Source of the DNA: Echinometra lucunter | Lineage: Eukaryota > Echinodermata > Echinoidea > Camarodonta > Echinometridae | Assembly: GCA_029962745.1 (NCBI GenBank) | Contig: CM057154.1 | Span: forward strand, 1,399,459 to 1,463,458 | Direction of reading: 5' to 3' | DNA length: 64,000 nucleotides | In this document: piece by piece, positions 1 through 64,000 of the stretch | Layout: each line of letters begins with the position of its first letter | Position numbering within the stretch: position 1 is the stretch's first letter | Position numbers and translations under genes: made by a program | Notes under the pieces: generated by a model | Databases searched by the model: none | Told to the model about the DNA's origin: nothing | The model's input: only the letters and a program-made list of their open reading frames with translations

Positions 1-660
1 TGGGGTTAAGGGAGGTCTTAGCCCCACTGATAGTACTGGACTTTCCTTAGCCCACTTTCTGTTTACACTGCTTTCTGCAAAAGTGGGCTAGCCCCACCGA
101 TAGTCCCGTACTAGCTGGCCCTGCAAAAAAGCAAGGCTAACCCCGCAATTGCGGTGCCAAGCAAGCCAGGGTAAAAAGCAAGAAAAAATAGTCCGGGGTT
201 AGCGACAAGACGAAGCCCAATGCCCATTGACCAATCAGAAACGAACGCTTATCAGTGAAAAGAGTCAGGTGATTCATGCTTGTATCACGTGACTTACTGA
301 TACTAGCTCGCGCTTAACGAAACAGATTTGAGGCTAAGTTGAACTTGAAGTTTGAGTATGTACCCGGACGACAAGAATCTTCTGCAATTTCTCACGTTTA
401 TTAATTTTCTCATGTTTATTAATTTTCTCATGTTTATTAATTTTCTCATGTTTATTAATTTTCTCATGTTTCTCATGTTCATTAATTTTCTCATGTTTCT
501 CATGTTTATTTCTCATGTTTTAGTTCCTTGGCCCGGGGCTAAGCGCTTAGTACGGGACTTATTTAGCAAGTGTAAAAAGCAAAAAAAGATAGTACGGGAC
601 TAACGAAAGTCCCGTACTAAGGAAAGTACGGGATTAAGAAATGCCAGTGTAAAAAGGGTA
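1..660. mobile_element. Inverted-repeat element, left end probably cut by the window
   Basis: Motifs on the left recur inverted on the right. Left: ACTTTCCTTAG at about 40, GTTTACACTGCTTTCTGC at about 62, AGTCCCGTACTA at about 103. Right, reverse-complemented: ACTTTCCTTAGTACGGGAC, TTTTTACACTGGCATTTCT, AGTCCCGTACTA. The right side also contains a small hairpin, TAGTACGGGACT / AGTCCCGTACTA at about 591-619. The centre holds the minisatellite listed next. No target-site duplication can be assigned because the left edge may be outside the window. Confidence 0.45.
391..521. repeat. 18-bp minisatellite with 9-bp half units
   Basis: Unit CTCATGTTTATTAATTTT repeats from 391, with four full copies to 462. 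It is then broken into lone 9-bp halves CTCATGTTT at 463, 490 and 512 around another full copy at 472-489. It is open in several frames on both strands, which produces spurious reading frames. Confidence 0.9.
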
Positions 661-1009
661 TAATATACCTCTTGCATTCGCCTTTCTGCTCATCCTAGCG
701 GCATTACCAGGGCAGGCCAACTGGGTAGACTGAAATGCTCTTGGCCTTTAAGGCTGTCTCCTGCCGTGTTTTCATTGATGGACTGCTCAAAAGCTAGTCA
801 CAGTCAAGGTTACCCTCTAAGTCAGACACTCCCTGCTGAATCGCGGAGCAAATTATCTCTCTCGTTCTCGTCCATTATATTATTCCCCATAGCTCTCGTG
901 TAGGCCTTACATGTAGTTCATCTCTTTTCCTCAGGCCTACATGCGTTTTAATTCCAATCTTGCATGGACATGTATGCCTATACAGTATCTCTCTTCCATT
1001 CATCTGTCT

Positions 1010-1325
1010 GGCTCTCTTACTGTATCCATCTCTCTCTCCTTTTTTCTCTCTCCTCTCTTTTCTTCTCTCAACTCTTTTTTCTCGCACATCTTTACCTTCT
1101 CTCTACTCTAAGTCTCATCTCTTCTCTTTCCCTCCATCTCTCACTTCTTGCTTCTCTCTCTCTCTCTTTCTCCATTTCTTTTCTCTCTTCTATCTCTTCT
1201 CTGTTTCCCTACTCCCTCTCTTTATTACTTCATAATCATTTTTCACTCTCTCTTTCCTCTTCTCCTCTCTCTCTCTCTCTCTTTCTTCTCTCTTTGTCAC
1301 TCACCCTCAGCCTCTCTCACACTTC
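1010..1325. repeat. CT-rich (polypyrimidine) low-complexity tract
   Basis: About 315 bp of nearly pure pyrimidine on the + strand, with (CT)n cores at about 1154-1168 and 1266-1282. Open frames across it, rich in Ser, Leu and Phe, are artefacts of composition. Confidence 0.9.
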
Positions 1326-1465
1326 CTCTCGGCCTCTGGATGACTGCTGTCCACCATGTGTACACCAACACATGCTGACTCCACGAATGGCTCCCTCATG
1401 TCTCTCCAACCCCCACCCCATCATGCCCAACAAATCCAATTAAAAAACTCCCGTGGTATACTTAC

Positions 1466-1957
1466 CATGACTTGTCCTTGTCTCTACCGCCGATAGTTTT
1501 CACCGGAAAACACTTTTCCCCATCCTCATCTATATATCTCATCTGCATCCCGTGATAAATTACAATCTACACCCAATCGTGGATGGAGTATCCTTTGATA
1601 AACATACGCATCAATTTCATGTACATTCAGCAAGTCTTTGGTAGTTTTCTGCGGCGACATAGATTCGTCATCATCGAGTGTCGCCGGAAGAGGTCTGTTG
1701 TTGGAGACCAAGATGGCATCCCCAGCAACTAATCTCCTTTCACGAAAACTGTGAGGATCAATACATGTTGAGACGGACCATGTAGCAATTGTGATATTGA
1801 TATTGGAGTGGAGTTGACCTTGGTTCTGTATGATCCATCTTGGTCTTCCTTCCGTCATCGTCATAGCTGTCGCCATCCCTACCATAGGTCCCCTGCCCTG
1901 GCTGTACAGGCCAACTGGCCATCCATGCATTCTTTCAATTACAAACGTTGCATGCAT
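1466..1957 (-). other. Exon-like block on the minus strand (first exon candidate)
   Basis: On the minus strand a consensus donor GTAAGTAT follows position 1466 (CATG|GTAAGTAT). An ATG at 1548 opens a 27-codon frame into that donor, beginning MQMRYIDEDGEKCFPVK and ending GGRDKDKS; an in-frame TAG lies 18 nt before the ATG. A different frame is open from 1957 to 1526 (143 codons, e.g. ATLDDDESMSPQKTTKDLL) and stops inside the block. GC content is clearly above the surroundings. One reading is a 5' exon of another gene with the long frame upstream of the true start; a shifted pseudogene or transposon remnant is the alternative. I recognise no protein family. Confidence 0.25.
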
Positions 1958-1959
1958 GC

Positions 1960-4900
1960 GTGCATTAATCTACAGTTATGAATGTCCTCTGTTGTTCAAG
2001 TTTATATTCTTCTATTTTCTCACATGTCACAAATACCCACATCACATCAGTGGTAAATTATTCACAATTCAAAATATGAATACTAATAGGCTCCAAAAGA
2101 TAGAGGAGGGGGAGCAGAAAAGGAAAATATATAAAAATCAATGGCAAATGAACATATAGCTTTATCTTTTATTATTTTTTTTTTACTTACAGGTATCTAC
2201 AGAAACTCTTAAAGAGCACATGAAAGTTAAGTAGTAATAAGGTATGGCAAATGAAACTAGATAGTCATAACAGCCCAGGATCATCCATTGATTCTTTTCA
2301 GTTGGAAGAAGAAAGTAGCAAAAATTAGTTCTCTGTCATTGCTGAAGAACTCATAGATGTCAACGCTGATGAGAGAAAGGCCTGTAGGCCTATATCACTG
2401 TTACGCACATTCAGTAATGGTAATAACGCTGATAGGTGATGGGTATAATGATACAGTGAAATTTATTTGCGCTTGGCTGTTGATGTAATCAGTAATTAGT
2501 TTGATATCGCTCAGTGACAATCAGCTGTGACGTGAGTAGGTCAGACGACAACAAGCCACACTTTCCCGTGCCTGATGAGAACAAATGAAATTCTGATCCC
2601 CGGACGATAACAGCACAAGTACGATTTTCATATCAACAGCCCATCAAAATATCATTTATGATTCTTTTGATAGACCCTTGTGCATTGTGAATTTGCTTTG
2701 CAATTTGAGGGAGGTTAGTTTGCAGGTATAAACCATTGTCAAACATCATGCAGGGTTTGGATTCATTTGGATGCAGACTAGACTAATTTTAGTCTTTGTA
2801 CTGTCCATAGATGTTCATGCCAAACAGTCTGTTCATTCATATTTCAAATAGTTTTTCATCAAATCACCATGAATGTTAATGCAGTTTTGCTTTGTAGTCT
2901 GTTTTTTCAGACTATTCAGACAATTCAGAGGCCACCCCTCCAATTTTAGTTTGGAACATTGTATTGTCTATAAATACATTTGCAAATCTAATAAGCATGG
3001 AAGAGAACTTTTGGATGATATTGTTTCTCAGGAGCAAGCATTGATGTAAATAGATTTTGGTGTATGACGTTGGCTGGGGTTTGTTGGTCAGCTGACCTAT
3101 CTTTTGAAATGTCAAATGTTACGATTGCTTGATTTTCAAATGCCACTCTCTCGAACTAACCAAGCATCTTTTTGTTTGAGGGTGGTTTACTCTGTATGCT
3201 CTGTCAATCAGAGTTTGGGAAAGTTCACTTGATCTTAAAGAACAAGTGAGGAAGAATAATTCCATAGAGTCATAGAGTCACAAGAGAATTTATTCTGTCT
3301 TTGAACATATACATGTACAGTGTACAAGTAAATTCAATTTCCTTTGGCAATTACGTATGGAATCGATAAGATTATTTCAGAGAGAAATATTTTAGAATAA
3401 AGAAAAGAAAGGGAAAAAGAAGAAATGAAGAAACAAGGAGACGTACATGTACAATGTAGGAGACAAGAAATCCTGGTGGGTGTAGAATTATATATACATG
3501 TACATGTAGCTAAATAATAAGCAAAATTGGATGACTTGGGGTAAATCTTTTCCTATCCATGTGCCTAACATATGGTCTTGCTGTACAAATATGAGTTGTA
3601 GTTTCCAGCGAATGGTATTTTCGGCAGGTTTTTTTTTTTGTAAGTGTGTGTACAATTTGCTAGTTTAATAATCAGTCTGCTGAATGAAATTTAAATCCTG
3701 AATCAGTTCAAGCCATTTTCTTGTGAATAACAATGCCTAGAGTGGAGCTGAAGATTACTTTTATGCTCTGTTTGAAATATAAACAGCCATGATCTTGGAT
3801 CAAACAAGGCTGGTGTCTTGCAAGGCAGGGAAGAGAAGATTATGGAGGGAAATATGAGTTGAAGCAAGCAACAGATTCATGGAAACAGGGGTTTAAAATG
3901 CAAGGTCATAATGCTAGGAGACTAGGGACAATGGAGTTATTATTCTTACAAGCTCTCATGCATATTCTAACACCTCTGCCACTACAATAAATCATACTCT
4001 TGTGCTGTTTGCTCCCATCTAAAGTACTGCACTTAGGCTACCAAGAAAGTCACTACAGTATTCAACGTGGTATATGGCACTACCATGTTTTTTGTATTAG
4101 CCGCAGTGGCAGTAGAGAGTATGGCAGAATCTGTATATAATTTTAGCCTAATGTTAGAGGTAGCCTGTACTCTTTCCATGTTCTTGTATATGACTTTACC
4201 CCACTAGATGAAGTCAAAAACCTTGTATGAATGCATAATCCTTCTGACTTGTATACATGTAGTCTTCTGAAATGCTTTTGCTTTGACACAGATAATGTAG
4301 ATATAAATATCTACAAACAGTTCAAACCTATGGATGAACAGAAAATTGTACTGCCAACAGAATAACAATTAGGATAATATGCAGCATGTATCTGATTGAT
4401 ATGTTGCACCATGTTTTATGCATGCACTTGCAGTATGAAAATTTAACATCTTCCCAAATTTTGTCAGTTCCAAGGGACAGAATACAGTACAGTATGATAT
4501 TGTAATGAAGAAAAAGGAAAACTAAATGTATAAACAAAGCAAGAAGAGGATTGTAGTGGATGTCTGGATGAATGAAAAATTGCATGGTTGACATTGAGGC
4601 AAGAAATTAGCCAGCAAACCATCTCGCAACATGTATACAGATCTAACTGATGATCTTGTCAAATCAGATATATGCTTAAATGAGCACCATGAATTTTAAT
4701 GGCAGTCAGAAAGTTCTGTCGGTGTGGAATCGTGAGTTTGGAATGAGAGAAAGCAATCATTAAATATTGCTTGCAATGTCAGTGCATTTTATACATGTAT
4801 CTATTTCTATTAAATGTGTGTAGTTGTGTGAGTGAGATGCTTTATTGGTAGTACAATATTTTCATTCCAAATTGTTTAAAATGTATTGTGGAAGTGTATT

Positions 4901-6095
4901 TTAACATAATTAAACTTAAGATAGAAGAAGCAACTAATCTAGTATTTGTCATAAGTGATGAAAAAAGGAAGATATAGACCATAAGCTAACAAAGCTTTCG
5001 TGACAAATGTGAATAAATATTTGCTAAGGTATAAATCAGTTTCTTTGCATGACAGTCTCTATATACACCTCTTTCTCTCTGTATGATCAGACTCATATGT
5101 CGTTTACACATGTACTATATTTTTGTACAATATGTAGGAAAGGCCGTTTGAAAGATAGGTGAACTTGATGCATTAATAATGAGTTGATATGGGGCAGTGG
5201 TGAACAGAGGCACCCTTTTGTGTCCAATTGTCTCTGCGCAGAAAGAGAATGACGGAGCATCGCCATCTCGAGACGAAGGTCTTGAATTGATTAGGAGCAT
5301 TCCTTTCCGCAGTCCCATCTAGTATTAATGAGCACTTTAGCAGTTCTCCTCATCATGAAGGGAACTTCCCCAGGCTTCTTATCCTCATCATTCATTTATA
5401 GTGGGCTTCCAATCTCATGAATGGGTATGTTCCCAGTACCCACTCTCTAAATGGGTATGAATTGCTTAAATCCCCCTTTTCATGAATATCAAATGCGGTT
5501 TGTATGTTTATATCAGAATCGTTAATGCGGTAAGGCTATTACAGTTGCTGCATGTTTTTACTTGAAAGCCTGTATTTTCACTTCTAGTTTGTTTATAAAC
5601 TCATCAATGTTAACAAAACTATTTTCGTGTTTATCTGATACTATTCTGCAAATGTTTTTTGCTAAGAGTCAAAAGTATATAAACACCTAGTTAAAAATGT
5701 CCTTTTGTCTCTCAGCTGAAAAATAAGCCTTGAAAATACAGCCAATATCTCAGAAACCTTTATGTGGAAGTGGCATGTACATACATGTATCCATGATGGA
5801 TATGTACGTTTTATCTGTTGGAAGATCAAACTTAGATCCATCTCAATTCCTCTTCCATGAATTTCCCCCTTCCATCCAACAAGGGCCCACCTGACCCTAC
5901 CTGTATGAATTGCATTCAGGTCCAGCCTTTCTCCCTCTCTCCTCCTTTCCCTGTCTCTCTCCTCTTCTCTCTCTCTCCAACTCTTTCCCTCTCTGCACTT
6001 GTGTATTGATGCAGTGCTCCTACAAGAGATGTAGTTATAGATGCAGGTCAGCTTCTTGTGAATCATAACCCAACGAGTGTCCACTGCCAGGTAAA
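1960..6095. other. AT-rich intronic stretch, no gene seen
   Basis: Unique-looking AT-rich sequence with scattered ACATGTA runs (for example 3495-3508) and short T or CT runs (3630-3640, 5930-5995). No convincing exon, RNA gene or transposon end was seen. Confidence 0.6.
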
Positions 6096-6100
6096 ATCCG

Positions 6101-6405
6101 TTGAAGGAGTTCACGGTTTCTAAGCTGGATGGTAAAACAAGGCTCTTTAATCATTCACACTGGCCTCAACCTTCTCGATTGGTAGTCTCAAAGTCAAGAC
6201 CTTCTGTCATACTTGCGTGAAATTGATTTCCTAGAGCAAGGCTTTAGGTTTAACCCATGAAAAGGGCTCATGGTTTCTATGCTGGATGATAAAAGAAGAC
6301 TCATTTATCATTCACATTGGCCTCAACCTTCTCTGTAGTAGTCTCTGAGCCAAGACTTCCTAGTTAGCACTAGTATGCTTTGGATATTGATTTCCTTGAG
6401 CCAAG
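6101..6405. repeat. Tandem duplication, two diverged copies, offset 157 bp
   Basis: TCACGGTTTCTAAGCTGGAT at 6111 is matched by TCATGGTTTCTATGCTGGAT at 6268. Both continue through ATCATTCACA(C/T)TGGCCTCAACCTTCTC, a TAGTCTC segment and a final GATTTCCT(A/T)GAGC. Just before copy 1, the motif ATGCAGGTCAGCTTCTTGTG (about 6041) recurs at about 8423, after the satellite array, as ATGCAGGTCAGATTGCTGTG. Confidence 0.8.
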
Positions 6406-6976
6406 ACTACATACATCTGCATTCACTTTTTGTTGTGGTCATTGTTGTCGAATTTCATCCAACAATCTCAGGTCATGACATTGTCTCAATTTCGTAGAAA
6501 TAGACGAGGAGTTTGTGCCTTAGAAAATTTCCTGTCTAATCTCACTTTTTATTTGAAATTGATCAGAATTTAAATACTGTTCTTTCTGATGCTTTTAATC
6601 TGCAAACGAATTCTATTCATTACCAATTTTCATATATTTCCATGGAAACCTACCATTGGGTGTGAAATCTTGAAGAAAGGCCTAAATCAAAGCATATGTG
6701 GGTACACGTGTAGATGCCATATGCTGAGTGCCAGTAAGACTTTAACTAGGATCACATGACAAAGAGACAACATCCTTCTTGCTCTTAGCAAATGGAATGA
6801 GGGATAGATGTCTAGCTATGAGTCACAAGTTCAAATGCATGGTCAGTCAGGGGAAAATACCCTATTTCACCCATGGAATCCCCTCATACCATCCAAACGC
6901 TGACATAGATAGGGAATAGTCATTGATCGCTGGACACCACACCCTATTTCAGACAAGAGAAAATGCTGTATCATGT

Positions 6977-7300
6977 AGAGGTGTCATGGTCTGGTGGATA
7001 TGTCACTGGATGGTGGATCCCGTGGTCCGAGTTTAAGTCCCGCTGCAGTACTAATGTCCTTTGGCAAGATATGAATGTACTTTTGCCATTCTCCACCTAG
7101 GTGGGTACCTGGTTGGATGCAAAAGCCATTGTGATTTGTTTAGCATTGTGAACATCTGCAGCATCTGCAACATCTGCTGGAATGCTCCCCAGGGAGTGGA
7201 GAAGGTGCATATATTGTGTGCAGACAAGCCTGAATCCGATGACTGGGGTAGTAATATTTCCGTAAGGTGCTTACATGTGATTACATTATGATCATGATAG
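6977..7300 (+). mobile_element. tRNA-derived SINE
   Basis: The head GTGTCATGGTCTGGTGGATA carries an A-box-like TGGTCTGGTGG (about 6987). A B-box-like GGTCCGAGTTTAAGTCC follows at 7024-7040, the usual spacing of a polymerase III promoter. The body contains TCCTTTGGCAAGAT, CATTCTCCACCTAGGTG and GGGTACCTGG (7057-7112). I associate this combination with tRNA-derived SINEs of marine invertebrates. The 3' end is diffuse. It cannot be a functional tRNA because acceptor-stem pairing is missing. Confidence 0.65.
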
Positions 7301-7312
7301 AAACATGTAAGG

Positions 7313-8385
7313 AGCTGGACACTACAAACCTACATGTACAGGTATGATTCATTCATGGTCTGAAAGCACCTGTCCTGACCTCCTACCTGAGCTGCCCTTC
7401 CCAGCTCACCTGGAGGAAGAGAGAGTGATGGGATATTTTCCTTTGCATTAGCATAAACATATATTGCTCATCTGAATGGAGGGTGGAGGGGGGAGCAGTT
7501 AGGCTACAGAAGTCATCGGTGGATGAACACTACAAATCTGTGATTCATTCATTTGTTCATTGGTCTGAAATCATCTGTTCTGACCTCACCCTACCTGAGC
7601 TACCCATCTACCTCACCCGAGAGAGAAAAGGAGATGCTTTCCCTGCATAATCGAATGAAACATGTTACGGTTCTGTTCATCTGAATGGGGCTAAGATAAG
7701 GTGGAGTCGTCAATGGCTGGACACTACAAACCTGTGATTCATTTATGGTAGGAGTTCACCTGTTGTCCCCATCCTACCTGAGATGGCTACCTAGTTCGAG
7801 AGAGAGATAAGAGACACCTTCCTTGCAGTGTCATAATAGAGTAAAGCTTTGCTTGTATGAATAGATGTTGAGCTATATGTAGGTGGTCATCGATGGCTGG
7901 ACACTACAAAACTGTTTTTCATTCATTCATTCATTCATGGCTGACCTTTACCGATCCCACCCTACCTGAGCTGCCTCATCCAGATATTCTTCTTGCGTTA
8001 TCATACATGTAAACCTAAAATTTTGCTCATCTGAATGGGGGATACATGTAGGGTAGTCATTGACAGCTGGACACTGCAAACCTGTAATTCATTCATTCAG
8101 TCATGGTCTGAAACCATCTTTACCTATACTTCATTCACCCTACCTGAGCTGCCTTATCTGGCTCACCTGAGCAAGAAGAGAAGATACTCTCATGCTTTAT
8201 CATAAACCTAAAATGTTGCTCATCTGAATGGGGGTTAAGCTGGGGTAGTCATTGATGGCTGGACACTACACAACCCTGTGATTCATTCATTCATTCATGG
8301 TCTGAAAGCACCTGTACTGACCTCATCCTACCTGAGCTGCCCTTCCCAGCTCACCTGAGTATGATGAGGGGACACTCTACCTGAG
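7313..8385. repeat. Satellite-like tandem array, six units of about 170-205 bp
   Basis: Units start with GCTGGACACTACAAACCTG or a variant at about 7313, 7520, 7713, 7891, 8060 and 8256. Each continues with GATTCATTCAT, GGTCTGAAA, ACCTG, CCTACCTGAGCTGCC, CTCACC(T/C)GAG and CATCTGAATGGGG. A degenerate start, CATTGATCGCTGGACACCAC, lies at about 6919, before the SINE, suggesting the SINE landed within an older array. Copies are well diverged from each other. Confidence 0.85.
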
Positions 8386-8720
8386 GCAGGCAGGCAGGCG
8401 AGTACCTGAAGGGTATTTAGGTATGCAGGTCAGATTGCTGTGAATCATAATCAAAAGTGTGTCTGCTTCACTTGCCTTTCCGTTTGTCTTCAGAATAAAC
8501 ACAGCCTCTCAATCTCCTGACATTTCCTTCTAGAGGGCTAAATATAGTTCATAGTCTAGAAGATTTTCTGCTCGGAGGCAGAAGGGTATAAACCTATACA
8601 TTTTCCACAGAGATAACATCCTTCTTGCTCTTGAGATATGATGTCATTTGTTTTTCTCACTAGATTTTCTCACATTTACCCATTTTTCAGCCCCAGCCAA
8701 GGCAGCTATATCAGTTGGGG

Positions 8721-8745
8721 AAAAAAAAAAAAAAAAAAAAAAAAA
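8721..8745 (+). repeat. A25 homopolymer
   Basis: Twenty-five consecutive A followed by GAGAG. No transposon body with a matching 5' end could be assigned, so it is recorded as a simple repeat. Confidence 0.9.
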
Positions 8746-8929
8746 GAGAGTAAAGTATGCATGAAATTGCATAAGATGCAAGAAAATTATTACCTAGGTG
8801 GAATTTGTTAAATGCTCATATGAATATAGCTTTTAGGGGTGTGGCACTGGGAAAGACAGCAATGCACGGAGTGTGGAGTAAAGACTAACCTGATCAAGTA
8901 AGTGGCCATCTTACTTGTTGAGGGATCAG

Positions 8930-9150
8930 GAGAGCCTTTTAGGAAGCGGCAGTGAGCGGAGGCGCATCGTCCCATGTCAATCTAAGTGATTTGGCGTGAA
9001 ACGTAGAAGCTTGAAGACGACGAGATGCCGCCGCTGGCCAGTTAGAAACGGGTGCTTAGTAACGGTCTTGGAAATTGACCCAAAGCATCTATTTCTTCCC
9101 CCACTTGTCCATTGGCCACTATGACGTTTGGGTCACAGTTGTATGAAATC
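8930..9150. promoter_or_regulatory. GC-richer non-repetitive island (candidate regulatory element)
   Basis: Contains GGAAGCGGCAGTGAGCGG, GAGATGCCGCCGCTGGCCAG and TCCATTGGCCACTATGACG. It is clearly higher in GC than the flanks and has no long open frame or repeat signature. CCATTGG is an NF-Y-type CCAAT core. Function is inference from composition only. Confidence 0.25.
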
Positions 9151-10115
9151 TCCCGACAATCGAAATATATGTATTTTAGTATTAGATTTCAGGGATGCTC
9201 ATTTAGTCTCTATAAGTTTATACCAACTTACCAAGGCCCCTTGTTCCATAGAAAGGTTATTGACTTGACTCTGTGAAGATGTATTACCCTTCCAACCAGC
9301 CATGATGTCTGAAAATAAATAGTCTTCAAGAAAACCGGCAGATATTTTAAAGACTTTGGATTTATTTATCCTGGTTAAGACATAACTGAAAAGTTATAAT
9401 AAATACTGCCGTATCAAATTCCTGGAAGTACAATAGCACTGCACTTAATATGAAATTGACTCTGTGTACCATTAAATATATTCCAGCTAGCCATGAAGTG
9501 TGAAATGGTTTTCAAGAAGAAAAAAAACAGACAGAGAGATGAGAAAATGAGAATTTATGTAGGCCTACAGGACATCAGAAGTATAGAGAACCTCACAATA
9601 AATGTGTAAATCTTAGAGATATACATCATTTAGCTTCTGCAAAGCTATACTCATTTTGTCTTCTTATTATGTAAGCAATCAACCGTACTTACCAGTATTT
9701 CTCTTTATCTTTCAACCATTAGTCCAGTCTAAAATAATTCCAAAAAGCTGACAGATAGATTAGAGAGTAGAAATTTTACATATCCTATGATTTATTGAAG
9801 TGATTAATGATTTGAACGTGTTTCCAATTGTATTGTCACCACAGTCATAAATTTTTCTGTGAGATGGAGCTTCCTGTGTTTTATTTTTTATTTCTTCAGT
9901 GTTATAAGATTTTGTGTTGTTTTATATACATCCATTTGTTTGTAAACATACAGGATTAAAAAGGTTTGGATTATTTGGATAAAGGAGTAAAATATATGAT
10001 AACCCTGATGATCAAAGGTCAGAGTGTAGGATGGAGTATTACTATTTTACATGTACAACTATGTATCTATCGGACCATCATCCTGTGTGTGTGTGTGGTA
10101 ATCTTGTACTCTATT

Positions 10116-10604
10116 CAAGGCATTGGTAACATTGTTATAATTTAAAGAAAAAACTCATTTTGCTACTTGAAAATGGGATAAACATAAAGGGTTATAGTGT
10201 AAAAATACCAGTCTGAAAGTTTCAGAGTATAATATCGACAGGAAGTATTTTTAATTATTAGAAATGTGAACCAGTGTTTGAAAAATACATAAGGGTCGGT
10301 TGCACAGACTAGACGTAAGGAGTGTGCATGCGCGCATGGCTCTCCGGACCGTACTGTGTGTATCGGCGTATCCCGCGGAGGTAGGCAGATAGCGGTTTTT
10401 TTTTAACTCAAGCAAAACGGTCCTCTTATTTATTGTCTCTGAGACCAAAAATGATAAAATCGCGGTTTGCGTCTTACTGTCTTTCATTCCAAATTATGGT
10501 TGGTTTCTGCATTTTTCAGTACAAATACAAGTACTCATACACATGTTTCATCTTAGTTTGAGAATTTTTTATATCGGCTGCTCAGAAAGTAGCCAATGCT
10601 TTAA
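10116..10604 (+). mobile_element. TTAA-type MITE, copy 1
   Basis: The left end AAGGCATTGGTAACATTG (10117) and right end AGCCAATGCTTTAA (10591-10604) are inverted repeats. Shared internal landmarks with the copies at 17041 and 42394 include CATTTTGCTACTTGAAAATG, AATACCAGTCTGAAAGTTTC, GGTCGGTTGCACAGACTAGA and TACAAGTACTCATACACATG. The right flank is TTAA; the left is TTCA, a one-base decay. No transposase frame is present, so it is non-autonomous. Confidence 0.85.
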
Positions 10605-11970
10605 GGGGAAAGGATAGCTTTTAATGATTTCATCTTCAAGTAAAAGATACATCAATATGGGCCTAAATTATCAGTTGATAACTCATAGGTTACAAATGCA
10701 AGATTTATTACCCAATGGACAAAAGCCATGACGTTCAGATTTTGGATAGTGTTAATTTGACTGATGGCCCCAAAGGCTTCTGTGCTTAGATAATTCAGTC
10801 TGGCATTCAGTCCCATGTGTGTAAATGTCTGCATACTGTGCCAAAATACGAAGCTGTGTAATTGCTTTAAATGGTTGATTTAATCTCTTGGCTTTTAAAC
10901 TTTGATTGAAAAAGATCAACGAGAACGCTCATGTTCACATGAACTAGAGATATGCTAATGAACCTACATGAAATGCAAATTTTGCATCTTATTCTTTGTG
11001 AGAAATTTTGATTCTTCAGTATTTATCACAGAAAAGGGCATAAAGTGATATTCAACTTGGAGTGATGCCAGTGTGGTAGTTGTTCCATGGGGGTCATCTT
11101 TCTCTTAAAAGTACATTCATTGAGAAGCACATGTAGATAGGAAGGCTGGTATCATCATTATATTACCATGCAGCCTGCATTTCAGAGCTGCTGGCCAAAA
11201 GAAGTGTCGACATTCTGAAGGAAAATATGTTTGTAGAGTCTGGTGTATCATGTAAACTATATCATTCCCTGTTTCGTGCATACTGAAATGAAAGAAGGTG
11301 AATTTGGCAAAGAGGGGCATCATAATAATGAACTGTGTTACTGAGAAGGCAGAATATTGATTTTTCCTGGAATCTAGGCTAGGAACTGACCTAGTGCAGT
11401 GTCTTGCAATCATTATGACTAGTCTGAGACGTAAACACCACCAGAATGAACCAAAATTATTTGGAATTGCAAAACCCTAAATCAGTCTGAAGTGTTCGCA
11501 GTATACAATGTAACACCATGAACTCAAAAATCTTGCTCCTCCTATTAAACAGATTTTTGGTTGTTCAGCAAAACAGCATTTCTTAGTTACATTGTTTATA
11601 ATGGCACAATGAGTTGATGTGTCAGTATGAAACTTTTTTTTTTCTTTCAAAGCAAGTTTTTAGACTAGGTCTGTGTACAAATCCACCACAGAAAAAATTT
11701 GAGAAGAAAATGCTCATAGTCATATTACATGTACCTCTACATGGGATTTTCTTCTGATTAATCGATGCTTCTAAGGATCGTGTTAATGTGAAATATGCTT
11801 TCATACAAAGCAAAAGCTGAACAAATGCCTCAAATGTGTTATCTTGACATTCTAAGTGCAGTGCCAGACTCCAAATTGTCTCAAAGAAGAAAACGTATAT
11901 TGAATAATGCAGATTGCCAAAGAACCTTAATGTCTGACGGTGAGATCAGTATCAATTTCCAACATAGTAT
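10605..11970. other. AT-rich intronic stretch, no gene seen
   Basis: Short random-length open frames only. No repeat signature apart from a T-run at 11634-11642. Confidence 0.55.
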
Positions 11971-11974
11971 CCCT

Positions 11975-12320
11975 TGCACTTGACGTCATTGATCAGTCAA
12001 ACTGTTCGGCCGGGAAGCTGGGGGGGGGGGGGGGGTAAGGATGTGGGAATTAAGGTCAGCTCATTCCAATTCAGCGCAATTGAAATGACATCACATGCAT
12101 TGTCAATTTAAATCGGGGGAAGGGAAGATGGTATTCTGATGTTCGCATCCCCGTTCTGTCCTTTCAAACTGGGTCTGATGGTATTGAAATGTCCATGCCA
12201 GCTGCTACAGTTTCCCACATGCATGTAAGTTCTTGGAACATTTTTGCATTTTGGAGGAGTAATGGCTGTTCTTTATCCGGATACAATGGCGGCAGCTGTC
12301 ATGCGCAGGGTAATAGTCCT
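11975..12320. promoter_or_regulatory. GC-richer island with G16 run (candidate regulatory element)
   Basis: Includes CTTGACGTCATTGATCAGTC (a CRE/AP-1-like TGACGTCA at 11981-11988), GTTCGGCCGGGAAGC, a run of 16 G at 12020-12035 and a block ending GATACAATGGCGGCAGCTGTC near 12300. Non-repetitive otherwise. Regulatory role is inferred from composition and motif content. Confidence 0.25.
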
Positions 12321-12329
12321 CATCAACAT

Positions 12330-15300
12330 CGAGTTCTTGTATCATTTGTCAGGGAACATTCAGCTATTAACCATGTTAAAGTTAATATTCATTGAGGTAT
12401 TGCACTTTGAAATTGTCTTGAAGTGATTCTTTACGTACAGTGTACATGTATTATGTACCGGTAACATGGAAATATTCTTACTTGGGATAAAGCAAAAGAA
12501 TTAACTGTTGGTGATAAATGCATACACTAAAATGCATATACATGTTTGGGTATACCTCTTAAAAATAATACTTGTTTTTACTTTTTAGTATTTCTTCTTT
12601 TTTTTTTTTGGAGTTATGTACATGAAAGTAAACTTCTAGAATAATCCTTATTGTTGTGAAGGAGGAAGTCCTCAGAAAATGAAGCATCATTGTAGAAAAA
12701 AACCTCTTTTTTTATTGGATTCTCTGAAGCAAAACCTTTAAGTGTACTTAAAAAAAAGATATTAGATCTTAAATGATTGGTATTAAGTGAGGCAGAGTGT
12801 GTAGGCCAATAGGAATAAATGGCAAGATGTGTAGGTAGGCTAATGAGCATGCAATACCCCAGGGGGGTATTTTACATCAAAGAAGTTGTTCCATATTTGA
12901 CACATGGCAGTCAGCTGGGAATGGTGTGCTTCTGTGTCGGTGATGGGTTGTTCCGCAGCACAGACATGATGCAATGTGATATTTCATACTGGAACACAAA
13001 TATATGGATGTTACATGTTTATGAAACAATAATTTTATTCAAAGGAGCTTTGCTTCGTATGACTCCTTGAGTTATTAATCTGGGTTAAATTGTCTCATGT
13101 TATTAGCATTCCAACTAATGACTGATTCCACGTCGAGCCCAAGTATAATTTTCATGTTTTATACTATAGTTTTCTAAATTCTTGTTTGTCTTGTTCAATT
13201 AGATGCGTATCATTCCATTTCGAATATCTATGTCAAGGATGTCAGAAAGGGTGTCAGCGGTGGGATTGTTTCTCAAAATTGTTGCAAGCTAAGTTTATGA
13301 ACATCCTACTGAAATGTGTGTCAATTCTATCACACTGGTCTCTATGGGATGTCCAAGAGCTAATATAAGAGTTAAATGTATGACTGTTTTGAGCAACAGA
13401 CACAGTACTCTGTATCTCATGTCTGGATAGAATGCAACGCTTTGTCTTTGTCTAAGATTTTTCAGACAAATATAGAGTTTCACTTCTCAAATTGGTTCAT
13501 TAAGAAATATGCTAGGTTGATTAATCATTGCAATTGCTGTTTATTTGTGTTAGTTAACGCCTGTATTATGCAGAATTCTTTCCAATTACTGAAATATGTA
13601 TGAGCTATGTTGAGGCTATAAAGAAACGTCACTGTCAGAGGGTCGACTTACTAGCAGCAGCTGGGGAACCCCCGCTGTCAGCTTCGTCTGCTGCCCTCGC
13701 TCTATGGGCCGGAATTCCTGGCATGCGCTGTTGTTGCAGACTTCTTATACGAAACAACAAATGAACGGAATGAATCTTGACTGAGCATTTGAAGTGCACA
13801 ATCCCTATATTTAAGTTTGTTAGTATTGGCTGTGGTTTGGATTGTTAACTTTTAATAAGGTGATTTATTTCTGCTGTGGTGTTATTTTCATAATGGATTC
13901 CTCCGTTTGTAAGAACAGACTGTGATTACTGAACAAACTGTAGAACTAGTCATTTGCATTATAAGCTGCCAAACCTGAAACTTTTGCAAATGTCTGAATG
14001 ATAGATACTCAGAAAGGTTTTTTGCCACAAAATAAGCAAGTCCATTTACGAGTTCACAGAAGTTTCTTGAAGTGAATACGATATTTATTAATGTATGATT
14101 CACCATCACTTTCATTATGCTGAAGTTTCTAATAATACACTGATAGTACGATGTAATGTATAGCAAGCTTCATATAACTATGAATGCTATTTTCACCTCA
14201 TTTGGGGCAGTTCAAATGCCTGCTTTGTCAGACTAATGAACGAAGAACCTTGCAATTAAGTCAGAGAGGGATTCGGTACTGGAGCATTGTCATGAATGTA
14301 TGGACCATTAGTGGACTACTAATGAGAGAAATGGTATTTGTTTTTTATAACAGTAATTGATCCCTAATATCCCATTGGTGAATGGTTGTGTTGGTGACTG
14401 GTCAGGGTATCCTCCATGCAGCAAAAAAAAAAAAAAAAAAGGAAGAAAGAAAGAAAGAAAAAAGAAACATGAGCCATGAGTTGACCTTTTGTAATCTCAA
14501 AGAACAACCCACGTAATGAAAAAAAAAATGCCGAAAGGAAATATAATTTTTCCTGTAACAAAGCAACGAAAGAGCTCCTGGAATTAGAAAAGTTTTTTTT
14601 CCTCTTTCGCCATGACCAGTGAGGTATGTTTTTTAACTGTAAGAAAAACTTTCATGTACAATTGCAAATCCTTGGTCACAATATTGAATAATAATTCTGT
14701 GAAAACACCAAAACTTACAAGTAAATGAAAAATACCACAAACATATATATTAGTATGGAAAAAATTTGGTTTCCTTTCTTAGTCTGTAATGCTGAATCTT
14801 TGGTTTATGTTGATAAGTGATTACAGTTCCCTTGAATGCTACACCATATAACACAATATATACATGTATATTGTTACTTTAAGTTGTTATGTTATTTAAA
14901 TAATCAGTTATCTGGTTTCAGAAAGTGAGAACATTCTTTCTCTGCTGTCTGTTGTGAAACTTACTTTCAAGTATAAAGAGGTCTGTTATATCAGAATACG
15001 AGAAGGGCTTTTTGCCTTTGGCCCAGCAACGAGTATGGGATGATTAAATGAGTGAATGAATTTGTGAATAGGTGGCTGTGGAAGGAGTACATTTATGAAT
15101 TAAACATAAATGCATCCATCTACTGAATATTACTGCTAGTTTAGTTTTACAAACCCCTGAAGTTGCCGAAGAATTGTGCTGGACTTGTAGACAAGTTTTG
15201 TGTATTTTGCTTGGTATATTGTATAGGTCTTTTAATCTTTATATTTACTTATTGATTAATTTTGTTTAAAAAATGACAAAATATTCATCTGACATGTTGG

Positions 15301-15930
15301 GACCTATTGATGGGGAGGGAAAGCAAAATAATACTTTGTGAAATATGATAATAATTTGTGGATAATTTGTGCATTTTCCCCTAGTGCATTTATGAAATGC
15401 ATTCTTAAAACAACGAAAGAAAAAGAGATATTTTCTTTTCAGATTGTGTAAGGATACCATGTTTGTCTGAAAATGTTTACAGTTGAATTGAAGAAGGGAA
15501 GTAATCCAGGGCCAGAAGTAATTTTAATTTTTTTTTTCATTGAATTATTTTTTGCTCAGAAGGTTAATTGCAGTGTTTCCTTTTCTATATCACCCCAAAG
15601 TTCCCCCCCAAAACAGGTAATTTACACCAAAGTGGAGTCTTTTACTGAAGTTCAAGTTGGCCTGGAGTAAATTCAATTTAAGTGTAAAGTGACGATGTCT
15701 TCCATATCTGATTCCAGATTTACCTGAAAAATGGAAAATGATATGCAGGCTTAGGGAACATTTTTAAGGGGTTAATTCTTGATTCCTCACTATATTTTTT
15801 GTCTATAATATTAAAGTTATTTCAAAATAGGAAAAAAATATATTTAATTCAGGCTTAAACTTTAAAAGAGCAAGTTTTGAAAGGGTGAATTCTTGACTGA
15901 TAAGTTTCTAATTTTTTGTCCATTAAATGA
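12330..15930. other. AT-rich intronic stretch
   Basis: Apart from the island at 13620-13745, it holds T and A runs, notably A18 at 14423-14440 followed by (GAAA)n to 14460. No gene or transposon end was recognised. Confidence 0.55.
13620..13745. promoter_or_regulatory. Short GC-rich island (candidate conserved non-coding element)
   Basis: AGCAGCAGCTGGGGAACCCC, GCTGTCAGCTTCGTCTGCTG and CTATGGGCCGGAATTCC stand out from AT-rich flanks. The CAGCTG E-box lies at about 13657. There is no splice-site pair, so an exon is not supported. Confidence 0.25.
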
Positions 15931-15939
15931 GTAGCCTAG

Positions 15940-16240
15940 AAACAGGAAATCAAAGAAGTCCCGTAAAGATGTTTTTTCAGTCGCGGCTCAAATTAAAATG
16001 GCTGCAAGTCATTTTCATGTTCAGGCATTTTTTTTTCTTCTTCTCATCTTATCGGAAGCAGCCGACCAGGGGTCATGCAGGAGATCAGAAAGGTCATGAT
16101 GACATACTTATTTGCTGCACCAGATCTCATGTCTCCAGGAAGTTTTTCTGCCATGCATGATGGCATGGGTGTGGGGGATGATGATGTGCATTGCCAATGA
16201 TGCTTCTGGCGATCCGGCGGCCATTTTGACCCATTTATTA
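15940..16240. promoter_or_regulatory. Non-repetitive GC-richer island
   Basis: Contains CATGATGACATACTTATTTG, CCATGCATGATGGCATG, a GATGATGATGTGCATTGCC block with octamer-like ATGCAT cores, and GGCGATCCGGCGGCCATTTTG near 16220. A run of 10 G at 16315-16324 follows. No splice-site pair or recognisable protein was seen. Confidence 0.22.
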
Positions 16241-17040
16241 CAGGCATGAATGGCAGGAGGCTTTATTATTTGGTCCACATACATGACTATGGATGGTTAT
16301 CATACATTTTGATTGGGGGGGGGGAGGGGGTGCATGTCCTGAGGGCTAGCTTGTGTTATGAATATCTATTTGAACTCACTTCATTATACTGCATCATGGT
16401 GACTTTCATTTGCCGAATAAACATAGGCCTTCCTACTTCACTGACACAGTTGACTACAGTTAAGCCCTAGTGCCTCTTACTTTTTATAGATGCAGAATCA
16501 TGTAGAATCAAGACTTGAATCTTCTTATTTTCTGCACAATTATTTGTAAACTGTAGTAATTACCCTTCAAGCAAAAGTTGACCCTAAATTCAATCCAGTG
16601 GTTTGGAAGTTAGTACTGACATTCTTCACAATAAGAACTTGACATCACTGCTCACACCTTTGGCCTCTGTTAAAAGGATTGGTCAATGTTGAGTGACCAT
16701 TGTGGACATTTGTACTTATTCATAGTCTTTGTGATAACCCATTCCCTGACCAGTCACTGACTGACCAAACATATAATGCTAGGGACTGCAGCTTCTTCAA
16801 GCTTGCCTGTGTGGTTTATGTAATTAAAATGACCACTGCTGTTTCCAGAAACCTTAAATTAATACCTCTCATGGAGTCCAAATATTGCTTCAGCTGTTAA
16901 CAGTCAACATCCAGGGCTTTCCCTCTGTCCCACTTCTCTCTCCGGAGTCAATATTCACCAATATTGCTGCATGAGGAGGAATATTGCGCTAACTAACTGC
17001 AGCAAGGTGTAGGTGCATGTATGATAGAATCTGTAATACA

Positions 17041-17588
17041 TTAAAGTAAAAGGCTAACATTGTGAGAATTTAAAAAAATCTCATTTTGCTACTTGACAAT
17101 GGTATAAACTCAAGAGTTATAGTTTAAAAATACCAGTCTGAAAGTTTCAAAGTATAATATCGACGGGAATTATTTTTAAATATTAAAAATGTAAACCAAT
17201 GTTTGAAGAAAGTATAATGGTCGGTTGCACAGACTGGACATAAGGAGTGTGTATGTGCACAGAGTTCACCTGAACAATGTATGTGTGTATATGCACATCA
17301 TGTTTAGTACGTGGTGTGTGTATGTTTGTGTATGCATATCATGTATAGTACAGGGGGAGAGGTGCAGCCAAGGTTTTTTTTAACTGGTTGAAAATGCTCC
17401 TCTAGTTATTTGTCTCATGAGACCAAAACTACTAAAATCGGTGTTTGCGTCTTGTTAACAGTTTTTCATTTCAAATTGTGGTTGGTTTCAGGGTTTCTGA
17501 GTACAAATACAAGTACTCATACACATGTTTCATCTTAGTTTGAGAATTTTTTAAATCAGCTGCTCACAAAGTTAGCCAATGCCTTTAA
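17041..17588 (+). mobile_element. TTAA-type MITE, copy 2 with expanded centre
   Basis: Flanked by TTAA at 17041-17044 and 17585-17588. The left end is decayed (AGTAAAAGGCTAACATTG); the right end AGTTAGCCAATGCCT is intact. The family landmarks are present. It is about 55 bp longer than copies 1 and 3 because a GT-rich block with a repeated ATGCA(C/T)ATCATGT(T/A)TAGTAC motif (about 17290-17355) replaces the GCGCATGCGCGCATGG centre. Confidence 0.85.
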
Positions 17589-17680
17589 CCCATTGCCCAG
17601 AGGAACAAAGTTGCCCCTGTATTAAACCTATTGGGTTTAGAGAATTCAGTAGTCCATGAGTTTAAGTGAAAAATTCAAAG

Positions 17681-18240
17681 TGATATTGGTATTCGTACAA
17701 AGCTTTAACAGGGAAGATTTGCAATGTGATATTTAAATTTCATATTCAGTGAATTGCTTCAAGTCTTAGGTACATGTGTAATGAATTCTGAAATATATTC
17801 ATGTAATACAAAGAAAAATGATACTGGTACATTATTTGTACAGAGTTTTAGCAGAGGAGATTCTCAGTCTGATATTGATATCTAAATGGAATGGAATAAT
17901 TGATTAACTGCAACAAGTTATAGGTACAGGTGTACAGTACATACATATTAGAATCTGAAATATATTCATGTTGATATGCAAAAAAAAAAAGTGGTACTGG
18001 TATGTGTACAGAGTTTCAACAGGAGATTTGCAATCTGATATTGATATATAAATTGAATGGAACAATTAGTTAACTGTTACAAGTTTAATAGGTAAAGGTT
18101 TACATGTATACTAGAATCTGATAGGTTGATAAGCAAAAAAAAATGGTATGTGTGTACACAAAGTTATTATTTGTAATCTGATGTCCTATTTTCATATTTA
18201 ACATGAATGTAGTAAGCTTCAAGTCGAATAGATACCAAAG
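17681..18240. repeat. Diverged tandem array, four units of about 140-170 bp
   Basis: Units start near 17681, 17820, 17992 and 18144 with TGGTA and TGTACAGAGTTT, then (AGGAGATTTGCAATCTGATA)-like and ATATTCATGTTGAT-like segments and an A-rich end. Later copies are shorter and more diverged. Confidence 0.65.
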
Positions 18241-18399
18241 AATAAAGAAGGACTATAGTTATGATAATTGGCATGAATTTATTATGATAGACAAGTATAT
18301 TCAGTAAGAGAAATTTGCTAACTAGTATCCGAACATGAGGAAAAAATATGAGGTTATATTTGAAGTATTTTAAGATATTTTTTGTTTTTTATTTTTATA

Positions 18400-18647
18400 C
18401 CTTCAGAAGCCTCTTTCTTTTTATTTGTCAGCTCATTGACCTAGAAGAGAATCCCCATTTTAGTTTTGTGTATGGTTTGTGATTAAACCCGTGATTTGCA
18501 GAGCCGAGAGTAATACACTAGAAAATGTAAATGAGTGTAATTTTCTTAATCTTTGACCGATTTTACTCCTTTCTTTTTTAAAATGCTGTTCAAATTTAAC
18601 TCCTTTTATTGAAACAGTGAAACTTCTGGGGTGGACTTTCCCTTTAA
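18400..18647 (-). mobile_element. End of a second TTAA-flanked repeat (partial)
   Basis: GGGGTGGACTTTCCCTTTAA at 18628-18647 is, reversed, TTAAAGGGAAAGTCCACCCC. I recognise this as a frequent terminal motif of short repeats in marine invertebrates. The opposite end was not found, so the left border is arbitrary. Confidence 0.3.
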
Positions 18648-18783
18648 GAACACTTCCTGTGGATATTATACTTTGAAACTTTCAGGCTGGTATTTTTAGA
18701 CTATAACCCTGATGTTTATCCCATTTTTGAAGTAGCAAAATGAGTTTTAAAAAAATTATAACAATGTTAACCAATGCCTTTAA
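18648..18783 (-). mobile_element. Truncated TTAA-type MITE, left-end fragment
   Basis: Reverse-complemented, it reads AGGCATTGGTTAACATTGTT, then CATTTTGCTACTTC and AATACCAGCCTGAAAGTTTC, as in copies 1-3, and stops after the ATCCACAGGAAGT motif. TTAA at 18780-18783 is the intact terminus. The inner break abuts TTAA (18644-18647) belonging to another repeat end, GGGGTGGACTTTCCCTTTAA, so a second element probably truncated it. Confidence 0.75.
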
Positions 18784-19489
18784 TACATGCATGAAGATGT
18801 ACAAAATCTCATACTTCCCCGGAACAGCAAAAAATGTTCTACTCGTGACAAATACTATAATGTCAACAATATGATACAGGCATTCTTTTTTAATTTTGAG
18901 GCATGCACTATTCATGTGAAGCCATCTGGGATAGCTTGGATTTCGCTACCATCTGATCAAAAACTGTAACTTTAAACTGCCCTCATATTCTCATATCAGA
19001 CATGCTTATTTTCACTGTAATAACGGCCTATGTGAAGACCGGTTCTTATGTCTGTGTTTCTTTCTTTTGGAATAGAGAAAAAAAACGTAGATGTATAAGA
19101 CAATGAACAGGTAATTTATTATTTCCGTGGTAACAGTAGTCATGTTGGAGTGCTTTCTTGTCCAATTCTTCATCTTTAGTTGTGATTTCAGCATAAGTCA
19201 AGGGTGATAATGATGAATGAGGCAGTATGAAACCTACTTTATCATCAGATTTGAGTTGCATGGATTGAAATATATCAATTTACCAATCACACGTTTGATT
19301 TGTATTGGGCCAATTAAGTGAGATTGGTGTCTAGTTCAGTTTTTTTTTTTCAAATTTCTTGTTTTATGAAGTGTTGAAGAAGATAAAATTTTAAAAATTC
19401 AGTAGACTGTAACATGGAATACCCTTATTTCGTAGAACCTGACTACAAATTGATATTCAGTTTTACTGGCTTTAGTAATGAGCCAGGCT

Positions 19490-19630
19490 ATACTACCTCT
19501 ACTGTGACTACTACTGCTACTACTGCTGCTACTGCTACTACTGCTGCTGCTGCTGCTTCTACTGCTATTACTACTACTGCTGCTGCTACTGCTGCTACTG
19601 CTATTACTACTACTGCTGCTGCTACTGCTG

Positions 19631-19690
<60 letters not shown>

Positions 19691-19801
19691 TTACTACTAC
19701 TACTACTACTACTACTACTGCTGCTGCTACTACTACTACTACTACTACTACTATTACTACTACTACTACTACTACTACTACTGCTACTGCTACTGCTGCT
19801 G

Positions 19802-19851
<50 letters not shown>

Positions 19852-19888
19852 GCTACTACTGCTACTACTGCTACTACTGCTACTACTG

Positions 19889-19944
<56 letters not shown>

Positions 19945-20275
19945 GCTACTACTGCTACTACTGCTACTACTGCTACTACTGCTATTACTACTACTGCTGC
20001 TGCTGCTGCTCCTACCACTGCTACTGCTACTGCTACTAATACTGCTACTGCTACTGCTATTACTGCTGCTGCTGCTGCTGCTGCTGCTCCTACTGCTGCT
20101 GCTCCTACCACTGCTACTGCTACTACTACTGCTACTGCTGCTGCTGCTACTACTACTACCACTACTACTACTACTGCTACTGCTATTGCTACTACTGCTG
20201 CTACTGCTATTGCTACTGCTACTGCTACTGCTGCTACTGCTACTACTGCTGCTACTACTACTACACACACACACA
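19490..20275. repeat. Large interrupted trinucleotide array (CTA/CTG/ATT) with CA tail
   Basis: About 765 bp of ACT, GCT and ATT triplets, with long pure (ACT)n blocks at 19634-19719, 19802-19850 and 19892-19944. There are 9-bp higher-order stretches (CTACTACTG)n at about 19852-19890 and 19944-19983, and (CA)n at 20263-20275. No triplet type is a stop in any frame, so frames of 291-394 codons appear on both strands, encoding Ser, Thr, Ala or Val runs. No exon evidence was seen, so it is classed as a microsatellite. Confidence 0.95.
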
Positions 20276-22690
20276 GTCCATATGGTTTGAAACCTAATCC
20301 TGTGATGAGAGAGTTCTTGGAACGTATGACTGCAGTAGACAGGCACACAAAGACAGGTAGCAATTACGACATTAGTGCCCTCCATAGGATAGGATTCTTC
20401 AGTGGAAACCAGATTTGCTGGAAGAACTGGGTCATCGCTGTTTAAATCCTGAGAGAAACTCGATCTTTGTCCGGGGAAACAGTTGTTTTTGACGGCTCTC
20501 TTATCAAAGTCATTCAATATTTCTAAGGCTTTGACTGTTACAGTAAACTTTTTAAAAATACCAATAAATGTGATTTCTACCATATTACAAACAAGATGTT
20601 CATTACAAAACCAATATCCTCAATCAAAAACACTAACTGAAATAAATCAGAATACATGTTTTAGGTAAGAAAGCCAATACAAAATAAAAGCCAATGTTTC
20701 TATGGAAATATAATTAAGCCCCTTTTGTCCCTTTACTGTGTTGAAATAGAAATAGCAAATTAAAGCATTCAACTTTCCTTTTTTATTGAAATTTGATAGG
20801 TATAATGTGTAAAGTAATAAAAGATGAGATATTTCTAGTTATGAGCAATCAACCACTTTCAGTTTTTATTACATATATATTAAAGAGTACATTAAAACAT
20901 TTCTTGATTATAACCTTTGTACATTTTGATGGTATGAAAACAGGAAGTAAGAAGCATTAGTATGTCTGTCCTCGCATCAGTCTTCTACATAGAGACTACT
21001 AATCCCACAAGCCACATCACTCAGGAATTACTCTCAATATCCAGTCACAAATGTTGTGCACCACCCCACTTCATGTACCACTGTGCACAGTCTGAACATA
21101 CAGGCAACTAAATGCTGGAGTGTGTTTAGAAGGCAGTGTGAATGATACCGAACCAGGAAACAAGCTGCCACACTTCTATGAAACGCCTCTTCTTTTTTTT
21201 TTTTTCTTTTCATAAAAACTTGTTTAATATGGTGTTAGGCAAACAAAGATACAATGAACAGGATATCTGCATCTGTTACCAGGTGTTTACTAAAAGCCCT
21301 CGAAAGAGGGGAAAAACAGCTCGGCTTAATTAAGAATCTGCATGAGGAGAACTGAAATTGAACTTTGTTCTGCTTGTGTATCGCTTCCAATGAAGGAAAA
21401 GCTGATTAAAGTTAGTATAGTATGTATATCTATATCATATTATGATAAAGATATACACTTGGATGACTAGCTCAAACATGCATAAAAATCTACAAGTTCT
21501 CTACAACCAAAACCACATGAAAGCAAGAAAATGTTTGCAATATGTGCAAATAAATTCTTGCAATATTGATCTTTTACTTGTGTTATCTTGTAGTCATTAA
21601 GTAATATATTATATGAATATAATTTTGGCTTGCACTTTATTTTTTAGAAAATATGAGAATATGAGGGAGTTAATGCAAAGTGCTTGCACATAGTTGGAGA
21701 CCAAAAAAAAAAAAATGAAACGGCTATCTTATTTATAAACAAGGATTGAAAAACAACATCAGATTGTAAAACCCTTCAGTGTCTACTGATTTAAAGATTT
21801 TTTTAAAAACATTTTTTTGATTTTTGGTACAATAATGCATTTTCTAGGCATACACCTAACATATTAAATGAACATTCTACCTGATGAGGAAAAACATGAA
21901 AAAAAATTCATCATTGGTTTTTATGATTAATTGATTATGAGGTACTTGAAGAAAAAAAAACCACTTGTCTGTGCTAAGTGTGCAAAATGACTCATCGTGG
22001 TGCAAGCTAGGCAACCATCCAAATGTTGCACTAACAGTCAGAAAAGAAAACATTCATTTATGAGCATTAAGCTCTCATTTCATATTTTCTACCTGATAAT
22101 TTGTGAAGCATGATACTTGTTAAATTCCCTGAAGAGGCAGCTCATGATAATATGTACTTACCACATAATTATCATAAACCTTCTTTGCCTCGGGTTTTTA
22201 TAATGCAAGTGATTGTCTGTGGAGGTAAATTGTATGCCAAGTTTAATTTTGAAAATGAAAGCATTTTTGTGTGTTGAAATCTACAATTTTTAAAAAATAT
22301 TTGTTGACAGTTTCGTGAGACCATAATACATATACATGTACATGTATATGTTTCAAAACAAAGTTCTATGTCCTGCATTTTTCAGTCTGAAAGATATATT
22401 TTGCAAGTTTCACACCTTTTAAAAGTTTGAGTTCTGTGTTATCTTTTTTTTCTCTCTCTTTGTAAAGAAATAAAAAATATTTTGGACTGACTGCTTTAGC
22501 AAGATTCGATGAAGATGAAACATAAATGGTTATTATGCATGTAAGTTTTTTTGTTAACAATCCTTTCATATAGATAGAATGATTGCTCAAAGTCGAATCA
22601 GACAATGTGAAAGAGCTAGACCACCGACAATCTCTTGAAATTGCCCTGTAATCACTTGGCTGCCAAGATACATACTCTCTTGGGTGAATA
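20276..22690. other. AT-rich intronic stretch, no gene seen
   Basis: T11-12 and A13 runs at 21190 and 21702, otherwise unique-looking sequence without splice-site pairs, RNA gene signatures or transposon ends. Confidence 0.55.
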
Positions 22691-22699
22691 TAAAAGAGG

Positions 22700-22925
22700 C
22701 TAACAGTTAGTGCAAAGACATGGGCTCCTTCTTACCTGGCAGAGTCATGTCAACGAGGGCTCACCTGGGGCGAGCTCTCATCGCATTATATATCTCATCT
22801 CGGAGCCCCGTACCTGCGAGATGTCACGATTGGAGCTCCAACACCTTTGGGTGTCGCGGGCCAAACAATCACGGAAATTACTTTGGCGCGATTCATCGCG
22901 GTTGCATGTGCAGTGTAAATAGCTG
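22700..22925. promoter_or_regulatory. GC-rich island (candidate conserved non-coding element)
   Basis: Blocks such as ATGTCAACGAGGGCTCACC, GGAGCCCCGTACCTGCGAGA, GTGTCGCGGGCCAAACAATC and TTTGGCGCGATTCATCGCGG stand far above local GC. Four overlapping 67-70-codon frames on both strands reflect lack of AT-rich stops. No acceptor/donor pair brackets the block. Confidence 0.28.
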
Positions 22926-24269
22926 AGAGCAGGGCAGAATAGGATTTCTTGCACACAGCGAGAGCCTTGATAAACATAAAGGAAGAGCAAACCGTCAATG
23001 AAAAGTGACAGTAGAAATTAAGTGGAGAAGAAAGGAGAGAAAATTGAGAGATGGAATGAGAGATACACAGTGAATGATATGGGATATATGATCTAGCTAT
23101 TGATATTCATGATTTGATGTAAACCATATAGGGTCCCCTGAAGAATTTGATCTAATAGAGAAATGTGAGATTTTTAAAGTCCATACACTGGCCTCCCATT
23201 TCATTTTCTAAATTTTCAGGTCCCAAACTTAGATTAAGGGCCCATATGTACCAGATACATGTTAGTATCAATCCCTGGATATTCAATTTTAGAATGTCCA
23301 ATCAAGAACATAGATATTATCATATATTCAAATAGATTGAAAAAATGGACAGGTATTTAACCATGGTCTACAGGAATCTAGTGGTTGCACTGTTCATTCT
23401 ATAGCTAGAGCGAAAAAATTCAGTAGTCAATTCTGCCGTTCAATGACAAAAGGAAGCAACTTTGATTTTTGTTTCTTCGAAATTTACTTTTTCTTCATTT
23501 GGGTTACTTTCTTGTATGCTCTACATGATGGTGAAGAAATTAAGGTCACATGACCCCCAATTTCTGCAATATAGACATATCAAAAGGAAGCAACTCCACA
23601 GATTTCCACATAAAACAGTGATGTATTTTCATCATTTACTAGTAAGAACCTCATTCTATCGAGTTGCTTCGTTTTTGTCTTTGGATGGCAGAATTGATTA
23701 AAATGATTACATCAAGAGCCTTCATAATGCAACCTGTGTATTGATATTGATATGCTCATTCATTAAACCCATGTTTTCATATCGCCTTTTAGCCTCTAGG
23801 CTGCTCCCATTTGGTCCAATTGAAAATAGTGTGTGACTCAAATGAAAAAACAAAAGGGATGGATAAAATGGAATGGTCAAATGGGTTTACTTCATGTCCC
23901 TCAACATACCCATTTTAATTTTGCCATATTTTCATAAGCTACAGAATATGTTTCTCTTGTTTGCGTATTGCCACTGAAACAGATATGACATGTCACTGCA
24001 ATATTATGAAAAGAAACCACTGCACATTCCAGTACAGGCTGTTAATGAGGTGTATATTTATAAAGGAATATGATATGTTTTGATCGCAGCCTGGCCCACG
24101 CCCAATCATACGCTTACCCCTTGGGCAAAGGAATCGTACACTGACAGCAAGGAGAGTGTTACTTTTAGCACTTAAAAAAGACTTAGCACCCTTACTGCTT
24201 TCATCAGACAAACTATTTTGGATGAAAGTCCTTAATCAGTTAATAGCCCCTCAAAAACTGTTCATTGGA

Positions 24270-24450
24270 TTTTCTTGCTTTCAGCTGCTCAGTAGCAAGA
24301 TAGAAGCAAAACTAAGAGTCTGTGAAGTTGTTTCCCCCTCACATTGAATATTGAACAAATGAATGGCAAAAAAAATTTTTCATCTCGGGCCGGCGACTAA
24401 AGTCATACAGTGCCTGTACATGTCTTGTAAGACTAGTGAGAGTTCTGTTC
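24270..24450 (+). repeat. Dispersed repeat, copy A
   Basis: GCTTTCAGCTGCTCAGTAGC, GAAGCAAAACTAAGA, AAGTTG and CTCGGGCCGGCGACTAAAGTC match a second copy at 58225-58380 in order and spacing. It lies about 200 bp before the Musashi exon. Borders are uncertain and I do not recognise the family. Confidence 0.6.
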
Positions 24451-24561
24451 TCAACATATTGCTGATTACTCAGCAATCAATATACAGAATTTTTGAGCAG
24501 ATTGTGTTGCTTTTGTTTGTATATAACTATTTGTTGATGGCTTTATTGAATCATCCTACAA

Positions 24562-24584
24562 CTTATTTTTTCATTTTCATACAG
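24562..24584 (+). promoter_or_regulatory. Upstream competing 3' splice site (possible decoy)
   Basis: TTATTTTTTCATTTTCATACAG at about 24563-24584 is a good acceptor exactly 60 nt before the real one. Use of it would extend the exon by 60 nt in frame, but the second codon would be TGA (AAC TGA), giving a premature stop. It may be a chance match or a decoy. Confidence 0.3.
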
Positions 24585-24606
24585 AACTGAAATAATAATA
24601 TTTGTG

Positions 24607-24644
24607 ACGAATTTTTTGTCTTCTTTTTTTTCTTCTCTCACCAG
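24607..24644 (+). promoter_or_regulatory. 3' splice site of the Musashi exon
   Basis: An almost pure pyrimidine tract (ATTTTTTGTC followed by TTCTTTTTTTTCTTCTC) runs into TCACCAG at 24643-24644, with no AG between tract and acceptor. This is the strongest polypyrimidine/AG combination I noticed on the + strand and it fixes the exon start. Confidence 0.75.
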
Positions 24645-24686
24645 GTTGATCCTAAAGTGGCGTTCCCCAAGAGGTCCCATCCTAAG
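24645..24686 (+). CDS. msi: Internal 42-nt exon of a Musashi-family RNA-binding protein (RRM1-RRM2 linker)
   Basis: The sequence shows a pyrimidine-rich stretch ending CTCTCACCAG, then 42 nt with no stop, then AAG|GTAGGA. In frame 0 it encodes the 14 residues VDPKVAFPKRSHPK. From family knowledge, Musashi proteins join RRM1 to RRM2 with a linker ending IDPKVAFPRRAQPK, followed by MVTRTKKIFVGG, and in vertebrates I recall this linker as its own small symmetrical exon. The match is DPKVAFP plus the basic R/K and final PK; I/V, R/K, A/S and Q/H are conservative or mild changes. Musashi binds UAG-containing RNA and controls translation in neural and stem cells. Length 42 keeps phase 0, so skipping would keep the frame but shorten the linker. 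hnRNP A/B and DAZAP1 linkers fit worse because they lack KVAFP. Flanking RRM exons were not found within the window. Paralogue (msi1 or msi2) cannot be decided. Confidence 0.82.
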
Positions 24687-24694
24687 GTAGGATT
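24687..24694 (+). promoter_or_regulatory. 5' splice site of the Musashi exon
   Basis: The exon ends CCTAAG and is followed by GTAGGATT. GT, A at +3 and G at +4 fit; the usual GT at +5/+6 is replaced by GA, so the donor is only moderate. A moderate donor on a 42-nt exon is compatible with regulated inclusion, which is inference. Confidence 0.65.
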
Positions 24695-25159
24695 TTTTTC
24701 CCTTATTTTTTGGTTTTATTTTCAAACACCAAAATGAGAAAAGCATTTTGCATTAAATGTTAAACTGGTAGGACCATTTTGAACGAAACAAAGTGGATTG
24801 ATTCTTTATGAAAATAAAATGTTTTATTCTTGTTGTAATGATTTGACCAGAAATTTTCACTCAAAAGTCAAAAGGGAATCTCTGTTTTCAGGATCCTTCT
24901 GAACATCATGAGAATTTGAATTTTGATACAAGTGAAATCTAAATATTGGTTTTCAGTCTTGTAGATATAATTATTCAAAAAGTTATTTCTGTAATCCTTG
25001 CCAGAAAACTTCACATTCCATAATTACATGCTTGTTTCTCTTTTTTGGTGTTATTGACTGTGAACCTCCAGGGCCGTGTCATTTGCATTTGGCACTGGTA
25101 TTGAAACCCTTGAAGTCTTGTCTTATCAAGTAACAATCGTGAATTGATAGTACAAACGA

Positions 25160-25227
25160 TGACAATGACGATGATGATGATGATGATGATGGTGAAGGCG
25201 GTGGTGGTGGTGGTGGTGGTGATGATT
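25160..25227. repeat. (GAT)n/(GGT)n microsatellite
   Basis: GATGATGATGATGATGATGG followed by (GGT)n and GATGATT. On the minus strand it reads as poly-His or poly-Thr. Confidence 0.9.
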
Positions 25228-25355
25228 AGGATGGCAGTAATGCTGTTGGTTGAAGTGATCATGTTCATACCATGATTGATGAGGGGAGTGATAACAACAT
25301 GGTTTATGGTCGCCTGAAACATTGATAGACAATGACCTACAAAGTCTGCACCGGA

Positions 25356-25469
25356 TTCAAGTACAAGGTCTACTATATCGTCTGTTCAGAGCCAGAAGGG
25401 CATTAACTCACATGATTTTATACAGACTAAACACCCTTCTGGCTCTGAACAGACTGTACTATACTTGAA
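25356..25469. repeat. Hairpin with perfect 21-bp stem
   Basis: GTCTGTTCAGAGCCAGAAGG plus one G (25380-25400) pairs perfectly with 25434-25454 across a 33-nt loop. An outer 8-bp pair, TTCAAGTA (25356-25363) with TACTTGAA (25462-25469), extends it after an unpaired bulge. Size suits either a small foldback transposon remnant or a hairpin RNA precursor; sequence alone does not decide. Confidence 0.8.
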
Positions 25470-25759
25470 CAGGATGTTTAGGGAATGATGAGGGTGTTAT
25501 CAGATTACCAGGTAATGTTGGAACTCATGGTATCTGATTAATGATGTTCTACCATCATTTCTATAGCGTTATTATATTTCGCCAGGCAGCATATGGATAA
25601 CCTCCAAAATGCATTGAATATGGCGCAGTGAAATTGTATATGAGAAAGAAGTGGCATTCCAGTAAAGTATACACTGTTTTGTCTAGAACAGAGCAAATAC
25701 TGCATTGGAGGAAAGAATCCATCCAAAGTCAATTTTTTGAGAGAGACATACTTGTGTTG

Positions 25760-25784
25760 TTTTTTTTTTTTTGGGGGGGGGGGG
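25760..25784 (+). repeat. T13 G12 double homopolymer
   Basis: Thirteen T followed directly by twelve G. A further G14 run lies at 26147-26160. Confidence 0.9.
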
Positions 25785-26382
25785 TTGGAACTGATGCATC
25801 AAGGAATTTCAGTCCAGATTTTAAGAAACATTGCCTTAGTTTAGTACCTTTGATAGTGCCATCAAAATCTCAAGCAAGTCCCTGGATTTCACACTACAAA
25901 AAAATATTTTGATGATAATTGACTTGAAATTAATTAGTACTATATCTAAATGATGACTATATTTAATGAATATAATGAGATATTGACTGGATGATTCTCT
26001 CTGGAAAGCCATTTTGCTCTGTGTGCATCAGTAGCCACTAGCCAGTCTGTAGAACCTGTAATCATTTGTTGCCATTTAGATGGAATCATGGAAAGATAGA
26101 CCAAATATTAATTGATCTAGATTGATTGATGGAGAAAGAGAGGCCTGGGGGGGGGGGGGGAGGAGAAAGAATGAAGGAGAGCCAGTTATTCAGCATTTAT
26201 TTTTCCTTCCTCCCTTTCATTTAATGATAGTGGGGCCTTGACGAAATTGGCATTTTTCTTTCCTCCCCTTGCAAAGGACTTGAATACACATGACCTTGTT
26301 TGCGCTTCCATTTTAGCCATTACAGAGTTGGCAAATGTTTGTTTTAAGAGGGTCCTTCAAATATCACCAAGGCATACAAACA

Positions 26383-26423
26383 TACACACACACACACACA
26401 AACACATACACCACCACCACCAC
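26383..26423 (+). repeat. (CA)n/(CCA)n microsatellite
   Basis: ACACACACACACACA followed by ACACATACACCACCACCACC. Confidence 0.85.
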
Positions 26424-26679
26424 TCATGACATCAAATTATAAAAAAAAATAAATGATTGCGGTGTCTTGAAATTGGCTTTCATTTCCCTACCACACCCTG
26501 CTCTCATTGTGGTTGTGTGTGTGTGTTCTTGGTCTTTGTACCTGTTGTTCATGTATACAAGGCTACACTCAATAGATGGGAACAATTTATCTAAAGAGAG
26601 AGAAAAAAAAAATGGTTATGTTTTTATAAATTTCAACCTTTTCATTGCCATTAGCACTGCATGGGAAATAGTGCATATT

Positions 26680-27120
26680 ATTCCCAGTGTGCATTCTGTG
26701 AATAAGCTATGAATAATATACAGCTTTTCATCAAAATTTGAACATCCTTGTGGATGGAAACGTCATGAGAAACATTTTTAGTGTAATTATTTGAAGAGAC
26801 ATTGAACTAAATTTGTTTAGATAATATACGTACATGCATCAGTATAAATCACCTGAAAGTTTTGTACTGCAGAACATGAATAAAATATGGTTCAATTATT
26901 ATTCCCGGGGCGCATTCTGTGAATAAGCTATGAATGATATATATCAATGAAACAATTTGAACATCTTTGCAGCTGGAAACGTGATAAGAAGCATGTTTTG
27001 GTGTAATATTTTGACAGGCATTGAACTAAATTTATTGAAATATTACATGTACTTGTATCAGTATAAATCACTTAATATTTTCTACTGCTGAATATGAATA
27101 AAATATGATTCAATTATTAA
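26680..27120 (+). repeat. Tandem duplication, two copies of about 221 bp
   Basis: GCATTCTGTGAATAAGCTAT at 26691 recurs at 26912. Both copies continue with TTTGAACATC, GGAAACGT, ATTGAACTAAATTT, CAGTATAAATCAC and TGAATAAAATATG(G/A)TTCAATTATTA. Identity is moderate, with small indels. Confidence 0.85.
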
Positions 27121-27149
27121 GCACTTGCTGATATCACGCAATTAGAAAT

Positions 27150-27500
27150 GGATAGATCGTTCATTGCCACGTACTGTACTGCGAGCTATAACCGGGATAG
27201 CTCGTGGGCCCTTCATTAATTAACTGCCAGGACGTGTTTATTTATGTGTGTCAGTTATTTTGTTGGGGGATATATGATAAATAGGAGTGGAAGGCTGGCT
27301 GACTATGAGTATGACGTGGCCCATGTTTCATGGCTGGCTGGACTCTTTCTAAAGAGATGCCTAGGGAGGTATTATGGCGCCGTAAATTAGGATTCCTCCC
27401 CGGGTAAAGCTGTCACAGAAGGCGTGGTGGAAGGGAAATGCTTGCATTTTGGGGGATCGGAATGGAGTTCCTTCCGTTAATGTGACAATGTGACGTTCTC
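27150..27500. promoter_or_regulatory. Higher-GC non-repetitive island (candidate regulatory element)
   Basis: Contains TGCGAGCTATAACCGGGATA, CTTCATTAATTAACTGCCAG (homeodomain-type TAATTA), TATTATGGCGCCGTAAATTA and GGAATGGAGTTCCTTCCGTT. No open frame above 60 codons and no repeat signature. Confidence 0.27.
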
Positions 27501-28209
27501 ATACATGTATGTAGATGTCAGATTATGGCTAATAATGTGACATTATGAATGTGACATTATGAATTATGTTAATTTGGGAAGAACTATTGGGGCTCAGTCA
27601 CTCCATGGTTCATATGCCCCTACATAGTCAAAGACTGATGCAGTCCTCTGATAGGAACAACCTTCTCAATAAGCAGTGGGTGGAAGAGGTAGTGTCTTTG
27701 TGCACCGTAGGAGAAGGGCACAGACCAAGATATTGATGAATTTTGTGTTTATAGGTTTCCAAGCTTTGTGAAAGGATAATTTTGAGGAGTTATCGCCCAT
27801 TACCGTTGAGTTCATGATGTACATGTACATGTAAATGAATAGACTCCACTGGAAATATCTGCATGTGCAGGGATAACATTGGCATACCTTCCTTCCAGTT
27901 TGTCTTTGATAATGTCTACCTTAGGTGGAGATTATGCAGGGTTTATCAAGAAACAGCCACAAAGATCATCCCAATATGATGACTGAAAGAGAGAGGGATG
28001 CCATCAGAGTTATTCCCTTTTGAAAGCATCTGATAAACTTGTTTCCCTGCTCTGCTCTACCTGATATGAACAGTGTTATCCTGCATGGTTCATGCAGATA
28101 CAGTGTACTTTTGTTTGCTGCACCAGATAATATATACATACCATGTGTATGAAAATATGAATTCATACCAGCTAAAGCCAACATTGGAATATACCCCCTA
28201 TATGTACGC

Positions 28210-28258
28210 CTCTTCCCCCCCCCCCTTCCCTCCCTCTCTCCCTCTCTCTCTCTCTCTT

Positions 28259-28299
<41 letters not shown>

Positions 28300-28318
28300 G
28301 TCTCTCTCTCTCTCTCCT
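28210..28318. repeat. C11 then (CT)n tract
   Basis: Eleven C at 28215-28225, then about 90 bp of CT with TTTC and TG interruptions. Confidence 0.95.
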
Positions 28319-28702
28319 ACCCTCTGTGTAGGTAATTTGACCTTACAGACCTAGGTCAAGAAGGTTTTGTTTCAGTGGTTTCATTCCATCTTGAACTTGC
28401 TTGCCTACATAATGTTTTGGACCTCTCTAAACCTCAACAAATTTCATTTTGTTAGTAGTGGTATTTTCACTGAATGAACTGCATTGGAGGGCTGTGGGGT
28501 TCTTTGATCTGACATTCATTGATTAGATTTGAAGTTAAAAATTTTTCATTTTTTGAAAAAAATCAGAGTTTAAATATTCAGTTTTCACCTGTTTTTTCCA
28601 TAAACCGTACTATCATTGTGTGGGAGCTCTGTGGTATAGTGGTTTGTTTATTTCACTTGCGTTCATGATATTGAGATAATGACAATTTGACACTGAAAGC
28701 AT

Positions 28703-29152
28703 CCCACTGGATTTGGTACTTTATTACTCTCCCTGGATGAAGAGAAACACTTGTAGCCAAAATGCCCTTGGAAGGAAGAACCCATATTGTTTGCATTTAC
28801 TTTCCATCTTGTATTTCTTTTCTTTCTGTTGGAAGTGAATAAATATGAATTTCTATTTGAATTTGAATTACCTAATTATTATTGTTATTATTAGTATTAT
28901 TAGAATTGTCAAACTCAACTCAAAAACCCACTGGATTTGTTACATTATTACTCTCCCTGGATGAAGAGAAACACTTGTAGCCAAAATGCCCTTGGAAGGA
29001 AGGACCCATATTGTTTGCATTTACTTTCCATCTTCTATTTCTTTTCTTTCTGTTGGAAGTGAATAAATATGAATTTGAATTTGAATTTGAATTACCTAAT
29101 TATTATTGTTGTTATTAGTATTATTAGAATTGTCAAACTTAACTCAAAAACC
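28703..29152 (+). repeat. Recent tandem duplication, two 224-bp copies
   Basis: CCCACTGGATTTG starts at 28703 and again at 28927. The copies are nearly identical through GCCCTTGGAAGGAAG, TGTTTGCATTTACTTTCC, AATAAATATGAATTT and TTATTAGAATTGTCAAACT(C/T)AACTCAAAAACC. Differences are mainly in the ATTTGAATTTGAATT stretch and a few substitutions, pointing to a young event. Confidence 0.92.
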
Positions 29153-29587
29153 AGCAAAGCATATGTTAGAAAAGTTCTTACCTAGTTCTACAGCTTTGGA
29201 GTCAAGGATAATGCAGGGACCAGTGTGACCGATCAGGCAAGAACTGGTGTATGATAGAAAAGTGTAAGAAAATCCCCACAAAGGGTTTATAAAATTTATG
29301 GATAATGTCATAAAAACTAGATATTCACATTATGGATATATATCCCAGGCACCTGTAGTTTTGTATGCTTCTGAATCTGACAAAAGAAATTTAAAGAAAT
29401 TTAAGTTAATTAATTAAGTTAAAGCAATTGAAGGTGCTATACATGTTTTAGAAATTTAATAACAGGGACATTTAAACATCCCTTGTGATGTAAGCAAGTG
29501 CAACAAACATCTCGATTGAGCCGTGAAATGGAAAGAAACAAAATGAAGGTGCAAAGTCTTTTTGTTTTCTTATCCCTGGAGATGGTG

Positions 29588-29650
29588 GGAGAGAGAGAAA
29601 GAAAGAAAGAAAGGTGGAGAGAGAGAGAGAGAGAGAGACAGAGACAGAGA
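29588..29650. repeat. (GA)n/(GAAA)n microsatellite
   Basis: GAGAGAGAAAGAAAGAAAG followed by GGTGGAGAGAGAGAGAGAG and GACAGAGACAGAGA. Frames through it on both strands are artefacts. Confidence 0.9.
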
Positions 29651-29659
29651 ATTATGAAG

Positions 29660-30795
29660 GAAATCGTTCTTGTCAATTGAGACTGTTGGACTTTGCTTGT
29701 CAAATATTGAGACTGTATTTTCTAGTGGGGTAATGTGCGTATGAGGTTTGGAGAAATGCACCAGTACATACAGAAAACTTGAGCATTTGTTTGAACTAGG
29801 AAAATTTTTACTTTTCCCTATTCTTCTCTGGTAAATACAATTTCATGAGTATGCATTTTGAGAGGCCTTCAGATTTATAGCAATAAAATAAATCAAGCCT
29901 GAAAAAATGCTGCTATATTTCTCCTTTTTCTTATAGTACCTATTTTGTACATCGTTTTCAAGGTTAGCTGGGTGTGCCACTTATGTGTTGCCTAATATAG
30001 TGTGATGTGGAATTTTTATGATTTTAAGGTTAGTATTAATTCATGAAATGACAATAAGATCTGTCTCTACTCATAAAAACATACATTTATGTACAAACTA
30101 TAGCTGGAAATATTCAGACATTGGAAGGAATCGTGTCAAAGTAGACTGAAAAGTCAAGAAACAAATGAGAAAATAGAGGTAAAAGATTTTAACAAGACAA
30201 CTCAATAATTTATGCATATATTATTAACCTTTATTAAGGCTTTTCAGTGTCTGATTTCTTATGTTATATAGTTTGCTAATTGAAACAGAAGATTTAGATT
30301 CTGAATAGATTGTCCTAACATAAATTTTTAATACTACCAGAATTCACAGCTACATTTAGATATATGTATAACTCTATAGGCTTGGAAGGTGTGTACTGAA
30401 CAAATCTGTGTCATTCAGATTCTGAATAGCAAATATCAAAAATGAGGAGGAATTTCTTTTTTCTCTCAAACAATATGACTATTCTGCATCAGAGATTTTG
30501 ACAAACATTAATATTGATTCAAAGAGAATCTTTTTTATCATGGGTTTCAATGATTAATTATCGACCTATTTGGATTGCCATGGTGATAAATTTGTGGGTG
30601 TAGGTGCTTGAAGGCTGTATTAACATTTTTAATTCAATTCTGCCAGTCATGGTCATGTTTCAAAGACAAGAGATATTAAGTTATTAATATATTGTTTCTG
30701 TGGGTTTTTTTTTTTAACACAAAACTAATGCCGTAGTTTTAAACATGTATGTACACTGATCTGTCTCTGTTTTTATAACATAATGTTTCTGTCTT

Positions 30796-30836
<41 letters not shown>

Positions 30837-31930
30837 TTCTCACTCTCATCCCATTCGTCTTCTCTTTATATTGGTACCTTATTCCTCTCTTCCATTTTTT
30901 TTTACGTTCCTATCTTCCTTTTCATGCAGTATATTTTTGTCAGTCAGAATGCCTCTTTTGTTTCTTCTCTGTATATTTCTGTTTTCTTGTCACTCATTAG
31001 TAATATTAGTATTTCAGTATACATGTAGTCTTGTGTTGAACGTTTTGGTGAAAATACTGTGGGTGACATTGTGTGTCTCCTGCGTATGTTCTTGTATATC
31101 TTTCTTGGATGAATTCTTGTTCATATTTCTACCAGGCTCTCTGTATTTGTATGCTTGAAACTCTCTCTTTCTCTTTCTCTCTCTTTCTCCTACTGTGTCA
31201 TAAATAAGCAATCAGACTCTAAATAGCAGTGGGAGATTTTCATGGTCATCCCTCTATTATTACTGGGTTGTGCAATGAATCTCGAACAGGAGATACAGTC
31301 CGATGGCTAACAAAGGACGGACAACAATCGTTGGTCAGGGTTGACCTTGGGCTATTAATGACCAGATGTCCTATAAATAGCTTCATCTAGTACTTGGGGG
31401 AAACATGTGTAGGCCTTTATATACACTGGTATTTTCTCGTACATAGTACCTGCGTACCTTCCAGTATGCAGGACCTATGCAGTACACATGCAAAGTACCT
31501 TTAGGCTTGTTTGGATCGTTAACAGAGCATAGCCTCATTCTGGAGTAAAAAGCATTCTTCCACTTGTCCATCCATATGCAACATATTGAACTCTGCGCAG
31601 TTTGCTTTATCTAGTTAGCATATTTACTACAGGATGTATTTATTTTGTTATTCTAATGCAAATGTTAATATAAAAAGAAATGGATATTAAAAGTACATTT
31701 TAAAAAACAACAGAAATCGGCAGAAAATGTTTAAGTTTTAAGCAAAAGAATCAATGTATATAAGTGTCCCAAGAAATATATGCCATTTCATTTCTTTCTC
31801 AATTTATTTCTAAACCACTAGTTGCGGCTAAGATACTAAAATTGTGTACAACCTAAATTCCTATTTCTCAAGACATCCACATGCATGCACATTTTCATGT
31901 GCTTCTCTTTTTGATTCATGATTTTACTTG
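29660..31930. other. AT-rich intronic stretch, no gene seen
   Basis: Besides the CT tracts listed, this is unique-looking AT-rich sequence with short random frames only. Confidence 0.5.
30799..30846. repeat. (CT)n microsatellite
   Basis: GCCCCTCTCTCTCTCTCTCT continuing to CTCTTTCTCTCTTTCTC; a smaller (CT)n tract lies at 31161-31190. Confidence 0.9.
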
Positions 31931-31934
31931 TTTT

Positions 31935-32225
31935 TGTTTTATTTGGCTTAAATATTTTTTAATATTCCAACTCCTCTTGGGTAAATTACAGAGTAATAGC
32001 AACCATCCCCATATTATATGCTTGCTGGAAGGTAGTGAACTGACATACAAGTAGAATTCAGATTTCATGCCACGATTTTGCCTGCTTTTTGTTATGTTCA
32101 ACTTGCATAATGCTCTTGGATAAATGACAAAGTAATAGGGACCCTTCCCCATGTTAAGTGGTAGCTGGAAGGTAAATGGACTGACTTACAGGTAGAATTC
32201 TGATTTTCTGCCTGATTTTCCTCCA
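31935..32225. repeat. Tandem duplication, two copies offset 139 bp
   Basis: CTCTTGG(G/A)TAAAT(T/G)ACA at 31974 and 32113. Each copy continues with AGTAATAG, CCCCAT, GCTGGAAGGTA, ACTGAC, TACA(A/G)GTAGAATTC and GATTTT(G/C)(C/T)CTG. Copies are diverged. Confidence 0.75.
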
Positions 32226-32664
32226 AGGTCATGGCTAATGGAGAGTGATGTGAACAAATATTACAAGTAGGTCGTCGTGATACCGATACACAGCGAGGCA
32301 AGCCAGCAAGCAAGCAATCCAGCAAGCAAGCAATCCGGGCATGCCTCCTTTTCACTCCCTCAATTCCCATGTTGTTCATTACTTCCAGGGAAGGTACACA
32401 TATATCAATACCTCCTGCCTGTAGCCTGCCTGCATACTGTACTTGTGATAATGTCAGGGTTTGAAAGAATGTACGCTGTACCTGGACAGAGGCTGTTATG
32501 ATATAGCAATATCTGCAGAAATCGGGACTGTATAAAAAGGACTCGCTAGAAATAGAGATAAAAACCTTCTCTTTTACCCTCGCATAACTCACAATTGCCA
32601 GCAATGGTTGCTTTTTACCCTGATATTGACATGTATATAATTCAGAGTCATACATGTAATTCAC
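32098..32664 (-). other. Long unexplained open frame, 188 codons
   Basis: This is the longest frame not caused by a simple repeat. It starts MNYMYDSELYTCQYQGKK and ends FIQEHYAS. It is Cys- and Ser-rich, with no signal peptide, membrane segment, zinc-finger spacing or family motif I can name. Its 3' third lies in the second copy of the 139-bp duplication and its middle in the CAGCAAGC minisatellite. No transcription signal is evident. Chance occurrence is possible given about 42% local GC. Confidence 0.12.
32302..32335 (+). repeat. 16-bp minisatellite, two copies
   Basis: CAGCAAGCAAGCAATC occurs twice in a row, preceded by a partial GGCAAGC. Confidence 0.85.
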
Positions 32665-32907
32665 CAGGTAACCCTGAACAAGATAATTTCTTAAAATTCA
32701 CTGTTGACTGCTCAGCAATTGCTTATTTCATCCGTTTTCATGAAGTGAGGGATGTGAGGAAGATCACAAATTTTTCAATTTGGAATTTTTTGCATTTTTG
32801 GACATCTTTCACTAATATCTTGAACCTTGCAGAGTTTCAGACCGTAATAATGTCTAATTACATAACTATGGCAGTGACGTCAAGAAAATGCCTAGTAAAA
32901 TGATTTT

Positions 32908-33356
32908 CTGTTTTCACGGCGTGAAGCCGTCCCGTATGTTTTACATGTGCGGCTGAGATCTGTCACTTCGTGAAAAAAAAAACCAAACTGTGTCTTCGAT
33001 TTGAACACGTGATTACGCACATTGAGGTCAAATGTGCGCTCATCCAGTCCCATTTGTTTAACACGCGTGCGGCTAAGATCCGTCACTTTGTGAAAACAAA
33101 ATCACAGTGCATCCTTGAATTTTGTGTTTTCACGAAATGACCGCAATGTTTACAGCTCATTTTCTTATCAAATATAAAATGAATATGCAATTGATTAATA
33201 ATGAACATTGCCAGAACATACCGTATACAAGGATATCAAATTTATTCACCCTTCATACATCAAAAAGGTTGAGATTGAGGTTTGAACTTTGAAAGCAGTT
33301 TACTAAAAACTAACTTTTTTTACGTTGTGCGCTCCTTCGTCACTTCGTGAAAACAG
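32908..33356. mobile_element. Foldback element with TTTTCACGAAGTGACG motifs
   Basis: CTGTTTTCACGGCGTGAAG (32908) is inverted at the right end as CGTCACTTCGTGAAAACAG (ending 33356). Inside are two direct copies, offset 120 bp, of GTGCGGCT(G/A)AGATC(T/C)GTCAC (32947 and 33067), each followed by TT(C/T)GTGAAAA, plus an internal TTTTCACGAAATGACCGC. There is no coding capacity. Confidence 0.7.
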
Positions 33357-33611
33357 GGATAATTTTCTTTCAATTTTTAGTTACAGATGCTGATTATTTG
33401 TAGGTCTATGAATAGATATGAATAGATATTCAATGATAACCATGTCTAATGCTATTAGAACTTATTTTTGAATGCTGCCAGAACTCATCATCATCTTAAG
33501 CTAGCAAACATATTTTGAATTGATTCATCTAAATATTTCTGACATGAACGTGTACCTTGTTTCGACAACATGAGATCATCTCATCGAGGATAGAAGAGGG
33601 AGAGAGAGAGA

Positions 33612-34044
33612 CCCCCTGTTCAGACACAAAACATTTATACCGAAACTCGATAAAGAAATGTCATGTAAAATTTTCATCGTATAGCCTACTGACCATCCAG
33701 ACACACATCCCGACCTCTCAGAGGAAACATCGTATAGATGCGCATTTTTCTACTGCGCATGTTGCCATGGCTAGGTCAAGTCTCCTTCAACCATGCTCAT
33801 GTTAAGACCCGCCCAGTTATACCGTTCTACAGTTGCCATACATTCAGACACTTTATCAAGTTCTAGTTCGAAACGATGCTCAGACCCTAGTTTCGTTATA
33901 CAACATTTCTTTATACAACATTTCTTTATACATCGTTTTGTTTGTGTTCAGGCACATAAATCCATCCTATAGCCATACCATGTCGGTATAGCGATACAGT
34001 TTTGGTATAGCCATACAACAAATTTTTCGTGTCTGAACACGGGG
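33612..34044. mobile_element. MITE, GTTCAGACAC family copy A, inserted in a GA tract
   Basis: Left CCCCTGTTCAGACACAAAA and right TCGTGTCTGAACACGGGG form terminal inverted repeats. Internal TTTCTACTGCGCATG, GACCCGCCCAGTTATACCG, ATTCAGACAC and TTTCGTTATA blocks match copy B at 54348-54800. GAGAGAGAGA lies on both sides, consistent with insertion in a microsatellite. It contains a direct CAACATTTCTTTATA doublet at 33902-33934. Confidence 0.8.
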
Positions 34045-34416
34045 AGAGAGAGAGGGAGGGGGTGGAGGAGAAGTGGAGAGAGAAGCTGTGTGATGTAGAG
34101 CACAAGAGATGGTTAATGATAAAGGGATTGTTAGTGATGACAGGATTACCTTCATTAATAAGAAAGCTTCAACTACTCAAGGATCAGTGCTTGTGCTAAT
34201 AGGCAATGCTAGTCTTGCCTCTGACTCCAATCAATGACTTTTTCACTCAAAATGTGAAGGGCATAAAAGATTCTGTTCATTCAGTTCATCTAATCTATTA
34301 GAAAGGGTAGAATCTACACATGAGCATGAGGTAATAGTTGAATCCTGAAATTTTAGAAGGAAATTATTTTGCATTTTTGGGTCAAGTTAAAACTATATTG
34401 TGAGATTATTTTTAAA

Positions 34417-34440
34417 AGAGAGAGAGAGAGAGAGAGAGGG
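34417..34440 (+). repeat. (GA)n microsatellite
   Basis: AGAGAGAGAGAGAGAGAGAG then GGGAAAAAAAAGAG. Confidence 0.9.
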
Positions 34441-35149
34441 AAAAAAAAGAGAAAACCCCTACTTAGTATGGCACCTGATTTTCAGCAACAGCCTCTCCAC
34501 CTTAATATTCTTTATTTCTATAGGGAAATTTTTATAAGGCATTATGTTTGAATTGAAGATTGGGCTTTTAACTTCAAATGCATTATGAAATGGATTTATC
34601 CAAAGTGAATTTGTGGTTTCTCTGAATGTTCTTGTAAGCTTCAAGTGTGAAAGCCTCTTGTGCACTTTCGTGTATAAAGATGGAAAGAGAGAAAGATGTT
34701 GCATGGATAATGGATGGAGGAATAGAGGGGAGAGTAAAAGGACTTATTAGGAAAAGGAGGGGAAAGGTATATATGAAGGGGAGAGGGGAATGTATCTTCT
34801 TATTGAATTCTTTATTGAAAGAGAGAGAAATGAAAGGACACCAAAAAACTTTTCATTTGAATTAACAACTCAAAAACCTTCAAGAAGACATGTAGAGCTT
34901 CCTTGATTATCATTTTAATATTGTTTGCATAAGCTGAATAATTTTTGACTCATTATTCTGCAGTCTGGCTCAGAAATAAGTGAGTGTTCAATTTTTTAAG
35001 CCTAGTAATTTTGTGGTCGTACTTTAATACGTTTTATAATGAGAGCACTTAATTTTTTCCTCAGTTGATTGATCGTGGCACGGAATGTTCTGGGCTTATG
35101 ACAGGCGCAGTGACGTAGGCCTAGATACATATGTAGATGCATGCTGAAG

Positions 35150-35158
35150 AGTGCAGAG

Positions 35159-35200
<42 letters not shown>

Positions 35201-35460
35201 AAGAAGATGAGATTGAGAGGGAGGGAGAGAGAGATAGAAAGGGAGAGTGTGAGAGAAAATGAAAGGTTACATGATAGAGAGATGGAGGAAAAAGAAAAGT
35301 AGAGAGATGAAAGCAAGAGAGATTTATAGAGGTAATGAAGAGAGGGGGAAAAGGGGGGAAGAGGGCAAGATGAATAGAAAGAAATAAGAGGAGAGAAGCA
35401 GAAGAAAGGAAAGAGAAAACATAAAGGGATAAGAATATTGTAAAAGAAAGAAGGGAAAGC
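35150..35460. repeat. Purine-rich (GA) tract
   Basis: The (GA)n core at 35164-35190 is followed by about 270 bp of almost pure purine. The 170- and 104-codon minus-strand frames here are compositional. Confidence 0.9.
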
Positions 35461-35999
35461 AAATAAAACAGAGCAGTTGATAGAATACTGTCAGAAAGTG
35501 ATGGAACTGCAGTCACTTTTGATGTTTGAAGTAGATTCTTTGCCCGTTCGATATAAATGGAAGCCGGAGTGTGTGCACACCTGGGTGATGTATGTAGGGC
35601 ATCGGGGCCTCCGGAGATCCAGTCATGTTGCATGCTCTGATCAGCCGCACACGATCGTGATTGTGACCTTTAGCAAATTGGCCACATTGGTCTTCATTAA
35701 AATGACTGGACGATCTTGGTTGTCCATGTGATTTCAGTACAGCATGTGTTTTGCAAGGAAATAGTAAAGCAGCAACACAATTTTAAAGGGCGGATCCATT
35801 GGGGAGGGGGTTGAATTGGCCGTGGCCCCTATTTTAAATATGGAAAAAGACATTAAAAAAAATTGGGGCTACGATTTGATTTGATTGTTTATGTTTATTA
35901 GGGTAAGGTTGAGGATTACATGTAGCTAAAAAAGCATAGTGTTGGGTCCATGGTTAAAGTTAATAATTTATGTTATGTTAGAAGACAGCAGAAACAGTG

Positions 36000-36310
36000 A
36001 TCTTTAAAGCACATGTCACCGGAGCAAATGATGTACAACAGATACGTGATGATGATTTAGTTGGGAAGGAGGAGGAGGAGGATTCATCCATGTGTTTGTT
36101 GATGTCAAGGTCACAACAAATGTCACCGAGTGATGAGAAGAAGAGTCTGGGGCTCGGGAGTCTCGATGGGATGGCGTGCTGCCTGTAGGAGGGCTCCTAA
36201 CTGGCGTCGCCGCCTTCAGACAAACGCCAGCCTCCCATCCACAGCGGGATCTCCATTTCTTAATGATCTAGACAAAGTGTGAAATCGATTCCAAGGCCCC
36301 TCTTTCCCTT
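36000..36310. promoter_or_regulatory. Higher-GC non-repetitive island (candidate regulatory element)
   Basis: Contains GCACATGTCACCGG (E-box CACATG), TGTCACCGAGTGATG, ACGCCAGCCTCCCATCCACA, CTTAATGATCTAGAC, TGTGAAATCGATTCC (ATCGAT) and CATTAATG. (CTGT)5 follows at 36326-36346 and CATCGATTAATTGTG at about 36372. Confidence 0.27.
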
Positions 36311-36594
36311 CATTAATGTACCAATGTCTGTCTGTCTGTCTGTCTTTCCTTATGCTATCATGCATTGCTGCCATCGATTAATTGTGATGATACAGAGCAT
36401 GGTCTTACCAGACTTGAAATGAAGACCCGTAAGGTCTACAGCTCAAGAGTTCTGTCTTTCTCTCACATCACAAAATAGAGTTGAAATGTGCGAATTCTGT
36501 GCCATTCAGAAATCATCTGTAAGAATAATCTAGAGCTTAGGCTGCCAGTGTCAGCTTAAAGAGTTGTTAAAATGTAAAACAAAAACAACCCCCA

Positions 36595-36617
36595 CCCCCC
36601 CCCCCCCAAAAAAAAAA
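36595..36617 (+). repeat. C13 A10 double homopolymer
   Basis: Thirteen C then ten A, within an AACAACCCCC context. Confidence 0.9.
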
Positions 36618-37380
36618 GCCTTGGACTCTTACATGTATGCTGAAAGCGTAATGCATACAAGACAGCATTATTGTCTTAACAGTCACTGTTTTGTCATCTG
36701 TCTTGCTTATTATTCAAATGCGGCACCAGTGATGCTGTCATGTTAAAGTCTGATTTTGTTGCATGTCCTATGAGGAATTTGTCATCAATCATTGCTGTAA
36801 CTCAAGAATGCATTCATTTGTGCCACTTCATTTTAAGGCTTCAAGTGCTAGAACGTTGGGGTGCAAGGGCGCTGGTTCTCAGTTTGTTGATACAAGAAAA
36901 ATATTAAATTGGAAAGGTTAATGGTGCATATCACAGCCTTCACACCTTTTCTTCTTGCTCAATCACAACCCTATCATGACTTCAGGATTTTTCTTTTATT
37001 CCTTCTTTTTGTAGGACTCTGTTTACTTTTGGCACTTTGTTGACCTAACAGCTCCACTCTTTGTCTTGTCTGTTTGTCTTTTGATATACTCCCAGACAGA
37101 GACATTGCCACAGGCTGATAATTGTTTGTGTGCTATATATTGAACAATATAACTTTGTGACGTGTGTTTTGGGGACTAAAGTCTCCTTCATTCATAAAGA
37201 CAGATAGAGATAAAGAGATAGAGATACATGAAGGAGTACAAACGGAAACAGATGGAATAGACAATGCAAAAAACAACAACAAAAAATACCAAACAAAGAA
37301 ACAAACAAATGGAAAAAAGCATAAGGAAACAGAAATTCTCACATTTCCATAACTAGGTCTTTCAGGATTTGGGTTTGAAA

Positions 37381-37409
37381 GGGGTGGGGTGGGGGTGGGG
37401 GGGGGGGGG
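37381..37409 (+). repeat. G-rich tract
   Basis: GGGGTGGGGTGGGGGT followed by 13 G. Four or more G-runs with one-base loops make a G-quadruplex plausible. Confidence 0.85.
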
Positions 37410-37615
37410 AACAAAAGTTGGTAAACATTTTATTCACATTTTGAATTGATACATTTTCAGGCCCTGAAAATGTTGCAAAACATGCACCTTTAAAACAATA
37501 GACTGGTACTGTTATTGACCATTGTAAAGCTGTACCAAACTCTGTATCCTGAATAAGGTCACTGTCTGCAGTATTATGTAATCATCATTTACCCCCCCCC
37601 CCTTAATGGCTAGAT

Positions 37616-38285
37616 AGGCGCTTTCACACCTACCCGATCAGGAAAAATACCTGGTATTTTCAGATCGGGTATTCTACCCCGATCAGTAAATACCAGGTAT
37701 TTTGCCAGTGTGAAACCAAATTACGCGTAATATCCCCGTAAGAAAATACCCGTAAATTAGTAGGTACTTTCTCAAAATTACGAGTACTTTCTCCAAGGTC
37801 GCGGGGATTTTTGTAATGTGAAAGCAAATTACGAGAACTTCTATTCCATCAAGCACTGGCGCACGAAGCGTGTACTGTACTGTGTGTACCGTGTACGTAT
37901 TGGACGTCGTTATCGTTTGTGTACCGTACATTCTGGATTTGAGATTTGTATTGTCTATTTCTAGCTACGTCGTTGTGTTTGTAAAGTTCTGTTCCCCTGT
38001 GTTTTTTATTTATGATTTATTCTGATGTATCGATACGGTTGTATGTCATCCTCTGATCATCGCTGATAGCGATGTGGAGGGAGGAGGAGGTGTACACATC
38101 AGTGGCCTCCTCCTCCTGCAAAATAAATAGTTCTGCGCATGCTCGTAACTTCGAGAACTTACCCCGAAGAGGTCTGGCTTCGGGTAGGTGTGAAAGCGCA
38201 GAACAATTAACGGGTATTTTGGGGCCTTAACAAGTTCTCGTAATTTACGGGTATTTTTCCTGATCGGGTAGGTGTGAAAGCGCCT
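37616..38285. mobile_element. Foldback transposon with perfect 36-bp terminal inverted repeats
   Basis: AGGCGCTTTCACACCTACCC and the next 16 bases (37616-37651) are perfectly inverted at 38250-38285. GAT precedes the left end and follows the right, a possible 3-bp target duplication. Subterminal motifs recur in both orientations: GTGTGAAA(C/G), AAATTACG(C/A)G and CCCGTAA. The centre is GC-rich around GCGCACGAAGCGTGTAC and CTGCGCATGCTCG. The 82-codon minus frame inside is not a transposase. Confidence 0.92.
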
Positions 38286-38289
38286 GATG

Positions 38290-41140
38290 ACTCTTATATT
38301 AGGGGTATTAGTTTAATCTGTTAATAATATGATTCATTTGTGATGTAATCCATTGTTTGATGTGATAGACCTGTCTTATTCAGTAGGCAGTAGCAGATTT
38401 TCCATTGGCTGTATTTCATTCGATTTTAGCATTTCCCGAATTTGAAGTTTGATTTGATTTATGTATGGCAGACGAGAATGTTTGTTGTGTTTGCTTTGAG
38501 TGAGGTGTGTCTCTTTGAAAAATCACATTTAGATATCATTCTTCTTTGGATCATTTAACTCCGAGAATTTAAGAAAACCTTTTGTCACTCCTACTGGAGA
38601 ATATTCCATGCACATTGATTGCATAGACATCATTTCATAACTTCATTTTCAGAATTTCAACGCTAAATTTGTCCCCACGTTGCACGATCCTCAAGTCAAT
38701 TCCATTATGATACCCACATCAGCAGCAACTGTTATTATGTTTCCATATCAAAGTTTGTCAAAGTAAAAACTTGATAAATGACTCTTAGTTTCTGTACCTG
38801 CATGCAATCAACTCCCTTTCATGCAGATACAGTGCATATACCCAAGTAAATTGAAAAGTTTTAGCGTACAAATAGGGACCTCTTGGCCCAAAGTCAAGTT
38901 TTCAATCATTATAAACAGTAATCGCTTGCTTTCAAAGATATAACTACCCCTAGATCAGCTGTATAATATGCTGTATAGAAACCCAAACAAGCATAAAATC
39001 ACTCTCTGTGTTAGAAATACAGTGCATGCTTTGTTACATACACTATATCATTCTCTCCCTATATACAGTGTAACTATAAGTTTTCTATTGAAATGTACGT
39101 CAACTGAAGTTGTTTTTTTTTTTCTGTTGACTTCTTCTCATTACTTTGTGCTCTTTCGTGAGAACTTTTTGGCCCTAACATGGTGCTGGGCATTGTTGTG
39201 GAAGGTTTTAGTTGGGTTGGGAGATTTCGATAAGGAATATTTGGCTCTCCACGAACCCCAGCAGTAAATAGGTTTTTGTAAACGAGGGTAGTGCATTGAC
39301 CGAATGTCCCGCTGGGTGCAAGCCTTGCAGTTCCAAATCTAATATCACAATCTACTTACCATTGCCTCCATTTGTCCGACTCTTTTTTCTTTCTGTGGGG
39401 GGAAATTCAGTGCATAGAAATCAAATTGCTGTGCTATTCATGGCATGAGGTGGGTATATAAGGCTAAGATCGTAATCATAACTAGAAAATTAGGTTAATT
39501 TTTGTGGTACATATGGATATCAGTTGCTGCAATTTATTACACTATAGTAGAATGTTTTTGTATGCAGGGAACTAATTAGGTTCATATAGGTTGGCCTTGT
39601 GTCTGTAAGCATTCTACAATGAAGTTGGACTTTGTTAATTACCATACCATCACATGCAGGAATGTACAGATATTTCAGCAAAATGAGTAACATGTGACCT
39701 ATTGGTTTTTTGCAAACATTGTTAAGGAATTATATGACCCGCAGAAGATAAGCATTGATGACTAACTCGCTATTTATCATCATGTATTTGATGTCAGGAC
39801 TGTATAGACATTCAGTCAGTCCTTTGGAAAAAGGGAACAACCATTATTATTGCATAGCCAGGAAGGTTTTTTTGTTTGTTTTATTTTATTATTTTTTTAA
39901 CTATCTGCTATCAACGTGAAGAAATAAGCCCTAGTCTATGAGTTGCATTGAATTAACCACATTACGACAATCAGAGATATATTTCTGTCACCATTTTCTT
40001 ATTTTTAGGGCCGAGGCAGGAAAGGTCTAATTAAATCTGCTTTAGTGGCAAGAGAGATAGATGATTGCTAGAGTTGAAAGAAGAGATTTCTAATCCAGCT
40101 AAAATCAAGGCATATATTCTTGCCATCAAGATGAGGTTTTTTGTTTGTAATGGAAATTGTTGCTATAGCAAGTAGTTTGCATATAAGTTGTATTTCATAT
40201 TATGAAATATCATTTTTGTTCATCTCTGCCTATAAATTATACCATTAGGCCAGTTGCGGTACTGCTTTCTTAGAAGTTTTACCGGTACTCCACACCTGAC
40301 CCATGCTTTTACATACAGTTTATTTAAATAAAAGCTTGTGGATTCACTTATATATTGCTATTTATTTCTAGAAAAATATACCTAAGTGAAATAATCTCGA
40401 TATTTCTACAGGTGGTACATGTATACACTTAGGCTTACAATGAATTTTGGTCATTTGGAAAAATAAAAATAAAAATTATAGGCATTATGCTCTAATACAG
40501 GTGCATTACTTTTAATATTGACAAAGTCAAGTTTGTGCTCAAATCGAAACAGCATTGAATTACAACAGTGTAAGAGAAAGCTTGGGGCGGTTTTTCATAT
40601 GACTGAAAGCAAAACAGGAATTCATATATATACAATATGATGAGCCTGTTTCCTGCTCTCTAGCATGGCTACATCTTATGCGAAAGCATGTGTAAGTGGT
40701 AGGTACTCCACTGTGAATTTATTAACCCATTCATGACAGGAATTATTTTAAGCCTAATTTGATCAGCTTTTATTCTTCAAATTGGCGACACCAACATTTT
40801 TATTTTATTGCTACATTTTTCGTATAAAATGTCATGTATTTGAAATGAATATAAATTGACAGAAATTATGATAAATCAAAAAGTTGCCAATTTGCAGGGG
40901 AGAACGGTGGTTTTAAACTTTCTGTCACATGCCAAGTTAAGGATTTTAATGCTTATTTTCCTTTAAAAAATTTTCAGCATCAAACAACGAATATTGACGC
41001 AACCAAAATTGGCACAGTTTGTGTAGAATTTTTTACTCTTTCTGCTCATGTAGTGGTATGATTTTTAGGGCTTTGCATCAAAAGATATTTGGCCAAACCA
41101 CAAAATGTGGACCTCTGTCACGAATGGGTTAAAATGCAGA
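38290..41140. other. AT-rich intronic stretch, no gene seen
   Basis: A block at 40010-40090 (GGGCCGAGGCAGG, TCTAATTAAATC) is slightly GC-richer. At 40725-41131 a sequence begins TTAACCCATTCATGACAGG and ends CACGAATGGGTTAA, a possible short inverted-repeat element. No gene was seen. Confidence 0.45.
40725..41131. mobile_element. Possible TTAA-flanked inverted-repeat element
   Basis: TTAACCCATTCATGACAGG (40725) and CTGTCACGAATGGGTTAA (ending 41131) are near-inverted, each bounded by TTAA. The interior is AT-rich and non-coding. Confidence 0.55.
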
Positions 41141-41149
41141 ATGTTTCAG

Positions 41150-41272
41150 AGAGTGGTAAAGAAAGTGAAAGAATGAGAGAAAGAGACAGAGAAGGTAAAC
41201 AAGACTTACTCAAAGAAAACTGTGTAGAAATGTACACGAGAGATTATTAACAGTGTAGGAAAGATAGATAGT

Positions 41273-41303
<31 letters not shown>

Positions 41304-41480
41304 GATTACGAGACCTGGTAGACAAAATTTTTGAGAGTGAAAAAGAATAGAGAAATAGAAACAGAAACATACCTAGAGGGAGGGAGAAAAGAGAGATATG
41401 GGGGAATGGAAGATAGGAAGAGAAAGAGAGAAGGGGAGGAGGAGGAGGAGGTGGAGGAGAAGTAGTAAAATGAAAAATGA
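41150..41480. repeat. Purine-rich tract with (GA)n core
   Basis: The GA core lies at 41277-41302, flanked by GAAAG, AGGGAGG and GGAGGAGGAGG stretches. Confidence 0.85.
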
Positions 41481-42327
41481 TAGTAGAAAAAAATCACTTC
41501 TATCCACAAAACTCTTTACAGTATGAGCTCACAGACTTACCAATATGTTAAACAGGGAAGCATTGAAGCTTATACTTTTATCCTGCTTTAGAAAAGAAAA
41601 AAAAAGGAGAGGGAAGTTGAAGTATTATCTTTTGCCTACAGGAAGACTTTAATCCCTGGGGCTTAGTGAATGAATGGCCAAGAGATAATGCCCTAATCCC
41701 TGGGCTTAGGTGATTAGACTAAAGCTTGTATTGAAGGGGGAGTTCAAGTTAACCATAGCTGACTTGAATAGAACAACAAGCCTAGCCACTTTGCACCAAA
41801 TTATGCTGTTATTGTTAGACCGAAAGAACATTTTCAAGCTGGAAAGCCATGCACAAAGCTGAACCTCTGTGGTGATTTAATTATTGATCCCAGTGCTTTG
41901 ATTTTAATACAGAGTTTTCAAAAATAACCTTTCATGAGATATTTATTCCATTATTATGGTTTCTGAGGAATATGCTGGCCTTGCCTGAGCATAAATCATT
42001 GCTGTAGGCCCTCTACATCATGTATGTGTAATTGTTTTCTTTTCCCTTTTTGCATAGCAATCACTGATGTTAAGTACATGTACCACTGTTGTCGCTGATA
42101 TTTGCAATGTTATGTAATTGTACTGATATCTTGTCTGCTAATGGAAATGAGAATTAATATTTATTCATTCACTGACTATAGTAATGTTATGATTGGTGAT
42201 TACTATAGTAACTCATCGGCTCCTGAAACCTGTTGGTCCATGTAATAAGCCTGTGGGAACGAGAGAATTCAGCAATCAACAGGTTAAGAGCAGGCCTGTA
42301 TGAATTTACTTTTCGTGATACTAGTAC

Positions 42328-42968
42328 AGTGAAACCTCTATATAAAGACCACTGAGGGGAGACAAGAAAAGTGGTCTTTGTGGATAGGTTGTTTTAAAGA
42401 CATTGGTTAACATTGTTATGATTTTAAAAAATCTTGTTTTGTTACTTGAAAATCGGATAAACATAAGGGTTATAGTGTAAAAATACCAGTCTGAAAGTTT
42501 CAAAGTATAATATCCACAGGAAGTATTTTTAAATATTAGAAATGAGAAGCAATGTTTGAAAAATATACGAGGGTCGGTTGCACAGACTAGACGTAAGGAG
42601 TGCGCATGCGCGCATGGCTCACCAGACCGTACTGCGTGTATTGGCGTATCACACGGCAGGAGGCACATAAGGGCATTTTCAAATTCAAGCAAAGTGGTCC
42701 TCTTAGTGATTGTCTCGTGAGACGAAGGATAATAAAATTGCCGTTTGCGTCTAACTTACACTTTTTCATTCCAAATTATGGTTGGTTTCAGGGTTTTTGA
42801 GTACAAATACAAGTACTCATACACATGTTTCATCTTAGTTTGAGAATTTTTTAAATCAGCTACTCACAAAGTTAGCCAGTGCCTTTAAAACAAAACTGGA
42901 AAAGCTGATTTCAAGGGGAAAAATTGTCCGTACAGACAGGTGGTCACTAAAACAGGCTTGACTGTAGT
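42328..42968. mobile_element. Older GTGGTC/CCTCTATATAAAGACCAC repeat split by a MITE
   Basis: The left part ACAGTGAAACCTCTATATAA through AAGACCACTG and GTGGTCTTTGTGGATAGG (42328-42393) and the right part GTCCGTACAGACAGGTGGTC with AAACAGGCTTGACTGTAG (42926-42967) have the alternating inverted GTGGTC design of a repeat I know to be common in marine invertebrates. The copy-3 MITE sits exactly between them, so it is the younger insertion. Confidence 0.6.
42394..42888 (+). mobile_element. TTAA-type MITE, copy 3
   Basis: TTAA at 42394-42397 and 42885-42888 bracket AGACATTGGTTAACATTG and AGTTAGCCAGTGCCT inverted ends. All family landmarks are present, and the centre GGAGTGCGCATGCGCGCATGG matches copy 1. 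The 123- and 66-codon frames in it are incidental. Confidence 0.88.
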
Positions 42969-42969
42969 C

Positions 42970-44015
42970 ATGTTATATGTTGATTGACAGATAAAGCATG
43001 CTTTTATAAATTGCCCTCATATTATTTTACACTGCGGCATTTTCAGCAAATTGCTTTTGCCTGAGCAAAGACATTCCTGTGTAAGCAGCCATCGAGTGGT
43101 TGCTATATACTGGCAAATTTTGATTGAACAAATGGATATTTTACTTCGTGGTCTGTACTACTATGTAATACGAGTGCTCTGTCCACTTTGGGTTCAAGTG
43201 CTAGTCTGTCTTTCAGCTCGAACTATTTATTAGAAATGATTTCATTTGGTTCTTGCCAAAGTGATTACATTGTTATTTGAAAAATATGACATAATGTTTA
43301 TACTTGATTTTATCATTTTTTATAGATATGTGAAAGGTAAGAGAGCCTCGGTTTCAAGATTTGAATATTTAAAAAAAAAAAGAAGAAATAAGTCTGGGTG
43401 GAAGGCTGTGTTAACATAATGTCAGAATGTGCTATGGATGAGTAGTGTGTTAAGATCTCAGTATTGCCCAGCTTGCTCAGTTGTGGAGAAAATAATCCAA
43501 GAAGGCATCCATTTCTCACTTAGGGCATAAATACACAGACCTACGTGATACGGCCTGCCTGCTTCCATGCTTGCTCCTGCTCAGTCTCAAGCTAAACATA
43601 TATATATCAAAAGAAGGAGAGAGAAATGAAAAAAAAAAGGTGCAGTGTACAATTTCCAAAGAAGTGGATCTATTTGCCAAGCATACATAGCACTCCCAGT
43701 GTGCACACTAGATTGCTATGGAGCGCCTGTGGAGTTGCTAGGCTGCTCAGTATTATACTGCAAGTGCTATTTACGTCACTGAGCGGGGAACAAGTTGATT
43801 ATTGTTACTCTTATTGTCTTCACTCGTGCTTGCATGAGACCTTGCTTTAATAAGGTGGAAGTTATAACCTTTTTCTGTCTTTGGAGAGTGTGGAATGCAA
43901 GATTTCTTGGTCTATTTGTAGATATCATTTCATTTCTCACATATACATGTCTACACGTCTTCATCCGCCCCATAGAAATATATGCCTGAAATCCTGATTC
44001 TGGTATATATCATAT
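42970..44015. other. Intronic stretch, no gene seen
   Basis: Contains A12 at 43370-43381 and A9 at 43630; otherwise unique-looking with short overlapping frames near 43626-43989 that lack splice-site support. Confidence 0.5.
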
Positions 44016-44100
44016 ATAATAGTTAAATTTATATAGCACTTAAAATATCACATTTCTAAGCGCTTTTCATGTAATTATTTACATGTAATTAAGTATATGC
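44016..44100. mobile_element. SINE 3'-end-like fragment
   Basis: AAATTTATATAGCACTTAAA and CTAAGCGCTTTTCATGTAA resemble the inverted TTATATAGCGCTT / AAGCGCT tail I associate with invertebrate tRNA-derived SINEs. No head is present. Confidence 0.35.
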
Positions 44101-44102
44101 AA

Positions 44103-44268
44103 CAATGGAAATACCCACATGGAAGTCGAAATGAGGTCTGGCCACCTCAAGTCGGCAGACCTCAAGTTTTACGGCCTATACTGTATTTGCTTGCATGATT
44201 TTCTAAGTTCCATTGTTGACTTCAGGTGGCTAGACCTCAAGTTGACTTTCATACGGGTATTTCCATTG
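44103..44268. mobile_element. 166-bp foldback element with about 54-bp arms
   Basis: CAATGGAAATACCCACATGG (44103) with following GTC, GAGGTCTGGCCACCT and AAGTC is inverted at 44215-44268, ending GGGTATTTCCATTG. The arms differ at scattered positions and the loop is about 58 bp. It lies directly after the SINE-like fragment. Confidence 0.85.
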
Positions 44269-45003
44269 CATTATGAACATTTATATATATATATTTATAT
44301 ATCAGACAAAATTATACAATTTATAACGATGTATAGAATGCACAGGAAAGCATGGGTCAACAGTTAGTTTTAAGTATATATATTTTTTAAATAAAGTTGA
44401 GTTGCTGAAACTCAAAATTGGCTTTAAACTATGCATACATGTAGTAGATGTGTGCACTCCCCATTTTTTGTTCTTGTCATTGATGACATTAGTTGGTATT
44501 GGTATGAACTGCAGCTACCCCAGAAACCACGGAATGAGATTAACCACAAACCACAGGCAAATGGCCTGGGCTAGAATCCAATAATGCAGGGCCAATTTGA
44601 GGAATTACAGATGATGCAGAAATATGGATATCGCATCATCAGCGTGTAGGAGTATATGATGTAGGCAGGAGGGAGGGAGGGAAAATTGAATGATATCTAC
44701 ATGTAGAAGGATAGTTGAGGCAAGGCAAAGCACATTCCATTTGAGTAAGTGGTGGTACCTGGATGCACATAAAATGTGAATACGGTATTTCGTTTGCAGA
44801 GAACCTAGATTACATGTGCACGTACGTTCACCCATCAGATGCCATTTGACGTTAGCGTAGACACATGTGTTTCCATAGATTCCTGGCTGAGGAAGTTTTG
44901 GGGTTGTATTCACCTGGGTAAAGGATATTACATGTACATGTGGATATGTGTGGATATGTGATCATGTGTAGATATGCCCTTCTTCTTCCCAATAGGAGTA
45001 TTA

Positions 45004-45331
45004 GGGTGTTTCACAAAGCTGTGCGTAAAGGTATGCACGACTTTAAGAACGACTTAACTATGAACAGCGAAATGGAATGCCCAAAGTTTTTCTTCATGTG
45101 TTAGCAAAGTGTGACTGTATTCCCCATAATCTCAATTAAATTGTCGGCAAAAGCTCTACTTCACTTTGAAAATGTTTTTTAAAATAATGAAAATGTAATC
45201 TACATACATGTAAGATATTTCAACTTGAGCTTATGGGATTAAATATGATTGAGAATCCCATTTGGCTTTCCATAGTCAATTCATTCGTAAAGTTATGCGT
45301 AACTTTGCGCTCAGCTTTGTGAAGCAACCCC
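45004..45331. mobile_element. MITE with about 60-bp TIRs (GGGTGTTTCACAAAGCTG family)
   Basis: GGGTGTTTCACAAAGCTGTG at the left and, inverted, GGGTTGCTTCACAAAGCTGA at the right. Inversion continues through CGTAAAG, ACGACTTTA(A/C)GAA and ACTATG for about 60 bp at roughly 75-80% match. I know GTGTTTCATAAAGCTG-type ends as common in marine invertebrate genomes. Non-coding interior. Confidence 0.85.
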
Positions 45332-45386
45332 ATGGTTCAAGACCTGGATACTGTGTGCAGTGTGATGGAGACTGGACTGTTGATTT

Positions 45387-45401
45387 GGGGGGGGGGGGGG
45401 G
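45387..45401 (+). repeat. G15 homopolymer
   Basis: Fifteen G. A further G10 lies at 45583-45592. Confidence 0.9.
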
Positions 45402-45689
45402 TGAGATGGTGGCTCTGGGATTTTTTTTTATTTACCTAATCAGGATGGCCATGTCATCTGTGTTGTATTAAACTGTCAGGTTTTTCCAAGGCCCCCATAG
45501 AAGATCAACATTTGTTGAATGGGCTGCACTGGTAAAACATTGATAAATAGTAATTAAAAAATGATGATATTGTAGTTAGAGAGGGGGGGGGGAGAGAAGA
45601 TGGGGATGTGGGAATAGGAGGTAGGGAACTAGATCATGTGACAGTTTACCAAGATGAAGAAATACATTGATCCTGTTTGGGTTTCATGT

Positions 45690-46080
45690 TAGGGTTTCAT
45701 AACACGGAGCTGATCCACAAAGCGAAGACAGCTGCAATAACATTACATCCACAACCACGTGAGAAAACATTGTGGAATAGACAAGAAGGGGAGTTGATGA
45801 GAGGGCTGTTAATTAGTGTTTTCCGTGACCTTAAACGCTCTTACATCTCAGCATAGAGCAAGAGCATATTAATTCGAGACAGGTCTATCAAGTGGGTTAC
45901 ATTTATTAGGAAAGCTTTTATTTCATTCCTTGTGCTGGATTTGGCGTTAAGTGTATCTCGGCTGTCCGTCCAGAGAGGAGAGCGAGAGATAGTAAAAATC
46001 AATATCGTACTCCATGTGGTTAAACAAGATAAAGTAGATATAATGTGATCGTGTTAGAAGGGGGCAATATGAAGAGAATT
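45690..46080. promoter_or_regulatory. Non-repetitive island rich in homeodomain-type sites
   Basis: Contains AACACGGAGCTGATCC, ACAACCACGTGAGAAAAC (E-box CACGTG), GGGCTGTTAATTAGTG, CATATTAATTCGAGAC, GTCTATCAAGTGGG (NK2-like CAAGTG) and TTTGGCGTTAAGTGTATC. Motif matches this short are weak evidence individually. Confidence 0.28.
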
Positions 46081-46484
46081 TCAATTAAGCGTCAGGTGCA
46101 TGTGTGAAGATGGACTTTACAGGGGCTAGCATAGTAGCCTTCACCCGACACTGCCTAGTAAGGGTTTTCCAGCAGCGGGTGCTAGTTTTTGAGATGGTGA
46201 AAATGTGTGTGACATTTAATGGGTTTTGAAATTGAATAAGGAAGGAAGAAATAGAAAGAAAATAAGAAAAATGAAAATCCATATCAAGTGTTTGTGTTTG
46301 CGAGTGTCATGCTGTGCAACTTTCTTTATCGAAAGAAGGTTTAAAACTTCCAAACAGAAAACGATCGGTAGGCCTATTGCAAAGATTTTGTTAAAAGGTA
46401 TAAAATAATGGCCCTGGCCTTTGATCCACAGAATGTTTTGATGCTAGCCAGAAAGTACAGAAGATATTATTCCAGAAAAAGTAA

Positions 46485-46536
46485 GGGATGTCTCAAAAAA
46501 GAGCCCACCCTCTGTTTCTCTTTTTTGAGATGTCCC
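46485..46536. repeat. Short hairpin, 19-bp arms
   Basis: GGGATGTCTCAAAAAAGAG and CTCTTTTTTGAGATGTCCC pair at 17 of 19 positions around a 14-nt loop. Confidence 0.8.
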
Positions 46537-46600
46537 AAAAATTTGGTAGGAAATTGTTGAGATGGTTTGATAGCTGTTTTGGGTAGGAGGAAGTAGGAAG

Positions 46601-46866
46601 GAGAGGTTTTGGTGAATGAACAATATAGGAGGCAAGTGTGAAAAGGGCAGAATGGTGGCATGGTGCTATGAGAGAAGCTGTGGTGGATGACCGATTGTAG
46701 TGTGAAAAGAGCAGATTTGTGGCATGATGCTGTTTGAGAGGTTTCGGTGAATGGCTGATGTAGTGGGCCAGTGTGAAAAGGTCATATTTACGAAGAGGCA
46801 TTGCTGAATGACCGATCTAGTAGGCAAGTGTGAAAAGGGCAAATTTGTGGCATCATGCCTTTGGAA
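46601..46866. repeat. Minisatellite, four units of 56-69 bp
   Basis: Units start GAGAGGTTTTGGTGAATGA at 46601, 46670, 46736 and 46792. Each has AGTGTGAAAAG(G/A)GCA and GTGGCAT(G/C)(A/G)TGC. Minus-strand frames of up to 102 codons here (repeated FSH and TSAIH-like phrases) derive from the repeat. Confidence 0.85.
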
Positions 46867-47312
46867 TGTGATACAGCGGTGTGAAGTGAAAGACCTTTCT
46901 AATTGGACCTTATTACAGCTTCGGTTCATGCTTAAAGGCGCACCAGATCTGGGCTAATCCTCAACTAACTCCCTCTTATATTTCTGGTTCTGTTTCTTGT
47001 GTCGTCTCTATCTCTGTCAATGTGTCTCTGTCCACCTCTCACTCTCTCTCTCTCTCTCTCTCTCTCATTGAGATTGAGTAATCACTATCAGTATTAAAAG
47101 CTAATAATATATACTTACTCATATGCATGCTTTGCCATATTTATAATCTCGAATGGGCACTTCTCATTAGTACCGCATCCAATTTCACAGGAATTTATTT
47201 GTGTAAATTTGTATTTTGCAGTAACTAGACCTTTCAATAATGTTAGGTAATGTGGAAAACTTAACTTTGGAGTAGAAGTCCTCCTCATGATTTAGGTAGT
47301 GATTATTTTTCC

Positions 47313-47336
47313 GGGGGGGGGGGGGGGGGGGGGGGG
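47313..47336 (+). repeat. G24 homopolymer
   Basis: Twenty-four consecutive G preceded by CC; the longest homopolymer G-run here. On the minus strand it encodes a run of Pro, giving false proline-rich frames. Confidence 0.9.
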
Positions 47337-47869
47337 TTACTGATGTAAGCCCATATTGCATATAGTTCAAAACATGTCTCCAGTTTAAAAATGAGGCCAG
47401 AATAACACTGTGGTAAGATTAAGATTGTAATCTTTACTAAATGAAAACGATATTTGGTGATACCACTCTCTTTCCCCATGCTCACACAAATCTGACTTAT
47501 TTCCATTGAAAGTAATATCCCCCAAAGAGAGGCATTTAGGGAAAAAACTCATCTCATGAGATGGGCAACTCCTGCCATGTTTTTGATTAAGATTTGCGAT
47601 AAGTGAGAATTAAAGATTGAATATACAGATCAGAAGTAGTGTTTTTTCTTTCTTTTTAATTCCAGTCTATGAGAAACCTCACATATCTGATGCATAAATA
47701 AGATAAGGGGAATAAACTTCAGGTATCATGTAGTCCCACAAGGTGAAAATGATGTTTGGGTTTTGTGCAGCAGTCCAGTCACTGCAAGTGGATTGCTTGA
47801 TCTTGGGTGCATGTAGGTCTCCTGCAGGATGACTGATAGAGTGTAAGGATAGGAGGAGTGAAGAAAAAA

Positions 47870-47965
47870 GAGAGAGTGGGGGATTGAAGAGAATGTGAGA
47901 GAGAGGGAAAGAAGGAACAGAGGAATAGAGGGTTATAGGGAGAGAGGGAGGGATGGAGAGAGGGA

Positions 47966-48005
<40 letters not shown>

Positions 48006-48393
48006 AAGAGAGAGAGGAAAGAAGGAGCAGAGGAACAGAGGGTTACAGGGAGAGAGGGGTGGAGAGAGGGAAGAGATAGAGGGAGGGAGGAACCAAGAGA
48101 GGAAAAGGGAAGGAGGGACAGAGGAGGAAGACAGAAGACTGAAGAAAGGGAGGGATGGAGAGATGGAGAGAGAGAAAAGGGAAAAAGCAAGAGGAAAATG
48201 GGAGGAAGGGACAGGAAAAGAGAGACATGCAAAGAAAAATGGAAAAGCAAGAGGGGGTGGGCAGGGAGATAGGAAGAGAAATGAAGTGAGGGATCAAGGA
48301 GTGAGGGAGGGAAGGTAAGAGGGATGGAGGGAGGGAAGGATACAAGTAGAGAGAGAGTGTGTGTGTGTGTGTGTGTGTGAGGGTGTGTGTGTG
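47870..48393. repeat. 500-bp GA-rich tract with terminal (GT)n
   Basis: Purine-rich with a GA core at 47970-48000. The block GAAAGAAGGA(A/G)CAGAGGAA with AGAGGGTTA(T/C)AGGGAGAGA appears at 47907 and 48018, a tandem duplication of about 110 bp. It ends in (GT)n at 48357-48393. The 121-162-codon frames are Arg/Glu/Gly or Ser/Leu/Pro artefacts. Confidence 0.92.
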
Positions 48394-49044
48394 GGTTTGA
48401 GTCTGTCCAGGTCAGTGACACCTCTCAAAATCAAACCTAAACCTCTTGTCCATGGGTGATTGGTTCAGACTACAAAAAGTCAGACATAGAACACAGTATG
48501 TTGTCCATACCTTTAGTTTCCCACAGTCTAGACTGAAGACTGAAAGAATGAAAAAAATGATAGGCTCAGAGGGCTCAAGGAATCCTACCTTTCTAGTTTT
48601 GCTGAAAAAGTTGAGCCTACCCCAGAACCGACAGGAGTACTGCTGTTATGTAGTTCAATCGGTACAAGGAGATGCTGAAACTTATGCTATATTTCCAGCC
48701 TAACATTGATGATAGCAAGTTCAGGAAGTTTGTGGTAAACAAGCTTTGGTAGAAAATACAGGCTATGCCAATGTTCATGAATTTTCTCTGTTATAAAGAT
48801 AAATTGATTCATCCCAGGGAGATTTTTCTTTTCCAATAAATATAGTCTACACACATGCACTATGACTATGTATGATTTAGACAATGTATTTACGATAGTA
48901 ATTTTGTAATAAAACACGCTCAGAGTTATCCTTTAATCTCTAGGTCACTCATTTTCAGGAAAGTTTAAGAAGCTGAAAAGTTAGAACAGTAACCTCTTAG
49001 CTTATGCATGAAGTGAATAAAACATTTACATCCTTTTTTCCTGG

Positions 49045-49262
49045 GGGAGAGAGAGAGAGAGAGAATATAATGGACAAGAAACTGCTCAGATTTGAGCCCT
49101 GTAACCATGGTAACATCATGGATGACTTGCTGGCAGCCATCGTAGTGTATCGCTCTCCAGGCACAACACATCTGTCCGTGAGGAAAGCCTTTGTGGCCCG
49201 ACTTTTCAAGTATGAGAGAGAACATGGAGTAATGACTACTGGTCATAAGATTGTACTGTGAA
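49045..49262. promoter_or_regulatory. Unique island with X-box-like palindrome
   Basis: After (GA)n at 49047-49063, GTAACCATGGTAAC (49101-49114) resembles an RFX X-box with one half-site mismatch. The + strand is open to 49261, ending GVMTTGHKIVL, and part of the minus strand is open too. No splice-site pair was found. An exon cannot be excluded but is not supported. Confidence 0.22.
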
Positions 49263-49868
49263 AGAAACTGCATGCATGGAAGTTATTCTTGATGGTGGAG
49301 TTCATATGTGTAGTATATAAGAAATAGTATGTTAGAGTCATCAAAGTGATAGCGAAGTGACCTACATGTAATTTTGCCCAAATAGTATCACAGTATTAAA
49401 AGACCAATGCACAAACATATGGGAACATGTATGTGTGTTGTACTCTTATCATGCATTATATTTGGATTTTGGAATAAGAGGTTATTTAAGAGTTACTTGT
49501 TTGAGTACGACATTGCTATTAATAAGTATTATGATGATCTTCCATATGGGGATGAAGAGGAATTGAAAAGTCACTAATTGATTTTTTACTCAACATTTCT
49601 TTGTTGGGTGAATTGAAAACATGCAGAAAAGAACCAGCTAAAGGATACTTATTTTGTTTTGGAATTTTCTAGTATATGTAAATTGTGTCACCTGCTCACA
49701 TAGATCTCGGATTTTTGGAGAACTACAAAATTCTTTTTCATGGAAAGGTTCAGAAGGGGAATTTTTAGTGAAGAATAACGAGTGAAACGACAACATTGAC
49801 AAGTCACGAGTGTCGAGAGAATTCATCTTTTCCCCAACATCAGCAAAATGTGTTTTGTAACAACCAAC

Positions 49869-49870
<2 letters not shown>

Positions 49871-49913
<43 letters not shown>
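49871..49913 (+). repeat. (GA)n microsatellite
   Basis: About 42 bp of uninterrupted GA, the longest pure dinucleotide run noticed. Confidence 0.95.
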
Positions 49914-49915
<2 letters not shown>

Positions 49916-49947
49916 GGAAATGTCCAAAGATTATTACAAGATGCTTT

Positions 49948-49961
49948 GTTTCCATGGTAAC
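49948..49961. promoter_or_regulatory. Consensus RFX-type X-box
   Basis: GTTTCCATGGTAAC fits the RYYNYY-AT-RRNRAC X-box consensus without mismatch. It lies 35 bp after the GA tract. Function is unknown; such a site occurs by chance at low frequency. Confidence 0.3.
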
Positions 49962-50164
49962 AGATCTAGTGCAAACAAATACTGAAGAAAATGCAAGGTT
50001 GTAATTTCCCATTGTCATAGGTGTAGATAAAGAATGACAGAGTGCATTATCTCTGATATTATGGAAGTGTGGAGAGGCTGGGATTTTTGTGCCTTAGCAT
50101 GAAAATATCCAATAACTGGCAATGATAACCAAAGGTGATTAGAGAAAGCTAACATGTATATTTT

Positions 50165-50358
50165 TTGATACGGTCGAACCTGCTTTAGTGACCACCCGCA
50201 TGAAAGCCACCTGTTTATAAAGGCCATGAAGTTTGTTTACCTTGAACTGTGTTCCTCATTGAAATGTGTATTTAAAGAACCTGTATATAAAGACGGCCTG
50301 CTCATGAATGCTATTTTTTCTTGCCGTACATTAGCAATCTGTATAGACCAGGTTTCAC
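50165..50358. mobile_element. GTGGTC-type repeat, second occurrence, interrupted
   Basis: ACGGTCGAACCTGCTTTAGT, GACCACCCGCATGAAAGCC, CTGTATATAAAGACGGCCTG and GTATAGACCAGGTTTCAC have the arrangement of the split repeat at 42328. The next element (50359-50730) interrupts it, and CCAGGTTTCACTGACATTTT after 50730 resumes it. Confidence 0.55.
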
Positions 50359-50730
50359 GGTAGAGGATAGTTCCTGCCACTCGCAGTTATCTTTCAATTT
50401 GATGTCATAGAAATGATGTATCGACTGCATTCAAGAATAGCTGTGATACGTTAACAATTTCTGACAAAATAAACCCCAATGTTATCAATCATTACAGCAA
50501 AAATGCAAATGGCGAGAGTGGGAAGCGAACGCGTGACTATACGTTTGTAGAACGACCCACCATTCTGCCCTAGTGCTTAACTTGTGCTACGAGCAATCGA
50601 GGTTGCTAATGGGTTCTCTGAGAGATTTATACCTAGAATTCTTATGTACATTGCCTTCGAAAGCTTATGCATATTCATTTCTGTGACGTCAAATTGAAAG
50701 GTAACTATGGGTGGCAGGAACTATCCTCTG
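50359..50730. mobile_element. 372-bp TIR element with 11-bp target-site duplication and tRNA-like core
   Basis: The terminal inverted repeats 50362-50416 and 50675-50729 share AGAGGATAGTTCCTGCCAC, TTTCAATTTGA(T/C)GTCA and AGAAATGA, about 55 bp with few mismatches. CCAGGTTTCAC directly flanks both sides (50348-50358 and 50731-50741). On the minus strand the core carries a B-box-like GCGTTCGCTTCCC (50520-50532) and an A-box-like TAGGGCAGAATGGTGG (about 50558-50573). Long TIRs plus a 9-11-bp duplication suggest a Mutator-like MITE; no transposase is present. Confidence 0.85.
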
Positions 50731-51384
50731 CCAGGTTTCACTGACATTTTGAAAGTAAGGGGATTTCATTTTTTATGGCTCATCTTTTATCAGAAATTTC
50801 AAGAGAACATGAAAGTGAAGGATAACAATAAAAAGGATCCAAAGCAAGAACTACTTATTGTTATGTAGTGTAGGCTGGAATGATTTATTGCTTTCAATTT
50901 TCCATCGGATGGATTGTAGACTTTCAAAGATTTAGATGACCATGTGAAATATGAGGTTTTATCCCATTCTTTTTTATTTGCTGAAGGATGAAGAAAATTT
51001 ACTCTAAATTGCTTAAAAAGCATGATACAGGATGTGAAACGTGTCAAATTGGTGTGATGGAAATGACTTGTCAATTGGAATGAAGAATGAGTGGTACTTA
51101 ATCCTCCCAACCTTTGCATTTGGTGCTGCCATTTGCTTTCTTTAGGCTGGTTTGTTTTGCAGGGTGTGCGAACAACGTGCCAGTTTTTCAACATTCGCAT
51201 CTGTCACAAATTGCCCCATGAAAATTGGCCTTTTGTAAGTGACTTGATGATCTGTATGATGTTCCTTTTTCTGGAAGATAATTGGAACAATAAGCACCAT
51301 GTTTTGTCAAAATGAAATAATGATAACAACAACAGTAATGATAATAATAATAATTACTAGCATTTGGAACCTCTCCATAGTATA

Positions 51385-51550
51385 CAAATATACTTTGCCT
51401 TGAGAGTTTCTAGTTAAAACTATGGGCAAGAGGTGACTCCGAAATAGTACTATTCACTGAGGGGCGCAGCCCCGAAGTGAATGGTACTATTCGAGTCACC
51501 GAGGCCCATAGTTTTAACCAGAAACTCGAAATTATGGCAGAGTATATTTG
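51385..51550. repeat. 166-bp near-perfect palindrome (cruciform-prone)
   Basis: The left arm CAAATATACTTTGCC... from 51385 pairs with the right arm ending GGCAGAGTATATTTG at 51550. Paired blocks are GAGTTTCTAG(/GG)TTAAAACTATGGGC, GGTGACTC and AATAGTA(C)(T/C)ATTCACT, with a GGGGC-GCA-GCCCC tip at 51461-51473. Arms are about 75 bp at roughly 85-90% match with almost no loop. Confidence 0.92.
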
Positions 51551-52413
51551 TTTTATATTTTGGATCAAGATTATATGTATTTTGTACATGAATTTTACTT
51601 TCTTATTTTATATTTTTCTTGATTGATACGAAGAATTCGCAAGATATCGCGATCGCAAAGTTCGATGTCGTATCGCACCGCTCTGGACCTGGAAAAGTGT
51701 TAAAAAAATAACGTCGACCTAACTTCGCGCACGCCAGTTTTCAAGTGATTAATACAAAATAGAGATCCATAAAAGGTAAGATAATTGCATTACCAGGAAG
51801 GCAAAATGCCACTGAATAAATTGATATCACATTTTACTTACTATTTTGATGACATTGTCTCTCGAAAAGAGGAATTCTAGACCCTTGTCGACAAGTCCAG
51901 TTTTGTCAGAACGAACGCAAAACGCTGCCAAATTTGCCGATTTTTCATTCATAATTTCAAAATTCCATCTCTAATTTCAAAAGGAAAGTAATTTCCAAGG
52001 TAATTTTAGGGTGCTCTTTCCGTTGGTGCTACCAGTTTTTCACAATCTTTTCTAGTTTTTGAGATATGGTCCTGTGCGCGAAGTTAGATCACTCTGCCAT
52101 ACAGATAAACTGCAAAGTGATCGGAAATTGAAAAACGCAGTAGCCGTGACACCGCGAGAGTTCCCCATGGTGCGCACTCGAGCTCTCGTATGCCCCACTG
52201 AATTTTCATTTCGCGCATAGATTTTGCGTACTGTGACGTCATTTCACAAATAGTATATACTATTTGGAAAATGTCGTCATAAGAGTGACGTCATTTCCCA
52301 AATAGTAAACCTTCACGCCAACATTCTGAAATAGCTGAAAATACCAATGATCACGTGAAGGTCTTTAAGCCAATCATGAAAGGATAAATTTCTGATCCAA
52401 AATATAATAAACT
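51551..52413. mobile_element. Complex inverted-repeat element next to the palindrome
   Basis: The left end TTTTATATTTTGGATCA (51551) is inverted at the right as TGATCCAAAATATAATAAA (ending about 52411). A second, inner inverted pair is CCTAACTTCGCGCACGCCAG (about 51718) and GTGCGCGAAGTTAGATCA (about 52074). Local GC and CpG content (ATATCGCGATCGCAAAG) exceed the flanks. No long frame. The palindrome may be part of the same element. Confidence 0.65.
52233..52307. repeat. TGACGTCATTT/AAATAGTA palindrome plus direct copy
   Basis: AAATAGTATATACTATTT at 52248-52265 is a perfect 18-bp palindrome. It extends outward to TGACGTCATTT and AAAATGTCGTCA. GTGACGTCATTTC(A/C)CAAATAGTA occurs twice (52232 and 52285), each with a TGACGTCA CRE-like site. 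Confidence 0.85.
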
Positions 52414-52419
52414 ATATCA

Positions 52420-53760
52420 CAGAGTTTACACAAAATAATCACACATAAAAGGTACATACACAATATTTCAAAGGGATATGGATAGGGGAAATAAAAGGGA
52501 TTAAGTAGACATAAAAGCAATGTTTATGTGATAGAGCAAAGTGAAAGAGAAACAGTCTAGTAGGATTTTTAATACATAATTAATTTTCGATTGATAAGTA
52601 GATTGTGTCGAGACTTCAAATTGCCTTCACATGTGGGTAGGTTGATGGTTCACTAAACACTAGTTCGTAAATTAAATTGAGGGTGGAATATGAAAATGAA
52701 ATATTAGAAATGAAAATAGAAACAAAAGAAAATCAAAAAGGCTTATCGTATTCTCCTCAAAATGGGTGACCTACTTTCACTGCTGAAAAAGCTTTTTGAA
52801 TTTAAACCTATACATGAGACAGAGACATGAAAAAAAAAATCAGCGGAATGTAAAATGCAAAAATCCTACGAGAATGCAATCATACAAATTTATTCTGTGC
52901 ATATATTGACAAATATGATTAATAGCATTTTAGAGTATTGAGCTTTAGTGCAGTCTAGATAGTGCTATCTTTAGCAGTGTAAATGCGTTTCAAGAGAAAT
53001 AAGGGTAAAGAAGAGTACAGGTCTGTTTGGTTTGCTGTAGCCGAGGGATATATTTTATTGGGTTATTTTTGAAGTGGAATAGTTAGGAAAACAAGGCTAT
53101 AGGAAATATGTGGATATTGGGACCTTCAAATAGTGCATTCCTTGCTTGATTTTAAACATGCCACGTTTTATTTGCGAGCAAATGAAATTGAAGTGGGGGA
53201 GTGTATTTGCTATGTGCTCTCAGCACTTCGGATAGAGATGTTTTTGTTCATTCTGTGGTCAGTTCTATATATATAATTGCTACGGGTGCAGCAAAGGACA
53301 CATACTGTACTATACAGACCCATTCATGCATGAGCTTTATATTATTCTGCTCTGTTGTGGAAAATTTCAATAGATTGAAATTGAAATATGTAGGCCTACA
53401 TGCAATATCTTGTTCTCTCAATTTTGGTCTTGAGCTGTCCCTGCTTTCTGACACTCTGCAAGAAATCAGCCAGTGTCCAAGCAGTTGAGCATCTGATTTT
53501 TTTTGGAAGTAATTGTAGATTATTTGTAAATTATTTAAATGATGATGTAACTGGTTCAGCACTGAGTTTTATTCCATTTTAGGTAGTTTTAGTTAGTGGC
53601 ATTGAGTAGTGTAATGATCAACTGGAGTTCTGATCATACAATTTTAATGTGAAAGAAACGTTCCAAAGCAACTGGAAGAATTAGATTAGTTGTACATAAA
53701 CACATGTGCCTTGCATGACATTTGGGAATTATCGAATTGAAAAGAAATTCACTAACTTTC
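52420..53760. other. AT-rich intronic stretch, no gene seen
   Basis: Unique-looking sequence without long frames or repeat ends; several overlapping frames near 53200-53580 are on opposite strands and lack splice support. Confidence 0.5.
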
Positions 53761-53768
53761 CCTGAAAG

Positions 53769-54077
53769 GAACTTCGACTGCACGCAGAAACAAGTATATG
53801 GGATTACACACAAATCTGGCATGATGTTCAGCCCAAACTTTTCAGCCATTTTTGGAGATATTTCAAATGTGAGGGCAGTTGAAGAGAAATCCCTTCTAGG
53901 GGACCCTTTTTTTACGATGATATTCTTCTCAACTGACTTGAAAAGAATGAGAAAGCTCACAAATCATTTTTCACCTTTCCTAGAACTTCAGCTTCTCTTT
54001 AAATCTTTCCTGAAGTCAAAAGTTGAAACTTTCGCACAAAAACAACATCATGTTGGACAAGTAACTTTCAGATGCAG
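53769..54077 (+). other. Weak internal exon candidate, 309 nt
   Basis: CTAACTTTCCCTGAAAG (acceptor at 53768, with branch-site-like CTAAC very close) opens a frame with no stop up to GATGCAG|GTACGTGG (54077). It includes NFDCTQKQVYGITHKSG and ends GQVTFRC. Length 309 is a multiple of three. Against it: short pyrimidine tract, branch too near the acceptor, no recognisable family and no Musashi similarity. Confidence 0.12.
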
Positions 54078-54094
54078 GTACGTGGCTGTTTCCT

Positions 54095-54112
54095 GGGGGG
54101 GGGGGGGGGGGG
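54095..54112 (+). repeat. G18 homopolymer
   Basis: Eighteen G, 17 bp after the weak donor above. An (ATGT)n run follows at 54278-54297. Confidence 0.9.
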
Positions 54113-54347
54113 AGGGATAAATCTGTGTCATATGGATGAAGATGTTTTGTTGGTATTTAGCTTTTCATGCAGAAAAATGCATCAAAGTGGAAAAAGCTGC
54201 TGATGGGAAAAGTGCATTTCTCTGGAAAATTGCTGGACTGCAAAAATGAGTGCATTCGCGTGAGAAGTATTTATGTATACATGTATGTATGTATGTAAGG
54301 CATGAAAAGTAGATCATTTCTGCTGGTAAACTGTGAAATGTGTTACA

Positions 54348-54800
54348 GCCTGTTCAGACACAAAACTAGTTACACAAAACTCTTATCCTGAATTTCAATA
54401 AAGAAATACATAAAGGGTGTTAAACATCACATAGAAAATCATTGTGTAAGTGAACAGTATCCAGACATACACCCTAACCTCTCTCTAAAAAAACGTGGTA
54501 TAGATATTTTTTTACTGCGCATGATGTCATGGTTACATCTCTTTTCGCCCATACTCACGATAAGCCCCGCCCAGTTATAGCCTACCGTTCTATGGTCGCC
54601 ATACGTTCAGACACAGACAGACTGTGATTCTTTATCTAGTTCTAGAACGAAATGATGCTCAAACCCGCGTTTCGTTATATATTGTTCTGTTAGTCAGCAT
54701 TCAGACACACAAATTCATTGTATACCGTTTTTGGTATCTACGTGTAGCTACTTACCATTTCGCATAGCCATATGACAAATTAGTTGTGTCTGAACACAGG
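54348..54800. mobile_element. MITE, GTTCAGACAC family copy B, with GTTACA duplication
   Basis: Left GCCTGTTCAGACACAAAAC and right TTGTGTCTGAACACAGG are inverted. GTTACA at 54342-54347 and 54801-54806 is a likely 6-bp target duplication. Internal TTTTACTGCGCATGATG, AAGCCCCGCCCAGTTATA, CGTTCAGACACA and TTTCGTTATA blocks are collinear with copy A at 33612. Confidence 0.85.
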
Positions 54801-54809
54801 GTTACATCA

Positions 54810-55590
54810 TACATGGACATATAACATTGACACGGTCTTGTGAGTGTGATCATCACCATCTACATGTATGTGATTTGATGTGTAAGAGAAATGCAATGAA
54901 GACAAACAGATGAGTGATTTTGTTCAGTGGAGAAGATCCATTTAAGATTTCAGAAGGACATGTTCATGTGAGAAATAGAAACAAGCACTTTTAGAACTTA
55001 TTCTTTTTTTAAATCTCTTTTCATGTTTGACTGCAAGTAAAGGTAATGAAGTAAAGAAAATCACCAGTGCTGAAATACCATTTTTCAAGTGGAATTATGA
55101 ACCAGATTCAGAAAGTAATAATCCTTTCTTCTTGGGGAAATTGCTCTATCCACCGTAAAATCAACTTCGGTGCCTATGTTTAAAAGCATGTAATGAAAAA
55201 TATAAATCCACTTACATATAAGTTATTCCTGCTTGGCTGGTATATTGAAGAAGAATCATTAGTCCTTTTCCATTTTAACATTGGCATGTGATTATTTGTC
55301 AGGCATAACCTATTTTCATCTTGCCTGTGGATAAACATGATTGCCTTTTCTTCTGATCGTCGTAGTGAAGTAATTAGGGTATACTCCTAATTTATGCTTA
55401 TCTGGCAGCTTTTTTCAGTATTATTTTCAGCTCAGTAATTCCACTGAGCTACATTTCAAATAGGAGGTTTCTTGACAGAAGTTTGAATTTCTCAAAATTT
55501 GCATGGAATCTGTATATGCTATTATGTACATGTGTATTGCCCTCTTGGTGGAATTTGTGGATTTATTTAGCCCAGTTTTGAAGTAATGTT
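54810..55590. other. AT-rich intronic stretch, no gene seen
   Basis: No splice-site pair, repeat end or RNA gene recognised. Confidence 0.5.
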
Positions 55591-55599
55591 CATTTCAGG

Positions 55600-56640
55600 A
55601 GAAAGAAAACGTGATGTTTTATCCCACGTTAATTGCCCGATATGGGAGAAAGCGGCTTAGAGCCTTTTGAAGTCAAATTGATTTTCCTTGGATTTGGGGG
55701 GTGATGCTTGGAAGTCCCAATTAATCTCTACCTCCTCCATCTCCCTTCATCCCCATGAGCCTTCTACCGCCATCCTCCGGAAAGCATCCCAGTGATGGTG
55801 GTGGAGGAAATGAGATGCTACACCATTCCAGTGAATGGCTGGTGTGACATACCTGGAAGGGTATGAATGTGCTGCTTGTTGATTTAGTTTGGTGATGCCG
55901 ATGACGGCCATATCTCAATCCCCAATCATTCCATCACTCTTGCAATTACTCCCCAGCTCGTCCTTTGTGGCTCTCTAACGTGAGGATACAAGCAATTCCA
56001 TTAATCATACTACAAATGCAATAATAAATCAGTCATTCGCTCTTGTAGCAAATAAGAGACCAGCAGCAGATCCTTCATCTTGTAATGTTTTTCTTGCAGT
56101 GTCTCCAGCTCGGTCACCACGGTTACCAAATATTATGACTTAATCATCAGAAATGAAATTGTATGTCAGCATGAAAGGTGCTCAGTTGGTAGTCATTGTG
56201 TGTGACCTAATTCCTCCTCCTCCCCCTCCCCTTTCATCAACTACTCAGTCTTTATAATGCTGATCGAATTATAAAAGGATGCTGCATGCGTCTGTCCTGT
56301 ACTAATGCAACAAAGAATTCCTCTGTAGATCAGATGCAAGGTTCCATAGCTGTGGCATGTAATACCTTATTTCCAGGTGCTTCAAAAGACGAACAATTCC
56401 GACGGCTATTGCCAGCTTGCATGGCAGCACAAGATAAAACCTCCGGCTGTAATTAGATTCAGAGCTGTAATTTTGGGCTCAAAAAGCTAAGTTTCAGGTA
56501 ATTTAATTGTGGTTGCGGTGAGAGAGACCATCTTTTCTCGGATGGGAGAGGCTTAACTTTCAGGGTGTATCTCTATCAATCTCAATTTCTACTCCTCTCA
56601 GAGGGATGGATGCTGCTAACAACTGGTTTGTGAATGAATT
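55600..56640. promoter_or_regulatory. Long non-repetitive higher-GC island (candidate regulatory cluster)
   Basis: About 1 kb almost free of simple repeats and TIRs. It includes TCCCACGTTAATTGCCCG, GAGAAAGCGGCTTAGAGCC, CCCAATTAATCTC, CATTAATCATAC, TCGGTCACCACGGTTACC, GAATTCCTCTGTAGATCAG, TCCGACGGCTATTGCCAGC and CTGTAATTAGATTCAGAGC. The repeated ATTA/TAATTA cores fit homeodomain binding. This is the most extensive such island in the window. Confidence 0.32.
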
Positions 56641-56989
56641 CAAACTCTGTCTTGATCTGTTCAAGACAATTTTGCTGAGTTATACATGAATGGTGCATTA
56701 TGCCAAGTACACATCAGACTGAGAGCAGACAGTAAGACCAAAAAGTCATGGTCGCAATTCTTCAAAGTTTTCCACTGCAAAGTTAATGCTGTAACTTTGC
56801 CTTTGGTCCATGTTTCTTGCCACGAGAATTGTCATCCAAATCATATTGATATCCTGCATCGTTGTGTGTAAAATTTTCTGAAATGTCTACAGTCCATAAC
56901 ACCCAAAGTTTCTTTTCATTTTTCTTTCCACAATCCTTCCCACAACTGTTTTTCATTGGGTGAATTGACGTAAAATAATAGCATTGGTT

Positions 56990-57275
56990 ATGATAGTAAT
57001 AATGATAATAATGATAATGATAATGATGATAATAGTAAAAATAATGATATGGATAAAAGTAACAGCAATAATAATGATCATAATGATAATAATGATAGCA
57101 GTGAAAATAATTATAATAATGAAATTATTGATAATAATAATGATAATGTAAGCACTTTCATCAATTTATACTGTTAAATTGATTTATAAGAAGCAGGTAA
57201 CATTATAATGATTATTATTATTATTGTTATTAATATTGTTATTATTATTATTATCATTATTATTATTAGAGTCTC
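56990..57275. repeat. Opposed trinucleotide arrays (AATGAT)n and (ATT)n
   Basis: ATAATGATAATAATGATAAT-type repeats (56990-57148) are followed about 60 bp later by GATTATTATTATTATTGTTA-type repeats (57207-57270). They are inverted relative to one another and could pair. Confidence 0.85.
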
Positions 57276-57479
57276 CCTCAATCTTGCAATGTACATTGAT
57301 CAGTGTACAGTCTTCATTTGTGTAAACATTGTAAATGTTGTGTAATGGCACACCCATTTACTTTATACAACATATAGCAGGGGTAAAAAAAAAAGAAGAT
57401 TTCCTCTGCGTGAGTCAGGAGGAATTAACCTGCATGTTCAATTTTGTTTTGGTATTGACAGCCCAGTTTAAGGATCTCT

Positions 57480-57690
57480 TTTGATTTGGATATAATTATC
57501 AATTGAGTAAGAACAGATGCGGGATGCTCTCTTAATCCTTTCTCAGGATTATTAGCGATTTGTGACATGCTCTGCGATGAGAACCAAATGTCAGTCATAA
57601 TCCCTGCTCGCGATCCCCAAATCGGCAACGCGGGATCTGGGGTGATGAATGGTTTGCGCTGAGTTTTTAGGAATAAAGTAGAAAAGGAAA
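57480..57690. promoter_or_regulatory. GC-richer island (candidate regulatory element)
   Basis: Contains AATTATCAATTGAG, CAGGATTATTAGCGATTTG, GAGAACCAAATGTCAGTC and CCCTGCTCGCGATCCCCAAA followed by CGGCAACGCGGGATC. Non-repetitive, no splice-site pair. Confidence 0.27.
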
Positions 57691-58224
57691 GACAGGCTTG
57701 AAAGTCGGATGATGTGAAGTTGATTAGTCAGAAATTTGGGGGAGGGTTTAAAAATATTTTTGAGCTAATCATGGAATAGGTTTGTCAGCTAGGGCTAGGT
57801 ATGTGTAGCGACCGAACTTAGCTGCTTTTCATTCAGAATGTCATAGTGTGTGTGTACATTTTAGTTAGATAGATCCTTCTTCCTGTCTGTGTTTGTGGAT
57901 GTTTTATTCTATTCCAAGGAAAATACTAGTACAATTTTGGACCGTTTCTGTGGAGCCTAATTGTTCCTTTACATATAATTCCTAGACTGTTTTCTAGACT
58001 GTTTATCCATCTCCAATTTGTTGAGATTTAAAACTGTTCTCTTCTTGAAAGAAAAAATGTTGTACTGTTCTGACGGCTACTTCTATCCACGGCTTAGGGT
58101 GAGTGAATTTTAGGCCGACTTACTTTAAATTTCATATTTGAATTTGCTTTGAATGTTTATTGTATTTTAAAAGTTATATACAGTTTTGGTATGCCCCCAA
58201 ACACCTACTGCTCATGATCATTGC

Positions 58225-58380
58225 TTTCAGCTGGTCAGTAGAAAGGCAGAAGCAAAACTAAGATGCTGTTAATTTTTTTCCTCTTCAAGTTGAATACTTA
58301 ACAACAAATTGAAAGGTGAAAATACTTTTGTTCCCGGGTCAGTGACATAAAGTCACACAGGCCTGCAATGACAGTTCTGT
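58225..58380 (+). repeat. Dispersed repeat, copy B
   Basis: GCTTTCAGCTGGTCAGTAG, GAAGCAAAACTAAGA, CCCGGGTCAGTGACATAAAG and GACAGTTCTGTT correspond in order to the copy at 24270-24450. Confidence 0.6.
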
Positions 58381-58389
58381 TTACTTGAC

Positions 58390-61030
58390 AAGTGTACAAA
58401 GCGCTGTGATCGTTGTGTGGGGAGCGCTGGGGTGCAGGGGTACTAGCGTAAGGCAGAGCATTAACCATTACATTGCGTTCATTTCAAATGTTAATACACT
58501 GAAATTCACCGGAAATCATAAAGAATATCCCATGGTCTTGCGAATGTATCTTTTCATGCAAGGTGGACAATATGAGACTGTACATGTACTTAATCGGCAT
58601 CTTGCCAGTTTTCTTTTTGCTACCATAGCTGTATAGGAGCTTTAAAGTAGTGAGCAATCTTTGTGCTGTATAAAAGTGTGAGAGTTGATGGTCTATAGTA
58701 TACATGTACCACTGAGTAATCGGACTGCAAATATATAATGATCAGATGGCTTGTGCATTCATGATTGTTTCAGGGAAGTGTAAATTCAATGCTGCTTTCA
58801 CATTGAAAGCATTCAATTTTACATAGATTTGTCTTAATATACAGGGAGGAAAAATAGATAAGGGAAAGTCCTTGACAGAAAGAAGAGTTGTGTTGATGGG
58901 AATTTTCATTTTGACTACTAGTATGTAGAAGGAAGTATTTATGACCAGGAACTAACAAGCTATCATAAAAAGAGGGCTTTTCACACATGACTGGCAATTC
59001 AGTACCTGAGAGCATGTCTTGAGAGAAAACTCTGTATACCCTCCATGCATGCCTATGCTCCACTTTCCCACTCTTTCTCAAGTCGTTGTGGCCGACAAAC
59101 AATGTATTGATCTTTGGAGCTAAAAAGCACACTTAGGATTCTATTCTTCTTCCTTTGTTCATCTCTGGACCATTGTTCTGCTCTCCTCCTCTCTCTCTTT
59201 TGTGACGTGATCTTGGTGTGCCAGACACCATGTCGTTGTGTGGTTATTGTTGTAGTAATGCCCGATGAATAGGCCTTTACTTCCAAGGGTGATGAAGTGA
59301 GAAGATGGCTGGACATGGAGTAAGGCCTCTGGATGACGTGTCCTGTGGACTAGTCATGGTAGGGCAGCCAAGCCAGACCCATCCGTGTGTCCTCAGAAAA
59401 TCTCAACACCTGAGTTCACCGTTTACGAGATCAGTCAGCCGCAGTGGTCGAGTGTAAACAACCCAGTGTCATCCCACACCCTACAACATTGATGGAGTAG
59501 GGGTGGATTCATGCAATACATAGATCAGAGATGTGATTGATATTCACATGATTGAGAATTGGTGAGAAGGGAAGAGAGAGAGAGAACGAGAATGAGAGAG
59601 CAACAGAACAAGAGAACGAGGAGTGAGAATGACAGTATAATGTGCTGTTAGAGCGAGAAGGATATAAAACATTGTGTTTTTAAGTATTCAACATAGAATG
59701 CAAATTGAGTTTGTATATAAGGCCAAGTAAAGTTGATTCTGTGTTTTTCGTCTTTATGTTGTCAGCTTGAGGATGTTCCTTGTTACATCTATGTAATACT
59801 TGATATTTTTTTGTACATAGAAATGTTCTTTGGTCAATTTAATAACACAAATTATCTTTCCTTTTTCACATTTTTTATATAGGTACTTTAGAGGTTAAAA
59901 ACAATTTAAAGCCTATGATATCAGTATTTTTTGATACTTCATTGTCCAGATGAACCCAGAGTAATATCATTGTAGAACAATTTACAGACATTAAAATGAA
60001 AATTTTGAGGTGGGCTGAAAGGGGAAGGAGGAGGGACAAGAAACTAGGATTTCTTTTTATTTTGCCTTTGACAATTTTTTTTCTTCAGGTTTTTCTATCT
60101 GAAAACAGGCTATGTATATCATCGGCCTACTGTGTGCCTTGAAAACATTCTACATGCCTAGAGGAAAAAAGACATGAACTTATAAACTTTGAATAGACTG
60201 AAGGCTTATTCACACATATGAGGAGAGAAACAGTTTTTTTTTAATTGCATTTTTTTTTGTGCAGAATGAATGGCAATGATGCAACAGAGCAGTGTATTTG
60301 AAATGTCTTGTGCTCATTTGTTTGCATGTTATGAAATGTGCTTTTAACCCCCCCCCCCCCTGGAAAAACATTTGTGGTTTCCCTCTTCAGATTGAACAGG
60401 CCTTTAGTGCCCTTATGCCTCTCATCAGATATTTTGATTTTCTTTTGTTCCTTGAAGAGAATGTAACAGTAAACTGGCGATATCATAGTTACAAAAAGAT
60501 CCCGTAATACCCCCACACTCAGCTAAAGCACCTGTTTTGGACAAGTGCCATAAAGAGTGGAGGACTTAGTTGCCACATAAGTGAGAAAAAAAGGTGAAGC
60601 ATTTAATTTGTGTTAATAAAAGACGGGTATAAAGTGGGTATAAAGCGTTATCTCTTCTGCGACACATAGGTGATCCATCATTGCCCATTTTCTATTATCC
60701 AAAGGAAAACAACTCGCATGCCTAAATAGTTAAGCAATTCCACCTTGAATTTTTCATTCTGCAGGATAGAATATTGATTGTTGGTATTGTGAAACAGAAA
60801 AGAAGTGAAATTTGCTCGGATGTAAACTGTTATCAATCAAATGTCATCGAGGGCTTACTCTAAAAGCCAAAACAAAATGGAAGAGGACAAAAGGAGAAAA
60901 TTACATTGTGTGGGACTTGGAGAAGAGGCTGTGAAGTTAAATTACTAGCTTCTAATTTTTCTCACCTCCCTTGCTGAAAATGATGTGAGTTAATTGAGCA
61001 GAAAATTGATATGTCCTGCTCTCCTTTGTT
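58390..61030. other. AT-rich intronic stretch, no gene seen
   Basis: Holds a (GA)-type tract at 59570-59600, C13 at 60348-60360 and a moderately GC-rich block at 59310-59500 (GTGTCCTGTGGACTAGTCA, GATCAGTCAGCCGCAGTGG). A lone acceptor-like CCCTCTTCAG at 60390 is not followed by a convincing exon. Confidence 0.5.
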
Positions 61031-61040
61031 GCAGGAAAGT

Positions 61041-61052
61041 GGGGGGGGGGGG
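61041..61052 (+). repeat. G12 homopolymer
   Basis: Twelve consecutive G after GCAGGAAAGT. Confidence 0.85.
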
Positions 61053-61059
61053 TCTTTTA

Positions 61060-62530
61060 GAAATCAGAATTGGACCGTCAAGGGGACTAAACGTAGGTTG
61101 CAACTTACGAGTAGGGCGTTGTGGTAATAAAACGTGAAGACTTTCAGAAGTCATGCCGTCTTAAGGCCCTACCCTGTAATATGAATTTTGGAAATTCATG
61201 TTGAAAAATAACTAGCCTAAAAGGGGAGTGGGAGCAGGCTTGATGTGTGGGTGGCTACAATCAAAATACCTTTGAAATTAGTCATCTTGTTTTGATTTTT
61301 ATGAGCATTTGTCTGATGGTACGAACAGTATCCTTTGTTCTTATTGTAAACAAACTTTGATGTTTCATTTACTAAATTTGCTTTTTTGATAACTTTCAGA
61401 GATATTATTTTTGACACTCTAAGCAGAAATTAATGAATGATTCGACTGCTTTTCAACACCTATTTTGAGTAATCATAGTTGAGTAATTTAGTACTTAATT
61501 GGTGTACTCTTTGCTTCCCTGTGTGTAGACTTGTAGGTACGTCTACATATATATTTTGCATGAAGCAAGTTTTAATGTTTTTTAATTTCTGAAGTCAAGC
61601 TTCAAATTGAAGTGATATATATTAAAATACAATCCATGTGGCATTGGCTGAATAACTGGGAAAGTACAAGCAAGATATCCTACAATTTGTCTCAAAAACC
61701 TGACAATATTTTAGTATGTATAAGGAGCATTATATTTGTGACCTAGCAATGAAAGTAGTGCACCAGCTGGTCACAGTACTCAAGTTCCAATGCGCAGAAG
61801 AGATAGTTTCTGAAAATGTCATTTGCCTGCCTAGGCAGAATGAGCAATTATAGTCACGGTAAGGTCAAGGGTCATAACCTTTGCCAAGTTGCTGTCTTTT
61901 GTGACAAATTGTTGTGTGGCTGAAGTTGTTGTGAAGATGACTGGTAGAAGAAGGGCTTTCACCCCTCTCACTCTCTCCTTTTTCCTCTTTCTTTCCTTCT
62001 TTCTTTCATTCTCTTACTCTCTCATTTCCTTCTTGGAATAATTTTTGAAAATCAGTGTTAAAAGAATGGTTTCTTTGTGATCTTTCTAAAAATCCAATGA
62101 ACTTGACAAATTATTTCAACCTGAATAATTCATCATTTGGTCAAACCATATACATATAAAATGGATACTTCTGTGAAGTGGAGTCTCTGTTGCCTGATCA
62201 GGCATGCTTAAGTTAATTTCGAGTACTTTGCGTGATGCTGTTTATTTCTGCATATAAATCAGTGCTGGGAATTTTGTCAGATTTTCATAGGAGCCTTTTT
62301 TTGATGTTGCCAGAATTTGAGATTCTCTTCACATTTCCTGGTGTGATTCATTCTGATGGAGACATGATGAGATGAAGAAGACATGAATGGCATTGGGTTG
62401 TGGTGACGGTTGTTGGAGGGGGATAACAGGATTAATCATAAGATGGTCCCTGGATGCATCCTCCAAGTCAGAGGAATAAACCCTGAGGATGGAAGCAAAG
62501 TTGTTTATGAATGGCATCTTCTCACACCTG
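61060..62530. other. AT-rich intronic stretch, no gene seen
   Basis: A small CT tract at 61965-62025, otherwise unique-looking with short frames only. Confidence 0.5.
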
Positions 62531-62534
62531 TCCA

Positions 62535-63000
62535 ACCTTATTCTCTCCCTCACCCCCCCCCCCCTATCTCTGTCTCTCCCTCTCACTCTCCTTACATGCT
62601 TTCTTCCTCCATCATCTTCTGTCCTCCAGCATAGGCCACTCACATCACATAGCCTCTTATTCTCTTCTCTTCATCTCTCTCCCTCTTACTCTCCTCACAC
62701 TCTTTCTTCTTTTCCTTTCTTCCAGCATAGGACTCTTACTTCACATAGCATCTTTCTTCTCTTCATTTCTCTCTCTCTCTCTCCCTCCCTCTTTCTCTTG
62801 CTGTCTTTCCTTTACTCCATCTCCTGGTGCTCACATGACACTTTCTTTTGCCAACCACTCTTCAGTCTCTTCCTCTCTCTGATTGTCCTCTCTTCTTTCT
62901 CTTTATTTTTCTTTCTTTCTCTCTACCCCCTCCTTCTTCCCCCGCTCCCTCTATCTTGCTTTCTCCTTCTTTTTTCTTCTCTTCCACCACATCCGTGCTC
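62535..63000. repeat. CT-rich tract containing a 96-bp tandem duplication
   Basis: C12 at 62553-62564 begins about 460 bp of pyrimidine-rich sequence. CCAGCATAGG at 62626 and 62722, each followed by CTTACTTCACATAGC-like and CTTCTCTTCAT(C/T)TCTCTC, marks a duplication. The 123- and 175-codon frames are compositional. Confidence 0.88.
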
Positions 63001-64000
63001 ATTTTGGTGGAGGTAGCTCATTGATTTTTGCGGTCTCATTTTGCTCAGGTACATTTTGCCTGTGGCTTTGCCAGCGCTGCATCAGTTAGAATGAGAGAGC
63101 CTGTCATAGTGGGATTAGTGTAGTAGTGGGGTGGATGGGGACAGAGAGAACCCACTGGAGTCATCTGATTCATCCCATCCAATGCCATTACATGTCAGAT
63201 TCACCTCATACAACAGTCCTAGCCATTTTCTCCTTAACAGAGTTGATCTTCTTTTATTAACATCATGTATAGATACATGCATGTGATGTTAAGTGGTTGG
63301 TCAATTCACCAGGATGGCTAACAAAGCAAGTTAGGCCTGTACGCTTGTATAGCAGCAACCTGTGATCCCACCTTCCAGTAATTGTTTCCAAGGAGGGGTA
63401 ATTGAGGATCTGTTCTAAGACCAAAGGCTACTAGTGCATCATGCTTGGGCTTTGAACCCTTGATCGTGATCTAGACCAAGGCTGCAAACCACTAAGCCAT
63501 TTTTTCTGCCCTACTTTGACAAAAGGAATCAAGTGACATACCAACTAAATCTGAGATATTAATGTTTCCATATTTTATTTAATGTGCTCTTCTTCCTGGC
63601 CAAATTTTATGTATAAAATCTCATCCTGCTGAGAGATATGTTAGGTAAGACATGACGATATTCCACTGAGGTCAGTACAAATGGCAGACACATTTTGCTC
63701 GCTTACAGAAAATGTCACTTTGTCACTTGCTTCCTTTTGTCAATATACCTCAGCGCAAGTTTGCTCCATATATATTCATTTGCAAAGCTTGTATAATATC
63801 ATGTTAATAAACCAAGCAGCACCACATTTTATATGATTTCAATTCCTCTCCACACTTCAATTCTGTCTATTACGAAGACAAAACATTGGCCTTTCGATTG
63901 GCAGATGTACTTATGAATATACAGGAAACAAGACCTACATAATAGTTGACAAACCAAACCAATAGGCAATAACATAAAGAGTTGCACTTCCGTTAATTTT
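63000..64000. other. Window end, intronic
   Basis: Apart from the SINE, no feature was recognised. The Musashi RRM2 exon expected downstream is not reached. Confidence 0.45.
63345..63512 (-). mobile_element. tRNA-derived SINE head
   Basis: On the minus strand GGGCAGAAAAAATGGCTTAG leads into A-box-like TGGCTTAGTGG. About 35 nt later comes B-box-like GGGTTCAAAGCCC (63450-63462). Spacing fits a tRNA-type polymerase III promoter; there is no acceptor-stem pairing, so it is not a functional tRNA. The 3' border is approximate. Confidence 0.55.

Follow-up and report, generated by a model that had tools for sequence, protein, structure and literature searches.

A lone 42-nt Musashi exon in 64 kb of sea urchin DNA, most likely constitutive, in an exon layout already known from Drosophila Rbp6

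The window, by which we mean the whole 64,000-nt stretch of Echinometra lucunter DNA analysed here (C4:1399459-1463458, in a genome of 743 Mb on 2266 contigs), contains a genuine coding exon of a Musashi gene, complete with its acceptor and donor. This exon, exon E, is 42 nt long, lies on the plus strand at window positions 24645-24686 (C4:1424103-1424144) and is in phase 0 on both sides. We are highly confident in reading it as an internal and most likely constitutive exon of a long-intron Musashi gene, supplying most of strand beta-4 of RRM1 together with the start of the linker that leads to RRM2. Across the Musashi RRM block as a whole, the six exon sizes that could be measured are equal in fly and sea urchin.

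Exon E was identified from the letters together with homology, and reads VDPKVAFPKRSHPK in one open phase. Read directly from the letters of the plus strand, its 3' splice site (window 24612-24644) has a pyrimidine-rich tract ending in ...ctcaccag, with the acceptor ag at window 24643-24644, and its 5' splice site is AAG/gtagga (gtagga at window 24687-24692); on these letters the two splice junctions are predicted. When 120 Musashi-family proteins were compared with the window by tblastn (E up to 50), exon E was the top place among the best 25 listed, with a best E of 3.7e-6 for an alignment that extends into the pyrimidine tract. Simple repeats account for every other listed place with E below 0.01, and the rest, with E of 0.016 or more, were taken as chance. 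An exon E profile gave 29.1 bits in the window, against a maximum of 17.5 bits (mean 7.8) among the best scores in 50 simulations, each a first-order Markov version of the window, and the runner-up place for the profile in the 263-kb region reached 9.2 bits. All 14 residues of exon E are identical (14/14) in protein P0032, in P0121 of Diadema setosum and in P0122 of Strongylocentrotus; the mapped urchin exons otherwise differ by a few residues from the latter two proteins. Neither tblastn nor the profile search found a second Musashi exon in the window. An earlier note on this DNA had described, from splice sites and peptide, a lone and symmetrical 42-nt Musashi exon in 64 kb, and that description is borne out by the tblastn and profile results and by the 0-0 phase.

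The same note called exon E a linker exon, which is apt for the start of the inter-RRM linker but not for the first residues, which belong to RRM1 beta-4 in the AlphaFold2 model of P0032. This model (mean pLDDT 79.8; pTM 0.43, so that the domain arrangement is uncertain; pLDDT about 64 at residues 101-110) has a strand at residues 89-95 and the next from residue 111, and exon E corresponds to residues 91-104. As modelled, exon E supplies most of RRM1 strand beta-4, after which it opens the linker towards RRM2. For MSI1, nucleobases are described as stacking on Phe23, Phe65 and Phe96, while the backbones of Val94 and Phe96 provide polar contacts (PMC9882606). In the fish MSI1 proteins P0053 and P0028, which follow the same numbering (K21, F23, F65), the segment begins at residue 90, and its DPKVAF motif places V94 at the V and F96 at the F, both within the exon E segment. 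By this correspondence, exon E covers the positions equivalent to the RNA-contacting Val94 and Phe96 of MSI1.

Skipping of exon E would keep the reading frame, and we infer that it would break RRM1; any such skipping is expected to disable an RNA-binding domain, not to trim a linker. Because exon E encodes beta-4 with its RNA-contact positions, constitutive use is likelier than use as a regulated cassette. In the arrangement that we propose, exon E would be spliced between an RRM1 exon, expected to be 85 nt long, and the 93-nt RRM2 exon; its inclusion would be constitutive, and whatever control the long introns carry would concern transcription or alternative starts, not exon E.

The main alternative is that exon E is a regulated cassette, the skipping of which keeps the frame but removes RRM1 beta-4 and an RNA-stacking position, giving a Musashi protein dependent on RRM2. 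We consider this very improbable. A length of 42 nt with phase 0-0 is compatible with it, and so are two predicted proteins among the 239 retrieved, P0031 of pufferfish and P0109 of fin whale, which lack exactly the 14 residues; both, however, are single gene models, and short exons are probably often missed by predictors. The 14-residue segment is present in 186 of the 239 proteins and is longer in six (18, 18, 19, 25, 30 and 39 residues), while 47 fall outside the search pattern, including later-starting proteins and those of the DPKHATPK kind, which we take to be dMsi-like; the protein database was clustered at 90% identity, so that skipped isoforms could be hidden in these counts. The echinoderm and hemichordate proteins listed all retain the segment, which argues against a cassette. 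Another pufferfish model, P0180, repeats a 31-residue block corresponding to exon F, the RRM2 exon that follows exon E.

Splicing does seem to vary at the 3' junction of exon E in a relative, a point in favour of a cassette: isoform X12 of Acanthaster planci (P0130) has 11 extra residues, IDDNSEPCNGT, after PPK and exactly at the 3' border of exon E, which may represent a sea star alternative exon or donor. Against this, no homologue of the insert turned up in the urchin intron between exons E and F, where the best score was 8, compared with 11 and 9 for the control regions. Two TAG triplets, TAG being the core of Musashi targets, also lie in the downstream intron within 150 nt of exon E, and these leave room for autoregulation, although two per 150 nt is about the chance expectation. 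In the mouse, Musashi proteins acting at the near end of a downstream intron are said to favour inclusion of some exons of other genes (PMC13175383). The nearest upstream TGC is 137 nt away, and GCATG is absent within 150 nt on either side, both of which speak against regulated inclusion. Neural microexons are 3-27 nt long and SRRM4-dependent; exon E resembles them in being short and frame-preserving but differs in its length (42 nt, above 27) and in being part of a folded RRM. Apart from frame neutrality and the two downstream TAG triplets, the sequence gave no sign of a regulated microexon.

The preferred reading, of a constitutive internal exon, draws on the gene around exon E as well as on the exon itself. 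For the N-terminal and RRM portions of the gene, eight Musashi exons were mapped (A, B, C, E, F, G, H and I), all in order on the plus strand of a single contig. Upstream of exon E are the coding part of exon A (C4:1377051-1377112), exon B (41 nt, C4:1377435-1377475) and exon C (82 nt, C4:1379237-1379318). Downstream, and beginning outside the window, are exon F (94 nt as assembled, or 93 if one extra A is discounted; C4:1469830-1469923), exon G (49 nt, C4:1533258-1533306), exon H (83 nt, C4:1567124-1567206) and exon I (97 nt, C4:1571788-1571884). With the exception of the start of A, all mapped exons from A to I have ag/gt borders. Translation is free of stops through A+B+C and through G+H+I, and identity to echinoid Musashi proteins, taken piece by piece, is mostly 78-100%, with lower values where a match extends beyond a border or crosses the extra base. 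C-terminal matches reach C4:1592017, giving a coding span of 214,967 bp. The extra A in exon F shifts the frame in the assembly and is probably an assembly error. Further along, exon G and the sequence around it, about 6.5 kb in all, occur in two copies that are 98.9% identical and adjoin a 500-N gap (C4:1528000-1543099); this looks like an uncollapsed second haplotype, though a real exon duplication could also produce it.

The contig carries, in order and on one strand, tandem Musashi-type RRM1 (in parts) and RRM2 joined by an (I/V)DPKVAFP(K/R)R segment. The named top matches of P0032 are Musashi homologs, its closest named relatives being the Musashi proteins of Diadema setosum and Strongylocentrotus (92 and 91% identity). 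A structure-chain comparison, weaker as evidence because its query was modelled in part on Musashi itself, placed Musashi chains in its best three positions, with a yeast protein and hnRNP A1 outscoring shorter Musashi constructs. No better Musashi locus was found among the best 50 and 55 candidates scored in two whole-genome searches; the others (E<=0.001) were 51% identical or less. By homology, then, exon E is assigned to an MSI1/MSI2/Rbp6-type Musashi gene, the sole one found among the genome candidates scored. That exon E might instead be a decayed copy of Musashi, or a stretch left open by chance, as its isolation in the window, the frame shift in exon F and one missing exon might suggest, is next to impossible to reconcile with a profile score above that of all 50 simulations, ag/gt at the mapped borders other than the start of A, stop-free translation of A+B+C and G+H+I, and no better locus among those 50 and 55 candidates.

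The isolation of exon E in the window follows from the gene's very long introns, which downstream measure 45.7, 63 and about 25 kb. The gaps between mapped exons, which include N gaps and, in the region of exon G, the 6.5-kb repeat, are 44,784 bp from C to E, 45,685 bp from E to F, 63,334 bp from F to G and 25,172 bp from the second copy of G to H. The window holds the first 39,314 bp (window 24687-64000, plus strand) of the 45,685-bp intron that ends at exon F, and part of the upstream intron (window 1-24644, plus strand), in which no Musashi exon was detected.

The length of the upstream intron depends on one RRM1 exon, exon D (residues 63-90, expected to be 85 nt long to fit the phase of the exons on either side), which should lie between C and E and was not found. 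Searches by tblastn, motifs and profile did not detect it in the letters of the window or of the surrounding C4 region. It was also absent among the hits of the two whole-genome searches (best 50 and 55 candidates scored), but these also missed the shortest exons (B, E and G), so that this negative weighs little, even though one of the two caught an 18-residue exon. The single N stretch between C and E, of 5,000 N (C4:1394459-1399458), ends one base before the window and is the likely place of exon D. If exon D does lie inside these 5,000 N, the upstream intron would, taking the gap at its nominal size, measure about 24.6 to 29.6 kb; as long as exon D is not hidden in the window, it exceeds 24.6 kb. 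The long flanking introns claimed by the earlier note therefore stand, outright on the downstream side and with this proviso upstream.

Of 63 stop-to-stop stretches (at least 85 aa and past an entropy filter, low-complexity ones having been dropped beforehand), 45 were scanned with Pfam for proteins of nested genes or transposons and gave one weak match, to DUF1088 (E 0.0028), which was taken as chance. The window contains no tRNA and no Rfam family at gathering score. A simple pattern for recursive splice sites had no match in the window and two in the 263-kb region; one of these two, at C4:1575780, coincides with the donor site of a coding exon further along the gene. About 760 bp at window 19507-20264 are a degenerate ACTACT/CTACTACTG intronic simple repeat, several frames of which are open as low-complexity protein, and a 224-bp tandem pair with 96% matches at window 28703-29152 is a local duplication within the intron.

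Ten of the 239 proteins (P0096, P0103, P0107, P0111-P0114 and P0117-P0119) begin at the first codons of exon F, with M(M)VTRTKK, and so have RRM2 as their sole RRM; organism names are attached to eight of them, all arthropods. Four fly Rbp6 transcripts likewise encode RRM2 only (PMC3507872). The fly RRM2-only proteins start at the Met of the exon that follows the 42-bp exon, whereas the urchin counterpart, exon F, starts with Pro, so that an RRM2-only protein in the urchin would call for an alternative first exon carrying a start of its own. One could imagine that, from the bilaterian ancestor onwards, the intron after exon E has stayed long because it harbours alternative first exons or internal promoters for RRM2-only Musashi, in which case a switch to RRM2-only protein would be common to arthropods and echinoderms; we regard this as unlikely. 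More plausibly than governing exon E, the long introns may serve transcription or alternative starts in general. Precedents are the RRM2-only fly transcripts and, in mouse Msi1, an enhancer located within intron six (PMC3108301). In the sea urchin larval brain, expression of chat requires Msi1 (PMC10465340).

The closest known counterpart of the urchin layout is fly Rbp6. In the published account, exons 3-9 of Drosophila Rbp6 isoform A measure 41, 82, 85, 42, 93, 49 and 83 bp, the introns after exons 5, 6 and 7 measure 2,060, 35,941 and 44,722 bp, and the whole gene measures 172,933 bp, a structure termed unusual there for its very short exons adjoining introns of up to 45 kb (PMC3507872). Urchin exons B, C, E, F, G and H form the series 41-82-42-93-49-83, with exon F counted as 93 without the extra assembly base, so that all six of the seven sizes that can be measured are equal to those given for the fly. 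On the strength of this size series, the fly 42-bp exon would be the same exon as exon E. The long intron after the 42-bp exon is a further likeness, at 35.9 kb in the fly by the same figures and 45.7 kb in the urchin. The upstream side differs: the fly intron there is given as 2,060 bp, whereas the nearest upstream exon found in the urchin is 44.8 kb away. Giant introns on both sides, which the earlier note had taken for an old architecture, are thus not common to fly and urchin. Its suggestion, drawn from putative giant introns of vertebrate MSI2, that the layout is old in deuterostomes was too narrow: since Rbp6 shares the exon size series, the exon borders must go back at least to the ancestor of bilaterians, and the age of the layout moves from deuterostome to at least bilaterian. 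Judged from the proteins, the borders also match in other animals, as shown by the repeated exon F block of P0180, by P0031 and P0109 with precisely the 14 residues missing, and by the ten proteins that begin at exon F. Apart from the fly paper, literature searches on Musashi gene structure or splicing and on sea urchin Musashi showed, in titles and the starts of abstracts, no comparison of Musashi exon sizes between phyla. Human MSI2 adds a likeness at the N-terminal end, in that its first 21 residues, to DPG, precede a splice border (PMC5599597), and urchin exon A ends within the codon of G21; the difference is that in human MSI2 these 21 residues come from two exons, 1 and 2. The exon layout is, in short, already known from Drosophila Rbp6, and beside it the urchin case is mostly ordinary.
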